DNA from: Sulfurospirillum sp.
Lineage (GTDB): Bacteria; Campylobacterota; Campylobacteria; Campylobacterales; Sulfurospirillaceae
Reading direction: 5' to 3'
NCBI GenBank assembly: GCA_016744795.1
Contig: JADGDR010000001.1
Location: forward strand, 186,001 to 250,000
DNA length: 64,000 nt
Part shown: one piece after another, positions 1 to 64,000 of the stretch
Layout of the letters: each line of letters starts with the position of its first letter
How positions within the stretch are numbered: the first letter of the stretch is position 1
Program-made: the position numbers and the translations under genes
The notes under the pieces: model-generated
What the model saw: only the letters and a program-made list of their open reading frames with translations
The model's database searches: none
What the model was told of the DNA's origin: nothing

Positions 1-590
1 GATCTATTGGTGAATTTTTCTTTTTTTATCAAATTAGTTTCATTAATATATATTGGTTTTTCTTTTAAAACATTTTTAAAACATTTTGGAAAAAACAAAG
101 TACTTCTTCTTGATATAAAATAATCGTCAAAAATTGTATTTTTATATAAATCTAATCTAATTTTCATTATTTCATTTTTTTCATTTTTATTAATAAATAT
201 TGATTCAAAGTAAGAATATGTCAATTCTCTATTTAAAGTCTCATTTAATAATTCTATTGAACTAAAAAGATATATTGATTTTACACTATTTTTGTTTTTA
301 ATAAATCTTCTAATTATAAAATAATTTCCAACAAGTGACACTGGAACAGTTGTTGATAAATCTAATATGCCATTTTTTAAAATAGTTGGTGACAACACCA
401 TCTCTGAAATACTATCACCTAATATTAAAGAATCAAATTTTTGATTCTTAATTTTATTTAATTTATAATTTACAATATAGTCTACTTTATTTTTATATTG
501 ACATTTATTTAATTGAAATATTATTTCAATAATTAAAAAACATAAAACTATTGATAGAAAAAATAACTTAATAAATTTTTTAGCATTCAT
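1..590 (-). CDS. SGNH-like membrane-anchored protein, probable O-acylation partner (partial, 3' end cut)
   Basis: Reads open from an ATG at 590 to the window edge (196 codons seen, no stop). AGGAG sits a few bases upstream of the ATG, and the gene starts 10 bases after the MBOAT stop. Residues about 5-27 are one hydrophobic membrane segment. Then comes LILGDSISEM (about 55-64), where the GDS triplet in this setting resembles block I of SGNH hydrolases or AlgJ/AlgX/DltD-type proteins. MBOAT acyltransferases commonly work with such a periplasmic partner, which completes transfer of the acyl group to the polysaccharide. Function is inferred from position and the single motif. The C-terminal Asp-His part, which would settle it, lies outside the window. 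Confidence 0.6.
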   Translation of the reverse strand, partial: MNAKKFIKLFFLSIVLCFLIIEIIFQLNKCQYKNKVDYIVNYKLNKIKNQKFDSLILGDSISEMVLSPTILKNGILDLSTTVPVSLVGNYFIIRRFIKNKNSVKSIYLFSSIELLNETLNRELTYSYFESIFINKNEKNEIMKIRLDLYKNTIFDDYFISRRSTLFFPKCFKNVLKEKPIYINETNLIKKEKFTNR

Positions 591-600
591 TACTTATCTC

Positions 601-2058
601 CTAAAAATTAAAATACAAAAATTCTGATTTTTTACTAAGCGATAAAATAGAATATACAAATAAAAAAACTGAAATAAATAGCATAGTATAATTAAGTTTT
701 TTGTTTAAAAAATATGTCGTATTTTTGAATCTTAAAACTATAATAAAAGCCATAAAAAAATAAATCAATGAGTATCTGTCTGCATTAATATTTAACAATA
801 ATGCATCAAAATGAATATTATAATTCGTCAAAAATAAAAATTTAGATTCCAAAACCTTTGGTAAAACAATATAATCTAAACTAAACATCGCACTTAAAAC
901 TTTTGTAGCATCGTCCCATTCTTTCGCTCTAAAAAATATCCAAGTAATATTTAAAAAATTGAAAGTAATTAACCAAGCAAACCAAATCCAAAGTTTAAAA
1001 CCTAACTCATTCCAAACTCTATATACAACTAATGCTAAACCATGTAAAAAACCCCAAAATATGAAAGTCCAACCAGCCCCATGCCAAATACCCCCTAATA
1101 AAAAAGTAATCATTAAATTAGCAGAAGTTCTAAATTTACCTTTTCTATTACCTCCAAAGGGAATATAAATATAATCTTTTAAAAATCTTGAAAGTGTAAT
1201 ATGCCATCTTCTCCAAAAATCTTGTATATTTGTAGCTTTATATGGACTATTGAAATTTATAGGTAGTTTTATGTTAAATAATAATGCTAACCCTATAGCC
1301 ATATCTGTATAACCTGAAAAATCAAAATATAACTGAAAAGTATAAGATAAAGATGTAGCCCAGGCTTCAATAAGATTTAGTCTAATTGCTGTATCAAATC
1401 CAGATGTTGCCCATACAGCAAATGTATCAGCAATTACAACTTTTTTAAATAGTCCTATTGAAAACACAAAAAGACCTATTGCTATATTTTTATAATTTAT
1501 TATCATATTTTTTTTAGAAGTAAATTGTGACATCATTTCACTATGATGAACTATTGGACCTGCTATAAGTTGTGGGAAAAATGTAACAAATATTGAATAA
1601 TTTAAAAAGTTATATTCTTTTGTTTCACCTTTATAACTATCAACTAAATATGCTATTTGTTGAAATGTAAAAAATGAAATGGCTAAAGGTAATGCTAAAT
1701 TTAACAACTCTACATTTGATGATGTTACTATATTGAAATTTTCTATGAAAAAATTTGTATATTTAAAGTATCCCAGTAATGCTATATTAGATACTATTCC
1801 AAAAGTCAAAAGTGATCTTTTAGTAAATCTTATTTTATTGCTATTTTTATTTAGACTATTTCCAATGATAAAGTTGAAAAACATACTTAAAAGTATAAGA
1901 GGTAAGTATAAAATATTCCACCAACTATAAAAAAAAAGTGAAGAAAATACTAAAAAATATTTTGAGGCTACAGTCGCTCTTTTATGATTTAAATAAAAAT
2001 ATATAAAAAATGTAATTGGTAAAAATGCGAAAATAAATTCATAACTGTTAAACAACAA
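601..2058 (-). CDS. MBOAT family O-acyltransferase (AlgI/PatA type)
   Basis: A 485-residue multi-pass inner-membrane protein of the membrane-bound O-acyltransferase family, which passes acyl (usually acetyl) groups across the membrane for sugar O-acylation. Visible signatures are WRRWH (282-286), IPFGGNRKG (about 299-307) and GGIWHGAGW, with His326 the expected catalytic histidine. Length fits AlgI-like members. The start is TTG at 2058, preceded by an AGGA-containing site. It overlaps the upstream glycosyltransferase by 11 bases and is followed after 10 bases by the SGNH-like gene, so the pair is probably translationally linked. The acceptor is presumably the glycan made by this locus. Family assignment is secure; the acyl group and target are inferred. 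Confidence 0.9.
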   Translation of the reverse strand: MLFNSYEFIFAFLPITFFIYFYLNHKRATVASKYFLVFSSLFFYSWWNILYLPLILLSMFFNFIIGNSLNKNSNKIRFTKRSLLTFGIVSNIALLGYFKYTNFFIENFNIVTSSNVELLNLALPLAISFFTFQQIAYLVDSYKGETKEYNFLNYSIFVTFFPQLIAGPIVHHSEMMSQFTSKKNMIINYKNIAIGLFVFSIGLFKKVVIADTFAVWATSGFDTAIRLNLIEAWATSLSYTFQLYFDFSGYTDMAIGLALLFNIKLPINFNSPYKATNIQDFWRRWHITLSRFLKDYIYIPFGGNRKGKFRTSANLMITFLLGGIWHGAGWTFIFWGFLHGLALVVYRVWNELGFKLWIWFAWLITFNFLNITWIFFRAKEWDDATKVLSAMFSLDYIVLPKVLESKFLFLTNYNIHFDALLLNINADRYSLIYFFMAFIIVLRFKNTTYFLNKKLNYTMLFISVFLFVYSILSLSKKSEFLYFNF

Positions 2059-3256
2059 TATTTTTCCTATTATCTAAATCTAAATTATTTCTTAATTCAA
2101 CTATATTATTAAAATAAATTTCATACTCCTCTTTATACTTTTTTGGATTCTTTATTATGTCAACAATTGTTTCAATTAACTCTTCTACACTTTCACATCT
2201 AATTCCTATGTTAGCTTTATTAAATTCATTAATACAACTATTGTCGAGATAAATAATAGGCTTTAGATATAATATGGATTCTAGAATTGATGCTGAAGTA
2301 CTTAGTGTATATGATTTTTTATCGTATAAAATAAGGCTAAAATCAAGCTTATTAGAAAATTTACTAATCTCTTTTCTGGATAAGAATCTATTGGATATTG
2401 GAAAAACTAAGTTATCTAAATTATGTAAACCAGATGAATTTGCTCCAATATTCCAAAAAGTATATTTGTTCAATAAAGATAAATTATTAATTTTTTCTAT
2501 TATATTTTTCATTACTTTTGGATTACCATATCCTATGACTCCAAAATTATTAAGTTGTTTAGACATAGTAATAGGCCTATTTTTAGGAAACATATAAGGC
2601 ATTGGTACAACTTTAATTTTATTATTATGCAGAATTTTTAATTTAGAAAAATTTCTTTTAATATGTTCAGATAATAATATATAAGTTACATTATCTCTAG
2701 TCTCATTTAAAAAAATAGTTTTAAAATTAAAGAATTTATCAATAATTTTATTCAAATATTTTTGAAAAATATTTTTACTATATTGCTTTAATAATTTCAC
2801 TAATACTAAAAAACTTGAAGTATATATTTTATTTAATATCTCTTTTTTAGTTTTTAATATATTTTCACGTTTATTTTCATTATCAATTATTGATTCTAAT
2901 ATAGCATGTGAAACTAAATATACTGGAGTATGTTTAATAAACTTATATATAAGTGAAATAACAAGTGCATCGTAACTTAAAAATATAAATTTTTTAATTA
3001 ATTTTTTTTTAGAATATTGAAACAATTTGATATTTATAATTACATAATCAAATATATTATTGCAAATAATATATTTGATATTACTTGGTTCATAGCAATA
3101 TTTACAAAAAATATCTTTTATACATTCTATATGTTTTTCCTCTGCGATAAACAATATTTTATTATCTTTATTATCTTTTGAAATCGAATAAACAAAACCT
3201 GCATTAACCATCTCGTGACTAAATCCTGTTATGAGCGGATCTATAATTACTATCAT
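2048..3256 (-). CDS. Putative glycosyltransferase (GT-B like)
   Basis: A 402-residue protein without clear membrane segments. The C-terminal third carries a pattern like GT4/GT1-type GT-B enzymes: LDFSLILYDK, then STSASILESILYLKPIIYLDN, then a helix resembling EELIETIVDIIKNPKKY. This is the usual place for the donor-binding Rossmann domain and its glutamate. The N-terminal half is poorly conserved to my eye, as expected of acceptor domains. It is coupled to both neighbours (shares base 3256 upstream, overlaps MBOAT by 11 bases). Very AT-rich. Donor and acceptor cannot be read from sequence. The glycosyltransferase call rests on the C-terminal pattern and the neighbourhood. Confidence 0.55.
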   Translation of the reverse strand: MIVIIDPLITGFSHEMVNAGFVYSISKDNKDNKILFIAEEKHIECIKDIFCKYCYEPSNIKYIICNNIFDYVIINIKLFQYSKKKLIKKFIFLSYDALVISLIYKFIKHTPVYLVSHAILESIIDNENKRENILKTKKEILNKIYTSSFLVLVKLLKQYSKNIFQKYLNKIIDKFFNFKTIFLNETRDNVTYILLSEHIKRNFSKLKILHNNKIKVVPMPYMFPKNRPITMSKQLNNFGVIGYGNPKVMKNIIEKINNLSLLNKYTFWNIGANSSGLHNLDNLVFPISNRFLSRKEISKFSNKLDFSLILYDKKSYTLSTSASILESILYLKPIIYLDNSCINEFNKANIGIRCESVEELIETIVDIIKNPKKYKEEYEIYFNNIVELRNNLDLDNRKNIVV

Positions 3257-4815
3257 TAACTACAAATTCTTTCTACAAATTCTTTAAAATGATTGTTGTT
3301 TTTAATAACATCAAATGACTCTATTAATTTACATATGTTTTTCTCGCCATAAGATAATACTCTTAATTTATTTAATAATTTCAACAACTCTTTTTCATTA
3401 GAATCATTATGTAAATAATACATATAATAAAATAACTCAACCCTTTGCTTGATTAAATCATGATTAGAGTATCTTAACTTATTATACTTTTTTAAAAATG
3501 ATTTATATTCATCTTTAGTAGTTGCTTCATAACAAAAATCAAATCCACTATGAGGCCCATTACCACAGGTAAGAGCTGGTACTCCCATATATGCTAATTC
3601 ATGAGCAACTGTGCCATAAACTGTTACACCTAATGCTATACCATTACTTATAAGTTGTTTATTTGTTATTTTATTTGACAATATATTAAAATTATTATAT
3701 TTTTTTTTGTATTCGTTAAGTATTTTTTTTACATCATCATTTGAAGCAGGATGAGATTTAACATAATATAAGATTGAATTTTTTTCAAGATATTCCACTG
3801 TAAAAGTTAGCCATTCTATAAAATCTGAGAATACCATACTTTCATAGACATGAGGACTATCAAAAAAATCATGTAAAAATATAACTACTGCATTTTTTAC
3901 ATTTGGTAATTCTTTTACAACTTCTTTATACGGTGAGGTTTCTTTCATGTACGAATACGAATCTTCTATGATACCAGATAATTTATTGTTTATAGAAACT
4001 CTAGCAGAAGATAATTTATCTTCTTTATTTCCTAATTTAGAAAAAATATCTTTATAATTACTTGTACAACTAGTATGGAATACTTCTGAAATATTTAACT
4101 CTTTAGCAAAATTTTCTGAACTACCAAACGAATAAATCTTTATTTTCTTATCTAAGGCTACTCTAACTGTAATTCCATGCTCAATATAGGAACTATAAGA
4201 TACTAATAACAAATTCACTTTATATTGTTCAAAATACTTATTTGCTTTATGAAAATTTTTGAGTCCCTGATAAATTACAACAAATAGATAATAATCATTT
4301 ATATCAACTGTAGAAGATGGCTTATATCTCATATAGGTGTCATATATTAGATCACCAATTATAATATTATTTTTCTTTATGTCCAAAACATCATCTTTGT
4401 TTTGAATATTTTTAAATATCTCGAATGATTCTTGCAACAATTTAAATTCTTGTTTCAAACCTAAATAACCACTATGCGTATATGCCATATTATCACAAAA
4501 GGCATCATACATTTTTATCCATTTTTTATCTCTAAAAGCATTGTATAATAAAACACTTTTAACAAAAGAAGAAAAATACTTTGATGAACCTAAAGCTAAA
4601 CTTCTAACAATAAAAAAATCAATATTTATATCCTCTTTTTTACTTATATTACTTAATATATTTGCGAACAATCCATAATAATATGGATTTTCTGTTGCTT
4701 GTATTAAAATTTTATTTTTATTTTTATTTTTATTTTTATAAAAATAATTCATCATATTTTTTTCTGCATTAGTAATGAAAAATATTTTATATAATTTATG
4801 TATAGAATTTAGCAT
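3256..4815 (-). CDS. Capsule-synthesis-like / GT-B glycosyltransferase-like protein
   Basis: A 519-residue protein. The C-terminal half contains YVKSHPAS, then a stretch of the form GVTVYGTVAHELAYMGVPAL followed by TCGNGPHSGF. This resembles the nucleotide-sugar-binding half of capsule polysaccharide (KpsC/KpsS-like) and CDP-glycerol-transferase-like GT-B proteins. A start-proximal Lys-Asn repeat (residues about 27-36) is encoded by a hexanucleotide repeat. The gene lies between a GT2 and a GT-B gene and shares single bases with both neighbours (4815 and 3256), showing tight coupling. It could add Kdo-like or other sugars; nothing seen fixes the substrate. Confidence 0.55.
   Translation of the reverse strand: MLNSIHKLYKIFFITNAEKNMMNYFYKNKNKNKNKILIQATENPYYYGLFANILSNISKKEDINIDFFIVRSLALGSSKYFSSFVKSVLLYNAFRDKKWIKMYDAFCDNMAYTHSGYLGLKQEFKLLQESFEIFKNIQNKDDVLDIKKNNIIIGDLIYDTYMRYKPSSTVDINDYYLFVVIYQGLKNFHKANKYFEQYKVNLLLVSYSSYIEHGITVRVALDKKIKIYSFGSSENFAKELNISEVFHTSCTSNYKDIFSKLGNKEDKLSSARVSINNKLSGIIEDSYSYMKETSPYKEVVKELPNVKNAVVIFLHDFFDSPHVYESMVFSDFIEWLTFTVEYLEKNSILYYVKSHPASNDDVKKILNEYKKKYNNFNILSNKITNKQLISNGIALGVTVYGTVAHELAYMGVPALTCGNGPHSGFDFCYEATTKDEYKSFLKKYNKLRYSNHDLIKQRVELFYYMYYLHNDSNEKELLKLLNKLRVLSYGEKNICKLIESFDVIKNNNHFKEFVERICS
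4711..4740. repeat. Hexanucleotide tandem repeat (ATTTTT)n inside a coding region
   Basis: About five units of ATTTTT on the plus strand, reading AAATAA/AAAAAT on the coding strand and giving alternating Lys-Asn near the N-terminus of the capsule-like protein. A change of one unit would add or remove two residues without shifting the frame. Confidence 0.8.
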
Positions 4816-5636
4816 TAATATAACTTTAGCAATGTTTTAATTGTAAAATAAAATCTAATAGTACCTTGTAATATACAAAAAGGTATTGCATAAAATTTAC
4901 CTTTCAACAAAGCTCTAACAGGGTATATTATAGGGTATTTTACTAATAAATGGTAAAACATAGAAAACATTCTATTTTTATGTTTAAAACAAAATTCTCC
5001 ATCTCCTATTCCATACCATTTAAATTTTTTAACATAACTTGAAAATGATGCATCATGTAATTGTGCAATTTTTGTTTCTAATATTCCATATTTAAATTCA
5101 GGTATTAAAGATAATCTATAGATAAAATCAGTATCATCAATTGTTTTTGTAATAGTATCATCAAATTTAACTTTTTCAAAAATCTTTTTTTTATAAATTG
5201 CTGGAGCAACACCTATCATGCTTCTAGGTCCAGATTTATTATGAGTTATATCCCAAAAGTCTTCTTCTGCTTTATTTAACCAATTATAGTTTGTATGTGA
5301 TTTTAATTGAGATTGTCCAATATCAAATGAATATTTTTTTAATTCATTTAGCAATAACATAAGACTATTTTCTTCAAGTCTATGATCAGCATCTATTAAT
5401 ATAATATACTCATTTTTTGCAGCGTCTATACCTTTTTGTCTATCTTTGGTTAAATTTGAATTGTTACTTATAATAATATTAGATGTATAATTTCTAGCAA
5501 TCTCAATGCTTTTATCTTTTGAACCACCATCAACTACAATTATTTCATCTGGTTTACTTTTTACTATTGAAGATAAACAATCATCAAGCCTTTTCTCTTC
5601 GTTTAATATACATACAACAACTGATAATTTTTCCAT
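4815..5636 (-). CDS. Glycosyltransferase family 2
   Basis: A 273-residue GT-A fold enzyme. The N-terminus has SVVVCILNEEKRL, followed by IIVVDGGSKDKS (about 33-44) for nucleotide binding and ILIDADHRL (about 80-88), whose Asp-x-Asp would hold the metal and sugar diphosphate. The C-terminus is aromatic and basic and may touch the membrane. It resembles WaaE/KdtX-like and capsule GT2 proteins. The gene lies 2 bases downstream of the GMD-like dehydratase and shares a base with the next gene. The transferred sugar cannot be told. Confidence 0.88.
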   Translation of the reverse strand: MEKLSVVVCILNEEKRLDDCLSSIVKSKPDEIIVVDGGSKDKSIEIARNYTSNIIISNNSNLTKDRQKGIDAAKNEYIILIDADHRLEENSLMLLLNELKKYSFDIGQSQLKSHTNYNWLNKAEEDFWDITHNKSGPRSMIGVAPAIYKKKIFEKVKFDDTITKTIDDTDFIYRLSLIPEFKYGILETKIAQLHDASFSSYVKKFKWYGIGDGEFCFKHKNRMFSMFYHLLVKYPIIYPVRALLKGKFYAIPFCILQGTIRFYFTIKTLLKLY

Positions 5637-5638
5637 AT

Positions 5639-6631
5639 CTACTCCAATGTATTATTAAGTTCATTATTAATCATTGTTTCTATGACTTGATCTAAACTTG
5701 TATTTTTATTATTCCAATCTAACTGTGTTACTGCTTGAGAACAATCTCCAATCAGTTTTGTACTAGTCTTTCTTGTAATGATACTATCATTAGTAATTAT
5801 ACATTTTTTCCAATCTTTTATTTTCAATTTTTTCGCAGTTAATTCTATAAATGTTCTAATTGTTTCTGCTTTTCCAGAAGAAATAATATAATCATTTGAA
5901 ATATCCTGTTGAGCCATAAGATACATAGCATATGCATAGTCCTTTGCATACCCCCAATCTTTTTCTATATCTATATTACCTAATGTAAATTTATCAATTT
6001 TATTTTGTTTTATAGCTATTAAATTTTTTACAATTTTTTTCGTTACAAAAGTATCTTTTCTTCTTGAAGATTCGTGATTATATAAAATAGCAGTTGACGT
6101 ATTTAATCCCTTGGCTCTATAATATTTTACTAAATTAAGTTCCGCTATTTTAGCTAATCCATATAAACTATTAGATGATAATATAGTACTTTCATTTTGA
6201 AAGGTTGTTTTACTATTGTCAAATACCAAACAAGAGCCAGCGGTTACGATTTTAGCATTCTTTAAATATTCATTACAAATACTTAAAATATTTAATGTAG
6301 CATTCACGTTGTTCTTGAACAAAAGCATTTCATTATAATTATTATTAACTAAACTTTGAGAACTTACATGAGAAGCGGCCAAATGGTAAATTTCATCTGG
6401 CCTAATTTTGATTAAAATATTTTTTAGTTTATCAAAATCACTTAAATCTGTAACATATGTTTTATTTACAATATTTTTTTGAGCTAAATAATCTTTTATT
6501 TTGATGGCATTACTAGATAACTCTTTTTGAATTAATCCATATACTTCATAGCCTTTTTCTTTTAATAACTCTGCAATATAACTTCCATCTTGCCCAAAAA
6601 TACCTGTAATAACTACTTTTTTAGATACCAC
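5639..6631 (-). CDS. GDP-mannose 4,6-dehydratase-like NAD(P)-dependent sugar dehydratase/epimerase
   Basis: A 330-residue extended short-chain dehydrogenase. It has the dinucleotide-binding loop TGIFGQDGSY (9-18), Ser133 in AGSC, and the Tyr157-x3-Lys161 pair in SLYGLAK. The middle section (LYNHESSRRKDTFVTKKI, then LGNIDIEKDWGYAKDY) matches GDP-mannose 4,6-dehydratases closely. It is a divergent paralogue of the true gmd further upstream at 18715-19866 and is adjacent to a C-methyltransferase. It may therefore act on a different GDP-hexose branch leading to a methylated deoxysugar. The GMD-like family is clear; the exact substrate is inferred. Confidence 0.8.
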   Translation of the reverse strand: MVSKKVVITGIFGQDGSYIAELLKEKGYEVYGLIQKELSSNAIKIKDYLAQKNIVNKTYVTDLSDFDKLKNILIKIRPDEIYHLAASHVSSQSLVNNNYNEMLLFKNNVNATLNILSICNEYLKNAKIVTAGSCLVFDNSKTTFQNESTILSSNSLYGLAKIAELNLVKYYRAKGLNTSTAILYNHESSRRKDTFVTKKIVKNLIAIKQNKIDKFTLGNIDIEKDWGYAKDYAYAMYLMAQQDISNDYIISSGKAETIRTFIELTAKKLKIKDWKKCIITNDSIITRKTSTKLIGDCSQAVTQLDWNNKNTSLDQVIETMINNELNNTLE

Positions 6632-7861
6632 TTATACAATCTCAATTTCAGGAAGTGGAAAAATAAATTTACCGCCTTCTTTTATATATTCTTTTTCTCT
6701 CGATAAAATTCCATCTCTAAAGTGCCAAGGAAACACTATAAAATAATCAGGCTTCATATTTTTTGCTTCTTCCTCTGAAATAATAGGAATATTAGTACCA
6801 GGTGTAAACTTTCCAAATTTTTCCGCATTTACTTCAGCAATATAGGGTATCTCTTTAGATGTAAAATTGCAAAATTGCAATAAAACATTACCTTTTGTAC
6901 TAGCACCATATCCAAAAACTTTCTTTCCATCAGCTACCAAAGCAAGTACTAAATTTCTTAATTGAATCCTATGGCTAAAAACTCTTTCTTCAAAATCTCT
7001 ATAAGGTTTAGGAGTATCTAGTTTAAGTTCTTCCTCCTGCTTTAACATCCAATTTATTACAGGTAAATTTTGTTTTAATGAAGATACTTGTTTTGCCGCA
7101 GTAATTGCAAAACTACCACCATTAATGGAATTTGCTTGAACTTCTATGACTTTCATGCCACATTGTTCTAGTATGTTCTTTACAACCTTAAAAGAATAAA
7201 ATTCTAAATGCTCATGACAGATAGTATCATAAGAATTTGTTCTTAACATAGCAGGCATATAACTTTGTTCAAAATGCCATATACCATCGTCAGCCAATAC
7301 CTTTTTGATATCTTTAACAAATTCTATAGGCTCTTCAAGGTCATAAAACATTGACATTGAAGTAATTATTTTTGCTTTATTATTACCAAAGATATCGATA
7401 TATTTATCTGCTGTAAAAAAATCTGGTATCAACTCTATATCATCGGGATAGTACTCTTTAAATTTAGTTCCTGTTGGATCTATACCAACTCTTTTTGCTT
7501 TAGTTTTATAAGCCTTTAAAGATGTAGCATCATTACTCCCTATATCTATTACGATATCTGTTTCTTTAAGATTTACAAGAGTTTCTAAAGTATTTATTTT
7601 ATGAGTTAAATGATCAACCATAGATTGATTTAATCCTGAACGATAACCATAATTATCCCCGTACATTTCACCTAAATCATAAGAATGTTTCATTTGTAAC
7701 AATCCACTATCTGGACACCACACTAAATCTAGAGGACCTTTTGTAATCTTTTCATCCGTTGTTTTAGGAAACACGCCTGTTAGGTACTGTTCACCTAGAG
7801 ACAACACATTTATTAAATTTTTACTACCACTTATTCGACATTTTTTTATTTCTGTATACAT
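6632..7861 (-). CDS. Sugar C-methyltransferase (class I SAM-dependent, zinc-binding N-terminus)
   Basis: A 409-residue protein with the three-part layout of TylC3/NovU-type C-methyltransferases. The N-terminal region holds likely metal ligands Cys8, Cys49 and His59. A Rossmann SAM domain follows with VIDIGSNDAT (104-113) and the HFEQSYMP and HEHLEFYS stretches. The C-terminal domain contains FGYGASTKGN and ends EIPYIAEVN...IVFPWHFRDGI. Such enzymes methylate a carbon of a 4-keto-deoxyhexose nucleotide. The GMD-like dehydratase begins at the next base downstream, so a branched or methylated deoxysugar is likely. Which carbon is methylated is not determinable. Confidence 0.88.
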   Translation of the reverse strand: MYTEIKKCRISGSKNLINVLSLGEQYLTGVFPKTTDEKITKGPLDLVWCPDSGLLQMKHSYDLGEMYGDNYGYRSGLNQSMVDHLTHKINTLETLVNLKETDIVIDIGSNDATSLKAYKTKAKRVGIDPTGTKFKEYYPDDIELIPDFFTADKYIDIFGNNKAKIITSMSMFYDLEEPIEFVKDIKKVLADDGIWHFEQSYMPAMLRTNSYDTICHEHLEFYSFKVVKNILEQCGMKVIEVQANSINGGSFAITAAKQVSSLKQNLPVINWMLKQEEELKLDTPKPYRDFEERVFSHRIQLRNLVLALVADGKKVFGYGASTKGNVLLQFCNFTSKEIPYIAEVNAEKFGKFTPGTNIPIISEEEAKNMKPDYFIVFPWHFRDGILSREKEYIKEGGKFIFPLPEIEIV

Positions 7862-7884
7862 TACATTCCTTATTAAAATTATTT

Positions 7885-8985
7885 TTATACTGCAAAAAGT
7901 GTTACATCAACACTATCATAACATTGTGCTCTCAAATAAAATTTATAATCAGGAACCAAAGATTGTATGTACTTTGGAATCTCTATTAAATCATCAACAT
8001 TATGATATACCGCAATAGCTAACTTTGGTTTATCTTTTAAAATAACATCTTTTGCACCAGCTAGTGCTTCTAACTCTACTCCCTCTAAATCCATTTTAAT
8101 CATAGTCACTTTAGTATCATTTGGTATTAAATTGTCAATTTTATTAACTTCAATTGTGGTTGTTCCATTTTCACTAACACAAGACCCTCCAGTTGCTTCA
8201 CTACAAAAAGATAAAATATCTTCTTTGTCAAAAACTCCGACATTCAAAGGCAATACTTTTTTATCATTAATATTATTTTCCTTTAATTTTTTAAAATTTT
8301 CTTTATCTGGTTCAAATCCATATATTTTATTATACGTTTTATTTGCTAATTTCATTTGTTCTTTAAATATTTCTATAGTATCTCCATCAAAAGCACCACA
8401 ATCTAAAAAAACTTCATTATTTTCAAGAGATACTACACCTTTTGGAAAATAACTTTCATCAATAGTATATTGTCTTATATCACAAGAATATCCACTTATT
8501 CTTGAATTAATAAATCCAACCATTATATTTTTAGATAATTCATCTTCAAGTAAATCAAAAGTTCTTGTAAATTCATCATTATGTAATTTAATATGTCCAT
8601 ACTTAAAATTTGTTAGAAAACAAACTCCTCCATCAACTAAAAATATTTTATTGATTTTTTTAGAATTTTTTAATTGCTCTAATAAATTATCATCAATCCC
8701 AAAAAATACTATAACGTTTTTTTGAGTAGAATCATTTTCAATTTTTTCTAAAATTGTATTTACATTTGACACTTTATATTCAAAAAAATACAAATCCTCA
8801 TTATAATATGTTGGACTAACCATCACATTATCTATACTTATATTATACTTTTTAAATTCTTCGTAAAATTTCTTTGCAGCAGCTGAAGTTCCATAAAATA
8901 TATTCTCTAAATCTGATTTTTGTAATTCTTCAAGCATTCCTTGATATTGTAATTCTCTTTTATTTATTTTATTTATTATACTCAT
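7885..8985 (-). CDS. FkbM family methyltransferase
   Basis: A 366-residue protein. The N-terminal 150 residues form an extra domain with YGTSAAAKKFYEE, typical of nucleotide-binding modules found ahead of FkbM domains. The SAM-binding domain has VFLDCGAFDGDT (192-203), IYGFEPDKENF, and IKMDLEGVELEAL near residue 300. These enzymes usually O-methylate sugars or sugar-linked groups. It sits between the class III aminotransferase and the C-methyltransferase, with short gaps of 15 and 23 bases, so it is probably in the same transcript and modifies the same glycan. Confidence 0.85.
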   Translation of the reverse strand: MSIINKINKRELQYQGMLEELQKSDLENIFYGTSAAAKKFYEEFKKYNISIDNVMVSPTYYNEDLYFFEYKVSNVNTILEKIENDSTQKNVIVFFGIDDNLLEQLKNSKKINKIFLVDGGVCFLTNFKYGHIKLHNDEFTRTFDLLEDELSKNIMVGFINSRISGYSCDIRQYTIDESYFPKGVVSLENNEVFLDCGAFDGDTIEIFKEQMKLANKTYNKIYGFEPDKENFKKLKENNINDKKVLPLNVGVFDKEDILSFCSEATGGSCVSENGTTTIEVNKIDNLIPNDTKVTMIKMDLEGVELEALAGAKDVILKDKPKLAIAVYHNVDDLIEIPKYIQSLVPDYKFYLRAQCYDSVDVTLFAV

Positions 8986-9000
8986 TATGATTTCCTTATT

Positions 9001-10311
9001 TTACGTTAATCTTTTAAATCCACTATGACAAACTTCACTATGCAAAGACTTACAAATACAATTGTTTTCTATTAAGCTTTTTATCATTCCAAAAACTTCA
9101 TCAATAGCTTTAAGATATTTTTTTATATCTTCTCTTGTATGTGCATAGGAAGAATAATAACCCGTAGTACTCATAAAACCTAAATTTAACATTTCTTGTA
9201 TGAAAAATGTTTTTATTTCCTTTTCGTTCTCGTAGTCAAATGAAAAGTAGCTCAATGGTTTAATACCCATAATAGAAATTTTTAAATTATGTTTAACAGC
9301 GTGTGCTTCCCAACCATTTTGGATTATTGTACCATTTTCATTTAATACCTTTTCTAATTCCAATTTTTTATACTTTTTAATTGTTTCAAGTGCAGCTACA
9401 AGTCCTAATCTATCTGTCCAATAAGTACTGCTAATAAAAGAATCTTGTGCAGACTCCATCACTGCTCTAGTCCCAATTATTGCCGCCATAGGATAACCAT
9501 TTGATAATGCTTTACCAAAAAGTGCTATATCAGGATTTACATTCAACATTAAATGACTTCCACCAAGGCATAATCTAAATCCAGCACTTATTTCATCAAA
9601 TATAAGTACAATTTTTTTTTCTTTTGTTACTTTTCTAATATGCTCTAGAAATCCTTTATTTGGATAACTATTCCTCAAAGGTTCCATAATAACAGTTGCT
9701 ATTTTTCCGTCATATTTTTCTATCAACTTATCAAAAGCTTTTTTATCATTATAAGCAAATGGAAATGATGTACCATTTAATCCTTTTGGTACTCCTTGTG
9801 GACTAAGCCCAGGAAGAAGATGACCTTCAAGATTATTTTCATCACCTAAATTGCTAGCTAAGTACCAATCATGCCAACCATGATAACCACAAAAAAGTAC
9901 AATATCTTTTTTAGTACTTGCTCGTGCAATTCTTACCGCTATAGCTGCAGCTTCTCCACCACTTTTTGCATATCTTACCATATCTGCCCAAGGATGTATT
10001 TTACATAATTCTTCAGCTAATTCTACTTCTTCAGGAGCATTCAAAGTACACATATTACTGCTATCTATTACTTTTTTAACAGCCTTATTTACATCATTAT
10101 CTGCATAACCTAAAATATTTGCCCCTATGCCCATATAACTAAAGTCTTTATATTTTTTACCATCTAAATCCCAAACTTCACAACCTTTTGCTTTACTATA
10201 ATAACTAGGCCAATTATCTACTCCAAACATTTCTGGCCTTTTTGACAACAATTGAGTACCGCCAGGTATCAATTCTTTCGCTCGTTTATATAATTCTTGT
10301 GATTTACCCAT
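9001..10311 (-). CDS. Class III pyridoxal-phosphate aminotransferase (glutamate-1-semialdehyde aminomutase-like)
   Basis: A 436-residue fold-type I aminotransferase. Asp239 in IFDEISAGFR should pair with the PLP pyridine nitrogen, and Lys267 in FGKALSNGYP is the expected Schiff-base lysine. YAKSGGEAAAIAVRIAR is the phosphate-binding region. Family length fits. True HemL makes aminolevulinate for haem. Here the gene lies inside a sugar cluster between two methyltransferases, so a sugar-modifying aminotransferase is more likely. That is unusual, because sugar aminotransferases in pseudaminate/legionaminate pathways are normally DegT/DnrJ/EryC1 type. The coding strand contains an A9 run near residues 230-233. 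Confidence 0.85.
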   Translation of the reverse strand: MGKSQELYKRAKELIPGGTQLLSKRPEMFGVDNWPSYYSKAKGCEVWDLDGKKYKDFSYMGIGANILGYADNDVNKAVKKVIDSSNMCTLNAPEEVELAEELCKIHPWADMVRYAKSGGEAAAIAVRIARASTKKDIVLFCGYHGWHDWYLASNLGDENNLEGHLLPGLSPQGVPKGLNGTSFPFAYNDKKAFDKLIEKYDGKIATVIMEPLRNSYPNKGFLEHIRKVTKEKKIVLIFDEISAGFRLCLGGSHLMLNVNPDIALFGKALSNGYPMAAIIGTRAVMESAQDSFISSTYWTDRLGLVAALETIKKYKKLELEKVLNENGTIIQNGWEAHAVKHNLKISIMGIKPLSYFSFDYENEKEIKTFFIQEMLNLGFMSTTGYYSSYAHTREDIKKYLKAIDEVFGMIKSLIENNCICKSLHSEVCHSGFKRLT

Positions 10312-10998
10312 TTATTTTTTCTCCACTGCACCTTGTTTTATTGTATACACATCATCTAATTTATATTTTCTTATTATACTTATATTTCTTTGCTGGTCTT
10401 CGCCACTATCAATTTTTTTTACTTCCCTATACACTTCTTTAAACCATGGATATACAGTAAAAAATAATGAATAATTATCTTTAAAAATATAAATTTCTTT
10501 ATCATGCCTAGAAATAGATGTAACAGGTTTATTAGTTAAAAATTCTTGTATATAAACTATCCCCCCCACTTTCAACACTCTATCTACTTCTGAAATAGTT
10601 TTAATTAACTGTTTTCTAGGAATCCACTGTAAAACCATACTAAAAATGACAACATCAAACTTATTATCTTCATAAGGTAAATCATGACTAAACCCATTGA
10701 TAAACGATATACGATTATTTGCCAAATTTACATTAGCTATAGATATAGATTCTTTACCTGGATCAATACCAAAGAAAAAAGCTTCACTAAATTTATCTTT
10801 CAACGCGTTGATACTAGCACCAAAAGCACAACCAATATCTAAAATATTTTTAGGACTTTTTATAAACTTACTTATATTATTACTTATTTCTTTTGAAGAC
10901 TCAATTCTATCAGAAGTATTGTATAATTCTTTTCCGTGTAGTTCTATTGCTCTTTGTGTATAATTATCACTTTCATCTGTCCACATTTTAGTATCCAT
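10312..10998 (-). CDS. Class I SAM-dependent methyltransferase
   Basis: A 228-residue methyltransferase. Motif I is ILDIGCAFGAS, the acidic residue follows in FFGIDPGKES, and motif post-I is FDVVIFSMVLQWI. The N-terminus MWTDESDNYTQRA is typical of small sugar or lipid methyltransferases. It shares base 10998 with the upstream cytidylyltransferase and abuts the aminotransferase with no gap, so it is translationally coupled. The coding strand carries seven G residues (KVGG codons), a possible slippage tract. Its target, an N- or O-position on the cluster's amino sugar, is inferred from location only. Confidence 0.82.
   Translation of the reverse strand: MDTKMWTDESDNYTQRAIELHGKELYNTSDRIESSKEISNNISKFIKSPKNILDIGCAFGASINALKDKFSEAFFFGIDPGKESISIANVNLANNRISFINGFSHDLPYEDNKFDVVIFSMVLQWIPRKQLIKTISEVDRVLKVGGIVYIQEFLTNKPVTSISRHDKEIYIFKDNYSLFFTVYPWFKEVYREVKKIDSGEDQQRNISIIRKYKLDDVYTIKQGAVEKK
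10561..10567. repeat. Homopolymer C7 (G7 on the coding strand)
   Basis: Seven consecutive C on the plus strand inside the methyltransferase gene 10312-10998. In a roughly 30% GC sequence this is the longest G/C run I noticed. A gain or loss of one base would frameshift the protein at about residue 145. Confidence 0.85.
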
Positions 10999-11780
10999 TA
11001 TACTCTCCCATCTTCTTTTAATGATTTGGCTAAACCTTCATCTCTTTTTATATCTGAATTTATAAATAGTAAATTTGGATTTTTAGTCATGTAAGAGATA
11101 ATATCTAAATATGTAAAATACTTGTTTATAGGATATAGATTTTTTAAAATATTTTTAATTAAATCAAAATCATTTTGTTCATCTACTGTTAAACGTAAAT
11201 GAGAAAAATTATTTTTTGCTTCATAATTAAACTTATTAAACTTATTATTATTCTTAATATACAGTGTTACGTGTTCTCTGTCTGATTTTAAAGTTGCATT
11301 TTTATGAGCATCTTCAAGTGCATTAAATGTAAATATTTCTATATCCATTCCATCAGGGTATGTTGGTATTATAGTGTTAGAAACATAATCATACCTCCCT
11401 TGTTCAAAACTCTCACAAACTTCATCTATAACCTGTGGATCTATTAATGGACAATCTCCAGTAACCCTTACTATATTTAAATTATCAATACTGTTTATCT
11501 CTTTGTACTCTTTAGCACATTCAAAATACCTTGACAAAACATCATCTAAAGAGCCTCTATATATATCAATACTATTTTTTTTTGCAAACTCTTCCAATAC
11601 GTCATCACTACTATTTATTGAAGTTGCAATGATTAATTTATTAATTTTTTTTGATCGAATTACTCTTTCACATTCATATTTTAAAAGGGATATATTATTA
11701 ACCTCTTTTAAAACCTTATTTGGAAATCTAGTCGAGCTCATTCTAGCTTGCAGTATTGCTAAGTTCACTTCATCCTCCAT
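10998..11780 (-). CDS. SpsF-like cytidylyltransferase / nucleotidyltransferase
   Basis: A GT-A/CMP-sugar-synthetase fold protein of about 260 residues. It opens with LAILQARMSSTRFPNKVL, the pyrophosphorylase-like loop of SpsF and CMP-Kdo synthetase relatives. It also has RGSLDDVLSRY and RVTGDCPLIDP. I place the start at ATG 11780, two bases after the preceding stop (TAA-A-ATG). Another in-frame ATG at 11816 would overlap the previous gene by 35 bases and add 12 residues that family members lack. With the NeuB-family synthase and SpsG-like gene upstream this resembles Bacillus spsE-spsF-spsG. A role in activating the nonulosonic-type sugar is likely but inferred. Confidence 0.82.
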   Translation of the reverse strand: MEDEVNLAILQARMSSTRFPNKVLKEVNNISLLKYECERVIRSKKINKLIIATSINSSDDVLEEFAKKNSIDIYRGSLDDVLSRYFECAKEYKEINSIDNLNIVRVTGDCPLIDPQVIDEVCESFEQGRYDYVSNTIIPTYPDGMDIEIFTFNALEDAHKNATLKSDREHVTLYIKNNNKFNKFNYEAKNNFSHLRLTVDEQNDFDLIKNILKNLYPINKYFTYLDIISYMTKNPNLLFINSDIKRDEGLAKSLKEDGRV

Positions 11781-11781
11781 T

Positions 11782-12807
11782 TTACTCGTATAACTCTTGA
11801 GCTTTTTTATAATCATCTATATGTCCAATATCTAACCAGTTTGATAATTCATCATAAACACCAATTCTTTTATCTTCTTGTTTTAGTTTATTAAAAAGTG
11901 TAGGCATATCATAAAATTCATCTTTAGGTATCATATCTATTAATTCTGGATTAAGAATATAGACTCCAGCATTTACATAATAGCTCTTATTTGGTTTTTC
12001 ACTTAGTGCTAAAATATTATTATCAGTATCAACTTCTATGACTCCATAAGGGATATTGATACTATATTTAATAACTCCCATAGTTGCCATATAATTATTA
12101 TTAACATGATAGTTAAGCATATCTTTAAAATCTATATCTACCAATATATCTCCATTCATTACAAAAAAAGGTTCTAATGGTTTTTTAGATAGTAAACTAA
12201 GGCAACCTGCAGTTCCAAGCCTTTTTGATTCTTCTATATAATCTATATTAACATCAAATTTATCACCATCCTTAAAATAATCTTTTATCATTTCGGACTT
12301 ATAATTAACAGAGATAATAATTTTTTTTATAGCATTAGATGAAAACTGTTCTACTATATTTTGTAAAATTGGCTTTGAGCCAACTTTTAAAAGTGGTTTA
12401 GGAGTATGCTTTGTTAGAACACCAAGCCTGTTGCCTAAACCTCCTGCCATTAAAACAGCATAATTTGGCAAACTGCCCAATTCTTTTTTGGAGACTATTT
12501 TTAAAACTTCTTTATCCTTGTTTACTATAACTAAATATTGAATTGGCAATTTATCAAACAAAGACAATTTATACTCTAAATTATCACTTTCATAAGCAAA
12601 ATATGGCTCATCATTCATAAAAGCATCAACATTTTCATCTATCTTATGAAAATTTATTATAGCCCTTCTTATATCTCCATCAGTAAGTGTACCAATAAGT
12701 TGATTCCTTTGATTAACTACAAAAAGTAATTTTATATTTAATATTTCTAGTTTTTCCAGTGCTTCTCTTAGACTTATTGTATTTAATATGATTAAGTTTG
12801 TTTTCAT
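11782..12807 (-). CDS. Nucleotidyltransferase with N-terminal CBS pair (PtmE/HddC-like)
   Basis: A 341-residue fusion. Residues 1-115 form two CBS motifs (IGTLTDGDIRRA ends the first; YLVIVNKDKEVLKIVSK lies in the second). Residues 117-341 form a sugar-1-phosphate nucleotidyltransferase with VLMAGGLGNRLG and PKPLLKVGSKPI, then MNGDILVDIDF for metal binding. The same architecture occurs in Campylobacter PtmE, a glucosamine-1-phosphate guanylyltransferase of the GDP route to legionaminic acid, and in HddC-like enzymes. The ATG overlaps the upstream SDR gene by 4 bases. The CBS pair may sense an adenine nucleotide. Nucleotide choice (GTP versus others) is not decidable here. Confidence 0.85.
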   Translation of the reverse strand: MKTNLIILNTISLREALEKLEILNIKLLFVVNQRNQLIGTLTDGDIRRAIINFHKIDENVDAFMNDEPYFAYESDNLEYKLSLFDKLPIQYLVIVNKDKEVLKIVSKKELGSLPNYAVLMAGGLGNRLGVLTKHTPKPLLKVGSKPILQNIVEQFSSNAIKKIIISVNYKSEMIKDYFKDGDKFDVNIDYIEESKRLGTAGCLSLLSKKPLEPFFVMNGDILVDIDFKDMLNYHVNNNYMATMGVIKYSINIPYGVIEVDTDNNILALSEKPNKSYYVNAGVYILNPELIDMIPKDEFYDMPTLFNKLKQEDKRIGVYDELSNWLDIGHIDDYKKAQELYE

Positions 12808-13544
12808 ATTGAAGTAAATCCACCATCTACTATAATATTTTGACCAGTTATATAAGAAGAAGCACTTGATAATAAGAATACCAAAGGACCTAATAATTCT
12901 TCTTTTTTCATCATCCTGCCCATAGGTACTTTAGGTATATACTTATCCATAAATTCATCTGGTTGATTATTAAATACACCTGCTGGAGAAATAGCATTTA
13001 CTCTAATATTATATTTTGCAAGATTTACAGCTAGATATTTTGTAAGATGAATTAATCCACCTTTACTAGCAGCATAAGCATCTGGACTATTTAATCCACT
13101 ATTTCCATAGATATTAGGATCAGCAGATACTACACCATACATAGACCCAATATTTATAATATTTCCACTTTGTGACTTCATCATATATTTTGTAACTGCT
13201 TTTATGCAAATATATGAAGCGTTTAAATTTATATCGATACTTCTTCTAAAATCATCAATACTCATCTGTTCAAAATTATTAGTTATTTGAAGAGCCGCAT
13301 TATTAATTAAAAAGTCAATTTTTCCTTCAATTTTAAATATTTCATCTAATTTTTTAAAAACTTCTATTTCATCAGCAATATTTACTTTTATATAGATTAT
13401 ATTTTCATTTAAAAAGTCACAACTCTCCACTATGTCAAATAGGTAAATTTTATTACCTTTTTTTGCTAAAGCTTGTGCAAATGTTTTTCCAAGTCTTCCT
13501 GCTCCACCAGTTATAATTCCTATTTTATTTTTATATTGAAACAT
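12804..13544 (-). CDS. Short-chain dehydrogenase/reductase (PtmA-like)
   Basis: A 246-residue classical SDR. It has cofactor loop TGGAGRLGK (12-20), NNAA (81-84), Ser134 in NIGSMYG, Tyr157-x3-Lys161 in YAASKGG, and a C-terminal ITGQNIIVDGG. Classical SDRs of this size sit next to the CBS-nucleotidyltransferase in flagellin-glycosylation loci (PtmA beside PtmE), and the same pairing is seen here with a 4-base overlap. It overlaps the preceding epimerase by 14 bases. It probably oxidises or reduces a sugar intermediate; the substrate is unknown. Confidence 0.82.
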   Translation of the reverse strand: MFQYKNKIGIITGGAGRLGKTFAQALAKKGNKIYLFDIVESCDFLNENIIYIKVNIADEIEVFKKLDEIFKIEGKIDFLINNAALQITNNFEQMSIDDFRRSIDINLNASYICIKAVTKYMMKSQSGNIINIGSMYGVVSADPNIYGNSGLNSPDAYAASKGGLIHLTKYLAVNLAKYNIRVNAISPAGVFNNQPDEFMDKYIPKVPMGRMMKKEELLGPLVFLLSSASSYITGQNIIVDGGFTSI

Positions 13545-14391
13545 TGTTTCCCTCTTTTTGTATATAGTCTTTCAATCCCTCTTTTAAAGTATATGTGGGT
13601 ATCCAATGTAAATCTTTTTTCAATTTTTTTATATTTGCAATACAGTTCATAACTTCATTTTCTCTTCGTAAATTTTGTGATTCAACTTCTAAATCAATCA
13701 CTAATATATCTTGAATTAAATCAATAATTTCCTGAACACTATGACTTTCACCACTTCCTACATTAAAAACACCACTTACGGCATCTCTAGATATTACTAA
13801 ATCTAATAAATCTATTAAATCATTTATATATAAAAAATCTCTCTTAGGTTTTAAATCCTTAAGTGTTATTTTACCACTATTTAACTGTTTTAATATTATA
13901 GGTATCAAAAAATTATCACCCTGTGCATGTCCATATATATTAAAAAGTCTAAGTGAAACCACCTCTGTTATATTCTCTAAATAATTAAAAAGTAACTCTT
14001 CTGCTAAATATTTACTTTTGTTGTATGGAGAGTGAAAAGAGAGTGGATGTTTTTCATCTATAGGTAAGTATTCTGGCTCACCATATGAATAACTATTTAA
14101 ATAAATTACTCTTTTAACTTTTTTTAATCTGCAATATTCTGCAATATTCAAAGTAGAGTTGAGATTAAATTCATAAAAATCAAAAGGATTATCAAAAGAA
14201 TCTGGAACAAAAGTTTTAGCAGCAAAATGAAGCAGAATATCAATATTATTAATCTCTAATAATTTATTTAAATCTAAAATATCATATTTAGATTCTCTTG
14301 TAATTTTTGTAATTTTGTATTTATTTTCAAATTGTTTAATAAAATTACTACCAATAAAACCATTTGCACCAGTAATTAATAAATTTTTCAT
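13531..14391 (-). CDS. NAD-dependent sugar epimerase/dehydratase
   Basis: A 286-residue extended SDR with ITGANGFIGSN (6-16), HFAAKTFVPDS (55-65), Tyr123-x3-Lys127 in SPYNKSKYLAE, and LRLFNIYGHAQ. This matches the WbpV/RmlD/GalE-like superfamily without pointing to one enzyme. The position between the SpsG-like gene (4-base overlap) and the SDR suggests it acts on the same nucleotide sugar or nonulosonate precursor. It is short for GalE (about 330 residues). Confidence 0.8.
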   Translation of the reverse strand: MKNLLITGANGFIGSNFIKQFENKYKITKITRESKYDILDLNKLLEINNIDILLHFAAKTFVPDSFDNPFDFYEFNLNSTLNIAEYCRLKKVKRVIYLNSYSYGEPEYLPIDEKHPLSFHSPYNKSKYLAEELLFNYLENITEVVSLRLFNIYGHAQGDNFLIPIILKQLNSGKITLKDLKPKRDFLYINDLIDLLDLVISRDAVSGVFNVGSGESHSVQEIIDLIQDILVIDLEVESQNLRRENEVMNCIANIKKLKKDLHWIPTYTLKEGLKDYIQKEGNNVSI

Positions 14392-15320
14392 GATACAAGC
14401 CTTTCTATCTCTCTTGCTATTTTTCTTTTTCCATTATTATCTATAATATTTTCAAAACAACTCAAACTCTTATTTTTCAATAATTCTATTTTATCAACTA
14501 ATAAATTTAATTTATATTCTGATGACAATCCTAAATACTCAACAAGCCCCAATTTATCTGCATTTAAAGCAAACTCTTTTTGATGTTCATTATGAGCAAT
14601 CACAATTGAAGGTATTTTAAAATAAATTAATTCATACATAATATTCCCACCTGCAGTTATAGCTAATGTAGCAGATGCCATATATATAAATATATCTTTA
14701 GGATTGTAAAGGTACTCAATGTTTTTACTTTTAATGCTATTTATTTTATTAAAAGAACCAATATGTATTTTAAAATTTATATCAGGTTTTTTTAATGCCA
14801 CATCATTAATAAAATTTTGAGTTAAATTTGAAGGATCTGAACCACCAAAACTAACAAATATGTAATCATCCTTTTCAATATTTTTATATTTTTCTATCTC
14901 ATCAGAAAATATAATATATTCTAAACCAAATAAATCATTATTCTTCTTTTCTTGGTTATATCCATCAAATAAATTATAATTTATTCTCAAATCTGAATGT
15001 TCACTAAAATCTTTATATTCATGAAAAGACACTATATGTTTTTTTACAATATTTTTTATATTTTTCATAAACGCATTGTTGTAATGTAATAAATCTAAAA
15101 TAATTACATCGTATTCATAAGTTTTTAATATTTTTAAAAACTCATTTTCATTATCTATAAATACAATATTTTTTTCTTTAAATATTTGATTTAATTCATT
15201 ATCACTATTGATAATAAAAACAAAATCATGGTTAGACATAAAATTAGCTAGGTTAAGCATTCTTCTAAAATGACCTGTTCCTATTTTCTTTGAAATATCT
15301 AGTCTAACTAAAATCTTCAT
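14388..15320 (-). CDS. SpsG/PseG-like nucleotide-sugar hydrolase (GT-B fold)
   Basis: A 310-residue protein beginning MKILVRLDISKKIGTGHFRR. The GTGHxxR loop (about 14-20) is the hallmark of PseG/SpsG, where the His acts in removing the nucleotide from the sugar. VSFGGSDPSN (about 154-163) and TAGGNIMYEL (about 221-230) match the MurG-like nucleotide-binding half. PseG releases 2,4-diacetamido-trideoxy-altrose before condensation by PseI. Here the next gene upstream is the NeuB-family synthase, only one base away. The exact sugar is uncertain because the dehydratase in this cluster is not PseB-like. Confidence 0.82.
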   Translation of the reverse strand: MKILVRLDISKKIGTGHFRRMLNLANFMSNHDFVFIINSDNELNQIFKEKNIVFIDNENEFLKILKTYEYDVIILDLLHYNNAFMKNIKNIVKKHIVSFHEYKDFSEHSDLRINYNLFDGYNQEKKNNDLFGLEYIIFSDEIEKYKNIEKDDYIFVSFGGSDPSNLTQNFINDVALKKPDINFKIHIGSFNKINSIKSKNIEYLYNPKDIFIYMASATLAITAGGNIMYELIYFKIPSIVIAHNEHQKEFALNADKLGLVEYLGLSSEYKLNLLVDKIELLKNKSLSCFENIIDNNGKRKIAREIERLVS

Positions 15321-16376
15321 TTAAATCATTTCTTTTGTAATTGTAGTGTCTTCTTCTATATCCATTTTAGCCGTACTTCCTACTACAAAATCTAAATATT
15401 CTGGATAAATACCAATACCTGGTCTTTTTGCTGTTAACATATTTTCTGTTATTAAAGCACCCTGCTTTATATTACAACTAGATACTAAAGATTTTCTTGC
15501 ATTCAAATAAGCCGAGTGTTCAGCAGGGTAATGACCATTTTCAAAATACCCTTTTGCTTTTTCTATAGTTCTAATCATTTTAACCATATCTTCTAATTCC
15601 TGAGGATTTGCAGAAAGTTTGTGATCTGGGCTATCAGGTAATTTATTATCAATAGTGAAATGTTTTTCAACGCTTAATGCACCCATAGCAACTGACATAG
15701 CTGGTATAATTATACCTATAGTATGATCAGAATACCCAACAGGAATATCTGGAAATATCTCTTGAATCTTTTGCATCTTTATTAAATTTGAATTTTGGTC
15801 ATCACATGGGTACTGTAAAATACAATGCTGAAGAATAATATTTTCATTGCCTTGCGAATGGATAATGTTTACTGCTTTTTCTATCTCTCCAATTGAGGCA
15901 CAACCAGTTGAAAGTATTACTGGTTTTCCTTTTGAAGCCACAGTTTTTAAAAGCTGTATATATGTAATATCGGATGATGATATTTTGTAAACATCAACAC
16001 CAATTTCTTCAAGGATGTCAACATCTGGTATATTAAATGGTGTTGATGTAAATATCACATTTAATTCTTGACATCTCTTTTTAAATGCTTTATATCCATC
16101 TATTTTCATACCGTCTAACTTAGAAAAAGTATCAAACTGTGTGCCACCATTATCATCATTAAGCTTCTTATCCCAATATCTGGGGGCTTTTTTTGTTACT
16201 ATTTGACTAGCTTTATATGTCTGAAACTTGACAATATCTGCACCAGCCTTAACAGCCTTTTCAATTAACTCTATTCCTCTTTCAATACTTCCATTATGAT
16301 TTACCCCAACTTCAGCTATAACCAATGCTGGATTTCCTTCTCCAATTATTTTATTGCCTATTTTTATATTTCGCAT
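15321..16376 (-). CDS. N-acetylneuraminate synthase family protein (NeuB/PseI/LegI/SpsE)
   Basis: A 351-residue TIM-barrel condensing enzyme with a C-terminal SAF (antifreeze-like) domain. Motifs are IAEVGVNHNG (20-29), IVKFQTYKA, STPFNIPDVD, KISSSDITY, PVGYSDHTIG, EKHFTID, and DSPDHKLSA. The SAF domain includes KRPGIGI. It joins phosphoenolpyruvate to a hexose or hexosamine to give a nine-carbon nonulosonic acid. Length and motifs agree with PseI/LegI/SpsE. Which acid is made cannot be read with certainty. The gene is one base from the SpsG-like gene and 12 bases from the dehydratase. Confidence 0.9.
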   Translation of the reverse strand: MRNIKIGNKIIGEGNPALVIAEVGVNHNGSIERGIELIEKAVKAGADIVKFQTYKASQIVTKKAPRYWDKKLNDDNGGTQFDTFSKLDGMKIDGYKAFKKRCQELNVIFTSTPFNIPDVDILEEIGVDVYKISSSDITYIQLLKTVASKGKPVILSTGCASIGEIEKAVNIIHSQGNENIILQHCILQYPCDDQNSNLIKMQKIQEIFPDIPVGYSDHTIGIIIPAMSVAMGALSVEKHFTIDNKLPDSPDHKLSANPQELEDMVKMIRTIEKAKGYFENGHYPAEHSAYLNARKSLVSSCNIKQGALITENMLTAKRPGIGIYPEYLDFVVGSTAKMDIEEDTTITKEMI

Positions 16377-16388
16377 ATTATATTCTCC

Positions 16389-17594
16389 TTACATCTTTCC
16401 ATCTAAATATTTACCTGTCTCTTTATGCCTAAAATCAGGAATCATTTTTAAAAAAACTTTTACGATGTCATCTTTCCCCCATGAAAGTTTCTCTTTATAG
16501 TTTTTTATAGTACTTTCAAAACTAATTAACTTACTTTCATCAAAGATTGCCTCATTTTTTATGATGCCAATATTTTCATATCTATCCATATCTAAAACCT
16601 CATTATCTGTAAAAAATTCTTCAAAATTCTTTTCTCCAGTTGTATCACTTAAACTAAATAAACAAGGCCATTGCTTTAATTTTTTTGATTTTGATTTTTG
16701 ATCTTTAATGAAAAAGTTCCTAGCTTCATCTTCATTCTTACATATATATGGCTCATATCCTAAACCTTTAAGATACTTAACAGCTATATCGGCAAAAGAG
16801 GTAAGATGAAAATCTTCACTTAACTTTGGAAAAAATATATCTCTATTTTCGCCAAATATACAAGACATCAAACAAAGTTCACCAGATTCTTGTGGAGTTA
16901 AGAAATAACGTTTTATATCATTTGGAGCTACAATTGGTTGATTTTTTTGAATTCTTTGATTAAATCCATGAAGTAAAGAACCATCACTAAAAGCAACATT
17001 TGCAAACCTTGCAGTAGAAATCTTAATATCTAATGATTTCCTCATCAAAAACATTTCCATAATTCTTTTACTAGCACCCATCATATTTACAGGGTTTGTT
17101 GCTTTATCAGTAGACACACAAAAATACTTTTTAGTAGCATTATTGATTGATTGCTGAAGAGTCTTCTCAGTATTAAGAATATTTACATCAACCATTCTCA
17201 TAAGTGTAAATGGGTCTTTCTCACTTCGAACATGTTTCAAGGCGGAGAGATTTAAAACATAGTCATATTTGCCATCTTTTTTTATAAATGCATCATATTC
17301 TAATGAACCAATATCTAGAGCAAATGTTTGAAAATCACCATCAATATAACCAAATGAGCTTCTTATATCTCGTACAAGTTCGACCATATTATTTTCTGAT
17401 ATATCAACAACATGAAGTTTTTTAGGATTTCTTTTAAATATTTCTTTTGTAACAGCTTGACCTATTGAACCAGCTCCACCTATTACTAAAAAAGTAGAAT
17501 TTAAAACTATATTTTGCAAATCCGTATTCTTTATTTGAATATCTTTTGTGAACAGTTCACTTGTTCTTCCTATAAGTTCCAAAATTTTATTCAT
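16389..17594 (-). CDS. UDP-GlcNAc 4,6-dehydratase-like protein (LegB/CapD/PglF type)
   Basis: A 401-residue polysaccharide-biosynthesis SDR. It has VIGGAGSIGQ (36-45), LNLSALKHVRSEKDP, and VSTDKATNPVNMMGASKR. The residue after NPVNM is Met where 5-inverting PseB/FlaA1 dehydratases have Tyr. Retaining enzymes such as WbpM, PglF and LegB also have Met here. This argues for a 5-retaining 4,6-dehydratase. It is longer than PseB (about 330). The C-terminal extension has a Lys-rich segment (QKSKSKKLKQW) encoded by a TTTTTGATTTTGATTTTTGA tract on the plus strand. It should catalyse the first step of the amino-sugar branch made by the following genes. Confidence 0.82.
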   Translation of the reverse strand: MNKILELIGRTSELFTKDIQIKNTDLQNIVLNSTFLVIGGAGSIGQAVTKEIFKRNPKKLHVVDISENNMVELVRDIRSSFGYIDGDFQTFALDIGSLEYDAFIKKDGKYDYVLNLSALKHVRSEKDPFTLMRMVDVNILNTEKTLQQSINNATKKYFCVSTDKATNPVNMMGASKRIMEMFLMRKSLDIKISTARFANVAFSDGSLLHGFNQRIQKNQPIVAPNDIKRYFLTPQESGELCLMSCIFGENRDIFFPKLSEDFHLTSFADIAVKYLKGLGYEPYICKNEDEARNFFIKDQKSKSKKLKQWPCLFSLSDTTGEKNFEEFFTDNEVLDMDRYENIGIIKNEAIFDESKLISFESTIKNYKEKLSWGKDDIVKVFLKMIPDFRHKETGKYLDGKM

Positions 17595-18715
17595 TATTTA
17601 TTATTTTCCAAATACCATTTATACATAATTTCAATACCTTTTTTAAGTTCAATTTTATGCTTCCAACCAATAGAATGAAGCTTTGAAGGATTAGTTAGTT
17701 TTACCATAGTTCCATCAGGTTTCGTATCATTAAAGTATAATTCACCTTTATAACCTACTATCTTTTTTATTGTAAGTGCTAATTCTTTTATTGATATATC
17801 CACACCTGTACCAATATTCAAATGAGTATTTCTAATTTCTTTTGAATATATTGAATTAACTAAATCTTTAAAATCAATTCTTTCCATAATATATATGCAA
17901 GCATCAGACATATCTTCACTCCATAGAAATTCACGTTTCGGAGAACCAGATCCCCAGATATCAATTTTAACTTTGTTCAAATTAATATCTGATTTTGAAT
18001 TTTGAATTTTAAATGAAATACCATATTTTTCTAAAATATCTATAATCACTTTTTTCGATGAATTTCCATCAATATTTTCTATTGGATTTTTATTCAAATC
18101 TTGTTTTATTGCTTGCCAATTATTTTGTTCAATATAATATCCTAAATGCATTTTTCTTAAAAGTGCTGGTAAGACATGTGAAGTCTTTAAATCAAAATTA
18201 TCATTTGGTCCATATAAATTTGTTGGCATTACAGAGATAAAATTAGTACCATACTGTAAGTTGTAACTTTCACACATTTTTATGCCAGCTATCTTTGCTA
18301 TAGCATATGGCTCATTTGTGTATTCAAGTTCACTTGTTAATAAACTATCCTCTTTCATAGGTTTTGGTCCATTTTTTGGATAAATACAAGTACTTCCCAA
18401 AAAAAGAAGCTTTGTTACATTGTGCTTATAACTTTGATGAATTACATTATTTTGAATTTGAAGATTTTCATAAATAAAGTCTGCTCTGTAAGTACTATTT
18501 GCTACTATACCACCAACTTTTGCAGCAGCTAAAATTACATATTCTGGTTTTTCTATTTCAAAGAATTTTCTTACATCTTCTTGATTTAACAAGTCTAACT
18601 CTTTATGTGTCTTAAAAATTAAATTTACATAACCTTTAGATAAAAGATTTTTAACTATTGCACTTCCAACTAATCCTTTATGTCCTGCAATATATATTTT
18701 ACTAGTTTTATTCAT
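17594..18715 (-). CDS. fcl: GDP-L-fucose synthase
   Basis: A 373-residue SDR that epimerises and reduces GDP-4-keto-6-deoxymannose to GDP-L-fucose. It has IAGHKGLVGSA (10-20), AAKVGGI, FLGSTCIYP, EPYAIAKIAG with the Tyr-x3-Lys pair, and WGSGSPKREFLW. It is about 50 residues longer than E. coli Fcl. The excess lies between HVLPALLRKMH and the WGSG motif; its last part, FKIQNSKSDINLNK, is encoded by a copy of the local AT-rich repeat. ATG overlaps the gmd stop (TAATG). Function is secure from motifs and from gmd next door. Confidence 0.93.
   Translation of the reverse strand: MNKTSKIYIAGHKGLVGSAIVKNLLSKGYVNLIFKTHKELDLLNQEDVRKFFEIEKPEYVILAAAKVGGIVANSTYRADFIYENLQIQNNVIHQSYKHNVTKLLFLGSTCIYPKNGPKPMKEDSLLTSELEYTNEPYAIAKIAGIKMCESYNLQYGTNFISVMPTNLYGPNDNFDLKTSHVLPALLRKMHLGYYIEQNNWQAIKQDLNKNPIENIDGNSSKKVIIDILEKYGISFKIQNSKSDINLNKVKIDIWGSGSPKREFLWSEDMSDACIYIMERIDFKDLVNSIYSKEIRNTHLNIGTGVDISIKELALTIKKIVGYKGELYFNDTKPDGTMVKLTNPSKLHSIGWKHKIELKKGIEIMYKWYLENNK
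17991..18015. repeat. TTTTGAAT-type in-frame repeat, copy in fcl
   Basis: Contains GATTTTGAATTTTGAATTTT on the plus strand. The coding strand gives KIQNSKSD in an extra loop of GDP-fucose synthase. Confidence 0.7.
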
Positions 18716-19866
18716 TATTCAAAATAACTCATAGTTTTATATCCACCAACTTTCAAATAAACATCTTTTGTCATAAGCTTTAGATCTGACTTCATCATAT
18801 CTTGCACTAATTCTTCAAGTTTATACTCTCGTTTCCAACCAAGCTTTGTTTCTGCTTTTGTAGGATCTCCTAAAAGCAAATCTACCTCTGTAGGTCTAAA
18901 ATACTTCTCATCTACTTCAACTACTGTTGAACCAATGAAATTTTGAATGTTTAATTTTGAATTTTGAATTAAAGACTTATATCTATTCTCATCTATTGAT
19001 TTAATAATTCCTTTTTCTTCAACACCTTCACCTTTAAATTCCAATTCAATACCGGCATATTTAAATGACATTTTTACAAAATCTCTTACAGTAGTTGTTA
19101 TTCCAGTTGCTATTACCCAATCTTCTGCTTCGTCTGCTTGTAAAATCATCCACATCATACGAACATAATCTTTTGCATGTCCCCAATCTCTTTTGGCATC
19201 CAAATTACCAAGGTAGAGTTTATCTTGTAAACCTAAGGCTATTTTACTTGCAGCTCTTGTAATTTTCCTAGTTACAAAAGTTTCTCCTCTTACTGGACTT
19301 TCATGATTAAACAAAATTCCATTACAAGCAAACATGCCATAGGCTTCTCTATAGTTTACGGTTATCCAATATGCGTACATTTTTGCAACTGCGTAAGGAC
19401 TTCTTGGATAAAAAGGTGTTGTTTCACTTTGAGGAGTCTCTTGTACTTTCCCATAAAGTTCTGAAGTAGAAGCTTGATATATTTTTGTTTTTTTAGTAAG
19501 TCCCAGAAGTTTTACGGCTTCTAGTACTCTAAGAGTACCTGTTCCATCTGCATTTGCTACATATTCTGGTGTTTCAAAAGAAACAGCTACATGGCTCATG
19601 GCAGCAAGATTATATATTTCATCAGGTTGAGTTTCTTGAATTATTCTAGTTAAATTCATACTATCAGTCATTTCACCATAGTGTAGAATAAGATTTCTAT
19701 TTTCTACATGAGGATCTTGATAAAGATGATCTATACGATCTGTATTAAATAGAGAACTTCTTCTTTTAATGCCATGAACTACATAACCTTTTTTTAGTAA
19801 AAATTCTGCTAAATAACTTCCATCTTGTCCAGTAATTCCTGTAATCAATGCTACTTTTTTTGACAT
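18715..19866 (-). CDS. gmd: GDP-mannose 4,6-dehydratase
   Basis: A 383-residue enzyme converting GDP-mannose to GDP-4-keto-6-deoxymannose. Clear signatures are [14 protein letters not shown] (9-22), [42 protein letters not shown] with Tyr-x3-Lys, and [17 protein letters not shown]. Between GVEEKGI and VDEKYFRP the protein is about ten residues longer than the E. coli enzyme as I recall it. The extra segment [12 protein letters not shown] is encoded by the local AT-rich repeat. Downstream fcl is coupled through TAATG. ManC upstream supplies GDP-mannose. Confidence 0.95.
18938..18973. repeat. TTTTGAAT-type in-frame repeat, copy in gmd
   Basis: The clearest full-length copy: ATTTTGAATG, TTTAATTTTG and AATTTTGAATT run in succession on the plus strand. 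The coding strand gives [10 protein letters not shown], which looks inserted into an otherwise conserved dehydratase. Confidence 0.8.
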
Positions 19867-19870
19867 CTAT

Positions 19871-21259
19871 TTAATCCCTTGCATAATCATCTTCTAATCT
19901 TTCTATATCATCTTCACCAGTATAACTACCTACTTGTACTTCTATTATAACTAATAGTTCATTAGTATCATTTAAAAGTCTATGAATATCTCCAGCTTTT
20001 ATGTAAGTTGATTCATTTTGATTTAAAATAAAAGTTTTTTCATTTATAGTTACACTTGCTTTACCACTAACAACTACCCAATGCTCATTTCTATACTTGT
20101 GCTTTTGTAAAGAGAGTCTTTTATGAGGTTTCACCTCTATTCTTTTTATTTTATAACCTTCAGAATCTTCAAGAACAGTATATGTTCCCCATGGTCTATA
20201 ACCAGTTAAATGTATATTTGGTAATTGCGATTTTTGTTTTTTTAGTGTATTTACTATCTCTTTTACTTTTTGAGACGAACCTTTTTTTGAAACTAACAAA
20301 GCATCACCAGTATCTATAATGATACTATCTTTTATATCAATAGTTTTTACCAGTTTTTCTGAAATTATTAAATTATTATTTTCATCATTTGGCAACTCAG
20401 ATGAGAGTGCATCAAAACTTCCTACATCTGACCAGTCAATATCTGCTGGTACAACTTTCACAATTTTTGATTTTTCCATAACTGCATAATCTATACTATC
20501 AGATGGAATAAACTCCATCTGATAATGTTTAATTCTTAATGTTGAATTTTGAACTATCTTATTATGGAATGCTTCTTTACATGTAAGATAAATTTTTGGT
20601 GAATATTTTTTTAATTCTTCTAAAAATACTCCTGCTTTAAACATAAACATTCCAGAATTCCAATAGTATTTTAATGGCAAATTTTGAATGTTTAATTTTG
20701 TATTTTCTTCTAAATATTGTTCTGCTATTTTTAAGCTTGGTTTTTCTTTAAATAATTCTACATTCAAAATTAAACATTCATCATTTTCAGGTTTTGCCTG
20801 AATATATCCAAAACCAGTTTCTGCAAAACTTGGAGTTATACCAAATGTAACAAGATAGTTTTCATCAGCCAACTCTTTTGCTTTTTCAAGTACTTTTTTA
20901 TACTCTTTTTTATCTTTTATAAGATGATCACTTGGAGTTACCAAAACTACCTCATCACTTGACAGAGCCATGCAAGCTAATGCAATAGCAGGAGCTGTAT
21001 TTCTCCCAACTGGTTCTAAAAGAAATGTTGAATTTTCAATGTTAAATGTTGAATTTTCCTCTAATTGATCTTGTGCTAAAAAATATTGTTCAGTATTTGA
21101 AACTATAAAATTTTTATCACATACTTTTGAATTTCTCTCCACTGTCAATTGAAAAAGTGATTTATTAGTAAAAAATTTCACAAACTGCTTTGGCATAAGA
21201 GTTCTGCTTATGGGCCAAAGTCTTGTACCATTTCCTCCACAAAGGATTATGTTAGTCAA
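19871..21259 (-). CDS. manC: Mannose-1-phosphate guanylyltransferase / mannose-6-phosphate isomerase
   Basis: A 462-residue bifunctional type II enzyme. The N-terminal GT-A domain starts with ILCGGNGTRLWPISR and has PKQF and LVTPSDHLI. The C-terminal cupin isomerase has RPWGTYTVLED, KPHKRLSLQKH and YRNEHWVVVSG. It makes GDP-mannose for Gmd. The reading frame contains four stretches built from the local AT-rich repeat (NSTFNIENSTF, EECLILNVE-like, TKLNIQNL, NSTLRIKH), the most of any gene here. All are in frame and the catalytic motifs are intact, so the enzyme is probably active. Confidence 0.95.
   Translation of the reverse strand: MTNIILCGGNGTRLWPISRTLMPKQFVKFFTNKSLFQLTVERNSKVCDKNFIVSNTEQYFLAQDQLEENSTFNIENSTFLLEPVGRNTAPAIALACMALSSDEVVLVTPSDHLIKDKKEYKKVLEKAKELADENYLVTFGITPSFAETGFGYIQAKPENDECLILNVELFKEKPSLKIAEQYLEENTKLNIQNLPLKYYWNSGMFMFKAGVFLEELKKYSPKIYLTCKEAFHNKIVQNSTLRIKHYQMEFIPSDSIDYAVMEKSKIVKVVPADIDWSDVGSFDALSSELPNDENNNLIISEKLVKTIDIKDSIIIDTGDALLVSKKGSSQKVKEIVNTLKKQKSQLPNIHLTGYRPWGTYTVLEDSEGYKIKRIEVKPHKRLSLQKHKYRNEHWVVVSGKASVTINEKTFILNQNESTYIKAGDIHRLLNDTNELLVIIEVQVGSYTGEDDIERLEDDYARD
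20521..20560. repeat. TTTTGAAT-type in-frame repeat, first copy in manC
   Basis: GTTTAATTCTTAATG followed by GTTGAATTTTGAAC on the plus strand. The coding strand gives QNSTLRIKH. Confidence 0.6.
20679..20707. repeat. TTTTGAAT-type in-frame repeat, second copy in manC
   Basis: AAATTTTGAATGTTTAATTT begins this copy on the plus strand, nearly identical to the first half of the gmd copy. It encodes TKLNIQNL. Confidence 0.7.
20761..20780. repeat. TTTTGAAT-type repeat in inverted orientation, manC
   Basis: CATTCAAAATTAAACATTCA on the plus strand, the reverse complement of the unit seen in the neighbouring copies. It encodes ECLILNV on the coding strand, so the repeat occurs in both orientations. 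Confidence 0.65.
21028..21060. repeat. TTTTGAAT-type in-frame repeat, fourth copy in manC
   Basis: Two tandem GTTGAATTTTC-like units with AATGTTAA between them. They encode the near-duplicate peptide NSTFNIENSTF. Confidence 0.65.
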
Positions 21260-22516
21260 TTATAATCTCCCATCTACATCTTCTAAAATATTTTTTATAT
21301 CATAAATTACTTGCTTATCATTTTTCTTTACATGTAAAGATTTAAATTCATCATGTGCAACTGCTAAAACAACTGCGTTGTAATTTTGAATGTCTAATTT
21401 TGAATGTTTAATTAAGTCTATATTATATTCTTTTTTTACTTCTTCTTTGTCTGCCCATGGATCGCTTACGTGTATATCACATCCAAACTCTTGAAGTTCG
21501 TTTATGGTATCTATGACTCTTGAATTTCTTATGTCTGGGCAATTTTCTTTAAAAGTAATTCCAAGAACAAGTACTTTTGTACCTTCAATTCTATGCCCTT
21601 TTTTAATCATAAGTTTTATAACTTGATTTGCCACATATATGCCCATATTGTCATTTATACGTCGTCCTGCAAGGATTATTTCAGGGTTAAATCCCACTTC
21701 TTGAGCTTTGTAAGTAAGGTAGTATGGATCAACTCCAATGCAATGTCCTCCTACGAGTCCTGGACGAAATGGCAAAAAGTTCCACTTAGTACCAGCTGCT
21801 TCTAAAACTGCATTAGTATCAATATCTAACTTATTAAATATCATCGCAAGTTCATTTACAAAAGCTATATTTATATCTCTTTGGCTATTTTCTATTACTT
21901 TTGCAGCTTCTGCTACTTTTATGCTTGGAGCTTTGTGAGTTCCTGCGGTTATGATTGAAGCATATAACTCATTAACTTTATTAGCTATTGCAGGGGTACT
22001 TCCACTTGTCACTTTTAGTATCTTTGTGACTGTATGCTTTTTATCTCCTGGGTTTATTCTCTCAGGAGAGTATCCACAAAAGAAATCTTTATTAAATTTT
22101 AACCCCGATACACGTTCAAGAACTGGTACACAATCCTCTTCCGTGGCTCCTGGGTATACTGTACTCTCATATATGACAATATCATCAATTTTAAGTACTT
22201 TGCCTATAGATTCACTTGCTTTTATTAGTGGTGTCAAATCTGGTCTTCTATTCTTGTCTATAGGGGTTGGAACTGTTACAATAAAAATGTTACATGTAGA
22301 GATATCTTCGAGTTTACATGTAAACTTCATATCATTAGTAATAGCCTCTTTTAATTGTTCGCTTGTAAGTTCTAGCGTTCTGTCGTGTGCATCTTCAAGT
22401 TCATCGATTCTTTTTTGATATATATCAAAACCAACCACTTCATACTTTTTTGCAAACTCTACAGCTAGTGGCAAACCAACGTAACCCAAACCTATAACAG
22501 CTATTTTATTTTTCAA
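21260..22516 (-). CDS. Nucleotide sugar dehydrogenase, UDP-HexNAc 6-dehydrogenase type (TviB/WbpO-like)
   Basis: A 418-residue UDP-sugar dehydrogenase. It has [14 protein letters not shown] (4-17), [40 protein letters not shown], and catalytic Cys in [15 protein letters not shown]. The [10 protein letters not shown] form and RINPGDK are typical of the UDP-N-acetylhexosamine branch (TviB, WbpO, WbpA) rather than UDP-glucose dehydrogenase, which is the next gene. It should produce a UDP-HexNAc uronic acid. A repeat-derived stretch [10 protein letters not shown] sits near the C-terminus. Whether the substrate is UDP-GlcNAc or UDP-GalNAc is undecided. Confidence 0.9.
21380..21416. repeat. TTTTGAAT-type in-frame repeat, copy in the TviB/WbpO-like gene
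   Basis: TAATTTTGAATGTCTAATTT followed by TTGAATGTTTAATTAA on the plus strand. It encodes [10 protein letters not shown] near the C-terminus of the dehydrogenase. Confidence 0.7.
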
Positions 22517-22517
22517 G

Positions 22518-23843
22518 TCAATTCACCCCTATTTGAAAATACTCAAAACCCTGGGCTTCAAGCCTTATCTTGTCATACTGATTTCTTCCATCAAAAATAA
22601 TTCTGTTTTTAAGCCTTTTTTCTATCTCTTCAAAATCTGGACTTCTGAATTCTTTCCATTCTGTTAGAAGTATCATGGCTTCTGCATTGTCAAGTGCATC
22701 ATATTTTGAGTTTACATATTCAACTTGAAGATTACCTTTTAAATAAAACTCTTGTGCTTCGTGCATTGCTTTTGGATCATATACTTTTACTTTTGCACCT
22801 TTACATGTAAGGGCATTTATAACTGTTATGCTCGTTGCTTCTCTCATGTCATCTGTTTCTGGTTTAAAACTAAGTCCCCAAATAGCAAAAGTCATACCAC
22901 TCAAATTATCACCAAATTTTTTAATTATTTTTTCAAATATAACTTTTTTTTGAGCATAATTAACCTCTTCTACGGCATCTAACAGTCTTGGAGTATATCC
23001 ATGGTCTTTGCTTGTTTTTGCTAAGGCTTGAACATCTTTAGGAAAACAACTTCCACCATAACCACAGCCCGGATAAATAAAACTATATCCTATGCGGCTA
23101 TCACTCCCTATGCCATTTCTCACTTGGTTTACATCTGCCCCAACTCTTTCACAAATATTTGCTATCTCATTCATAAAACTTATTTTTGTTGCTAACATTG
23201 CATTGGCGGTATATTTGGTCATCTCGGCACTTTTGATATCCATAGTTATAAATCTATCATGGTTTCTTGTAAAAGGAGCATAAAGTTCTCTCATGGTCTC
23301 AAATGCTTTTTCATTCTCAGCACCTATAACAACGCGATCAGGTTTCATAAAATCTTCTACTGCTGCACCCTCTTTTAGAAACTCTGGGTTACTTATGACA
23401 TCAAAAGTTAAATTTGAGTTTCTCAGCTCAAGTGCTTTTTGAACTTCAACTCTTACCTTTTCTGCTGTTCCTACTGGAACTGTTGATTTGTCAATGATAT
23501 AGGTGTGTTTAGTCATATGCTCACCTATGCTTTTTGCAACGGCAAGAACATACTTAAGATCTGCACTTCCATCTTCGCCCATAGGAGTTCCAACTGCAAT
23601 AAAACATATATTGCTAATCTCCAGTGCTTTTTTTATATCAGTCGTAAATTTTAATGAGCCATTCTTAAAATTTTCTATTACCATCTCATCTAAACTTGGC
23701 TCATAAATTGGAATTATTCCACTTTCTAAATCTTTTACTTTCTTCTCATCTATATCAACACAAATTACGCTATTTCCCATCTGTGCAAAACAAGTTCCAC
23801 TTACTAGTCCTACGTATCCTGTTCCTATTATGCTTATCTTCAT
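22518..23843 (-). CDS. ugd: UDP-glucose 6-dehydrogenase
   Basis: A 441-residue enzyme oxidising UDP-glucose to UDP-glucuronate. It has [14 protein letters not shown] (3-16), [44 protein letters not shown], and the catalytic Cys in [13 protein letters not shown]. It uses UDP-glucose from GalU (25756-26580) and feeds the UDP-glucuronate 4-epimerase (27815-28876). One TTACATGTAA palindrome encodes LTCK near residue 345. It is followed after one base by the second dehydrogenase. Confidence 0.95.
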
Positions 23844-23862
23844 TTTTTAAGACCTTTTATGT

Positions 23863-24291
23863 TCATTTACTTATATACGCTAAAGTGGTATTTACAATAC
23901 ATATCAATTTACTTGTATATAATAAAACTTCCTCAAATACATCCGCAAGGTCATCTTCTATATACTCATGTGCTATTGTATTTCTAACATCTTTCATGAT
24001 TCTTAACTCTTCTATGTCTTCAAATAAACCTCTTTTATGTGCATTATTTACTACATCTACAAGAGTCCCTTGGTTTTCAAACTCATGAGCATCCAATGTT
24101 CTAAAAATTTTTCTAATTAAAAAATCTATTCCTCGGCTGTATCTGCTACATAGAGTTTCAAATTTACCAAATTCTTCTATTGTATAGTCTTTTTTTATAC
24201 CTATTTTTATGCATTCATCAAAAGAAATTTGTATCCATGCTAATTGTTTTTCTAAAAGTTTTTTATCTTGAATTAACTTATCTTTTATCAT
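23863..24291 (-). CDS. HEPN domain protein, partner of the MNT nucleotidyltransferase (HepT-like)
   Basis: A 142-residue all-helical protein with RNTIAH (103-108), fitting the R-x4-H motif of HEPN ribonucleases and nucleotidyltransferase-associated HEPN proteins. Its ATG overlaps the stop of the MNT gene by 4 bases. Such pairs are type VII-like HEPN/MNT toxin-antitoxin modules, where the MNT protein AMPylates or otherwise inactivates the HEPN RNase. The length and intact RxxxxH make an active RNase plausible. It ends only 19 bases before ugd, so it is embedded in the sugar operon. Toxicity is inferred. Confidence 0.75.
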   Translation of the reverse strand: MIKDKLIQDKKLLEKQLAWIQISFDECIKIGIKKDYTIEEFGKFETLCSRYSRGIDFLIRKIFRTLDAHEFENQGTLVDVVNNAHKRGLFEDIEELRIMKDVRNTIAHEYIEDDLADVFEEVLLYTSKLICIVNTTLAYISK

Positions 24292-24572
24292 AATAAAACT
24301 GCCTTTTTTGAAATAAGTTTAACAAAAGGAGTATCAAAATTACCATTATCTAAAACAATATCCATTTTTTGCTCACCAAACTCTTTAAAAAATTCAACAC
24401 GTAATTTTCTTAAATCTTTTTTCTTTAAATCACTAGAGACTACCAATAAGTCTATATCTCCACCTTTTTTAGTATCATCTATTCTACTTCCAAAAAGATA
24501 CAACTTTGCAGTTGAAGACAACATCCTAAGTTTCTCTTTCAACAAACTCACTTCTTCTTTACTTAATCTCAT
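24288..24572 (-). CDS. MNT-type nucleotidyltransferase (antitoxin candidate)
   Basis: A 94-residue minimal nucleotidyltransferase with LYLFGSR (24-30), GGDIDLLV with Asp39 and Asp41, and a third acidic residue Asp71 in QKMDIVL. This is the complete GSx(n)DxD...D set. It overlaps ligE by 14 bases upstream and HEPN by 4 downstream. Paired MNT and HEPN genes form toxin-antitoxin modules, with MNT normally the antitoxin. The nucleotide used and the modified residue cannot be seen here. Confidence 0.8.
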   Translation of the reverse strand: MRLSKEEVSLLKEKLRMLSSTAKLYLFGSRIDDTKKGGDIDLLVVSSDLKKKDLRKLRVEFFKEFGEQKMDIVLDNGNFDTPFVKLISKKAVLL

Positions 24573-25386
24573 CTCTCACCCTCAAAAACACTGGAAATCT
24601 TGGTTTCTTATTTTTATTTAAACCTTGGTATTTAAAAGTTATTATTATACCTATTTTAGGTGGATTTTTTCTTAACTTATCGCTCAAACCACTTCCAATA
24701 TTTATAATTTGTCCATTATCCATCTTACATACCAGAGAACCAACTGAATTTTCGTATTTTCCCTTACCTTTGTTAAAAGCAATTACTTGGCACTCTGCAT
24801 CATCAAAACTTTTTATTTTTAAAGCTTGCGAAGTTCTCTTGTGTATATAAGGAGCTTTCCCATTTCTGACAACTATGCCTTCTCCGTTTTTATTTTCTAC
24901 CTCTTTGAGAAACTTTTTTAAATGCTTTTTATCTTTACATGTTATCTGTTTTATAATTTTTATGTATTTGTTAGGATTGTTTTTTAAGTAAGTCTTTAAA
25001 ACATTTAATCTGTTCCTTAGTCCAGCTTTTTGATTTGGAACTTCAAAAATATTGTAAGTGAGTTGTTGCCAGCCATCATGAGCTGTTTGGGTCCTAACTA
25101 TTCCTGAGATATTGTCAAAATCTCCTCGTTTACTCCAAAGTTCTCCATCTATCTCAAATGGTGGAAAACCTTTTACAAACCATAAAGGAGTTTTAAACTC
25201 TTTTCCTCCACGTGAAATAAGCTTTTTACCATTCCAATAAGCTCGTACACCATCAAGCTTTTCACTCATAAGCCAACCCTTAACATTTACATTGTCTTTA
25301 TATGTTTTTAACAATAGTAAATCTGGCTTATTTGCAAACAATAAAAAAGGTAAAAGTGAAATTATTATGTATCTAAATATTATCAT
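24559..25386 (-). CDS. Secreted ATP-dependent DNA ligase (LigE type)
   Basis: A 275-residue minimal ligase. Residues 1-18 form a signal peptide (IIISLLPFLLFA, cleavage likely before NKPDL). Motif I is SEKLDGVRAYW with Lys43 as the expected adenylation site. Motif III is FEIDGELW and motif IV GEGIVVRNG. There is an OB-domain-like C-terminus (GSLVCKMDNGQ, IGSGLSD). Periplasmic Lig E enzymes occur in Neisseria, Campylobacter and relatives and are linked to extracellular DNA or transformation. The ComEA-like gene directly upstream supports this. No convincing Shine-Dalgarno precedes the ATG at 25386. Confidence 0.85.
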   Translation of the reverse strand: MIIFRYIIISLLPFLLFANKPDLLLLKTYKDNVNVKGWLMSEKLDGVRAYWNGKKLISRGGKEFKTPLWFVKGFPPFEIDGELWSKRGDFDNISGIVRTQTAHDGWQQLTYNIFEVPNQKAGLRNRLNVLKTYLKNNPNKYIKIIKQITCKDKKHLKKFLKEVENKNGEGIVVRNGKAPYIHKRTSQALKIKSFDDAECQVIAFNKGKGKYENSVGSLVCKMDNGQIINIGSGLSDKLRKNPPKIGIIITFKYQGLNKNKKPRFPVFLRVRDEIK

Positions 25387-25397
25387 TTATAATATTA

Positions 25398-25432
25398 TCA
25401 AAAAAGAGTGTAAGACTTTATTAAAGCCTTAC
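25398..25432 (-). terminator. Rho-independent terminator after the ComEA-like gene
   Basis: On the minus strand GTAAGGCTTT and AAAGTCTTAC form a stem (9 of 10 pairs, loop AAT), followed by ACTC and TTTTTT. It lies 8 bases past the ComEA-like stop. A TTACATGTAG palindrome overlaps its foot (25429-25438). It would insulate ligE and the downstream genes from galU-side transcription. Confidence 0.65.
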
Positions 25433-25439
25433 ATGTAGA

Positions 25440-25691
25440 TTATTTTGGGCATTTCCCAAGAGTTAAGTTATCTCTATTTTTTTCAAGAGTTTTTTTGCCT
25501 ATGCCTTTTACTTTCACTAAATCTTCTATAGATTTAAAACATCCATTATTTTTTCTAAAAGCAACTATATCTGCTGCCTTTTTATCTCCTACACCCTTTA
25601 AAGAAGAAAACTCTTTTTGACTTGCATTGTTCATATCAACACTTGCAAACAAAAAACTCACAAAAAGCAACACTGAAAATAATATTTTCAT
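25440..25691 (-). CDS. ComEA-like secreted helix-hairpin-helix DNA-binding protein
   Basis: An 83-residue protein. Residues 1-17 form a signal peptide (LFSVLLFVSFLFAS). The rest is a double helix-hairpin-helix: DMNNASQKEFSSLKGVGDKKA (two HhH strands) and VKVKGIGKKTLEKN. ComEA-like proteins bind incoming double-stranded DNA in the periplasm during natural transformation. The start ATG is followed by a strong hydrophobic leader, and the gene ends before a terminator. Its neighbour ligE is also secreted and DNA-acting. Confidence 0.85.
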   Translation of the reverse strand: MKILFSVLLFVSFLFASVDMNNASQKEFSSLKGVGDKKAADIVAFRKNNGCFKSIEDLVKVKGIGKKTLEKNRDNLTLGKCPK

Positions 25692-25755
25692 ATATACCCC
25701 TTAAATTAAGATATTTAATCTTATCCAAAGAATTATTAAATAATACTTTATAATC

Positions 25756-26580
25756 TTATTTTTTATAAAAATGGTTTATAGCTTCCACGAAACCATCTAC
25801 GCTTCCACAATCGAACCTCTTACCTTTAAACTTATATGCTATAACTTTGCCCTGTTTTGCCATCTCTAGCAGAGCATCTGTTATCTGTATTTCTCCACCA
25901 ATTCCTGGTTTTGTCTTTTCTATGATATTAAATATATCTGGTGTTAATATATAGCGTCCTATAATGGCAAGATTACTAGGAGCATCTTTTGGATCTGGTT
26001 TTTCCACCATATTTTCCACTCTATAGGTATCTATGCTTCCATCAACCAAGTGACCTGAAATTACACCATATTTACTAGTATCTGCCTTAGGTACTTCTTC
26101 TATAGCAACCACACAGCATCTGTATTTTTCATAAACTTTTACCATTTGAGAAAGCACACTCTCATCTGCACTATCACACAAATCATCTGCAAGAATAACA
26201 GCAAATGGCTCATCCCCTATTAGTGATTTTCCTGTAAGTATAGCATGACCTAAACCTTTCATTTCTACCTGTCTTGTATACGTAAAAGTGCAATTGTCTA
26301 TCAATTGCCTTATTTCTGTCAAGTAATGCTCTTTTGCAGTACCATTTATCTGATGCTCTAACTCATAGCTTATGTCAAAATGGTCTTCTATCGCACGTTT
26401 TCCTCTTCCTGTTACGATTGCCATCGTATCACATCCAGACTCTAATGCCTCTTCAACACCATACTGGATAAGTGGTTTAGTCATTATTGGCAACATCTCT
26501 TTTGGCATTGATTTAGTTGCTGGCAAAAATCTTGTTCCATATCCTGCTGCTGGAAATAGACACTTTTTTATCGTTTTCAT
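25756..26580 (-). CDS. galU: UTP-glucose-1-phosphate uridylyltransferase
   Basis: A 274-residue enzyme making UDP-glucose from UTP and glucose-1-phosphate. It begins KKCLFPAAGYGTRFLPATKS with the nucleotide loop and PKEMLPIMTKPL. It also has ILADDLCDS for metal binding, VENMVEKPDP and FDCGSVDGFVEA. It overlaps pgi by 4 bases, and ugd downstream uses its product. Length and motifs match bacterial GalU. Confidence 0.95.
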   Translation of the reverse strand: MKTIKKCLFPAAGYGTRFLPATKSMPKEMLPIMTKPLIQYGVEEALESGCDTMAIVTGRGKRAIEDHFDISYELEHQINGTAKEHYLTEIRQLIDNCTFTYTRQVEMKGLGHAILTGKSLIGDEPFAVILADDLCDSADESVLSQMVKVYEKYRCCVVAIEEVPKADTSKYGVISGHLVDGSIDTYRVENMVEKPDPKDAPSNLAIIGRYILTPDIFNIIEKTKPGIGGEIQITDALLEMAKQGKVIAYKFKGKRFDCGSVDGFVEAINHFYKK

Positions 26581-27818
26581 AATAATCCTCTATTTTGTAA
26601 TTTCTTTTTTAATATAACCTTACTCTGCTCAACTCCTGGTTGCCCATAAGCATCAACACCCATCATGTGAGCGACCAAAGAAGTTAATAGTTCATAATAA
26701 AATATGAATTTACCAAGGTTTTCCTCATTAATACACTCTAATTCAATGGTATCAACCGGGATATCTCCCTTGTCTACCAAAGCTTCTATGATGGAGTCTG
26801 CTTGAAGATTTATGAGTGAATTAAAAGAGAGTTTGTTTATGCTATCTAAACTCTCCAACTCTTTTAGATTTATTTCTGGTATTCGTATATCGTAATTAAA
26901 ATTTCTTATTTTTAAAACTGTTACAGTTTTATCTCTTAAGCCATCCACTATAAGTTGCAAAAAAGAGTGTTGGTCTTTTGGTCCTATAATTCCAACAGGA
27001 GTAAGTCCTACATTAAAACTGCTATTAAGCTGTTTTTTACCCAAACTCTCTCCCCAAAGCTGAACATACCACTCTGTAAAATATTTAAAACTTTCACTAT
27101 ATACAAAAAGCGTATTAATATTGTATTTCATAGAATTTTTTGCATAATATGTTGCTTTTTTAAGAAGTATATCTTTTATATATCCACTTTCAAAAAAACT
27201 ATTTTTTATCTGTTTTGCCCCACTTAAAAGTGCTTTTATATCAACCTCAATTAGTGCCAATGGTGCTAAACCAACAGCTGAAAGAACTGAAAATCTTCCA
27301 CCTACATTTGTAGGTATAAAAAGACAAAATGATTTCTTTGATTTTGAATGTGCTTCAAGTAGACTTCCTTTGTCTGTTACGTAGGTAAATCTATACTCTT
27401 CACTAATTTTTTCATCACTCAAAAGCCCTAAAATGTACTTATATATAGCTGTTGTTTCTATTGTAGTTCCTGATTTGCTTATGACAAAAAAGTGTGCTTT
27501 GTTTAGTTCAACTTTTTCTAGTTCAGCTTTGATTGCAATAGGGTCAGTGCTTTCTAAAAAATGTATTTTTTTACTAAAGTCTTTTGTATTTTTTAAAGTT
27601 CTATATATTGCCTTAAGCCCCAGTGAACTCCCACCAATACCAATAATAACTAAGTGTTCTATATTTGTATTTTTTAAATTAAAATCTTTTTTATACTCTT
27701 CAAGATAATCCAAATCTTGTTCAGGTAAATCATAGTAACCAACACTACTTTTTTCTTTACATGTAGCTTCATAAGCACTAAGTTCAGGTTTGACATCAAA
27801 AAATAGTTTGTTGGTCAT
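26577..27818 (-). CDS. pgi: Glucose-6-phosphate isomerase
   Basis: A 413-residue isomerase linking glucose-6-phosphate and fructose-6-phosphate, feeding both the UDP-glucose and GDP-mannose branches. It has [24 protein letters not shown] (the phosphate-binding SKSGTT loop), [12 protein letters not shown], and [10 protein letters not shown] near the C-terminus. It is shorter than the E. coli enzyme (about 549) but close to compact forms of Campylobacterota and Gram-positives. It overlaps galU and the epimerase gene by 4 bases each. Confidence 0.93.
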
Positions 27819-28876
27819 AGTTTTACCTTGAAGAAGTCAACATACCAATCCACGAACTTATCTATGCCCTCTTCAATGCTAGTCTCTGGTTTATAGTCCA
27901 AATCTTCTACGAGGTCACTAACATCTGCATAAGTACTTGGAACATCTCCTGCTTGAAGTGGAAGCATGTTTTTCTTTGCTACTTTTCCTATTTTCTTTTC
28001 TAACGCTTCAATGAAATCCATAAGTTTTACTGGATTGTTGTTTCCTATATTATATATTTTGTAAGGTGCCGTTGAATTTGATGGGTTCATCATTTTTTCT
28101 TCAACGCCTTTTGGCGGATTATCTATGACTCTTATAACTCCCTCAACTATGTCATCTACATAAGTAAAATCTCTTTGCATTTTTCCATGGTTAAACACAT
28201 CTATGCTTTTACCTTCAAATATGGCTTTTGTAAACAAAAATAGTGCCATATCTGGTCTTCCCCAAGGTCCATAAACTGTAAAAAACCGTAGTCCAGTTGT
28301 AGGAATATCAAAAAGATGAGAATAGGTATGAGCCATAAGCTCATTTGACTTTTTACTAGCAGCATAAAGACTTATAGGGTGGCTAACATCATCACTTGTT
28401 GAAAAAGGTTGAGCTTTATTTAGTCCATATACACTCGAACTACTTGCGTATGCCAAATGTTTTATTTTATGATGACGACAACACTCTAAAATATTCAAAA
28501 ATCCCACTATATTACTTTGTATATAAGCATCTGGATTTGTTAAAGAGTAACGAACCCCTGCTTGAGCGGCTAAGTTACATACCTTATCAAACTTTTCTTC
28601 TTTAAAAAGCTTTTCCATGCCCTCTTTGTCTTCAAGATTTAACTGCACAAATTTATAGTTTTTAAATAATTTTGAATTATAAATTTTGAATTTTGAATTA
28701 TTTTTTTTAATATCATCTATGTCAAATCCAGCTTTTTTTAATCTACCATACTTTACATTTATATCATAGTAATCATTGATACAATCAAGTCCCACAACCT
28801 CATCACCTCTTTCGAGTAATCTTAATGCAAGATGACTTCCAATAAAACCAGCCGTTCCTGTTACTAAAATCTTCAT
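27815..28876 (-). CDS. UDP-glucuronate 4-epimerase-like SDR
   Basis: A 353-residue extended SDR with [13 protein letters not shown] (5-17), [49 protein letters not shown] and [18 protein letters not shown]. These are the signature stretches of UDP-glucuronate to UDP-galacturonate epimerases (Cap1J/LpsL/WbnF type). Ugd makes the substrate. The loop after residue 60 holds [13 protein letters not shown], encoded by a copy of the local AT-rich repeat and a few residues longer than relatives as I recall them. It shares base 28876 with the phosphomannomutase gene. Confidence 0.9.
28668..28706. repeat. TTTTGAAT-type in-frame repeat, copy in the UDP-glucuronate epimerase
   Basis: AATTTTGAATTATAAATTTT then GAATTTTGAATTATT on the plus strand. 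It encodes [11 protein letters not shown]. It lies 7 kb from the other copies but in the same pathway. Confidence 0.7.
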
Positions 28877-30243
28877 TATAAACTCTCTTTTGCTATTTGT
28901 ATAAGTGCATTTAGTTTTTCTTCGTACTCTTTTGCTTTTGTTTTACATGTAGACTCAAAACGAGTAACCAAAACTGGAGTGGTATTTGAAGCTCTTACAA
29001 GTCCCCAACCCTCATCAAATATGACTCTTACTCCATCAACATCGATAATCTCTTTTATATGAGGAAAATCACTTGGAGGATTTTTTAATAATTCTTTTAC
29101 ATTTTCAACAAGTTTGAATTTTTCTTCATCTGTTGTTTCAACTTTTATCTCTTCGGTCGAATAAACCTTAGGAAGTTTAGCAATTCGCTCATCTACATGT
29201 AGACCATTTTTAATTAGTTCGAGCATTCTAAGAGTTGCATAAATAGCATCATCGTAACCAAAATACCTATCATTAAAAAACAGATGTCCACTTACTTCAG
29301 CTGCAAAGTCTGCATTAACTTCAGCTATTTTTACTTTTAAATTACTATGTCCAGTTTTGTACATGTAAGCTTTTCCGTACTTATTAATAGTGTCATACAT
29401 TACTTGTGAGCATTTCACTTCACCTACTACAACTGGATTTTTCATAACTTCAGAAAAAAGTATTGCCATAATATCACCTTTGACATTATTCTTTTTTGTT
29501 AAAAAGGCAATCCGATCAGCATCTCCATCATAGGCAAATCCATAGTCAAACTCACCCTCAAGCTCTTTTTTAATGTCAATTAAGTTTTTCTCAACAGTAG
29601 GATCAGGATGATGATTTGGAAAAGTTCCATCAGGCTCTTCAAACAAAGCCTTACATGTAAAGCCTAATCTCTCAAAAATTTGAGGAGCAACAACCCCAGC
29701 AACCCCATTACCACAATCATATACAAACTTTTTATCAAAGCCTTTAAGATGCTCAAACTCTTTTACTAAAAAATCAATATATCTATCTTTAGCATCTATT
29801 ATCTTACATGTAATATTATCTTCTACATGTAAATCTAAATTTTCCATTATTTGACGTCCAAGAGCATATATCTCTTCACCAAAAAATGGTTTCTTATCAA
29901 TAGTTATTTTAAAGCCATTATACTCGCTTGGATTATGTGAACCTGTTATCATTACTGAAGCATCTGGGCTAATACCATCAAACTCTTGAAAGTTTCCAAA
30001 GTAATTCACAGGAGTCGCTACTAAACCCATATTTAGCACTGAACAACCTGCTTTGTTAAATCCGCTTGTAAGATAGTCACAAAGTACTGGTGAGTGGCTT
30101 CTAGCATCATAACCAAGTGCTACAACACCTCCAGCTTTCTTTACATGTAAACCTAAAAAATAACCGATTAGTTTTGTTGTTATTTCATTTAACTCTTTTT
30201 GATAAATCCCACGTATGTCGTACTCTCTAAAAATATTGTTCAT
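28876..30243 (-). CDS. Phosphomannomutase/phosphoglucomutase
   Basis: A 455-residue alpha-D-phosphohexomutase (AlgC/ManB type). It has REYDIRGIY (5-13), the catalytic serine loop [16 protein letters not shown], metal site [10 protein letters not shown], and [17 protein letters not shown] for sugar binding. It interconverts hexose-6- and hexose-1-phosphates for ManC and GalU. It is the first gene of the long minus-strand series. The coding sequence holds seven ACATGTA palindromes, the highest density in this window, encoding TCK and LHV peptides. Confidence 0.92.
28942..30150. repeat. Cluster of seven ACATGTA palindromes inside one gene
   Basis: Copies at 28942-28953, 29192-29203, 29361-29367, 29651-29660, 29804-29813, 29825-29831 and 30141-30150. 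They read STCK, LHVDE, YMYK, FTCK, ITCK, DLHVE and LHVKK in the mutase. Confidence 0.85.
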
Positions 30244-30318
30244 GCTAATCCTATCAATTTTATAAAGAGATTATTATAGCTAATCATCTCTTTAGCTACT
30301 ATAAGATACAATTCATAT
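30244..30318. promoter_or_regulatory. Divergent promoter region between the mutase gene and waaC
   Basis: A 75-base gap between divergent operons. On the minus strand TATAAT lies at 30278-30273, about 30 bases upstream of the mutase ATG. On the plus strand TATAAG at 30300-30305 precedes the waaC ATG closely. No clear -35 boxes, as is common in Campylobacterota. It probably drives both the capsule-like and the LPS core operons. Confidence 0.55.
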
Positions 30319-31272
30319 ATGAAAATTGCTATAGTAAAACTCTCGGCTCTTGGTGATATTGTTCATGCTATGGTTGTTTTGCAATTTATAAAAAAACAAA
30401 TTCCTGATGCAAGTATAGATTGGTTTGTAGAAGAAAGATTTTGTGAAATCTTACAAGACAATCCTCATATTAACACTATTTATAAGCTAAAACTAAAAAA
30501 CAATAAAATGGGCTTCATTAGAGAGTACAAAAAACTTAAAAAACTTAAACCTTACGACGTAGTTATAGACTTACAAGGTCTTATTAAATCTGCAATAGTT
30601 TCTAGAATACTTAGTAAGAATGTGATTGGGTTCGATAAAAATAGCTTACGAGAATCTTTAGCTTCACTCTTTTACACCAAATCATTTGCTATTGCTTATG
30701 AAGAAAATGTCATACTTAGAAATATGTCACTTGCATGTAAGGCATTAGATTTTGATATGCCAGACTTACAAACAAAAAAACCATTCTTATACTCACACAC
30801 TAAAACTGACTTTAAACCAACTCTTCTTGTTATTGTTGGCTCGTCTTGGGAGAGCAAAGTCTACCCAAAAGAGCATTTTATCTCTATAATAAATTCTTTA
30901 CATGTAGAAACATTTGTTGCGTGGGGTAATGAGAATGAAAAGCAGAGTGCTAAGTTTATCTGTGAGAAAAGTAAGGCTAAAATGCTTCCTAAACTGAGCT
31001 TAGACAAACTAAAAAATGTAATTTCAAATAGCAATTTAGTCATAGGGGCTGACAGTGGTCCAACTCATATGGCGTGGGCTTTAAATATTCCAAGTATTAG
31101 CATTTTTGGTCCAACCCCAAGCCAGAGAAATACACTAAAAACCAGTATTAACCTTACAATTGATTGCAATAAAAAAATAGACGCAAAGGCTCTTAATAAA
31201 AATGATTTTTGCATACGAAAGATAAAACCAGAAAAAATCGTTAAATTAGCACAGAAGTTTTTAAAATGCTAG
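30319..31272 (+). CDS. waaC: Lipopolysaccharide heptosyltransferase I
   Basis: A 317-residue GT9 enzyme that adds the first heptose to Kdo of the inner core at the cytoplasmic face. It starts MKIAIVKLSALGDIVHAMVV, with the GDIVH loop typical of WaaC. It has WFVEERFCEI, VIDLQGLIKSA, GFDKNSLRE (the WaaC hallmark GxDxxSxRE), and C-terminal GADSGPTHMAWAL and SIFGPT for ADP-heptose binding. It is the first gene of the plus-strand core operon and overlaps the acyltransferase gene by 7 bases. The donor is made by gmhB-hldD-hldE-gmhA in this window. Confidence 0.93.
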   Translation: MKIAIVKLSALGDIVHAMVVLQFIKKQIPDASIDWFVEERFCEILQDNPHINTIYKLKLKNNKMGFIREYKKLKKLKPYDVVIDLQGLIKSAIVSRILSKNVIGFDKNSLRESLASLFYTKSFAIAYEENVILRNMSLACKALDFDMPDLQTKKPFLYSHTKTDFKPTLLVIVGSSWESKVYPKEHFISIINSLHVETFVAWGNENEKQSAKFICEKSKAKMLPKLSLDKLKNVISNSNLVIGADSGPTHMAWALNIPSISIFGPTPSQRNTLKTSINLTIDCNKKIDAKALNKNDFCIRKIKPEKIVKLAQKFLKC

Positions 31273-32159
31273 ATTATATATATGTTTTTTTCTTTAAACT
31301 TTTTGTTTTTTTAGTCAAATTTACACCTAAATCTGTAACAAATAGTATATTGAATTTTTTTGCTTTTTTGGCGTACAAAATAGACTCAAGGCATAAAAAA
31401 ATAGCTAGGGTAAATCTTGATTTGGCTTATGCAAATAGACTAAATGAAAAAGAAAAAAGACGTATCACTAAAAAATGTTATACAAATCTACTCTACAATA
31501 TGAGAGATTTTGTAGAAAATCAAGGAATTACTAAAGAAAAACTTTTACAAAAAGTAACCATACACAATGAACACTTTTATACAGAGGCTAAAAAAGAGGG
31601 TAAAGGCGTTATATTTTTAACTGCACACTACGGGAATTGGGAACTTTTACCACTTTGCATGGGAGCAACTTACGGAAAACTTTGGGGAGTAGGAAGAAAC
31701 TTAGACTCAAAAAAAATGAATGCTGTTCTGCAAAAAAACAGAAACCAATTCAATGTCCACATGCTAGAAAAAACTGGCGCAATTAGAGGTCTACTTAAAG
31801 CACTAAAAAATGGTGAAAATGTAGGTCTTTTAGTAGATCAAAATACAAGTGCTAAAGAAGGAATCCTCATAAACTTTTTTGGAAAACTTGCTAGGCATAC
31901 TCCCTCAGTAGCATTAGTTTCAAGAAAAACAGCAACGCCAATAGTCCCTGCTTATATAACAACAAATGATTATATAAACTATAACATAACTTTTTACGAG
32001 CCAATCTTCACTGAAAAAACAGACAATAGCGAAGAAGACATAAGAAAAAGCGTGCAAGCACAGGCAGATATTACACAAAAAATAATAGAAAAAAAACCAG
32101 ATGAATGGTTTTGGTTGCACCGCCGCTGGAAAAACCAATATGAGGAGTTATATAAATGA
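31266..32159 (+). CDS. Lipid A biosynthesis acyltransferase (LpxL/HtrB family)
   Basis: A 297-residue inner-membrane acyltransferase. It has an N-terminal membrane anchor (VFFFKLFVFLVKF) and the HX4E catalytic motif in TAHYGNWELLP. It also has VGRNLDSKKMN, LLVDQNTSAKEG, FFGKLARHTPS and, near the end, WFWLHRRWKN. It adds a secondary acyl chain to Kdo2-lipid A. The position between waaC and a WaaE-like gene fits an LPS assembly operon. Overlaps both neighbours by a few bases. The acyl length is not predictable. Confidence 0.9.
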   Translation: MLDYIYVFFFKLFVFLVKFTPKSVTNSILNFFAFLAYKIDSRHKKIARVNLDLAYANRLNEKEKRRITKKCYTNLLYNMRDFVENQGITKEKLLQKVTIHNEHFYTEAKKEGKGVIFLTAHYGNWELLPLCMGATYGKLWGVGRNLDSKKMNAVLQKNRNQFNVHMLEKTGAIRGLLKALKNGENVGLLVDQNTSAKEGILINFFGKLARHTPSVALVSRKTATPIVPAYITTNDYINYNITFYEPIFTEKTDNSEEDIRKSVQAQADITQKIIEKKPDEWFWLHRRWKNQYEELYK

Positions 32160-32848
32160 AACTTTCCATAGTAATACTAACTTTTAATTCACAAAAATAT
32201 CTATCAAAAGTACTTAATTCTTGCACTTTTGCAGATGAAGTAGTTGTAGTAGACTCTGGTTCTACGGATAATACTTTAGAAATAGCCAATACTTTTAAAA
32301 ACACAAAAATTCTTCATCAAAAATGGCTTGGATTTGGTAAACAAAAGCAATATGGAGTTGAAGCGTGTCAAAATAATTGGGTTTTTGTTCTTGATAGTGA
32401 TGAAATCATTACCGATAAACTTAAAGATGAAATACTAACTTTGGACTTTACATGTAAAGCCTATTTTGTACCAAGACTGAACTACTTTTTTGGAAAACCT
32501 ATAAAATATTGTGGTCTTTATCCTGATGCTACTTTAAGACTATTTGACAAAAACTATGCAAAATTTAGCGAAAATAAAGTACACGAAAAAGTTATTACTA
32601 ATGAAAAAACTGCTATACTAAAAAATCATATGCTACATTTTGCTTATGAAAATATAGAAGAGTTCATAACCAAACAAAATAGATATTCAAGCCTCAATAA
32701 AAAAGATAAAGTTTTAAAAGCATTATTTAGTCCCTATTGGACATTTTTAAAAATATACTTTTTAAGACTTGGTTTTTTAGAGGGTTGGAGAGGTTTTGTT
32801 ATAGCAAAGCTTTATGCACAATACACATTTTGGAAATATATTAAATGA
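32156..32848 (+). CDS. Glycosyltransferase family 2, WaaE/KdtX-like
   Basis: A 230-residue GT-A enzyme. It has LSIVILTFNSQKYL, VVVDSGSTDNTLEIA (32-46), FVLDSDEII (77-85) and the family-specific FFGKPIKYCGLYPDATLRLF and VHEKV. WaaE/KdtX proteins add a beta-glucose to the inner-core heptose of many LPS types. It overlaps the acyltransferase and the following GT4 by 4 bases each. Confidence 0.88.
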   Translation: MKLSIVILTFNSQKYLSKVLNSCTFADEVVVVDSGSTDNTLEIANTFKNTKILHQKWLGFGKQKQYGVEACQNNWVFVLDSDEIITDKLKDEILTLDFTCKAYFVPRLNYFFGKPIKYCGLYPDATLRLFDKNYAKFSENKVHEKVITNEKTAILKNHMLHFAYENIEEFITKQNRYSSLNKKDKVLKALFSPYWTFLKIYFLRLGFLEGWRGFVIAKLYAQYTFWKYIK

Positions 32849-33906
32849 AAAATAAGGTTAAAGTTTTACACACAGAGTGGTCCGATGGATGGGGTGGACA
32901 AGAGATGAGAATACTAAGTGAAATGTTAACGCTTAGGGAAGAAGGTATAGAATCGTATTTAGCTTGTAGAGAACATGCTACCATCAAACAAAAAGCAGAA
33001 CAAAACGGATTTAAAGTATTTGCTTTGCCATTCAAAGGAAGTTTCGACCTTAAAACAATGTTCGAGATAAAAAAAATAATACAAAACAAGAAAATTGATA
33101 TTGTCAATACTCATAGTGGTAAAGACACTTGGGTAGGTGGATTTGCTGCAAAATTAGCAAATGCTAAGTTTATAAGAACTAGACATTTGGGAAATAGAAT
33201 AAAGTCTTCAAGACTTAATTTCATAAATGAGATAGCAGATTTTATTTTTACAACAGGTGAAAATATAAAAAATCAAATGATAAAACACAATCGCATAAAA
33301 CCAAAAAAAATAATCTCTATTCCAACAGGGGCAGATGAAACCATTTTTGATCCATCAAAATTTACGAAACAAAACTCTAACGAAATTTTCATAGGTGCAC
33401 TTGGAATTGTTAGAAGTGTTAAAGGTTATGAGTACTTCATAGAATCAGCAGCCATACTACTAAAAAAATATACTAATTTAAAATTTTTCATAGCCGGTGA
33501 TGGTCCTATGTTAAATAAATATCAGAATGACATAAAAGAATTAAATTTAGAAGATAAAATCATCATGTTAAAACACGTAGAAAAAACAGCCCAATTTTTA
33601 AGCACTCTTGATATCTTTGTAAACTCTTCTAAAAGTGAAGGTGTTTCACAAGCAATAATACAAGCCTTAATGATGAACATAGCAACAGTAGCAACCGATG
33701 TAGGAAGCACAAGAGACTTACATGTAAAAAATAATTTTCTACTTTGTAAACCTAAAAATTCTAAAGATTTGGCAGAAAAAATTGAATATTTAATAACTCA
33801 TAAAAAATTAAATATTAACACTAGAGATTATATGGTAAAAAACTTTTCTAAAAAGGCAATGACACAAAAAATTTTAAATAGTTATAAACTGGTACTTAAC
33901 TCATGA
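32845..33906 (+). CDS. Glycosyltransferase family 4
   Basis: A 353-residue GT-B enzyme. N-terminal VLHTEWSDGWGGQEMRI binds the acceptor side. The C-terminal domain has LGIVRSVKGYEYFI, FIAGDGPMLNKY and SEGVSQAIIQALMM, where the usual second Glu of E-x7-E is Gln, as in some core glycosyltransferases. Overlaps its neighbours by 4 bases. Probably extends the LPS core; the sugar is unknown. Confidence 0.85.
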   Translation: MKNKVKVLHTEWSDGWGGQEMRILSEMLTLREEGIESYLACREHATIKQKAEQNGFKVFALPFKGSFDLKTMFEIKKIIQNKKIDIVNTHSGKDTWVGGFAAKLANAKFIRTRHLGNRIKSSRLNFINEIADFIFTTGENIKNQMIKHNRIKPKKIISIPTGADETIFDPSKFTKQNSNEIFIGALGIVRSVKGYEYFIESAAILLKKYTNLKFFIAGDGPMLNKYQNDIKELNLEDKIIMLKHVEKTAQFLSTLDIFVNSSKSEGVSQAIIQALMMNIATVATDVGSTRDLHVKNNFLLCKPKNSKDLAEKIEYLITHKKLNINTRDYMVKNFSKKAMTQKILNSYKLVLNS

Positions 33907-34664
33907 GCATACCTGTGCTGATGTATCACCATGTTTTACCAAAAAATGGTTTTATATGTTCTAGTATTGAAAATTTTACAAAACAAATGACTTTTTTAAA
34001 AGAAAACAACTTTTATACTTTAAGTAGTAACGAATTCTACATGTACAAAAAAGGGAAATTTAAAGCTCCAAAAAAATCTGTTTTTATTACTTTTGATGAT
34101 GGATGGAGAGACAATATAATTTATGCTTATCCAATTTTAAAAAAACTTAATTTAAAAGCTACTATTTTTTTAGTAACTGAGTGGATAGATAAAGCAAGTG
34201 AAAAAAAAGAAAATTTTGAAATTACTTATCATAATGATTGCAAAAAAATGGTACCGGAAAACCCAAATAAAATTTTAATGTCTTGGGATGATGTTTGTAA
34301 AAGCTCTGATGTTTTTGATTTCCACTCACACACTAATACACATAGAGATTTTTATTTTAACCAATCCTCATGGGAAGATGATTTATATAATTCAAGACAA
34401 ACTATAAAAGAAAAATTAGGATTTGAAGATAAACATTTATGCTGGCCTAGAGGCTATTTTGATGATAAATTAGTTAAAAAAGCTCAAAACATTGGATATG
34501 AAATATTTCATACAACCAAAAGAGGTATAAATTTAGCTGATAATAAACTCCTTCATGTAAATCGTCTTGCAGTAAAAAAAGATGAAAAATGGCTAAAGAA
34601 AAATTTATTTATATTTTCAAATACGATTTTAGGGAGTTTATATGCAAAAATCAAACCCCAATAA
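33903..34664 (+). CDS. Polysaccharide deacetylase (NodB homology, CE4)
   Basis: A 253-residue protein with PVLMYHHVLPKNG at the start, FITFDDGWRDN (the NodB TFDD motif giving two Asp), DFHSHTNTHRDF (metal-binding HxxxH), and CWPRGYFDDKLVKKA. These are the conserved CE4 motifs for removing N-acetyl groups from sugars. In an LPS core operon it may deacetylate a HexNAc of the core, or a lipid-linked intermediate. There is no signal peptide, so a cytoplasmic site of action is suggested. Confidence 0.85.
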   Translation: MSIPVLMYHHVLPKNGFICSSIENFTKQMTFLKENNFYTLSSNEFYMYKKGKFKAPKKSVFITFDDGWRDNIIYAYPILKKLNLKATIFLVTEWIDKASEKKENFEITYHNDCKKMVPENPNKILMSWDDVCKSSDVFDFHSHTNTHRDFYFNQSSWEDDLYNSRQTIKEKLGFEDKHLCWPRGYFDDKLVKKAQNIGYEIFHTTKRGINLADNKLLHVNRLAVKKDEKWLKKNLFIFSNTILGSLYAKIKPQ

Positions 34665-35736
34665 AATACTTATAATGAAATTTAGAAATATAGGCGATGT
34701 TTTACTTTTAAGCCCCCTTATCTCAAATTTAAAAACAATCTACCCAAATGCACTAATAGATGTAGCATTAAACAATGGTACACAAGAAATGGTTTCACTT
34801 AACCCTCATGTTAATGAAATAATCATATATGATAGATCAAGAATAAAATCCTTGCCACTTTTTGAAAAAATTTGGGCTGAAATTAAATTTGCACTTAATA
34901 TAAGAGCTAAGAAATACGATATAATTATTAACACAACAAAGGGTGACAGAGGAGCACAACTTGCACTACTTAGTGGCTCAACAATAAAAATAGGATATAA
35001 AAATAAAAATAATTTTCTTTTAAAAAATGTATTTACACATAATTTACCAAATCAAGAATTAAGACATACACTTGAAACTAATCTTGATCCACTTAGAGTA
35101 TTAAATCTTCCTATAAAAAATAAAAAAGTAGAAATTTTTTGGACAAAAAAAGATGAATTAAAAATAAATAGTTTCCTTACATGTAAACAATTTATTCATA
35201 TTCATCCTGTTTCAAGATGGATGTTTAAATGCGTAAATGATCAAACTATGGCTAATATAATAGACTTTTGTAAAACGGAACTTAACAAAGAAGTTGTGTT
35301 AACTGCGGCTCCATTAAAGCAAGAGATAGATAAAATAAACTCTATTTTAAAATTATGTAAAACAAAACCTCTAAATTTAAGTGGAAAATTAACACTAAAA
35401 CAAACTGCTGCTCTTAACAAAAAATCAAAATTTTTCATAGGAGTTGATACTGCAATTATGCATATAAGTGCAGCAAATGACACTCCTGTTTTAGCTTTTT
35501 TTGGTCCAAGTGGAGCTGATCATTGGGGGCCTTGGGATAATTATTTGATAAAATCAGAATACACAACAAGAAGAGGTAATCAAAACATGGGTAAACACAA
35601 AGTAATCCAAGAAAATTGGGATTGCGTACCCTGTGGTCAAGATGGCTGCAAGGGAACAAAAATAAGTGATTGTTTAATGACACTAAGTATTAAAATTATC
35701 AAAGATACAATATCTAATATGAATAGAGGAGAATAA
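34642..35736 (+). CDS. Glycosyltransferase family 9 (heptosyltransferase III-like, RfaQ type)
   Basis: A 364-residue GT9 protein. It has KILIMKFRNIGDVLLLSPLI (GDVLL loop), KKYDIIINTTKGDRGAQLA, HIHPVSRWMFKCV (phosphate-binding stretch of RfaQ relatives), GVDTAIMHISAA and AFFGPSGADHWGPW. The Cys-rich end WDCVPCGQDGCKG is characteristic of RfaQ-like enzymes. GGGAG precedes the ATG, which overlaps the deacetylase by 23 bases. It should add a side-chain heptose or related sugar to the inner core. Confidence 0.87.
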   Translation: MQKSNPNKILIMKFRNIGDVLLLSPLISNLKTIYPNALIDVALNNGTQEMVSLNPHVNEIIIYDRSRIKSLPLFEKIWAEIKFALNIRAKKYDIIINTTKGDRGAQLALLSGSTIKIGYKNKNNFLLKNVFTHNLPNQELRHTLETNLDPLRVLNLPIKNKKVEIFWTKKDELKINSFLTCKQFIHIHPVSRWMFKCVNDQTMANIIDFCKTELNKEVVLTAAPLKQEIDKINSILKLCKTKPLNLSGKLTLKQTAALNKKSKFFIGVDTAIMHISAANDTPVLAFFGPSGADHWGPWDNYLIKSEYTTRRGNQNMGKHKVIQENWDCVPCGQDGCKGTKISDCLMTLSIKIIKDTISNMNRGE

Positions 35737-36813
35737 TTGAACTTACTAAAATACATCAATAAAATTTTGCCTCACTTTAAAGCCAAAAAAAATAAAAATA
35801 TTTTTAATAATGTTCTAGTAGTTTCAAATACTGGACTTGGTGATACCCTTTTTGGAATACCTGCTATTAAAACTTTAAGGAAAAGTTTTCCGCATTTAAA
35901 AATTACTTTCCTTATTAATGAAAATATTTATCCCATATTTAAAAAATTTCAATATGTAGATGATTTTATTTTATATTCAACAGGTCTTGTAAATCAATTC
36001 AAAATTATAAAACAGATAAAAGATAAAAAAATTGATACTATCTTTTTATTTCACTCAAATGGACCTGAAGATATTTTTTTCTCAGTAGCTAGTGGTGCAA
36101 AAAATATATTAAAAATGACAGATGACAAAAATCATGAATTTAAAAATATTTTCTCAAACAAACCAAATACAATACAACAACACGTAATAGAAAAAAAGAT
36201 TGATCTTGTAAGATTATATAATCCTTCAATCATAGATACTACACTAGAAATATCTTCTAAATTTAATAATAAAATAGCTGATAAATTAAAAACTAATACT
36301 CAAATATTGATAGGATTTCAAGTTGGAGCACAAGACACATATAAAATGTGGCCGATTGATAAATTTATACTCTTGGGGGATAAATTGCTAAAAAGTAATC
36401 CAAACATCACTATAGTTTTGCTTGGAGCAACAGCATTTGAAAAAAAATTAACTGATAAATTCATACAAAATATAAGTGATAAAAATAAAGTGATTAATCT
36501 ATGTGGTAGTTCATCAATAGATGAGTTGCCTTTAATAATAAACTCTTTAGAATTACTTGTAACAAATGATACTGGAACTCTTCACTTGTCAATAGCACTA
36601 AGTGTTCCTACTGTGTCACTATTTGGTCCTACAAATTCAAAAGAATTTGGTCCTTATCAAGATTTTAAACTACATAAAATAATACAAAAAGATGGATTTT
36701 TTGTCAACAATAAACCTAAGAAAAAAAGAACACAAGAAGGAATTAATTTGATTGAGGTCGAAGAGGTATTTAAAGATTTAAAAGGGCTGCTAAATGATAG
36801 ACTTACAAAATAA
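35737..36813 (+). CDS. Glycosyltransferase family 9
   Basis: A 358-residue GT9 protein starting at TTG, with AGAGGAG 5-6 bases upstream deciding the start. It has VVSNTGLGDTLFGIPAIKTL, IGFQVGAQDTYKMWP, VTNDTGTLHLSIAL and SLFGPTNSKEFGPY. It is the second of three consecutive GT9 genes. Its sequence differs enough from its neighbours to suggest different acceptors, not recent duplication. Substrate unknown, possibly ADP-heptose. Confidence 0.83.
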   Translation: MNLLKYINKILPHFKAKKNKNIFNNVLVVSNTGLGDTLFGIPAIKTLRKSFPHLKITFLINENIYPIFKKFQYVDDFILYSTGLVNQFKIIKQIKDKKIDTIFLFHSNGPEDIFFSVASGAKNILKMTDDKNHEFKNIFSNKPNTIQQHVIEKKIDLVRLYNPSIIDTTLEISSKFNNKIADKLKTNTQILIGFQVGAQDTYKMWPIDKFILLGDKLLKSNPNITIVLLGATAFEKKLTDKFIQNISDKNKVINLCGSSSIDELPLIINSLELLVTNDTGTLHLSIALSVPTVSLFGPTNSKEFGPYQDFKLHKIIQKDGFFVNNKPKKKRTQEGINLIEVEEVFKDLKGLLNDRLTK

Positions 36814-37759
36814 AAAAATATTACTAGTTCGAAACGATAATATTGGAGATTTAATATGCACAACTCCTGTTCTTGAAGCTTTGCGTAAAAAATATCCTGA
36901 TAACCAAATAGACATAGTTGTCAACAGCTACAACAACAGTGCTATATATAAAAATCCTTATGTAAATAAGATATATTGCTATACAAAACCTAAACATAAA
37001 AAAGGTTTATTAGACAAGGTCAAAGCAGCACTTGGTAAATTAAAAATTTTAATTGCTATTAGAAAAGAGAATTATGATGTAGTTGTTGTATTTAGAAGTG
37101 ATTATTCAAAATCTGCTGAACTATTTTCAAACATAACAAAGGCAACTTATAAAGTTGGTGTTAAAAATCCAAAAGGAAAAGACAACTTTAATATGCATAC
37201 TCTAGTTGACAATACTAAACATGAAGTAGAATTTTGTTTTGATTGCTTAAAAGAGTTTGGAGTTATTTACAATAATGAAAATACTTTTTTTCATGTTCCT
37301 TATGAAATCTCTCTTAAATACAAAAAATATAACGAACATTTTCTTTTTCACATATCTTCCAGAAAAGAAGCAAATAAGTACAGTATAGATAAATTTAAAA
37401 AAATAATAGAAAACTTAGAATATGACAAAATTCTAATTACTGCAGAACCTATAGATTTTGAAAATGCAAAAATACTTGATAAACAAACAAAAGCAACATT
37501 TATTCAAACATCATCATTAGAAGACCTTTCAGGATTAATTAAAAACATCAAGCTATTTATAACCCTTGATGGTGGAGCAATGCATGTTGCGCCAGCCTTA
37601 AAGGTAAAAACCATATCCATTAGTGGATATACAAATATGGATAAATGGTATCCTTGGGGATATAAAGACTTAGTAATCAAAGACAAAAGCAAAATAGCAA
37701 ATAACATACTTCCTCAAACCGTTGTAGATGTTATCAATAAAAATATTGAAAAAATATAA
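36794..37759 (+). CDS. Glycosyltransferase family 9
   Basis: A 321-residue GT9 protein. It has KILLVRNDNIGDLICTTPVL, VVVFRSDYSKSAELF, FHISSRKEANKYS, LDGGAMHVAPAL and DKWYPWGYKDLVI. It overlaps the previous gene by 20 bases and abuts the following GT4. The third consecutive GT9; it lacks the classic FGPT motif, having SGYTNMDKW at that position, so its donor specificity may differ. Confidence 0.8.
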   Translation: MIDLQNKKILLVRNDNIGDLICTTPVLEALRKKYPDNQIDIVVNSYNNSAIYKNPYVNKIYCYTKPKHKKGLLDKVKAALGKLKILIAIRKENYDVVVVFRSDYSKSAELFSNITKATYKVGVKNPKGKDNFNMHTLVDNTKHEVEFCFDCLKEFGVIYNNENTFFHVPYEISLKYKKYNEHFLFHISSRKEANKYSIDKFKKIIENLEYDKILITAEPIDFENAKILDKQTKATFIQTSSLEDLSGLIKNIKLFITLDGGAMHVAPALKVKTISISGYTNMDKWYPWGYKDLVIKDKSKIANNILPQTVVDVINKNIEKI

Positions 37760-38853
37760 TGAAAAAAGTTGCAATCATAATAGACTCTCTATCTGGTGGT
37801 GGTGCTGAAAAAGTTATGCTAGAAGTGGCAAAAGGTATTACAAAAAGAGGGACTCAAGTAAAAATTTTTATAAGAAAAAAACGTATTGAACATACAATTC
37901 CTGAAAAAATAGAAATCATCTGTTTAGATGACATTAAACCTAAACAGAGAATGAAGCGTCACGACTATGCAAAACTACTCAAAACAACACTTCAAAATGA
38001 AGGTCCATTTGAGCTTATCTTATCTAATTTAGAATCAACTGACAAAATGGTAAAACTGTTGAAACTTTCTAATGTATACTATGTGATTCATAATACAATA
38101 AGTAAAAAACTTGAAAATAGGTATAATAAAAAAGGTATTTTAAATAGGATGAAACACCTTAGAGAAAAAATAAAATTCAAAATATTATACAAAAATGAAA
38201 ATCTTATAACTGTTTCTAATGGAGTAAAGAATGATTTATTAAATACTCTGCATATAAAACCAAAGACTATACAAACGATTTATAATCCTTTTGACATAAA
38301 GCACATTAGAAAAAAATCACTAGAAAATAATTCTCTTATACCAAAAGAACCTTATATTATAAATGTTGGAAGATTTTTAATTGAACATAAAAGACAAGAC
38401 CTATTACTTGAAGCGTATAAAATATCAAATATAAAAGAAAAATTAGTTCTAATGGGACAGGGCGAAGATAAAGAAAAAATCTTACAACACATAGAAAAGC
38501 TCAATCTAGAAGATAAAGTAATTTTAATCGAGTTTCAAAAAAACCCTTATCCTTTTATAAAAAATGCTAAACTATTTGTTCTTTCAAGTGATTATGAAGG
38601 ATTACCTACCGTTCTAATTGAATCTTTAATTACAAATACTCCTATTGTAAGTACAAACTGTAAATCAGGTCCAGCAGAAATATTAGGAGAAGAAAATAAA
38701 GAACTTCTTTCCCCTACTAATGATGCCAACTTATTAGCAAAAAATATTATAAATAGTCTAAAAACAGATAAAATAATTAGGCCTATTGATATAAAAAAAT
38801 ATAGCCTAGACACAATTACAAACAATTATCTAAACTTAAAAGAGATTAAATGA
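37759..38853 (+). CDS. Glycosyltransferase family 4
   Basis: A 364-residue GT-B protein. It has VAIIIDSLSGGGAEKVMLEV, IYNPFDIKHI, YIINVGRFLIEHKRQDLLL, LVLMGQGEDKEKIL, NPYPFIKNAKLFVLSSDYEG and PAEILGEE. It is similar to the GT4 at 39864-41003 in the same motifs, and galE lies between them. A PglA/GalNAc-transferase-like pattern is visible, but specificity is unproven. Shares a base with the upstream GT9. Confidence 0.87.
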   Translation: MKKVAIIIDSLSGGGAEKVMLEVAKGITKRGTQVKIFIRKKRIEHTIPEKIEIICLDDIKPKQRMKRHDYAKLLKTTLQNEGPFELILSNLESTDKMVKLLKLSNVYYVIHNTISKKLENRYNKKGILNRMKHLREKIKFKILYKNENLITVSNGVKNDLLNTLHIKPKTIQTIYNPFDIKHIRKKSLENNSLIPKEPYIINVGRFLIEHKRQDLLLEAYKISNIKEKLVLMGQGEDKEKILQHIEKLNLEDKVILIEFQKNPYPFIKNAKLFVLSSDYEGLPTVLIESLITNTPIVSTNCKSGPAEILGEENKELLSPTNDANLLAKNIINSLKTDKIIRPIDIKKYSLDTITNNYLNLKEIK

Positions 38854-39851
38854 AAAAAGTTTTAATTACTGGCGGAGCAGGTTATATAGCTAGTCACCTC
38901 ATAAAAGAACTTCTAAAAGTGGATAAAATATCTATCTCAGTAATAGATAATTTCAAAACAGGCTTTTTAAAAACAATCAAAACTCTGCAAACATTAGGGG
39001 AGTTTAACTTTACACAATTAGATTTATCAAATTTTGAAGTTGTCAAACAGTACATTAACGAAAATAAATTTGATACTGTCATACACTTTGCAGCTAGTTC
39101 TATTGTTTCTGATTCAATGAAAGACCCAATAAACTATTATATGAACAATACAGTAAATTCAATAAACTTAATTAAGTGTTGTTCTCAAAATGGCATTAAG
39201 AATTTTATTTTTAGCTCTACCGCGGCTGTTTATGGTGATATTAAAAGCCAGCATCCCATAAAAGAAACAACTGCTACAAACCCAATAAATCCTTATGGTA
39301 GAAGTAAACTTTTTATAGAAAAGATTTTACAAGATGAGTCACTAGTAAATAAAGAATTTAATTTTGGAATTTTAAGATATTTTAACGTAGCTGGAGCTGA
39401 TTTTGAAAACAAACTAGGTGAGTGCCATGAACCAGAAACACATCTTATACCACTTGTAGCAAAAGTAGCATTAGGCAAAATAGATTCCATATCTATATAT
39501 GGAAATGACTACAAAACAATTGATGGAACTTGTATAAGAGATTATATACATGTAGTCGATTTAGCATATGCACATATAGAAGTTATAAACTATCTAGAAG
39601 CTGGTAACAATAGTGACATCTTTAACTGTGGGTATGGACATGGTTTCTCTGTCAAAGAAGTTATCCATGAAATGAAAAATATTTCAAATAATAACTTTTT
39701 AGTTAAAAAAGAACTAAGAAGAGAAGGAGACCCAGATATTCTAATTGCAGACAATAAAAAAATATTGAAAAAAACAAACTGGACTCCAAAGTTTGATGAC
39801 TTGAAATTAATATGTTCAACAGCATTAAAATGGGAAAATACACTAATATAA
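38850..39851 (+). CDS. galE: UDP-glucose 4-epimerase
   Basis: A 333-residue epimerase. It has ITGGAGYIASHLI (6-18), HFAASSIVSDSM, FSSTAAVYGD, NPYGRSKLFIEK with the Tyr-x3-Lys pair, and RYFNVAGAD, CIRDYIHVVDLA and NCGYGHGFSVKEV. It supplies UDP-galactose (or UDP-GalNAc) for the flanking glycosyltransferases. YIHVVD overlaps the one degenerate ACATGTA in this stretch. Overlaps the upstream GT4 by 4 bases. Confidence 0.93.
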   Translation: MKKVLITGGAGYIASHLIKELLKVDKISISVIDNFKTGFLKTIKTLQTLGEFNFTQLDLSNFEVVKQYINENKFDTVIHFAASSIVSDSMKDPINYYMNNTVNSINLIKCCSQNGIKNFIFSSTAAVYGDIKSQHPIKETTATNPINPYGRSKLFIEKILQDESLVNKEFNFGILRYFNVAGADFENKLGECHEPETHLIPLVAKVALGKIDSISIYGNDYKTIDGTCIRDYIHVVDLAYAHIEVINYLEAGNNSDIFNCGYGHGFSVKEVIHEMKNISNNNFLVKKELRREGDPDILIADNKKILKKTNWTPKFDDLKLICSTALKWENTLI

Positions 39852-39863
39852 TTTAGGAATAAA

Positions 39864-41003
39864 ATGAAAAAAATAGGTTTATTGATTGATACACTAATCG
39901 GTGGCGGAGCAGAAAGAATTGTTCTAAATTTTGCAGAAACGTTTGCAAAGTATGGGCATGAAGTACATATTATTTTAATAAAAAATATAATAGAACATGA
40001 AATAGATGAAAATCTATATAGCATACATTACTTAAGTGATGATGGAAAATCATCAAAATATAAATTTATAAACAAACAAAAATTAAAACAAAAATTAAAA
40101 AATAAAGTAAGTGAAATAGAAAAAAATTCTAAAAAATTTGACCTATTTATCTCAAATGCAGAAGATATGGATTTACTAGCTAAAAATGCAAAATTAGAAA
40201 ATTTATATATTAGATACAGAAACTCTATGTATGTATATTATGAAAGTAAATTCAAAAATACTCATGGATTAAAAAAAATTAGAAGAAAACTAAAGTTTAA
40301 ATTTCAATTTAGACATAGGTATAACAATCAAAATATAATCACAGTTTCAAAAGCCTTGATAGATGACATCACAAACCTGATGGGAATAAAACCCAAGATG
40401 ATTAAAAATATCTATAATCCTTTTGATTTTGAAAAAATAAGACAACGAGGAAATGAGGTCAATAAGCAAATCCCAAAAGAAAAATATATAATCTATGCAG
40501 CAAAATTTGAAAACAGAAAAAATCAAAAACTTTTAGTAAAAGCTTATAAAAAATCAGGAATTACCTTACCTTTAGTGTTAATAGGAAATGTACATACTGA
40601 TTCAGATAAAAAATATTTATCTGAATTAAAAGAATTAATCAAAAAGTTAAATATAGAAGACAAAATAATATTTTCAGGATTTCAGAAGAACCCATACCCA
40701 TGGATAAAAAATGCTGAACTATTTGTTATGTCTTCAAATAGTGAAGGATTACCTTTAGTTCTTGTTGAAGCATTAATATTAGGAACAAATATTATAAGCA
40801 CAGATTGTCCAACAGGACCAAGTGAAGTCCTAATTGGAAATCTAAAAGAATTTTTATCTCCAGTTAATGATATTGATGCATTAGCATCAAATATAAAAAA
40901 TGCACTTATTGACTATCCAAATGTAGATCAAGAAATATTAAACAAATTTAAAGCAGAATATTCAGTTAATCAATATTTGAGTTTGATAAATAATCATGCT
41001 TAG
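39864..41003 (+). CDS. Glycosyltransferase family 4, paralogue of the GT4 before galE
   Basis: A 379-residue GT-B protein. It begins KKIGLLIDTLIGGGAERIVL and has IYNPFDFEKI, IIYAAKFENRKNQKLL, LVLIGNVHTDSD, NPYPWIKNAELFVMSSNSEG and PSEVLIG. Layout and several motifs mirror the gene at 37759-38853, so the pair probably arose by duplication around galE. Very Lys/Asn-rich. AGGA precedes its ATG by 6 bases. Confidence 0.87.
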   Translation: MKKIGLLIDTLIGGGAERIVLNFAETFAKYGHEVHIILIKNIIEHEIDENLYSIHYLSDDGKSSKYKFINKQKLKQKLKNKVSEIEKNSKKFDLFISNAEDMDLLAKNAKLENLYIRYRNSMYVYYESKFKNTHGLKKIRRKLKFKFQFRHRYNNQNIITVSKALIDDITNLMGIKPKMIKNIYNPFDFEKIRQRGNEVNKQIPKEKYIIYAAKFENRKNQKLLVKAYKKSGITLPLVLIGNVHTDSDKKYLSELKELIKKLNIEDKIIFSGFQKNPYPWIKNAELFVMSSNSEGLPLVLVEALILGTNIISTDCPTGPSEVLIGNLKEFLSPVNDIDALASNIKNALIDYPNVDQEILNKFKAEYSVNQYLSLINNHA

Positions 41004-41049
41004 AATAAAAAAATATATAAATAATATGCTAGAATACCACATATCAAAT

Positions 41050-41062
41050 AGGAGAAAACATC
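41050..41062 (+). promoter_or_regulatory. Shine-Dalgarno AGGAG facing an in-frame ATC codon upstream of the O-antigen ligase
   Basis: AGGAG at 41050-41054 is the only good ribosome site in the 41004-41110 gap. Five bases later is ATC at 41060, in frame with the ligase and open for 17 codons to the TTG at 41111. That TTG has no close Shine-Dalgarno. The true start may be ATC (or a lost ATG) here. Confidence 0.55.
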
Positions 41063-41110
41063 AATAATCATCCATATATACAAATCATTAAAGGTAATAT
41101 TGATATTATA

Positions 41111-42349
41111 TTGCTAGGCATATTCTTTTTTTCTCTTCCTATCGCTGGTGTTGCATCTATACAAAGTATTTCACTTGGTTTATTTATTATTTATGCATTA
41201 ATAAAAAATCATGGTAAAATTCCTTATAAAAAATTATTTTTTTATAAGAACATATTACTAGCATTTATTATAATACTTTTTTTAGCACTTGTTTCTTTAT
41301 ATTTTACTCCTGATGTAAAAGAAAGTCTAAAAGAAATAAAAAGTGAACTAGTAAGAAGTTTTGCTGTTATGGGAATCTTTTTTTTATACACAATAATAAA
41401 TGACAGAAAAAAAATAATTAATATATTTTATGTAATTATGTTATCCTTATTACTGCATACTATTATTAATCTTTTTATATGGTATTCTCATGGAATGTGG
41501 CCATATAGAGCAGGTGGTCTTCTTGACTCTGGAGGAGGAGAAAGATTTGGGATTTGGGCTACTTACGCTTTTTCTGCTGCAATCGCTATGTTGTTTACAA
41601 AATATAAAAAGAGTGCTTTTATACTAATAAGTTTATCTACCTTATCTGTATATGCAAACCAAACAAGAGCAACTTTTATAGCTAGCATACTAATAATAAT
41701 TCTTGTTTTTATCTTCTTTACTAATAATAAAAAAATTAAACTATTTTCTTTAACAACAATTATATTAATTATATGTTTATTCTACAATTACTCTGAAAAC
41801 TTATCAAATAGATATAATGTTAAACATATGATTTCAAATGTAGAACATGCTTTATATCTCCCTCCTAGTAAATTTACACAAATAGATATGGAATATTCTA
41901 CTTTAGTAAGACTTAGCATGTGGAAATCAGTTATTTTATATAGACTCCAAGAGCCTTTTATACCTACTGAATATGGAAGATTTTTATATGCAAAAAGCAT
42001 CAAAAAGAATTTTAAAAATTCTCCTGAAAATTTACCATTTAAAATTTTTGCACAAACTCACAATGATTTTATCGGAACGCTATATTCACTTGGTATTATA
42101 GGACTACTGGCTTTTATTTATATACTTTACTTCAAATTAAAAATAGCATTTAATATTTTCAAAAAAACTGATAATACATACTATAGGGCATATGGAGTAT
42201 TTATATTTTTAGGAACTATAGGTTTCATAATATCAATGACATTTGGAAGCTTTTTTGGAGATAGTGAAACAAAATTTTTCTATCCTTTATATGGAATTTT
42301 ATTAGGAATATATTACAATGAAAAAAATACACTTCATACGAGCCAATAA
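41111..42349 (+). CDS. O-antigen ligase / polymerase family membrane protein (WaaL-like)
   Basis: A multi-pass membrane protein of at least 412 residues with about ten hydrophobic segments. A long periplasmic-type loop before the last segments contains TLVRLSMWK and AQTHNDFIGTLYSLGIIGLL. The H-N-D-F motif is typical of the Wzy_C/O-antigen ligase domain. WaaL joins undecaprenyl-linked O-antigen to lipid A-core in the periplasm. The start is uncertain: TTG at 41111 is the first standard start, but a better ribosome site points to 41060, giving 17 more residues. No Wzx or Wzy is seen in the window. Confidence 0.8.
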   Translation: MLGIFFFSLPIAGVASIQSISLGLFIIYALIKNHGKIPYKKLFFYKNILLAFIIILFLALVSLYFTPDVKESLKEIKSELVRSFAVMGIFFLYTIINDRKKIINIFYVIMLSLLLHTIINLFIWYSHGMWPYRAGGLLDSGGGERFGIWATYAFSAAIAMLFTKYKKSAFILISLSTLSVYANQTRATFIASILIIILVFIFFTNNKKIKLFSLTTIILIICLFYNYSENLSNRYNVKHMISNVEHALYLPPSKFTQIDMEYSTLVRLSMWKSVILYRLQEPFIPTEYGRFLYAKSIKKNFKNSPENLPFKIFAQTHNDFIGTLYSLGIIGLLAFIYILYFKLKIAFNIFKKTDNTYYRAYGVFIFLGTIGFIISMTFGSFFGDSETKFFYPLYGILLGIYYNEKNTLHTSQ

Positions 42350-43352
42350 AACTAAATATGGTGGAGCTGAAAACTATCTTTTAAGGCTTACTGAAGAGTT
42401 AAAAAATAGAGAAATTGAGCATAAAATAGTTAATTCTATTTTCCCTAAATTTCTCATGTCTTGGTTAAGAGCAATATTATTTAATCTTCAGGTATGTATA
42501 AATAAAAAAAATAAATTCTATTTTTCGTTAGAAAGAGTGGTTTGTCCAGATATATATAGAGCAGGAGATGGTGTTCATAGAGTTTTTATGAATATTGAAA
42601 AAAAGTCAAAATTTAATTTACTCAATATTGTTTATCTGTACATTGAAAAACGTATGTTTAATAATGCTAAAAAAATCATAGCCATATCAAACATGGTAAA
42701 AAATGATATTATAAATACATATAAAATTTCACCAAAGAAAATTAAAGTAATTTACAATGGTATTAAGTTAAAAAAAATTGATTATAATAATTCTTTTAAA
42801 AGAATATCACAAGAATTTAATATATCAACTGATGAAAAAATATTTTTATTCGTTGGTAGCGGATTTAAACGAAAAGGCGTAAAAGAATTTCTAGAGATAC
42901 TATCTAAATTAGAAAATAGAAACTTCAAAGCGTTTGTAATAGGAAAAGAAAAAAACATAGTTTATTATAAAAATCTTAGCAAGAAACTAAATTTAGCAAA
43001 CAAAATTATTTTCACTGGGCAGCGTACTGATGTAGATGATTTTTATACTATTAGTGATATATTTTTATTTCCGACAAGATATGAGCCTTTTGGCAACGTA
43101 ATATTAGAAGCTATGAATTTTTCCAATGCAGTAATAACTACTAAATTCTGTGGAGGTGGTGAAATACTAAATAACCAACTAATCATGAATACCCCACAAG
43201 ACTACACAATCGCAAGTAAAATAGATGCTCTTCTAGAAAATCCAGAAAAATTAGAAGCACTAAAAAAAGAAAACTTCAAAATTGTACAAAACTTTACTAT
43301 AGAAAAAAATGCAAAAGAGACAATGGATATCATTAATGAATATCTTAATTGA
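42318..43352 (+). CDS. Glycosyltransferase family 4 (WaaG-like)
   Basis: A 344-residue GT-B enzyme. It has KIHFIRANKTKYGGAENYLL, RAGDGVHRVFM (as in WaaG-like core glucosyltransferases), IAISNMVKNDII, VIYNGIKLKK, FLFVGSGFKRKGV, PTRYEPFGNVILEAMN with the E-x7-E pair, and GGGEIL. It probably adds the first outer-core hexose to heptose II. It overlaps the ligase by 32 bases and waaF by 17. Confidence 0.85.
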   Translation: MKKIHFIRANKTKYGGAENYLLRLTEELKNREIEHKIVNSIFPKFLMSWLRAILFNLQVCINKKNKFYFSLERVVCPDIYRAGDGVHRVFMNIEKKSKFNLLNIVYLYIEKRMFNNAKKIIAISNMVKNDIINTYKISPKKIKVIYNGIKLKKIDYNNSFKRISQEFNISTDEKIFLFVGSGFKRKGVKEFLEILSKLENRNFKAFVIGKEKNIVYYKNLSKKLNLANKIIFTGQRTDVDDFYTISDIFLFPTRYEPFGNVILEAMNFSNAVITTKFCGGGEILNNQLIMNTPQDYTIASKIDALLENPEKLEALKKENFKIVQNFTIEKNAKETMDIINEYLN

Positions 43353-44250
43353 ACTCCCAACATGGCTTGGTGATGCTGTTATGACAACTCCTGCTATAGA
43401 AGAGATTATAAAACAATATCCTCATGCAAAAATAACTTTTTTTGGTTCTTATGTCTCAACACAAGCTCTAAAATCTCATCCTAACTCTTTACATGTAAAG
43501 CTCGATAAGAGCAAAAAAGCTTTTTCAAGATTGTATTGGTTATATAAAACTGCAAAAGAATTAGGCTCATTTGATTTGACTATTAGTTTTAGAAGTTCAT
43601 TTACTAGCAAACTCTTTTTGAGCTTTGTTAATGCAAAAAAGAAAATTCAATACAAAAAGAACATACATAGTGGACATCAAGTCCAAAAGTATGCAAAGAC
43701 TCTACATGTAAAACCTCAAGATTTAAAACTTTACCAAAAACCTTACGTGTATACTCGTCCAACCTTAGGCATAAACCCAGGTGCAACTTATGGTAGTGCT
43801 AAAAGATGGTACCCACAAGAGTTTGCAAAAGTAGCAACTCACTTTGCAAAAACTCATGATATTGTTATATTTGGTGGACCAAATGAAGTTGATATTGCAA
43901 ATGAGGTAGAGAAATTAATAGATGCAAAAGTAACAAATTTAGCAGGGAAAACAGATATAACTGAACTCATAGAAAAAATTGCAGGACTAAGTTTATTTGT
44001 TACAAATGACAGTGGTCCTATGCATATAGCTGCAGCTTATAAAATACCAACTGTCACTCTATTTGGACCAACTAAATATGATGAAACATCCCAGTGGAAT
44101 AATCCTAATGGATATATCATATCTCATAATTTAGAGTGCGCCCCTTGCATGAAAAGAATCTGCCCACTCAAAACACATGAGTGCATGAAGGGCATTAATG
44201 CAAAGGAAGTTATTGCTCTACTAGAGAATCATCTATTGCTTGGCAAATAA
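43336..44250 (+). CDS. waaF: Lipopolysaccharide heptosyltransferase II
   Basis: A GT9 enzyme of about 304 residues adding the second inner-core heptose. I start it at ATG 43336 ([20 protein letters not shown]), since WaaF homologues begin there. A start 27 bases upstream adds MQKRQWISL, which is unlike the family. It has [25 protein letters not shown] (the GATYGxAKRW hallmark), [13 protein letters not shown] and [13 protein letters not shown]. The tail [17 protein letters not shown] is typical. Its 3' end overlaps gmhA, on the opposite strand, by 41 bases. Confidence 0.93.
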
Positions 44251-44782
44251 TATGCCCAATCATAATGTGCATCTCTTGAATTCTAGGTGTATCATCGCTT
44301 GGAACTACTAAGTTTATATCACAAAACTCATTCATAGCTCCACCATCTCCTCCAGAAAATCCTATAGTTTTGCATCCCATATTTTTTCCCAAACTCAATG
44401 CTCTTAATACATTTTTGCTATTACCACTAGTTGAAATTCCAATAAGTAAATCTCCCTCACGAGCTAAGGCTTCAACCTGTCTATCAAATACTCGCTCATA
44501 ACCGTAATCGTTACCAACAGCGGTTAAAACAGATGTATCAGTCGTAAGTGCAAGTCCTGGAAGCCCGCGACGTTCTGTTTTATAACGTCCGCTAAGTTCA
44601 GCTGCAATATGCTGAGCATCTGCTGCACTTCCACCATTACCAAAAAGTAAAATCTTATTTCCATTTTTAATCGTCTCAGCCGCTATAATACAAGCTGTAT
44701 ATATATGGTTTGGTAAAGTTTCTATTGTTTTTTCTATCGTTTGCTTATGAGCATTCATTTCGCTCTGTATCATCGTCATCAT
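44210..44782 (-). CDS. gmhA: Phosphoheptose isomerase
   Basis: A 190-residue SIS-domain isomerase turning sedoheptulose-7-phosphate into D-glycero-D-manno-heptose-7-phosphate. It has [48 protein letters not shown] and [14 protein letters not shown] with metal-binding His and Glu. It is the last gene of the heptose operon, overlaps hldE by 4 bases, and its tail overlaps waaF on the other strand by 41 bases. Start could be either of two nearby ATGs. Confidence 0.94.
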
Positions 44783-46194
44783 AATTGTGCTCTCTTTATT
44801 ATATTAGTTGTACTTTTCCCATCTACAAAATCTACAAGTCTAAGTTCTTTGGCAATATCACTACCAATCACTTCTTTACCTTTATAGTCTCCACCTTTTA
44901 CTAAAACATCTGGTTGAATCGCTTTTATAAGCTCATAAGGAGTATCTTCACCAAATTCCACTACAAAACTAACAGACTCTAAAGCACTAAGAACATAAGC
45001 TCGATCTTCACTTATATTTATAGGACGACTCTCCCCTTTAAGCCTTCGTACTGACTCATCAGAATTTAGCCCAACTATTAACATGTCACCAAAACTTTTT
45101 GCAATTTCAAGATACTTTACATGTCCAACATGAAGTATATCAAAACAGCCATTTGTAAAAACTATTTTTTTATTTCTAAAGTTTTTAAGTAACTCTGCTA
45201 TCTCGTCTTTAGTTTTTATCTTGCTATCAGCTTTACCACTTCGTAAACTATGCTCATACATATCTATTTCATCAAGGCTTACAGTTGCACTTCCAAGTTT
45301 TCCAATAACAACAGCAGCAGCACTTGTAGCAAACAAAGCTGACTCTTTTATGTCTAAATTACAAGACAAAGCATAACCAAATGAAGCTAAAACAGTATCA
45401 CCTGCTCCTGTTACATCAAAAACTTCACGAGCTACTGTAGGAACTTTTGTTACCTCATCACCAAAAATAGCCATACCATCTTCGCTAAGAGTTATGATTG
45501 CATAATCAAGTTCTAAAGAACTTTTTAACAACTCTCCAGCCTTGTGCAAACTCTCTTCATCAACAATATTTATCTTTGTTGCTTCTATTGCCTCTTTTTT
45601 ATTTGGAGTTATTAGCGTTGCACCCTTGTACTTACTGTAGTCATCACCTTTTGGATCTGCCAAAACAAATTTATTATGCTTTTTTGCTAAGTTTATTAGT
45701 TTACATGTAAGATTATCTGTAAGTACACCTTTACCATAATCAGAAAGAAGTACAGCGTCAAAACTTTCTACAATAGCCTCAAATCTGTCATAAAGTTCAT
45801 CTTCACATTTTGAATCTATATTGTCTTTTGATTCCATATCGTATCGAATAATTTGTTGATTAACAGCAATAACACGGCTTTTTTTGCTAGTGTATCTACC
45901 TTTTTGTTTTACAAGACTACTTGCATCAACACCAGAACTTTCAAGCATACTTAAAAGCTCTTCTCCGTTACTGTCTTCCCCAATAACACTTAAAACACTA
46001 ACCTGCGCACCCATAGTTATAAGATTATTTATAACATTACCTGCACCACCAAGAACCGTTGTTTCTTTGTGAATATCAACTACTTGAACAGGAGCTTCAG
46101 GAGAGATTCTCTCACAATTTCCCCAAAGATAATGATCCAACATCAAATCACCAACAACCAAAATTTTAGGTGTATATTCTCTTAATCTATCCAT
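44779..46194 (-). CDS. hldE: Bifunctional heptose-7-phosphate kinase / heptose-1-phosphate adenylyltransferase
   Basis: A 471-residue fusion. The N-terminal PfkB-family kinase (about 1-315) has [25 protein letters not shown] and [13 protein letters not shown]. The C-terminal adenylyltransferase has [18 protein letters not shown] (HxGH nucleotide motif) and [12 protein letters not shown]. It makes ADP-D-glycero-D-manno-heptose with GmhB acting in between. Overlaps hldD by 8 and gmhA by 4 bases. Confidence 0.95.
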
Positions 46195-47176
46195 AAATTC
46201 TCTTTATCTCATTCATATATGATTTAATCCCATCTTCTAACGAAAATCTTGGCTCGTAGTCTAAAAACTCTTTGCTCAAAGATATATCTGCTTCAGTAAA
46301 AAACTGATACTGTCCTACAAAAGGGTTTGGTATATACTCATCTTTTCGCTCTACATGTAACTCGTTTTTAAGAACATCAACTATGTCTTGAAAACTTCTT
46401 GCATTTCCAGTTCCTACGTTATAGACTCCACTTTTTTTAGGCTTACACGCTTTTACGTTTGCTTGGATTATATCTTCAACATAAATAAAATCTCTTTTTA
46501 TCTTATCACTACCTTCAAAAAGTTTAGCATTTTTCCCACTTAAAAGTTGAAGTCCAAATTGAAGAACCATAGACGCTGTTTTATTTTTAAAAAACTCACG
46601 CTCTCCATAAACATTGAAGTATCTCAAACCTACAATTGAAATTGAAGATTTCTTTTCATATTTTTTTGCTAAATTATCCATCATGAGTTTAGAAAAACCA
46701 TATACATTGTTTGGTTTTTCATGCCCAATACTAAAAACTTCACTATCCCCATAAGTTGCTCCACTTGAAGCATAAACCATATTTGCATTCATACCTACAG
46801 CCATATCAAGCAAAGTTTTAAAAGCATTAACATTGGTTTGTATCATTATGTTTTGGTCACTTACAGTTGTATCGCTTATCGCCGCTTGGTGGAAAATATA
46901 ATCAAAATTATAAGCTCTAAGCTTGTCTATATCACTCGCACAATTTATATCACCACTAATAACTTCACCATGAAATCCAAGTAAGTTTTTAAAATGTCCA
47001 AAGCTTTTTAGACTTCCATTTGCAAAAGTCTCTTCACTTCTAAACTTGTCAAAAACAACTACTTCACATTCAGGAAAATTCTTTTGAAAATAAAAAGCTA
47101 AATTACTTCCAATAAACCCTGCTCCTCCTGTAATCAAAACTTTTTTTTCATTAAAATCTATATCATTATATTTCAC
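46187..47176 (-). CDS. hldD: ADP-glyceromanno-heptose 6-epimerase
   Basis: A 329-residue SDR producing ADP-L-glycero-D-manno-heptose. It has ITGGAGFIGSNLA (16-28), VVVFDKFRSEETF, YIFHQAAISDTTV (the HldD hallmark), SSGATYGDS, NVYGFSKLMMDN with Tyr-x3-Lys, RYFNVYGERE and KRDFIYVEDI. It lies 8 bases downstream of gmhB and overlaps hldE. Confidence 0.95.
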   Translation of the reverse strand: MKYNDIDFNEKKVLITGGAGFIGSNLAFYFQKNFPECEVVVFDKFRSEETFANGSLKSFGHFKNLLGFHGEVISGDINCASDIDKLRAYNFDYIFHQAAISDTTVSDQNIMIQTNVNAFKTLLDMAVGMNANMVYASSGATYGDSEVFSIGHEKPNNVYGFSKLMMDNLAKKYEKKSSISIVGLRYFNVYGEREFFKNKTASMVLQFGLQLLSGKNAKLFEGSDKIKRDFIYVEDIIQANVKACKPKKSGVYNVGTGNARSFQDIVDVLKNELHVERKDEYIPNPFVGQYQFFTEADISLSKEFLDYEPRFSLEDGIKSYMNEIKRIYG

Positions 47177-47184
47177 TTATATCC

Positions 47185-47694
47185 TTAGTCTTTGATTATA
47201 TTTATTGTATCTAAAATTGATTTAACACTATATGAGGCTTCTTTACATGTAAAGGAGTTTATAAAAATAGTATTTGGAATATTTGCATTAATTCCTGCTT
47301 GTATATCACTTGGTTTATCACCTATCATCCATGAGTTTTGCATATCTATGTCAAACTCTACTTTAGCTTTTTCAAACATTCCAATTGCAGGTTTTCTGCA
47401 TCCACAACCCTCATCAGGATTATGAGAACAATGATACACTTTTGTTATTTTAATTAGTTTACATGTAAACTCGTCAAGCATCCAAGATGTAAGCTTTTCA
47501 AAATCTTTTTCACTATAGTATCCTCTGCCTATGCCAGATTGATTTGTGACTATAATTAGTTCATAATTTAAAGATAAAAAGTGTTTGAGTGTTTCAAATA
47601 TACCTTCACAAAATACAAAATTTTCTTTTTTATATACATAAGAATGGTCTACATTAATGATTCCATCGCGGTCTAAAAATATTGCCTTTTTCAT
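47185..47694 (-). CDS. gmhB: D-glycero-beta-D-manno-heptose-1,7-bisphosphate 7-phosphatase
   Basis: A 169-residue HAD phosphatase. It has IFLDRDGIINVDHSYV with the DxD nucleophile pair, IIVTNQSGIGRGYYSE, CSHNPDEGCGCRKP (zinc loop with Cys and His) and MIGDKPSDIQAG. It removes the 7-phosphate between the two HldE steps. First gene of the heptose operon; AGGAG precedes the ATG. Two TTACATGTAA palindromes lie within it. Confidence 0.94.
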   Translation of the reverse strand: MKKAIFLDRDGIINVDHSYVYKKENFVFCEGIFETLKHFLSLNYELIIVTNQSGIGRGYYSEKDFEKLTSWMLDEFTCKLIKITKVYHCSHNPDEGCGCRKPAIGMFEKAKVEFDIDMQNSWMIGDKPSDIQAGINANIPNTIFINSFTCKEASYSVKSILDTINIIKD

Positions 47695-47779
47695 TTATGC
47701 TCCTATCTCATGTCAAAAGCCTAATAAAAATTACTCGTGTACGAAATACGAAAAGAGCTTTTGTAAGATATATTATACC
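47695..47779 (-). promoter_or_regulatory. Promoter region of the ADP-heptose operon
   Basis: An 85-base gap upstream of gmhB. On the minus strand TATAAT lies at 47777-47772, giving a leader of roughly 70 bases before AGGAGCATAA-ATG. The leader contains two close ACGAAATACGAAA-type units (47738-47752 area) of unknown meaning. Confidence 0.5.
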
Positions 47780-48481
47780 TTACTTTGATAATTCTGTGTT
47801 TATATCATATATAAAACGTGGATATTCAATATGGGGGAAATTTTCCTTTGATAAAAGTAAAATCTCTTTCGCTCGTTGAAAGTGCAAGGTTGCATTCTCT
47901 TCATCACTTACCGCATATCTTAAAATTTTGCCTAGATAGTAATGAGCATAAAAATCTTCCTCATTTTGAGTAATCAAATTTTCTAATTGCTCTACTGCTT
48001 TATATGTTTGATTACTTTTCTTATAGCTTAAAGCCAGCTTCAATCCTATTTTTTGTTGCTTGGCATCAAATAAAAGACTCTTTTCATAAGCTGGAATTGA
48101 TTGTGCATATGCTCCCATGTCAAAAAAGTTATTCCCAACTTCATTCCATAAAAGTTTATCATTATTTTTGTTAGCTTTTTCAACCAAACTTGTCATTTCT
48201 AATGCATATGGTAAAATATTTGCTATATCACTAAGTTCTACAGTAGCAGAATTAGTTTCATAAGCTCTTGTTATAAGTTTATACCCTTGGAGTAATTCTC
48301 CACTTTTAAGGTGTATATTTGCGAGTTTTAATATACACGCTATATTCTCGGGTTCCTTCTTCAAAAGTTTATTTATATATATTTTTGCATTGTTATTGTC
48401 CATAATACCTGCTTTACAAACAACATTTACGTTTGCTTCTAATGCCAAAGTAGCCACAACAATAAGAAAAATTAGTCTCAT
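47780..48481 (-). CDS. Secreted TPR-repeat protein
   Basis: A 233-residue protein. Residues 1-16 form a signal peptide (RLIFLIVVATLALEA). The rest is alpha-helical with tetratricopeptide-like units, e.g. CILKLANIHLKSGELLQGYK, LLWNEVGNNFFDMGAYAQSI and DFYAHYYLGKILRYA. It is probably a periplasmic scaffold; no enzyme motif is seen. It is divergent from the cytochrome c gene. Confidence 0.7.
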   Translation of the reverse strand: MRLIFLIVVATLALEANVNVVCKAGIMDNNNAKIYINKLLKKEPENIACILKLANIHLKSGELLQGYKLITRAYETNSATVELSDIANILPYALEMTSLVEKANKNNDKLLWNEVGNNFFDMGAYAQSIPAYEKSLLFDAKQQKIGLKLALSYKKSNQTYKAVEQLENLITQNEEDFYAHYYLGKILRYAVSDEENATLHFQRAKEILLLSKENFPHIEYPRFIYDINTELSK

Positions 48482-48623
48482 ATCTTCTCCACACTTATAT
48501 TAATATAAATTATACACAAACAGGTTTATAATAACCTCAGCAGGTACATTAACGTAAAATAATAAGCAATTTTAAAGTGTAGTGCGATATAATTTAGCCC
48601 GAATAAAAACCAAGGAGTAGTAA
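48482..48623. promoter_or_regulatory. Divergent promoter region, TPR gene and cytochrome c gene
   Basis: For the cytochrome gene, TATAAT at 48588-48593 follows a T-rich stretch, and AAGGAG lies at 48612-48617 before ATG 48624, so expression should be strong. For the TPR gene, TATAAT on the minus strand lies at 48514-48509. A small palindrome AGGTT-TATAAT-AACCT (48522-48537) lies between them and could be an operator. Confidence 0.6.
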
Positions 48624-48920
48624 ATGAAAAAAATCGCATTAGCATTAGCTATCGCAGCAGTGTCAACACTTATGGCGTCAGATGGAGCAGCACTATATAA
48701 AAAATGTGCAGCATGTCACGGGGCTAAAGCTGAAAAAAAAGCACTTAACAAATCACACGTTATCCAGGGATGGAAAGCAGATAAGATTGTAATTGCACTA
48801 AAAGGCTATAAAGATGGGACTTATGGTGGAGCTATGAAAGGTCTTATGAAAGGTCAAGTTGCATCTTATGATGACGCTAAAATCAAAGCAGTATCTGAGT
48901 ATATCGCTGGTTTAAAATAA
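48624..48920 (+). CDS. Periplasmic class I cytochrome c (c553-like)
   Basis: A 98-residue protein with a signal peptide (IALALAIAAVSTLMA) and a single haem site CAACH at about 33-37. Met ligands are likely in GGAMKGLMKG. It is a small soluble electron carrier, plausibly donating electrons to a cbb3 oxidase, whose assembly factors CcoS and CcoI follow on the opposite strand. Strong promoter and ribosome site. Confidence 0.88.
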   Translation: MKKIALALAIAAVSTLMASDGAALYKKCAACHGAKAEKKALNKSHVIQGWKADKIVIALKGYKDGTYGGAMKGLMKGQVASYDDAKIKAVSEYIAGLK

Positions 48921-48927
48921 TCATAGA

Positions 48928-49170
48928 CTAATCAGGAGGACGATATCCGTTCTCCTTCTTATCTTCTCTTTTTTTCAAAATCTCTTTTTTCTTTTTTTCC
49001 AAATCTATAGCATCATGCAAAGCTTCTTCACTATCCAATAATGCCCCATCTAAAAACTTTTTTGTATCGTCAAACTGTCCTGTTTTTAAACCCCACAACA
49101 ATGCCCAAAGACCTAAAGCCCCAAGCAAAGTTGAAGCTCCTAACATCATAACAACTAACCAATTATCCAT
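48928..49170 (-). CDS. ccoS: cbb3-type cytochrome oxidase assembly protein CcoS
   Basis: An 80-residue protein with one membrane segment (VVMMLGASTLLGALGLWALLW) and the CcoS signature WGLKTGQFDDTKKF right after it. The charged tail is DLEKKKKEILKK. It shares base 49170 with ccoI upstream. It is needed with CcoI for metal insertion into cbb3 oxidase. The gene ends 8 bases from the convergent cytochrome gene. Confidence 0.85.
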   Translation of the reverse strand: MDNWLVVMMLGASTLLGALGLWALLWGLKTGQFDDTKKFLDGALLDSEEALHDAIDLEKKKKEILKKREDKKENGYRPPD

Positions 49171-51539
49171 TACTTTATCCTCATAGAATTACCTACAACC
49201 ACAAGTGAACTAAGAGACATGCTCAAAGCTGCCACAAGGGGTATCACAAATCCTGCCATCGCTAGTGGAATTGTTATAACATTATACAAAATAGAGATTG
49301 TAAGATTTTGTTTTACCTTAGCGAATGTGCTCTTTGAAATTTCAAAAACTGTTCTAAGTGAAGAGAAATCATCATTTATCAACACTACATCACTAACATT
49401 AACTGCAACATCAGTACCACTTCCTAGTGTTATTGCTACTTCACTATGTGTTAGTGCTAAAGTATCATTTATGCCATCTCCCACCATTACAACTACTTCA
49501 CCCTTTTCTCTCAAATCAGTTATATATTTAGCTTTATCCTGAGGGAACAAAGAGGCTTGAAACTCTTCTATGCCTACTTCATCAGCAATCGTCTTAGCTA
49601 CATTTTCATGGTCTCCTGTAAGCATAACAACTTTTAAGCCACTGTTTTTAAGATACTCTATCGTCTTTTTTGCCCCACTTCTTAGAGAATCACTCAAAGA
49701 AAAACTAGCTACAATCTTCTGTTCATACCCTACATGTAAAACAGAATTCATCTCATCAAACTCTTTACATGTAAAGCCATTCTCTACCATAAAAGCACGA
49801 TTACCTGCAAATATATCTTTACCTTCAAATTTGGCTTTTATTCCTTTGGCTTCTACTACTTTAATTTCTTCTAAGTCTTTTAATTCCATACTACCTAAAA
49901 ACTCTTTTACACCCTTACTTATAGGATGAGTAGAAAGACAAACTAAAGAGTATAAAATAGACCTATCAAAACCCTCAGATATATACGAATCAACTACCTT
50001 AGGAGTTCCATTAGTAAGTGTTCCTGTCTTGTCTAAAACCACAGTCGTACACTTTGCTATCGTTTCTAAAAATGTAGCTTCTTTAAATAAAACTCCTTTT
50101 TTTGCAGCTTTTGAGATTCCTACCAAAGTAGCCACAGGAGTAGCAAGTCCAAGAGCACAAGGACAAGCTATAACCAAAACAGAGATAGAAACTATCAAAG
50201 CTTGTTCAAACGTACCACTTATCATATACCAAGCTATAAATGTAAAAATTGCAAGAATCATAATAACAGTAGAAAAATACCCAGATACAGTATTTGCCAA
50301 TTTTTCTATGCGCGGTTTTTTATCCATAGAGTCTTCTAAGAGAGTTATAATTTTGCTAAGCATTGACTCACTATAGAGTTTTGAAACTCTATATCGAATA
50401 ACACTATCAACACAAATAGAACCACTTAGAACACTATTGCCACAAAGTAAAAATAAAGGCTCACTCTCTCCACTTAAACTTGAATTATCAAAAGAGCCTT
50501 CACCACTAGTTATAACTCCATCTATTACAACTTTGTCACCAGCTCTAAGCTCTATTATATTTCCAATTTCAACTGATTCTACACCAACTATTGCTTTTTC
50601 ATTATCTTTAACAATAGTAACTTCACTAGGCATAGATGAGCTAAAACCATCCATGGTATCTACTGCTTTTTTCTTTGTCAAAACTTCTAAATATTTGCCT
50701 GCAAAAACAAAAGTTATTATCATTGTAACTGACTCAAAATAAACTTCTCCGTGTCCTGTAAGCATAGAATAAATGGAGAAAATATAAGCACTCAAAGCCC
50801 CACTGACCACAAGTAAATCCATATTAACATAACGATTTTTTAGAGCATAATATGAACCCTTAAAAAAAACTCCTCCTGTATAAAAAAGTGCTGGGGTAGC
50901 TAAAATAAATTCCGCAAAATTTAATATAGTTTTAATATCAGCTCTCATACCATTAAAATATCCATCGTACTGAGCCACTGCTATCCACATAATATTCATA
51001 GTCGTAAAAATACCGACTAAAAGTCTTGAGTAATAATCTCGCCTTTTTGCATTTGCTTGAACCTCTTGCATACTTGCATCATAAGGATACGCGTTATATC
51101 CTATGCTTCTAATAAGCTCTATGATTTGTGAGAGTTTGATAGTATCATCATCCCAAAGTATTTTTGCTTTGTTATTTGTATGATTAATTGAAACTTCCAC
51201 TACCCCTTCACTTCTTTGGAGCACTTTTTCATTGAGCCACACACAAGCACTACAATGAATACCATCTATAATAAGAGAAACTTCACTAAAACCATCTTTT
51301 TGTTTTATATACTTTTGTCTAAAACCATCTAAATCAAATTTTCCTATATCGTCATGCAATCTTTTTGGTGGTTCTATTGTGTTTTCACCCATTTTGTTAT
51401 AAAAATTATCTAAGCCTTCATTTTGTAAAAGATGATAAATTCCTTGACAACCTTTACAACAGAAATATTTTCCATTATTTTGTATTAAAACACTTTTATC
51501 ATACTCTAAATGACAATGGTCACATCTAATTTTAGACAT
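49170..51539 (-). CDS. ccoI: Copper-type P1B ATPase of cbb3 oxidase maturation (CcoI)
   Basis: A 789-residue heavy-metal P-type ATPase. The N-terminal metal region has RCDHCHLEY and FCCKGCQGIY, then an HMA domain with GIHCSACVWL. The membrane metal site is ACPCALGLATP. The phosphorylation motif is DKTGTLTNG, and the ATP-binding region has SLVCLSTHPISKGV and MVGDGINDT. I place the start at ATG 51539, preceded by AAAGAGAG. An upstream extension of 58 codons has no such site and would run into the divergent gene. Followed by ccoS. The FixI/CcoI role is inferred from the cysteine-rich N-terminus and ccoS. Confidence 0.9.
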   Translation of the reverse strand: MSKIRCDHCHLEYDKSVLIQNNGKYFCCKGCQGIYHLLQNEGLDNFYNKMGENTIEPPKRLHDDIGKFDLDGFRQKYIKQKDGFSEVSLIIDGIHCSACVWLNEKVLQRSEGVVEVSINHTNNKAKILWDDDTIKLSQIIELIRSIGYNAYPYDASMQEVQANAKRRDYYSRLLVGIFTTMNIMWIAVAQYDGYFNGMRADIKTILNFAEFILATPALFYTGGVFFKGSYYALKNRYVNMDLLVVSGALSAYIFSIYSMLTGHGEVYFESVTMIITFVFAGKYLEVLTKKKAVDTMDGFSSSMPSEVTIVKDNEKAIVGVESVEIGNIIELRAGDKVVIDGVITSGEGSFDNSSLSGESEPLFLLCGNSVLSGSICVDSVIRYRVSKLYSESMLSKIITLLEDSMDKKPRIEKLANTVSGYFSTVIMILAIFTFIAWYMISGTFEQALIVSISVLVIACPCALGLATPVATLVGISKAAKKGVLFKEATFLETIAKCTTVVLDKTGTLTNGTPKVVDSYISEGFDRSILYSLVCLSTHPISKGVKEFLGSMELKDLEEIKVVEAKGIKAKFEGKDIFAGNRAFMVENGFTCKEFDEMNSVLHVGYEQKIVASFSLSDSLRSGAKKTIEYLKNSGLKVVMLTGDHENVAKTIADEVGIEEFQASLFPQDKAKYITDLREKGEVVVMVGDGINDTLALTHSEVAITLGSGTDVAVNVSDVVLINDDFSSLRTVFEISKSTFAKVKQNLTISILYNVITIPLAMAGFVIPLVAALSMSLSSLVVVGNSMRIK

Positions 51540-51615
51540 AAAACTCTCTTTAATTATTTTTAATTTGTCATTATATCTATTTATGCTAAAATCTACGAAA
51601 TTTTTAAGGATTATT

Positions 51616-51894
51616 ATGAACGTAGTATTTGAAGCATTAGTAAAAAATAGTGATGATGGTGGTTGGTTTATAGAACTAAAAGATACAGTTGATGGCAGAA
51701 TAGCAGTTTGCAAAGACCTAAATGAATTTGAAAAAAAGATTGAAGAATTAGGAAATGATTATGGTGGAAGAGTTGATGAAGTAAAATGGATAAGCCATGA
51801 AAACCTAAGCCCTCAAAATGAACAAAAACTCAGGGTTGCTATGATGGCGTATCATGAAAAGTACAAAGACCAATTAGACGATAAAGAAAAATAG
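51616..51894 (+). CDS. Small conserved protein of unknown function
   Basis: A 92-residue acidic protein starting at ATG 51616, with AAGGA five bases upstream; an earlier in-frame ATG lacks a ribosome site. The sequence runs NVVFEALVKNSDDGGWFIEL then DLNEFEKKIEELGNDYGGRV. No membrane segment or signal. It is divergent from ccoI and 3 bases ahead of a membrane protein gene. I do not recognise a family. Confidence 0.6.
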   Translation: MNVVFEALVKNSDDGGWFIELKDTVDGRIAVCKDLNEFEKKIEELGNDYGGRVDEVKWISHENLSPQNEQKLRVAMMAYHEKYKDQLDDKEK

Positions 51895-51897
51895 TAA

Positions 51898-52293
51898 ATG
51901 AACCAAACTATGGAATTTTTTCTAATCATATTAATATTTTTAGAAATATTTGAGATTTTTTGGCAACGTGGAAAAAATTTTAGAGAATATTTAAATAATC
52001 TTTTTTATTTTTACAAAAAAGGAGTAATAATTTTTATACTCCTCCATCCTACTTTGTACTTTATTATGTTTGCTCAAATCGCTTTACAAAACTACTCTTT
52101 TTTAGCTTCTTTATTGGTTTTAATCAAAATTTTCGATATTGGATTCAAAATATCACTCATGGATAAAATATATAATAACAAAGATTTAGGTTCGTTTGAA
52201 ACTCTTTTAAAGACTGATTATCCACTCTCTACAGGGATAAAAGGTGCAGGTTTGATTATCTACTCTACTATCTTCTTTTTTGCATTTTCTTGA
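51898..52293 (+). CDS. Small membrane protein of unknown function
   Basis: A 131-residue protein with three to four hydrophobic segments (FFLIILIFLEIFEIFW, GVIIFILLHPTLYFIMFAQI, FLASLLVLIKIFDIGF, GAGLIIYSTIFFFAF). A charged loop KTDYPLSTGIKG lies before the last. Three bases after the preceding gene, so co-transcribed. No known family recognised; the GC and codon pattern is like neighbouring core genes. Its stop overlaps the -35-like TTGACA of rho. Confidence 0.55.
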   Translation: MNQTMEFFLIILIFLEIFEIFWQRGKNFREYLNNLFYFYKKGVIIFILLHPTLYFIMFAQIALQNYSFLASLLVLIKIFDIGFKISLMDKIYNNKDLGSFETLLKTDYPLSTGIKGAGLIIYSTIFFFAFS

Positions 52294-52416
52294 CAAAAAC
52301 TCAGCATTACTATAAAATTACATCTTTAAAACTACACAAAACAAAATTGCACCACAGCAATTCTTCTGAAACTTAAATAAGCTTCATGAAATAACTAACA
52401 AAGAAAAGAAGGTAAT
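52290..52416 (+). promoter_or_regulatory. Promoter and leader of rho
   Basis: TTGACA at 52290-52295 overlaps the previous stop. TATAAA at 52311-52316 follows at 15 bases. The leader is about 95 bases, A/C-rich with few G (52320-52400), ending with AAGAAGG before ATG 52417. A C-rich, G-poor leader is the kind of RNA Rho binds, so autoregulation is plausible but unproven. Confidence 0.5.
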
Positions 52417-53751
52417 ATGAGCGGTAACACTACTGCGTCTAACAACAACCATAAGACGAACAATAAACACCACAGCAAGAGAACTCACGTTCCAGTAAAG
52501 GGTCATAAAATTGAAGACCTAAGAAACACACCACTAGACAAACTACTTGAAATAGCACTGGAGCTTAACGTTGAAAATCCTCAAGAGCTAAAACGTCAAG
52601 ATTTAATGTTTGAGATACTAAAATCACAAACAACTCAAGGTGGATTTATACTTTTTACTGGTATCTTAGAAATTACTAATGAAGGTTATGGATTTTTAAG
52701 AGCTTTAGATGCAAACTTCTCTGACACAGCAAATGACTCTTATGTTAGTGCAACACAAGTACGAAAATTTGCACTAAGAAATGGTGATATTGTTACTGGA
52801 CAAGTTCGTCCTCCTAAAGATCAAGAAAGATACAATGCACTTCTAAAAATAGAAGCCATAAACTATCTTCCTCTAAAAGATAGCAAAAAAAGACCACTCT
52901 TTGAAAACTTAACTCCACTTTTTCCAACAGAATCATTTAAACTAGAATATGAGCAAATGAAAAAAACTGGACGTGTACTAGACCTATTTACTCCAATGGG
53001 AAAAGGACAACGTGCTCTCATTGTTGCACCTCCACGAACTGGTAAAACTGAAATTATAAAAGAGTTGGCTCACGGAATAGCAAAAAATCATCCTGAATCA
53101 GAACTTATCGTTTTACTTGTTGATGAGCGTCCTGAAGAAGTAACAGATATGGAAAGGTGTGTTAGAGGTGAAGTTTTCAGCTCAACCTTTGACCAACCAG
53201 CAAATAATCATGTTCGTGTTGCAAACCTAGTAATAGAAAAAGCAAAAAGAAGCGTAGAAATGGGAAGAGATGTTATTATCTTACTTGATTCCATCACTAG
53301 ACTTGCTCGTGCGTACAATACAGTAACTCCTTCAAGTGGAAAAATACTCACTGGTGGTGTTGATGCAAATGCTCTTCACAAACCAAAAAAATTCTTTGGA
53401 GCTGCAAGAAATATTGAATTTGGTGGAAGTTTAACCATCATTGCAACTGCACTGATAGATACGGGAAGTCGTATGGACGAAGTTATTTTTGAAGAGTTTA
53501 AAGGAACAGGTAACTCTGAATTAGTTCTTGATAGAAATATTTCAGACAGAAGAGTTTATCCTGCAATCAATATTATGAAATCAGCAACAAGAAAAGAAGA
53601 ACTTCTACAATCTCCTGAAAAACTCCAACGTGTTTGGGCTCTAAGAAGTGCAATTAGCCAAATGGAAGACCTTGAAGCACTTAAATTTTTATATGCAAAA
53701 ATGTTAAAAACAGAAACTAATGAAAAGTTTTTGAATCAGATGAATGAGTAA
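52417..53751 (+). CDS. rho: Transcription termination factor Rho
   Basis: A 444-residue hexameric RNA helicase. The N-terminus is a 25-residue Asn/His/Lys-rich tail ([16 protein letters not shown]). The Rho N and RNA-binding domains follow ([21 protein letters not shown]), then the ATPase with PPRTGKTEI (Walker A), [28 protein letters not shown] (Walker B) and [10 protein letters not shown]. The tail of low-complexity residues is typical of variable Rho N-termini. It ends in a hairpin shared with the small convergent lipoprotein gene. Confidence 0.96.
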
Positions 53752-53768
53752 GAGCTATTAAGCTCTTA
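53749..53768. terminator. Bidirectional hairpin between rho and the small lipoprotein gene
   Basis: TAAGAGC-TATTAA-GCTCTTA, a 7-base-pair perfect stem that includes both stop codons (rho TAA at 53749-53751 and the lipoprotein TAA on the other strand at 53768-53766). No long U-tract, so its strength is uncertain. Confidence 0.55.
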
Positions 53769-53870
53769 TTTACTTCTATGAAGTGGATGTTGGTAGTCAT
53801 TTTTCTCACATCCACTAAAAAATGCCCCTGCTACCATAATTAATAAAATACTTAAAATAATTTTTTTCAA
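53766..53870 (-). CDS. Tiny lipoprotein (34 residues)
   Basis: Starts at TTG 53870 with AGAGGA 8-10 bases upstream. It encodes a lysine start, a hydrophobic stretch (IILSILLIMVAGAFF), the lipobox FSGC and a mature part of only 14 residues (CEKNDYQHPLHRSK). This is a complete lipoprotein signal and a short exposed tail, like entericidin/LptM-sized lipoproteins. It lacks the LptM KGPL motif, so I do not assign it. Convergent with rho, sharing the hairpin. Confidence 0.6.
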   Translation of the reverse strand: MKKIILSILLIMVAGAFFSGCEKNDYQHPLHRSK

Positions 53871-53932
53871 TTTAATATCCTCTTATATGTAATGATTGTA
53901 AAATTATACAATAATTTGTAAAAGGTTTTTAA
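53871..53932. promoter_or_regulatory. Divergent promoter region, small lipoprotein and dnaX
   Basis: TATACAAT (53905-53912) lies about 20 bases before the dnaX TTG start, which is preceded by AAAAGG. On the other strand the A/T-rich stretch upstream of AGAGGA would serve the lipoprotein gene. No clear -35 box on either side. Confidence 0.45.
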
Positions 53933-55597
53933 TTGTCCCAAGTACTAGCACTAAAATATCGTCCAAACTCATTTGATAAACTCATAGGTCAAGATGCTGT
54001 AACACAAACTCTTACACTTGCTCTTAACCAAAAAAGACTCTCTCACGCCTACCTTTTTTCAGGTCTTCGTGGAAGTGGAAAAACCTCAACTGCTAGGATT
54101 TTTTCTAAAGCTCTAGTTTGTGAGCAAGGTCCAACATCAACTCCATGCGAAGTGTGCGAACACTGCAAAATGGCAAATGAGAATAGACATATAGATATCA
54201 TAGAAATGGATGCAGCTAGTAGCAGAAAAATTGATGATATAAGAGACTTAATAGAACAGACAAAATACAGACCAAATAGTGCTAGATATAAAATATTTAT
54301 CATTGACGAAGTTCATATGTTAACAAAAGAAGCTTTTAATGCACTTTTAAAGACATTAGAAGAGCCACCAGAATTTGTCAAGTTCATACTAGCAACTACT
54401 GACCCTCTTAAACTTCCAGCGACTATACTCTCTCGTACTCAGCACTTTAGATTTAAACAAATTGCAAATATTGACATAGTACACCACCTTTCTCGTATAC
54501 TAAATTTAGAAAATGTGGAGTACGAAACAGATGCATTAGAAATGCTTAGTCGTGCTGGTAATGGATCATTAAGAGATACTCTAACTTTGTTAGATCAGGC
54601 TATCATATTTTCTAATGGAAAAATAACTCCTGAAAAAATAGCCTCTATGCTTGGACTACTTGACCCCAAGCAATTAGAACTAATCTTTGATACTATTTTG
54701 AAAAGTGATAGAAAAAAGCTTATAGAAATTGTAAAAGAGTTACAAAATTACGAATGTGAAGTAATCATAGATGAGCTAATAGCCTTTTTGAAAGAGTCCT
54801 TCTTTAACTCAGATGGTAGATTTTCAACTCTTATAACGGAAAGATTTTTTAGAATATTAAGTGAGTCTAAAAATCTTCTATTTTTAAATGCTGACAATGG
54901 TTTTGTACTGACACTTCTGTTTTTTAAAATGCTTGAAGCAATGAATATTAAAACCATAGAAGATATGGTGAACTCTTTAGAGGGTGAAAAATTTAGAGTC
55001 CCAAAAGTAGAGCAAATTACACAAACTCATACCCCAGAGCCTGAGCATATTAAAGAAATAGTAAAAGAAGAAATTCCAAAAAAACCAATCCAGCCAGAGA
55101 TAATCCCTGAACCTTTACATGTAAAGGACAAAGGAGCTGAACTTTTTTGTGAACTTCTAGTAAAATTAGAAGATAGAAGTCATGAACTTGCAACTTGTTT
55201 TAAAAATTATATTGAGTATACTAGTTACGACAATGAAACACTTACATGGGCATCTTCAGCAGATGAAGAGCATAAAAAAACTCTAAAAAATGCTTATCCT
55301 ATCATTAGACAGTTTGTCCAAGAAATTTTTGGAATAGACACTCAAATCAAGATGAGCCAAGGCGAAAAAAAAAAGCCAATAGATAATTCTAGTCCCAACG
55401 ATAATAGCTCTTCGATAATAGAAAAATTAGAGTTTAATAACCCTAATGAAGGCTCAAATACAGAGAGTTGTGTATCTGGTCACATAACAGCTGATAAAAA
55501 AGAATCTGAAGTCAAAGAGATACTAAACGACCCTTTTGTAAAAAAAGTACAAGAGATGTTTGAAGTAAAAAATATAAAAATATATCCTAAAGTTTAA
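53933..55597 (+). CDS. dnaX: DNA polymerase III subunit gamma/tau
   Basis: A 554-residue clamp-loader ATPase. It starts at TTG 53933 with AAAAGG upstream. It has LFSGLRGSGKTST (Lys50 in Walker A), zinc cysteines Cys63, Cys72, Cys75 and Cys78, FIIDEVHMLTKEAFNALLKT (Walker B) and sensor LATTDPLKLPATILSRTQHF. The C-terminal region (about 380-554) is low-complexity and carries an A10 run at codons 478-481. A slip by one base either way gives a stop within four codons, leaving a product of 482-484 residues. The full protein would be tau-like. Confidence 0.95.
   Translation: MSQVLALKYRPNSFDKLIGQDAVTQTLTLALNQKRLSHAYLFSGLRGSGKTSTARIFSKALVCEQGPTSTPCEVCEHCKMANENRHIDIIEMDAASSRKIDDIRDLIEQTKYRPNSARYKIFIIDEVHMLTKEAFNALLKTLEEPPEFVKFILATTDPLKLPATILSRTQHFRFKQIANIDIVHHLSRILNLENVEYETDALEMLSRAGNGSLRDTLTLLDQAIIFSNGKITPEKIASMLGLLDPKQLELIFDTILKSDRKKLIEIVKELQNYECEVIIDELIAFLKESFFNSDGRFSTLITERFFRILSESKNLLFLNADNGFVLTLLFFKMLEAMNIKTIEDMVNSLEGEKFRVPKVEQITQTHTPEPEHIKEIVKEEIPKKPIQPEIIPEPLHVKDKGAELFCELLVKLEDRSHELATCFKNYIEYTSYDNETLTWASSADEEHKKTLKNAYPIIRQFVQEIFGIDTQIKMSQGEKKKPIDNSSPNDNSSSIIEKLEFNNPNEGSNTESCVSGHITADKKESEVKEILNDPFVKKVQEMFEVKNIKIYPKV
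55365..55374 (+). repeat. dnaX: A10 run inside dnaX, candidate slippage site
   Basis: Ten A residues in the sense strand (GAA AAA AAA AAG in frame). Adding one A leads to A-N-R-stop; losing one leads to S-Q-stop. The same design makes gamma by transcriptional slippage in Thermus thermophilus dnaX. Confidence 0.7.
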
Positions 55598-55601
55598 TGT
55601 T

Positions 55602-56813
55602 ATGAAAATAAAATTGATTTTATTAGCTGGAGTACTACTTACATGTAGTGCTTTAGCTTGGGATGTAAAAACAGTACAAATCGATGAAGAATTTGTTAAC
55701 GTAAAGTTAAAAGATAAAACTTTAAAACTCAATATTGGTATTGGAAGTGGAGCATTTCACTATAAAAATGACCCAGCAAATATTTTTTATACTATTACAG
55801 ATCGTGGTCCAAATATAAAGTGTAAAGATTCTAAAGAGTTACTTGGAAAAAAACTTTGCAAAAAAGGTAAAATTTTCCTTCTTGATAATTTTGCACCTAC
55901 AATTTACAAAATAAAATTAACTAAAAATCATTATAAGGTTTTAGAAAAAATACAAATCAAAGATGCTAATGGTAATCTAGTTCATGGTGTATCGCAAAAG
56001 GAAGCTAAAAATGCCTATGACATTAAAGGTAATCTAATTGTTTTTAATTCATATGGTTTAGATCCAGAAGCATTAGTAAAACTCTCAGATGGAAGTTTCT
56101 GGATTGCTGAAGAGTTTGGTGCATCTATTTTGCATTTAAGTAGTGATGGTAAAATATTAAAAAGAGTAGTTCCCTCTGGTTTTGAAAAAAAGTTAAAAGG
56201 TGCAAACTATACAATAAGCTCTTCACTTCCTGCAATAATTGCAAAAAGACCCAAAAACAGAGGAATTGAATCCATTGCTATTAGCAAAGATGAAAATTAT
56301 ATATACTTTTCTATGCAAAGTCCTTTGGCAAATCCTGATAAAAAAACATATAAAAAATCTGCCATAGTAAGAATGTTTAAATATGACATAAAAGCTGACC
56401 TAGTAATTGGTGAATATCTTTACAAAATGGATAAAGCCAAATCATTTCAATTAGACAATAAAAAGAAACAAAATGCTGTAAAAATTTCAGAAATGGTTTT
56501 AGTTGGAGAGGATGAACTAATTATAGTCGAACGAGTAACTAAAACAACAAAGTTTTATAAAGTCAAATTTGAAAACTCTATCTTAGGTTCAAAATGGGAT
56601 GACATAAAAACAACGCCGTCTTTAGAACAGAGTAAAATTTTAGACAACATAATGAAAAAAGAGTTAGTACTAGATACAAACAATCTTAAAAATATACCTA
56701 AAAAAATAGAGGGTATAGCTTATATAAATGCAAATAATTGGATTTTAATCAATGACAACGATTTTGGCATTGATAAAGACAATACATACATTATTAGGTT
56801 AAAAAATAATTAA
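55602..56813 (+). CDS. Secreted phytase-like-domain (esterase-like) protein
   Basis: A 403-residue protein with a signal peptide (KLILLAGVLLTCSALA). The mature part is a beta-propeller-like protein with IFYTITDRGPN, DPEALVKLSDGSFWIAEEFG, HLSSDGKILKRVVPSGF, NRGIESIAISKDENYIYF and IEGIAYINANNWILINDNDFG. These are the signature stretches of the phytase-like domain family, often named esterase-like activity of phytase. Substrate unknown; phosphate release from organic phosphate is one possibility. Five bases after dnaX. Confidence 0.8.
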   Translation: MKIKLILLAGVLLTCSALAWDVKTVQIDEEFVNVKLKDKTLKLNIGIGSGAFHYKNDPANIFYTITDRGPNIKCKDSKELLGKKLCKKGKIFLLDNFAPTIYKIKLTKNHYKVLEKIQIKDANGNLVHGVSQKEAKNAYDIKGNLIVFNSYGLDPEALVKLSDGSFWIAEEFGASILHLSSDGKILKRVVPSGFEKKLKGANYTISSSLPAIIAKRPKNRGIESIAISKDENYIYFSMQSPLANPDKKTYKKSAIVRMFKYDIKADLVIGEYLYKMDKAKSFQLDNKKKQNAVKISEMVLVGEDELIIVERVTKTTKFYKVKFENSILGSKWDDIKTTPSLEQSKILDNIMKKELVLDTNNLKNIPKKIEGIAYINANNWILINDNDFGIDKDNTYIIRLKNN

Positions 56814-56829
56814 TTATCTATGAGTGAGC

Positions 56830-56861
56830 TTTACATGTAAGGAATAATCCTTACATGTAAA
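56830..56861. terminator. Inverted pair of TTACATGTAA palindromes between convergent genes
   Basis: Two TTACATGTAA elements (56831-56840 and 56851-56860) lie in a perfect inverted repeat: a 14-base stem TTTACATGTAAGGA / TCCTTACATGTAAA with loop ATAA. It lies in the 65-base gap between convergent genes, so it should act as a bidirectional terminator or RNA stabiliser. Confidence 0.75.
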
Positions 56862-56878
56862 CTAGAGTGAATGTCGAC

Positions 56879-57202
56879 TTACTTATACCCTATGATATAG
56901 TAGGTATCTCTTCCATCTACTTTTTCTATGCCTATTTTATATTTATCTGACCAACGAGCAATTATTTCATTAACTTCAGATATCATCGCTGTTCCTTTTG
57001 CTTCATTTTTTATCTTAAAATAGTCTTTGTTACTTGAGAGTGCTACATAAGATAAATGAGCTTGAAGTTGATGATGTAGGGAAATAAGATGCTTTTCTAC
57101 TTGATCAAAGTTATTTGTGTTTTTTATAACCTTTTCTACTTGTGCCATAGCACTCTCAGTTACTGTGTATCCTAGTTGCTTTAAAATAGCATCGTTTGTC
57201 AT
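56879..57202 (-). CDS. Conserved protein of unknown function (107 residues)
   Basis: A helical soluble protein without signal or membrane segments. DAILKQLGYTVTESAMAQVEK starts it, followed by HLISLHHQLQAHLSYVALSS and a C-terminal DTYYIIGYK. A short His-rich stretch (HLISLHHQLQAHL) is notable. It sits between prfB and the palindrome hairpin. I recognise no family. Confidence 0.6.
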   Translation of the reverse strand: MTNDAILKQLGYTVTESAMAQVEKVIKNTNNFDQVEKHLISLHHQLQAHLSYVALSSNKDYFKIKNEAKGTAMISEVNEIIARWSDKYKIGIEKVDGRDTYYIIGYK

Positions 57203-57238
57203 ATTTTTATCCTTATTATGTAATTTCTCACAAAAATT

Positions 57239-57251
57239 TCGGTTTTGCCGA
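57239..57251 (-). terminator. Weak terminator after prfB
   Basis: On the minus strand TCGG-CAAAA-CCGA followed by AATTTTT, 12 bases past the prfB stop. The four-base-pair stem is short, so a weak call. Confidence 0.35.
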
Positions 57252-57263
57252 TAACTCTTGTTT

Positions 57264-58361
57264 TTATTTACTCTGCTGAGAAATCAGCACACCTTCTAGT
57301 AACTTTGATATATCTCCATCAAGAATTCCACTTACATTTGAGTATGGAATATTACTTCTTGTATCTTTTACTTGTTGATATGGAGCCATGACATATGAAC
57401 GTATCTGATGTCCCCACCCTATTTCACTTTTTTCTATACCTTCTTTTTCAGCATGTTGTCGCTCTAACTCTAATTCATAAAGTCTAGATTTCAACATCTT
57501 CAAGGCATTTGATTTATTTTTGTGTTGGCTTCTATCATTTTGGCATTGCACTACAACACCAGTTTCTATATGAGTAATGCGTATAGCAGAATCAGTTTTG
57601 TTAACATGCTGTCCACCTGCCCCACTCGCTCTATAGGTATCTATTCGTATATCTTTATCTTCAATAGTAATATCTATATCATCATCAACTTCAGGACTTA
57701 CCATAACCGAACTAAACGAAGTGTGCCTTTTTGCATTTGAATCAAATGGTGAAATTCTAACAAGTCTATGTATGCCATTTTCTACTTTTAGATAACCATA
57801 GGCATTTATGCCTCGTATAACAAAACTAACATCTTTCAGTCCTGCTTCATCTCCCTCTTGAAAATCAAGAGTTTCTACTTTAAAGCCATGTCTTTCTGCC
57901 CATCTAAGGTACATTCTATAAAGCATACTAGCCCAATCTTGGCTCTCGGTTCCACCAGCACCAGGATGAATGGAGACAATAGCATTGTTGCTATCATCAG
58001 CACCACTAAGCATCATAGCAACTTCAAGTTCACTAACAAGAGTTTCTAAACCAGAAGCCTCTGATACTGTTTCAAATATTGTCTCTTCATCACTCTCTTC
58101 AACTGCCATCTCATAGATGTCATTTGTATCTTCAAGTGCAATTTTAGCTTTCTCGTACCTTATTAAAATAGAGTTTGCTGTTGTCTTCTCTTTTGAAATA
58201 ATTGCCGCTTTTTTAGTATCAGTCCAAAAATCTGGATTTTGCTCTAATCCTTCAATCTCTTTTAATCTAGATTTTATGGAGTCTGGTTTTATAATTTGTG
58301 CAATATTGTCAATCTTAATTGCAAGTTTTTTTAATAATTCGGTGTACTCGTAACTATCCAA
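57264..58361 (-). CDS. prfB: Peptide chain release factor 2
   Basis: A 365-residue class I release factor reading UGA and UAA stops. It has the SPF tripeptide in [12 protein letters not shown] (UGA recognition) and the catalytic GGQ in [14 protein letters not shown] start it at TTG 58361 with GGAAAGG upstream, giving [10 protein letters not shown], which matches RF2 length. An ATG nine codons upstream has no ribosome site. The gene reads through without the frameshift found in many bacteria at about codon 25. Confidence 0.93.
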
Positions 58362-58431
58362 GTTTAAACCTTTCCATTTTAATAGCATTTTTTGATATAA
58401 TAAGTACTTATTCTACAATAAAGTGCCTAAA
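58362..58431. promoter_or_regulatory. Divergent promoter region, prfB and panC
   Basis: TATAAT on the plus strand at 58396-58401, about 30 bases before panC. The prfB side has only a poor A/T-rich box. No operator seen. Confidence 0.45.
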
Positions 58432-59253
58432 ATGAAAATATTAAAAACAACAAAAGAACTTATAGATTATAGAAAAAATCTTACATGTAACATCGGATTA
58501 GTCCCAACTATGGGTGCATTACACCAAGGACATATCTCTCTAATCAAAGAATCTGTGCAAAAAAATGATAATACGATTGTTTCTATTTTTGTCAATCCTA
58601 CACAGTTTTTGGCTGGAGAAGATTTTTCTAGCTATCCAAACAGATATGAAGCAGACTTAAAAATATGCTCACTTGCAGGTGTAGATGCTCTTTTTATGCC
58701 ATGCACAGATGAAATGTATTTTGAAAATGAACCAACCTTACTAGCACCCATGAAACAGAGTTATATTTTAGAAGGCTACCAAAGACCAAAACATTTTGAT
58801 GGAGTTCTAAGAATCGTTTTGAAACTTTTAAACCTTAGCAAACCAACAAATGCTTACTTTGGGAAAAAAGATACTCAACAACTTTTTTTGATACAAAACA
58901 TGGTAAAAACTCTATTTATTGACACAACAATAGTCCCTTGTGAGATAATAAGAGATGAAAAGGGATTAGCTCTCTCTTCAAGAAATGCCTACCTAAATGA
59001 AAATGAGAAACTTCAAGCACTCAATATATCAAAATCACTAAAAATAGCCTCTAAAGAGCTTATGCGTGGTGAATTACATGTAAATAACATTAAAGAAAAA
59101 ATGAGAGAAGTATTGAAAGAGTTAGATGTTGAATACATAGAAATAACAAATAGAAAATTTGAAAAAATAGATATAATTAATTTAAAAAATAGCATAATTC
59201 TAGTTGCTACAAAAGTTGGAAAAACCAGATTAATTGATAATATGTGGATATAA
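58432..59253 (+). CDS. panC: Pantothenate synthetase
   Basis: An enzyme of about 273 residues joining pantoate and beta-alanine with ATP. It has GLVPTMGALHQGHISLI with the HxGH motif, FVNPTQF, GEDFSSYPNR, YFGKKDTQQLFLIQ and IIRDEKGLALSSRNAYL. I start at ATG 58432; a GTG three codons before is possible but has no better site. A fosA-like gene begins two bases after its stop. Confidence 0.94.
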   Translation: MKILKTTKELIDYRKNLTCNIGLVPTMGALHQGHISLIKESVQKNDNTIVSIFVNPTQFLAGEDFSSYPNRYEADLKICSLAGVDALFMPCTDEMYFENEPTLLAPMKQSYILEGYQRPKHFDGVLRIVLKLLNLSKPTNAYFGKKDTQQLFLIQNMVKTLFIDTTIVPCEIIRDEKGLALSSRNAYLNENEKLQALNISKSLKIASKELMRGELHVNNIKEKMREVLKELDVEYIEITNRKFEKIDIINLKNSIILVATKVGKTRLIDNMWI

Positions 59254-59254
59254 A

Positions 59255-59656
59255 ATGCTTCAAGGATTAAATCACATAACCATCGCCGTACGAGATATAA
59301 ATAAGTCATTTAATTTTTACGTCAATATTCTAGGACTGAAACCTCATGCAAAATGGTCAAAAGGTGCATACTTATCCCTAGGTAATTTATGGTTTTGTTT
59401 AAATCTTGATAATTCTATGCCTGCTAATGATTACAGTCATATAGCTTTTGACATAAAAGAGAAAGATTTTGAAAAAATGAAAAATTATCTTCAAAAAGAC
59501 GATATAAAAGAGTGACAAACAAACATAAGTGAAGGTAAATCTTTGTACATACTTGACCCAGATAAACATAAACTTGAAATCCATACAGGTAATTTAAAAA
59601 GCAGACTAAAAACAATGAAAAATGAAAATTTTCCAAATTTGGAATTTTTTAGATAA
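59255..59656 (+). pseudogene. FosA-like fosfomycin-resistance glutathione transferase, interrupted by TGA
   Basis: Reads MLQGLNHITIAVRDINKS, then GAYLSLGNLWFCLN and YSHIAFDI, as in FosA of the VOC superfamily. A TGA at 59513-59515 stops it after DIKE. The frame then continues for 46 codons (QTNISEGKSLYILDPDKHK, LEIHTGNLKSRL) to TAA at 59656. In FosA the stop position is a conserved Trp (REW then SEG). One TGG to TGA change therefore explains it. The metal ligand Glu (LEIH) and the potassium loop (SEG) lie after the stop, so the short product should be inactive. Two bases after panC; weak UGA readthrough (UGA-C context) is possible. Confidence 0.85.
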
Positions 59657-59683
59657 AATATATAAAATAATTATAGGAATAAA

Positions 59684-61000
59684 ATGAGTAAAAATTTATA
59701 TTTAGTTTCACTAGGTTGCAACAAAAACCTAGTAGATTCTGAAGTAATGCTAGGAAAATTAAAAGAATATACAATAGTAAATGAACCACACACAGCAGAT
59801 GTACTAATAGTCAATACCTGTGGTTTTATAGGACCAGCTAAAGAAGAGAGTTTAAATATGATTTTTTCTTTACATGAACTTCGCAAAAAAGAGTCATTAC
59901 TTGTTGTAACTGGCTGTTTGACTGAAAGATATAGAGAAGAATTACAAGCTGAATTAAAAGAAGTTGACCTTTTTACGGGAACTGGAGATTATGACAAGAT
60001 TGATGAAATCATTAATAGCAAAAAAAGTCGTTTTACTCCTGCAACTTATCTTTTAAATGATGAAGAAAGAGTCATAACTGGTTCTAAATCTCATGCTTAT
60101 ATAAAATTAAGTGAAGGCTGTAATCAAAGTTGTAGTTTTTGTGCAATTCCAAATTTTAAAGGAAAACTTCATTCTCGTACAGCTCAATCAGTAGTGAAAG
60201 AAGTTACCAACTTAGTCAAAAAAGGTTTTTATGATTTCAGTTTCATCTCTCAAGATAGTAGTTCTTATGGTCGAGACTTAGGTAAAAAAGAGGGCTTGAT
60301 AGAGCTTATAAAACTCATTGAAAGTATAAAAGGCATAAAGAGTGCAAGAATACTCTATCTTTACCCTACAACTACCTCAGATGAGCTTATACAGAGCATT
60401 ATAAAATCAAAAACATTTCATAATTACTTTGATATGCCAATTCAACACATAAGCGACAAGATGTTAAAGCTTATGAAAAGAGGCGCTGGAAAACAAAGAA
60501 TTATAGAACAACTCACTATGATGAGAGAATCTGAGAATAGTTTTTTACGAACAGGTCTTATAATTGGACATCCAAACGAAGGGGAAGATGAATTTAATGA
60601 GCTTTTAGAATTTGTACAAAAGTTTGATTTTGACAGAATTTCATTATTTGCTTACTCAGATGAAGAAGATACAGCAGCTTATGATATGAGTGAAAAAATA
60701 GATGAAGATGAAGTAACAAAACGTCTAACTTGCATTGAAGAGATTGTAAAAACAAAACATGAAAAATCACTTAAAAATGAAATAGATAAAAATATACAAA
60801 TCGTTATTGAGGGTGAAAGTAGTGAGGGTGAATTCTTTATGGGTGCAAAAAAACTATCTTGGGCACCTGAGATTGATGGTGAGATACTTGTCAATGAAAG
60901 CGAGGTTGGAGCCTTAGAAGTGGGAAAAAGTTATGAAGCTACAGTTAAAGAACTAGTTGGAGATAAACTGCTTGTTACAGTTACCAAAACTCTCTTCTAG
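59684..61000 (+). CDS. rimO: Ribosomal protein S12 methylthiotransferase
   Basis: A 438-residue radical SAM enzyme adding a methylthio group to the conserved Asp of ribosomal protein S12. The N-terminal domain has [16 protein letters not shown] and VNTCGFIG with three Cys for the second cluster. The radical SAM cluster is in [14 protein letters not shown], and the C-terminal TRAM domain includes [28 protein letters not shown] gives the start. Downstream tilS overlaps its end. Confidence 0.94.
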
Positions 61001-61940
61001 TATTTTAAAAGAGCTAAAAAAAGGCAAAAATCTACTAGCATTCTCAGCAGGGAGTGATTCAAGTGCGCTTTTTTTTATGCTCAAAGCTTTACATGTAGAG
61101 TTTGATATTGCCTTAGTGAACTATCAAACAAGAGAGCAAAGCCTTAAAGAAGAAGAGTATGCCAAAATCCTAGCAAAAGAGTTTGGAAAAGAGTGTTTTG
61201 TCTTTACATGTAAACTTGAATCAAAGAATTTTGAACACAATGCAAGAGCCAAAAGATATGAATTTTTTGAAAAAATCATAAAAGAACACTCTTATACAAA
61301 TTTACTAACAGCTCACCATCTTAACGATAAACTTGAATGGTTTTTAATGCAACTAAGCCGTGGAGCTGGTGCAGTAGAGCTTAGTGGCATGAGTGAAATT
61401 GAAGAAAATGAACACTATAAAACCTTACGTCCCCTTTTACATGTAGACAAAAAAGAGATTCTAAACTTCTTACATGTAAACAATATAAAACACTTTTTAG
61501 ACTCTTCAAACAATGACAAAAAGTATTTTAGAAACAAAATCAGAGAAGAGTTTGCTTCTTCTTTTTGTGAGCAATTTTCAAGTGGCATAAAAAAGAGTTT
61601 TCAGTATCTTGAAAAAGACAAGAAAGTACTACTACCCAAAGAGATAAAACGAGAAAAAGAACTCTATATTCTAAAACGAGAAAAAGATGATTTAATAAAT
61701 ATTCGAGGAATTGATAGAGTAGTAAAAAAACTCGGAATACTACTAAGTAGTGCTATGAGAGATGAAATACTAAAAACTAAAGATTGCATAATCTCATCGA
61801 AAATTGCTATTTGTTTTAGTATTGAAAAAATATATATATGCCCAGTAGTAGATGTAACTATGGACAAAAAGTTTAAAGAGAAATGCAGAGTTGAAAAAAT
61901 TCCTTCTAAAATAAGACCTTATTTGTACTCTATTTTGTAG
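60957..61940 (+). CDS. tilS: tRNA(Ile)-lysidine synthase
   Basis: A 327-residue N-type ATP pyrophosphatase that turns the C34 wobble base of tRNA-Ile (CAU) into lysidine. It has [17 protein letters not shown], which has Ala at the second position of the usual SGGxDS loop. It also has [21 protein letters not shown] (the HHxxDxxE-like motif) and [10 protein letters not shown]. The start is uncertain: TTG 60957 overlaps rimO by 44 bases, and a TTG at 60972 is also possible. It contains four ACATGTA palindromes. Confidence 0.88.
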
Positions 61941-62463
61941 AATTTATATCGTACACTTTTATGGTAAATGCTGAACTTATCCTACTTAAATTTGATTCCA
62001 TTAAAATTGGAAAATCTGCTTGAATTATGTTTTCATATCGATTTAGTCCCTCTAAAAACAGATAAAAATTAGTTGGACTTCTTAAAGATGAACTTACTCT
62101 TAATTCATACTCAACAAACTCTTTTTTATGAGCTTTTTTACCTACTTTAACCAAAGAAACTTGCGTAAAAAATTTACTAGCGTATTTTGTAAAATTATCT
62201 GTCGAAAATTTATGCATAAAAGATGTAATTGCCCGTCTATTTTCACTATTTAGGTTACTAAATTCTACATTTCTATCACCTAATATATTATCAACTCTCA
62301 TCTTATGAACAAGTGCTTTTCTGTAAACTACTTTAGACGCTCTATACTCTTTGACATTTGGCACGATTACAGAGAGTACCATAAAAAGAGTAATTACTAT
62401 AAAAATGAGTAAGTAAATTAACAATTTTACAATATCTATTTTTTCCATACTTTTATCCATCAC
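61930..62463 (-). CDS. PilO/GspM-like pilus or secretion platform protein
   Basis: A 177-residue bitopic protein. One membrane segment at about 12-34 (KLLIYLLIFIVITLFMVLSV) is followed by a periplasmic helix rich in charged residues (KEYRASKVVYRKALVHKMRV) and a ferredoxin-like C-terminal half (YELRVSSSLRSPTNFYLFL, ANFPILME-like). This is the layout of PilO/GspM. It overlaps the convergent tilS by 11 bases and the PilN-like gene by 4. Assignment is by architecture and gene order only. Confidence 0.5.
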   Translation of the reverse strand: MMDKSMEKIDIVKLLIYLLIFIVITLFMVLSVIVPNVKEYRASKVVYRKALVHKMRVDNILGDRNVEFSNLNSENRRAITSFMHKFSTDNFTKYASKFFTQVSLVKVGKKAHKKEFVEYELRVSSSLRSPTNFYLFLEGLNRYENIIQADFPILMESNLSRISSAFTIKVYDINSTK

Positions 62464-62978
62464 TCTGTGCCCTCTGGATTTATAATTTTATTTGTACTAA
62501 CAAAGTTATACCAACCCTCATCTGTAAGATAAAACATAGTATTACTTGTATGAAATATAGATTTTAAAGGAGCTGCTAAAAGAAAATCATACGCATCTCT
62601 CGTAGGTGTAACCCCATAAATGACAAGAGAATTTTTTTTCATAATAACTTTTTTTAAAGTAATCTGGTCAGGAACCAAATCAAAAAGATTTTTCATGCTA
62701 TCTTTTAAAATAATATTGTTTGCATATATCTCTTCTGCTACTGCCTTTTGTCTTAATATAAAACCTATTTTTTCATCTATACCATCTATATTTTGTTCCA
62801 ACATCGCTCTTGTATTATCTAATTTTTTTGCACTACTTCTAAAATCAGCATTTTTATACAATACAAATAGATTAAAAATATTTAGCAATAAAAAAATACT
62901 AGCAATAAAAGCTAACCATACTTTCGTGAACATTGTAAAAAAATATTTTTTTCGTGAAGCTATAAATGAAAATTTCAT
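62460..62978 (-). CDS. PilN-like platform protein
   Basis: A 172-residue bitopic protein. A short cytoplasmic part is followed by one membrane segment at about 15-37 (FTKVWLAFIASIFLLLNIFN), then a coiled-coil-like helix (SSAKKLDNTRAMLEQNIDGI) and a small C-terminal domain (YGVTPTRDAYDFLLAAPL). The layout is that of PilN. It overlaps both neighbours by 4 bases, so it forms a three-gene unit like pilM-pilN-pilO. No sequence motif proves it. Confidence 0.5.
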   Translation of the reverse strand: MKFSFIASRKKYFFTMFTKVWLAFIASIFLLLNIFNLFVLYKNADFRSSAKKLDNTRAMLEQNIDGIDEKIGFILRQKAVAEEIYANNIILKDSMKNLFDLVPDQITLKKVIMKKNSLVIYGVTPTRDAYDFLLAAPLKSIFHTSNTMFYLTDEGWYNFVSTNKIINPEGTE

Positions 62979-64000
62979 TTTAACACCTCACTTCTAGCCA
63001 TACTGCAAATAGCATCACTGATATCAATCTTATTCATTTCAATATCCATAAGTAATTCTTCTTCAATCATCCCAATTAATTCAGAACTTACTTCATATCC
63101 ATCATAAATCACAACTGTATCAATAAAGCTACTTTTATACAGTGGATTTTTATAAAACTCATTTAAAGAAGATTTTAGATACTTATATATCAAAACATCC
63201 CTTCCAAAAAGCTCTAAATCACTATCTTCGACAGCATCTTCACCTTCAAAATGCCCTAAGTCTTGTCCTTCAGATTTAATATCTTCAAAACCAGAACTCT
63301 CCTCATCACTTATCAAATCATCTAATTCACCTAAATCTTCTAACTCATCAATTACGCCGATATCATCTTCCATATTATCTAATGCAGCTATGTTTTCAAT
63401 ACCTACTTCTTCCTCGGCATTTTCCCAATCTTCATCTTCACCTGAAGATAGATTGTCATCCGTAGTTGTTTTAAAATAGGCACCAAAAAGAAGATTGCCA
63501 TTTTCAAAAACACTTATAGTTACTGAATCTTGATGATTTAACATATACAAAACTGGTTGGATTTTTAGTTTTTGCTTTTTTATCAATGAGTACTGCACCA
63601 TAAAAGGTGAATATATAAAATCAATTCCTATATTGACAAAAAGTTTTTTTATCCAATTTATATCTATAAAAGAGGCATAAACTGACCATTTTTTTTGAAT
63701 ATCAAAATGAGTAACGCTTTTTATCTCAACACTATTTTTCTCAAAATCAGTAGCAGTTGTACCATTTATAGCACCTTGCCCCATAGAATCTAAAAAAAGT
63801 GCCAAATAAGCAAAATTATACTCTGCTTGAATCTCTGCTAGATACTTTTGCATTTTATCAGGAAGTTTATCAGATTCTTTAACATCAAAAGTTTTAGAAA
63901 ATTTTTCTTTTAAAACTCCATTTTTAATAACTTTTGAGTAGATAACCCACTCACTACCTTGTTGGACAATGGAAATAAATATATTAGAAAGATATTTTTG
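62975..64000 (-). CDS. PilM/GspL-like protein with a highly acidic insert (partial, 5' end cut)
   Basis: Open to the window edge at 64000. The visible frame runs on upstream of the Met at 63853 (SIVQQGSEWVIYSKVIKNGV). About 341 residues are seen. The middle part (about residues 185-270) is extremely acidic: GEDEDWENAEEEVG, DNMEDDIGVIDELEDLGEL and SDEESSGFEDIKSE. The N-terminal part has VTHFDIQKKWSVYASFID, and the C-terminal part has VVIYDGYEVSSELIGMIEEEL. The order ahead of PilN/O-like genes points to a PilM/GspL-like role in a type IV pilus, competence or type II secretion platform. That is inference. Confidence 0.45.
   Translation of the reverse strand, partial: QKYLSNIFISIVQQGSEWVIYSKVIKNGVLKEKFSKTFDVKESDKLPDKMQKYLAEIQAEYNFAYLALFLDSMGQGAINGTTATDFEKNSVEIKSVTHFDIQKKWSVYASFIDINWIKKLFVNIGIDFIYSPFMVQYSLIKKQKLKIQPVLYMLNHQDSVTISVFENGNLLFGAYFKTTTDDNLSSGEDEDWENAEEEVGIENIAALDNMEDDIGVIDELEDLGELDDLISDEESSGFEDIKSEGQDLGHFEGEDAVEDSDLELFGRDVLIYKYLKSSLNEFYKNPLYKSSFIDTVVIYDGYEVSSELIGMIEEELLMDIEMNKIDISDAICSMARSEVLK

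Follow-up and report, generated by a model that had tools for sequence, protein, structure and literature searches.

The dnaX gene of our window, the 64,000-nucleotide stretch of DNA analysed here, contains a run of ten adenines (A10) followed closely by stop codons in both other reading frames. We consider it likely, judging from the sequence, that this run is a programmed site at which RNA polymerase slips, as in Thermus, with a γ-like DnaX as the outcome; very probably the single dnaX gene gives rise to two forms, one full-length and one tail-less, a conclusion for which there are no RNA or protein data. For the phylum, we find it quite likely that Campylobacterota have repeatedly evolved interchangeable recoding devices at the homologous dnaX junction, each of which would yield a tail-less DnaX: transcriptional slippage on runs of A9-A12, represented by the genus of the window; −1 shifting at CCCCAAAG, accompanied by a covarying hairpin; and a prfB-like, Shine-Dalgarno-driven +1 shift in Arcobacteraceae, part of Sulfurovaceae and others, with five genomes in which the arrangement is inverted.

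It has long been argued whether the short DnaX (γ) is a real, selected component or a peculiarity of E. coli. Relatives appear to have other frame-shifting signals at this position, suggesting that the short form is important; because these putative signals are repeated and mutually exclusive at one domain boundary, they amount to strong comparative evidence of a need for a tail-less DnaX in this phylum. γ thus becomes testable as 'τ minus the polymerase-binding tail', and the phylum would supply a natural set of solutions to one problem, some of them transcriptional and others ribosomal.

The gene lies directly downstream of rho (52417-53751). Its product matches the NCBIfam Campylobacterota dnaX equivalog (NF006280/PRK08451), scoring 758 bits where the cut-off is 572, and has Pfam matches to the clamp-loader ATPase and lid. 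The features discussed below are as follows.

53933-55597, + strand: dnaX, DNA polymerase III τ/γ subunit, TTG start, 554 aa
55130-55360, + strand: folded domain in a τ domain-V-like position, codons 400-476, AlphaFold2 pLDDT ~94
55365-55374, + strand: A10 run, proposed slippage site, codons 478-481 (GAA AAA AAA AAG)
55369-55375, + strand: in-frame heptamer A_AAA_AAG within the A10 run, a −1 ribosomal slip site of the E. coli type
55379-55504, + strand: disordered linker, codons 483-524, AlphaFold2 pLDDT <50, absent from the predicted short form
55380-55382, + strand: TAG stop reached after loss of one A, predicted product 482 aa ending in KKSQ
55384-55386, + strand: TAA stop reached after gain of one A or a −1 ribosomal shift, predicted product 484 aa ending in KKKANR
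55508-55594, + strand: conserved C-terminal tail DPFVKKVQEMFEVKNIKIYPKV, codons 526-554, absent from the predicted short form

The original prediction had placed the run at codons 478-481 and had worked out the consequences of slippage on it, and both are exact. The ten adenines are flanked by G on the 5' side and GCC on the 3' side and span the codons for E478, K479, K480 and K481; an extra A leads to A-N-R-stop (484 aa) and one fewer to S-Q-stop (482 aa), compared with 554 aa at full length, such that the two other frames are closed 2 and 3 sense codons past the run. The gene is a single ORF of 554 codons; its zero frame does not end at the A10, and the two-ORF layout known from some other dnaX genes is not met. 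We propose that RNA polymerase slips at the A10 to generate dnaX mRNAs with A9, A10, A11 and so on, of which those in frame would be translated into a full-length, τ-like DnaX of 554 aa and those out of frame would terminate within 2-4 codons, yielding a γ-like DnaX of 482-484 aa. In E. coli cassettes, 9 As cause a shift of 40% and 11 As one of 63% (PMC3711429). We stress that slippage itself, its transcriptional nature and the ratio of the two forms are inferred here.

In the AlphaFold2 model the A10 begins two codons past the end of the folded domain; the disordered linker that follows is variable in the dnaX alignment, while the alignment columns of the tail are occupied in 156 of 163 genes and the model places helices at residues 523-543. 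The short form would still have the ATPase of the clamp loader, the part used for oligomerisation and the folded domain-V-like region, but neither the linker nor the conserved tail. In E. coli τ, residues 622-643 bind the tail of Pol III α and the globular part of domain V binds the fingers (PMC4703070). By position, the lost tail corresponds to this α-binding segment, and we propose it as the Pol III α-binding peptide; this role is inferred only from its position and length relative to E. coli τ. If it is correct, a tail-less DnaX made from the same gene would result in clamp loaders with fewer polymerase-binding tails. Homology searches do not settle the matter: hhalign against E. coli τ 497-643 aligned only VKKVQEMF with IQTLRRFF (P 0.63, not significant), the best Foldseek matches were to SirA, DciA and DnaA-I type folds (E 0.003-0.06) with none significant for E. 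coli τ, and HMMER against the PDB linked neither domain V nor the tail significantly to E. coli τ.

Given the AT-richness of the genome (the GC content of the window is 29%), the run by itself is no proof. The original prediction had cautioned as much by pointing to A9 runs elsewhere in the window, and rightly so: there is one other A9 on the + strand (1929-1937) and there are four T9. Longer runs are scarce. A pattern search of both strands of the 2.68 Mb genome found four A10/T10 sites, of which two look intergenic, one lies in a frame-broken ORF and one is that of dnaX, the sole A10/T10 of the genome inside an intact gene. The predicted genes of the 415 kb contig C7 contain 136 A8, 18 A9 and one A10 (that of dnaX), compared with ~134 A8, ~39 A9 and ~24 A≥10 when synonymous codons are shuffled within each gene; coding runs of A≥10 are thus depleted ~24-fold (1 observed, ~24 expected). 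Such depletion of long A runs usually indicates that slippage does harm (PMC1088944). The dnaX A10 is beyond chance, an exception to the genome's avoidance of such runs. The other A10 in a coding region, at about position 1257 of locus L127 (G000:C3:1-3300), is in a membrane-protein gene beside a pheA-like gene, and the frame changes at the run; a pseudogene, phase variation and slippage rescue are alternatives that we leave unranked.

Within the genus the run is conserved. All three complete same-genus dnaX genes have it at the same alignment column, as A10 in the window and as A10 and A12 in the others, with stops in both other frames 1-6 codons downstream; in the A12 sister species A_AAA_AAA takes the place of A_AAA_AAG. 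Loss of the run among close relatives had been named beforehand as an observation that would refute slippage, and this refutation was attempted and failed within the genus, while outside it the expectation of conservation does not hold, the run being patchy. As a control we traced coding runs outside dnaX between reciprocal-best-hit genes from the same three genomes, at ~81% protein identity: none of eight tests of A9 runs retained even at least 8 As, and 12 of 41 A8 runs were retained in the main comparison. Three further same-genus assemblies (G002, G004 and G005; loci L006 and L007) are without most of dnaX and stand outside the comparison. In two of these the contig begins ~30 codons past the position of the A run, and the gaps are possibly assembly breaks near the homopolymer. 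The dnaX of a sister species (G003, locus L005) has a second long run, A9 at codon 260, in the clamp-loader core, where no other of the 182 genes surveyed has one. A sister genome also contains an intergenic A14 (G001:C10:34573-34586), longer than any coding run seen.

The survey comprised 182 distinct Campylobacterales dnaX genes, with some tests made on the first 163 only; the window protein served as the guide for dividing each gene into five parts (core, linker 1, domain-V-like part, linker 2 and tail). Runs of A≥9 occur in linker 2 of 26 genes, and the other parts, with eight times as many codons, account for only 4 (one in the core, two in linker 1, none in domain V and one in the tail); for A≥10 the counts are 13 in linker 2 and 0 elsewhere. 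In the first 163 genes, 24 A≥9 runs in linker 2 were observed versus 10.6 expected, a number that 0 of 1000 synonymous shuffles reached, and no excess over this null was seen outside linker 2. The linker-2 runs are present in GC-rich dnaX genes too (0.51-0.59), and in two genomes with such run-bearing genes A9/T9 occurs just 5 and 7 times genome-wide. The farther of the two off-frame stops lies a median of 5 codons after the runs, compared with 13 codons at random linker positions in the same genes, and each off-frame stop taken separately is closer than the null (P ~0.004). This enrichment of stops in both frames fits what transcriptional slippage needs; a −1 ribosomal shift needs only one. 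A held-out set of 46 genes from two families added 6 more A≥9 runs, all in linker 2. The run is absent from most relatives, sister genera included, and run-bearing tips require ~20 changes on a FastTree tree, which indicates mostly separate gains and losses. Many of the relatives are metagenome assemblies in which homopolymer errors could make or mask frame breaks, a caveat of which the single-ORF run-bearing genes are independent. Taken with conservation in the genus, the enrichment in linker 2, the excess over the synonymous null and the close stops in both frames lend support to the suggestion of a γ-like subunit made by slippage.

An unlikely but possible alternative is that the transcript is uniform and that programmed −1 ribosomal frameshifting of the E. 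coli type at A_AAA_AAG makes the 484-aa form. The heptamer is in the right frame with the −1 stop three codons on (55384), and the only tRNA-Lys genes found, with 30 of 34 tRNA places scanned, are UUU, as in E. coli; because of these two features, a −1 shift would yield the same 484-aa, γ-like product. Some relatives also appear to have other ribosomal signals at the same dnaX site. E. coli, however, uses a Shine-Dalgarno sequence and a stem-loop as stimulators, and the three same-genus genes have neither a conserved upstream Shine-Dalgarno (AAGGCG, AAAACG and AAAGCG in the three species) nor a conserved downstream hairpin. Moreover, the A12 sister lacks the AAG at the site, and a ribosomal shift needs just 7 bases and one stop, whereas the runs are 9-12 long with stops enriched in both frames. 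The window protein would also be cut after its domain-V-like region, not before it as in E. coli. Our preference for transcriptional slippage does not make the two mechanisms exclusive, since they may add up.

The remaining explanations dispense with a programmed product or place the slippage in the DNA. We regard it as improbable that the run is a neutral homopolymer, situated in a linker that is disordered and rich in Lys and in a genome that is AT-rich: AAA makes up 85% of Lys codons, the linker is variable and the run is gained and lost along the tree, but this reading has to contend with the depletion of coding A≥10, the retention of the run in the genus when control A8 and A9 runs are considered, the excess over the synonymous null, the runs in GC-rich genes and the closeness of both-frame stops. 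More doubtful still is a hotspot of replication slippage (phase variation), by which the genomic run length, and thus the length of DnaX, would differ among cells. Here the A12 of one sister and the fact that replication slippage also mutates long A runs (PMC1088944) are set against a long frame that is open in all three assemblies despite their differing run lengths, and against the ribosomal-type signals at the same site in other lineages. τ is an essential replication protein, which likewise speaks against switching it by phase variation.

Transcriptional slippage, the reading we prefer, has precedents in dnaX. The Thermus thermophilus gene slips at an A9 (PMC1088944, PMC5009743), and the window gene resembles it in having A≥9 about seven-eighths into a single ORF, near stops in both frames and a predicted short form without the C-terminus; it differs in that its genus belongs to an unrelated phylum, has A10-A12 runs that are patchy in the order, and has not had its slippage measured. 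In Chlorobium, Chloroherpeton and others, dnaX is split into two ORFs with 7-10 As (PMC3711429), a similar poly-A length of ~10, but there the long form needs the slip, whereas in our single-ORF gene the short form does. The relative G054 (locus L293) has this two-ORF layout, its zero frame stopping directly past an A10 and the conserved tail lying in another frame. A second candidate, G037 (locus L294), was rejected: its frame is interrupted within the core, in a way that suggests an assembly error or a pseudogene. Slippage in dnaX is thus already known from Thermus, Chlorobi and others (PMC1088944, PMC3711429, PMC5009743), and the window's A10 would extend this kind to a further phylum. Our literature search, which left out most subscription papers, found no report of dnaX recoding for this phylum and none of a +1 frameshift in dnaX; within the papers searched, the +1 shift in dnaX appears to be new, as does the interchange between transcriptional and ribosomal devices at a single junction in one phylum.

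Many dnaX genes without the run have in linker 2 an in-frame AAG GAN NNN NCC, in which three bases separate a Shine-Dalgarno-like AAGGAG from the CCC or GCC codon that follows, and then a +1-frame stop. In the +1 frameshift of prfB, a Shine-Dalgarno sequence stands three bases ahead of the slip codon. The relatives' motif has this geometry, and differs from prfB in lying in dnaX with CCC or GCC as the slip codon; it is absent from the dnaX of the window genome. The first 163 genes contain 21 copies of the motif, all of them within linker 2 and none among the 80,710 codons outside it, and 17 of the 21 have a +1 stop within four codons, versus 0.5-0.7 expected; in a larger realignment one match falls just past the border between linker and tail. 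Since the motif had been found by inspection, we checked it on the 46 held-out genes, where it is present in 28, again only in linker 2, with a +1 stop within four codons in 25 and the zero frame ending right after the motif in the other 3. This set is not phylogenetically independent, because its families are shared with the discovery set. Loci with the motif, a near +1 stop and no A run include L051, L057, L058, L261, L268, L275, L339, L347, L365 and L367-L373, and there are others. No gene among the 182 and the held-out set has both the A run and the +1 motif. From these observations, we hypothesize that a +1 ribosomal frameshift is the probable source of a γ-like DnaX in the run-less genes. 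Among the tRNAs scanned in the window genome (30 of 34 places; the relatives were outside the scan), the only tRNA-Pro is UGG, which is known as the isoacceptor that shifts on CCC (PMC4519876). In five genes (L241, L280, L342, L349 and L358) the layout is inverted: the zero frame stops just past the motif and in all five the tail is encoded in the +1 frame, exactly the one that a +1 shift would enter. Full-length DnaX would need the shift in these genes, and their current annotation is probably too short.

A third pattern is of a putative −1 type. CCCCAAAG is found 10 times, only in linker 2 and mainly in one genus (f4/g8), followed after 6 bases by a 6-bp tetraloop hairpin with compensatory changes, at a fixed distance, and by a −1 stop. 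Carriers of the sequence and hairpin include L034, L226, L232, L233, L234, L236, L242 and L286, together with L289, which has CTCCCAAAG; the pattern is that of a predicted −1 frameshift like that of E. coli with a different slip site. A general CCN AAG signal for −1 shifting was considered and rejected, the 14 occurrences not exceeding the synonymous null (7.2 expected, maximum 17), and among such candidates only the putative signal of CCCCAAAG with its hairpin in one genus stands. Genes lacking a long run show only a weak excess of A_AAA_AAA/G heptamers that are in frame and have a −1 stop (13 versus 8.3, P 0.04).
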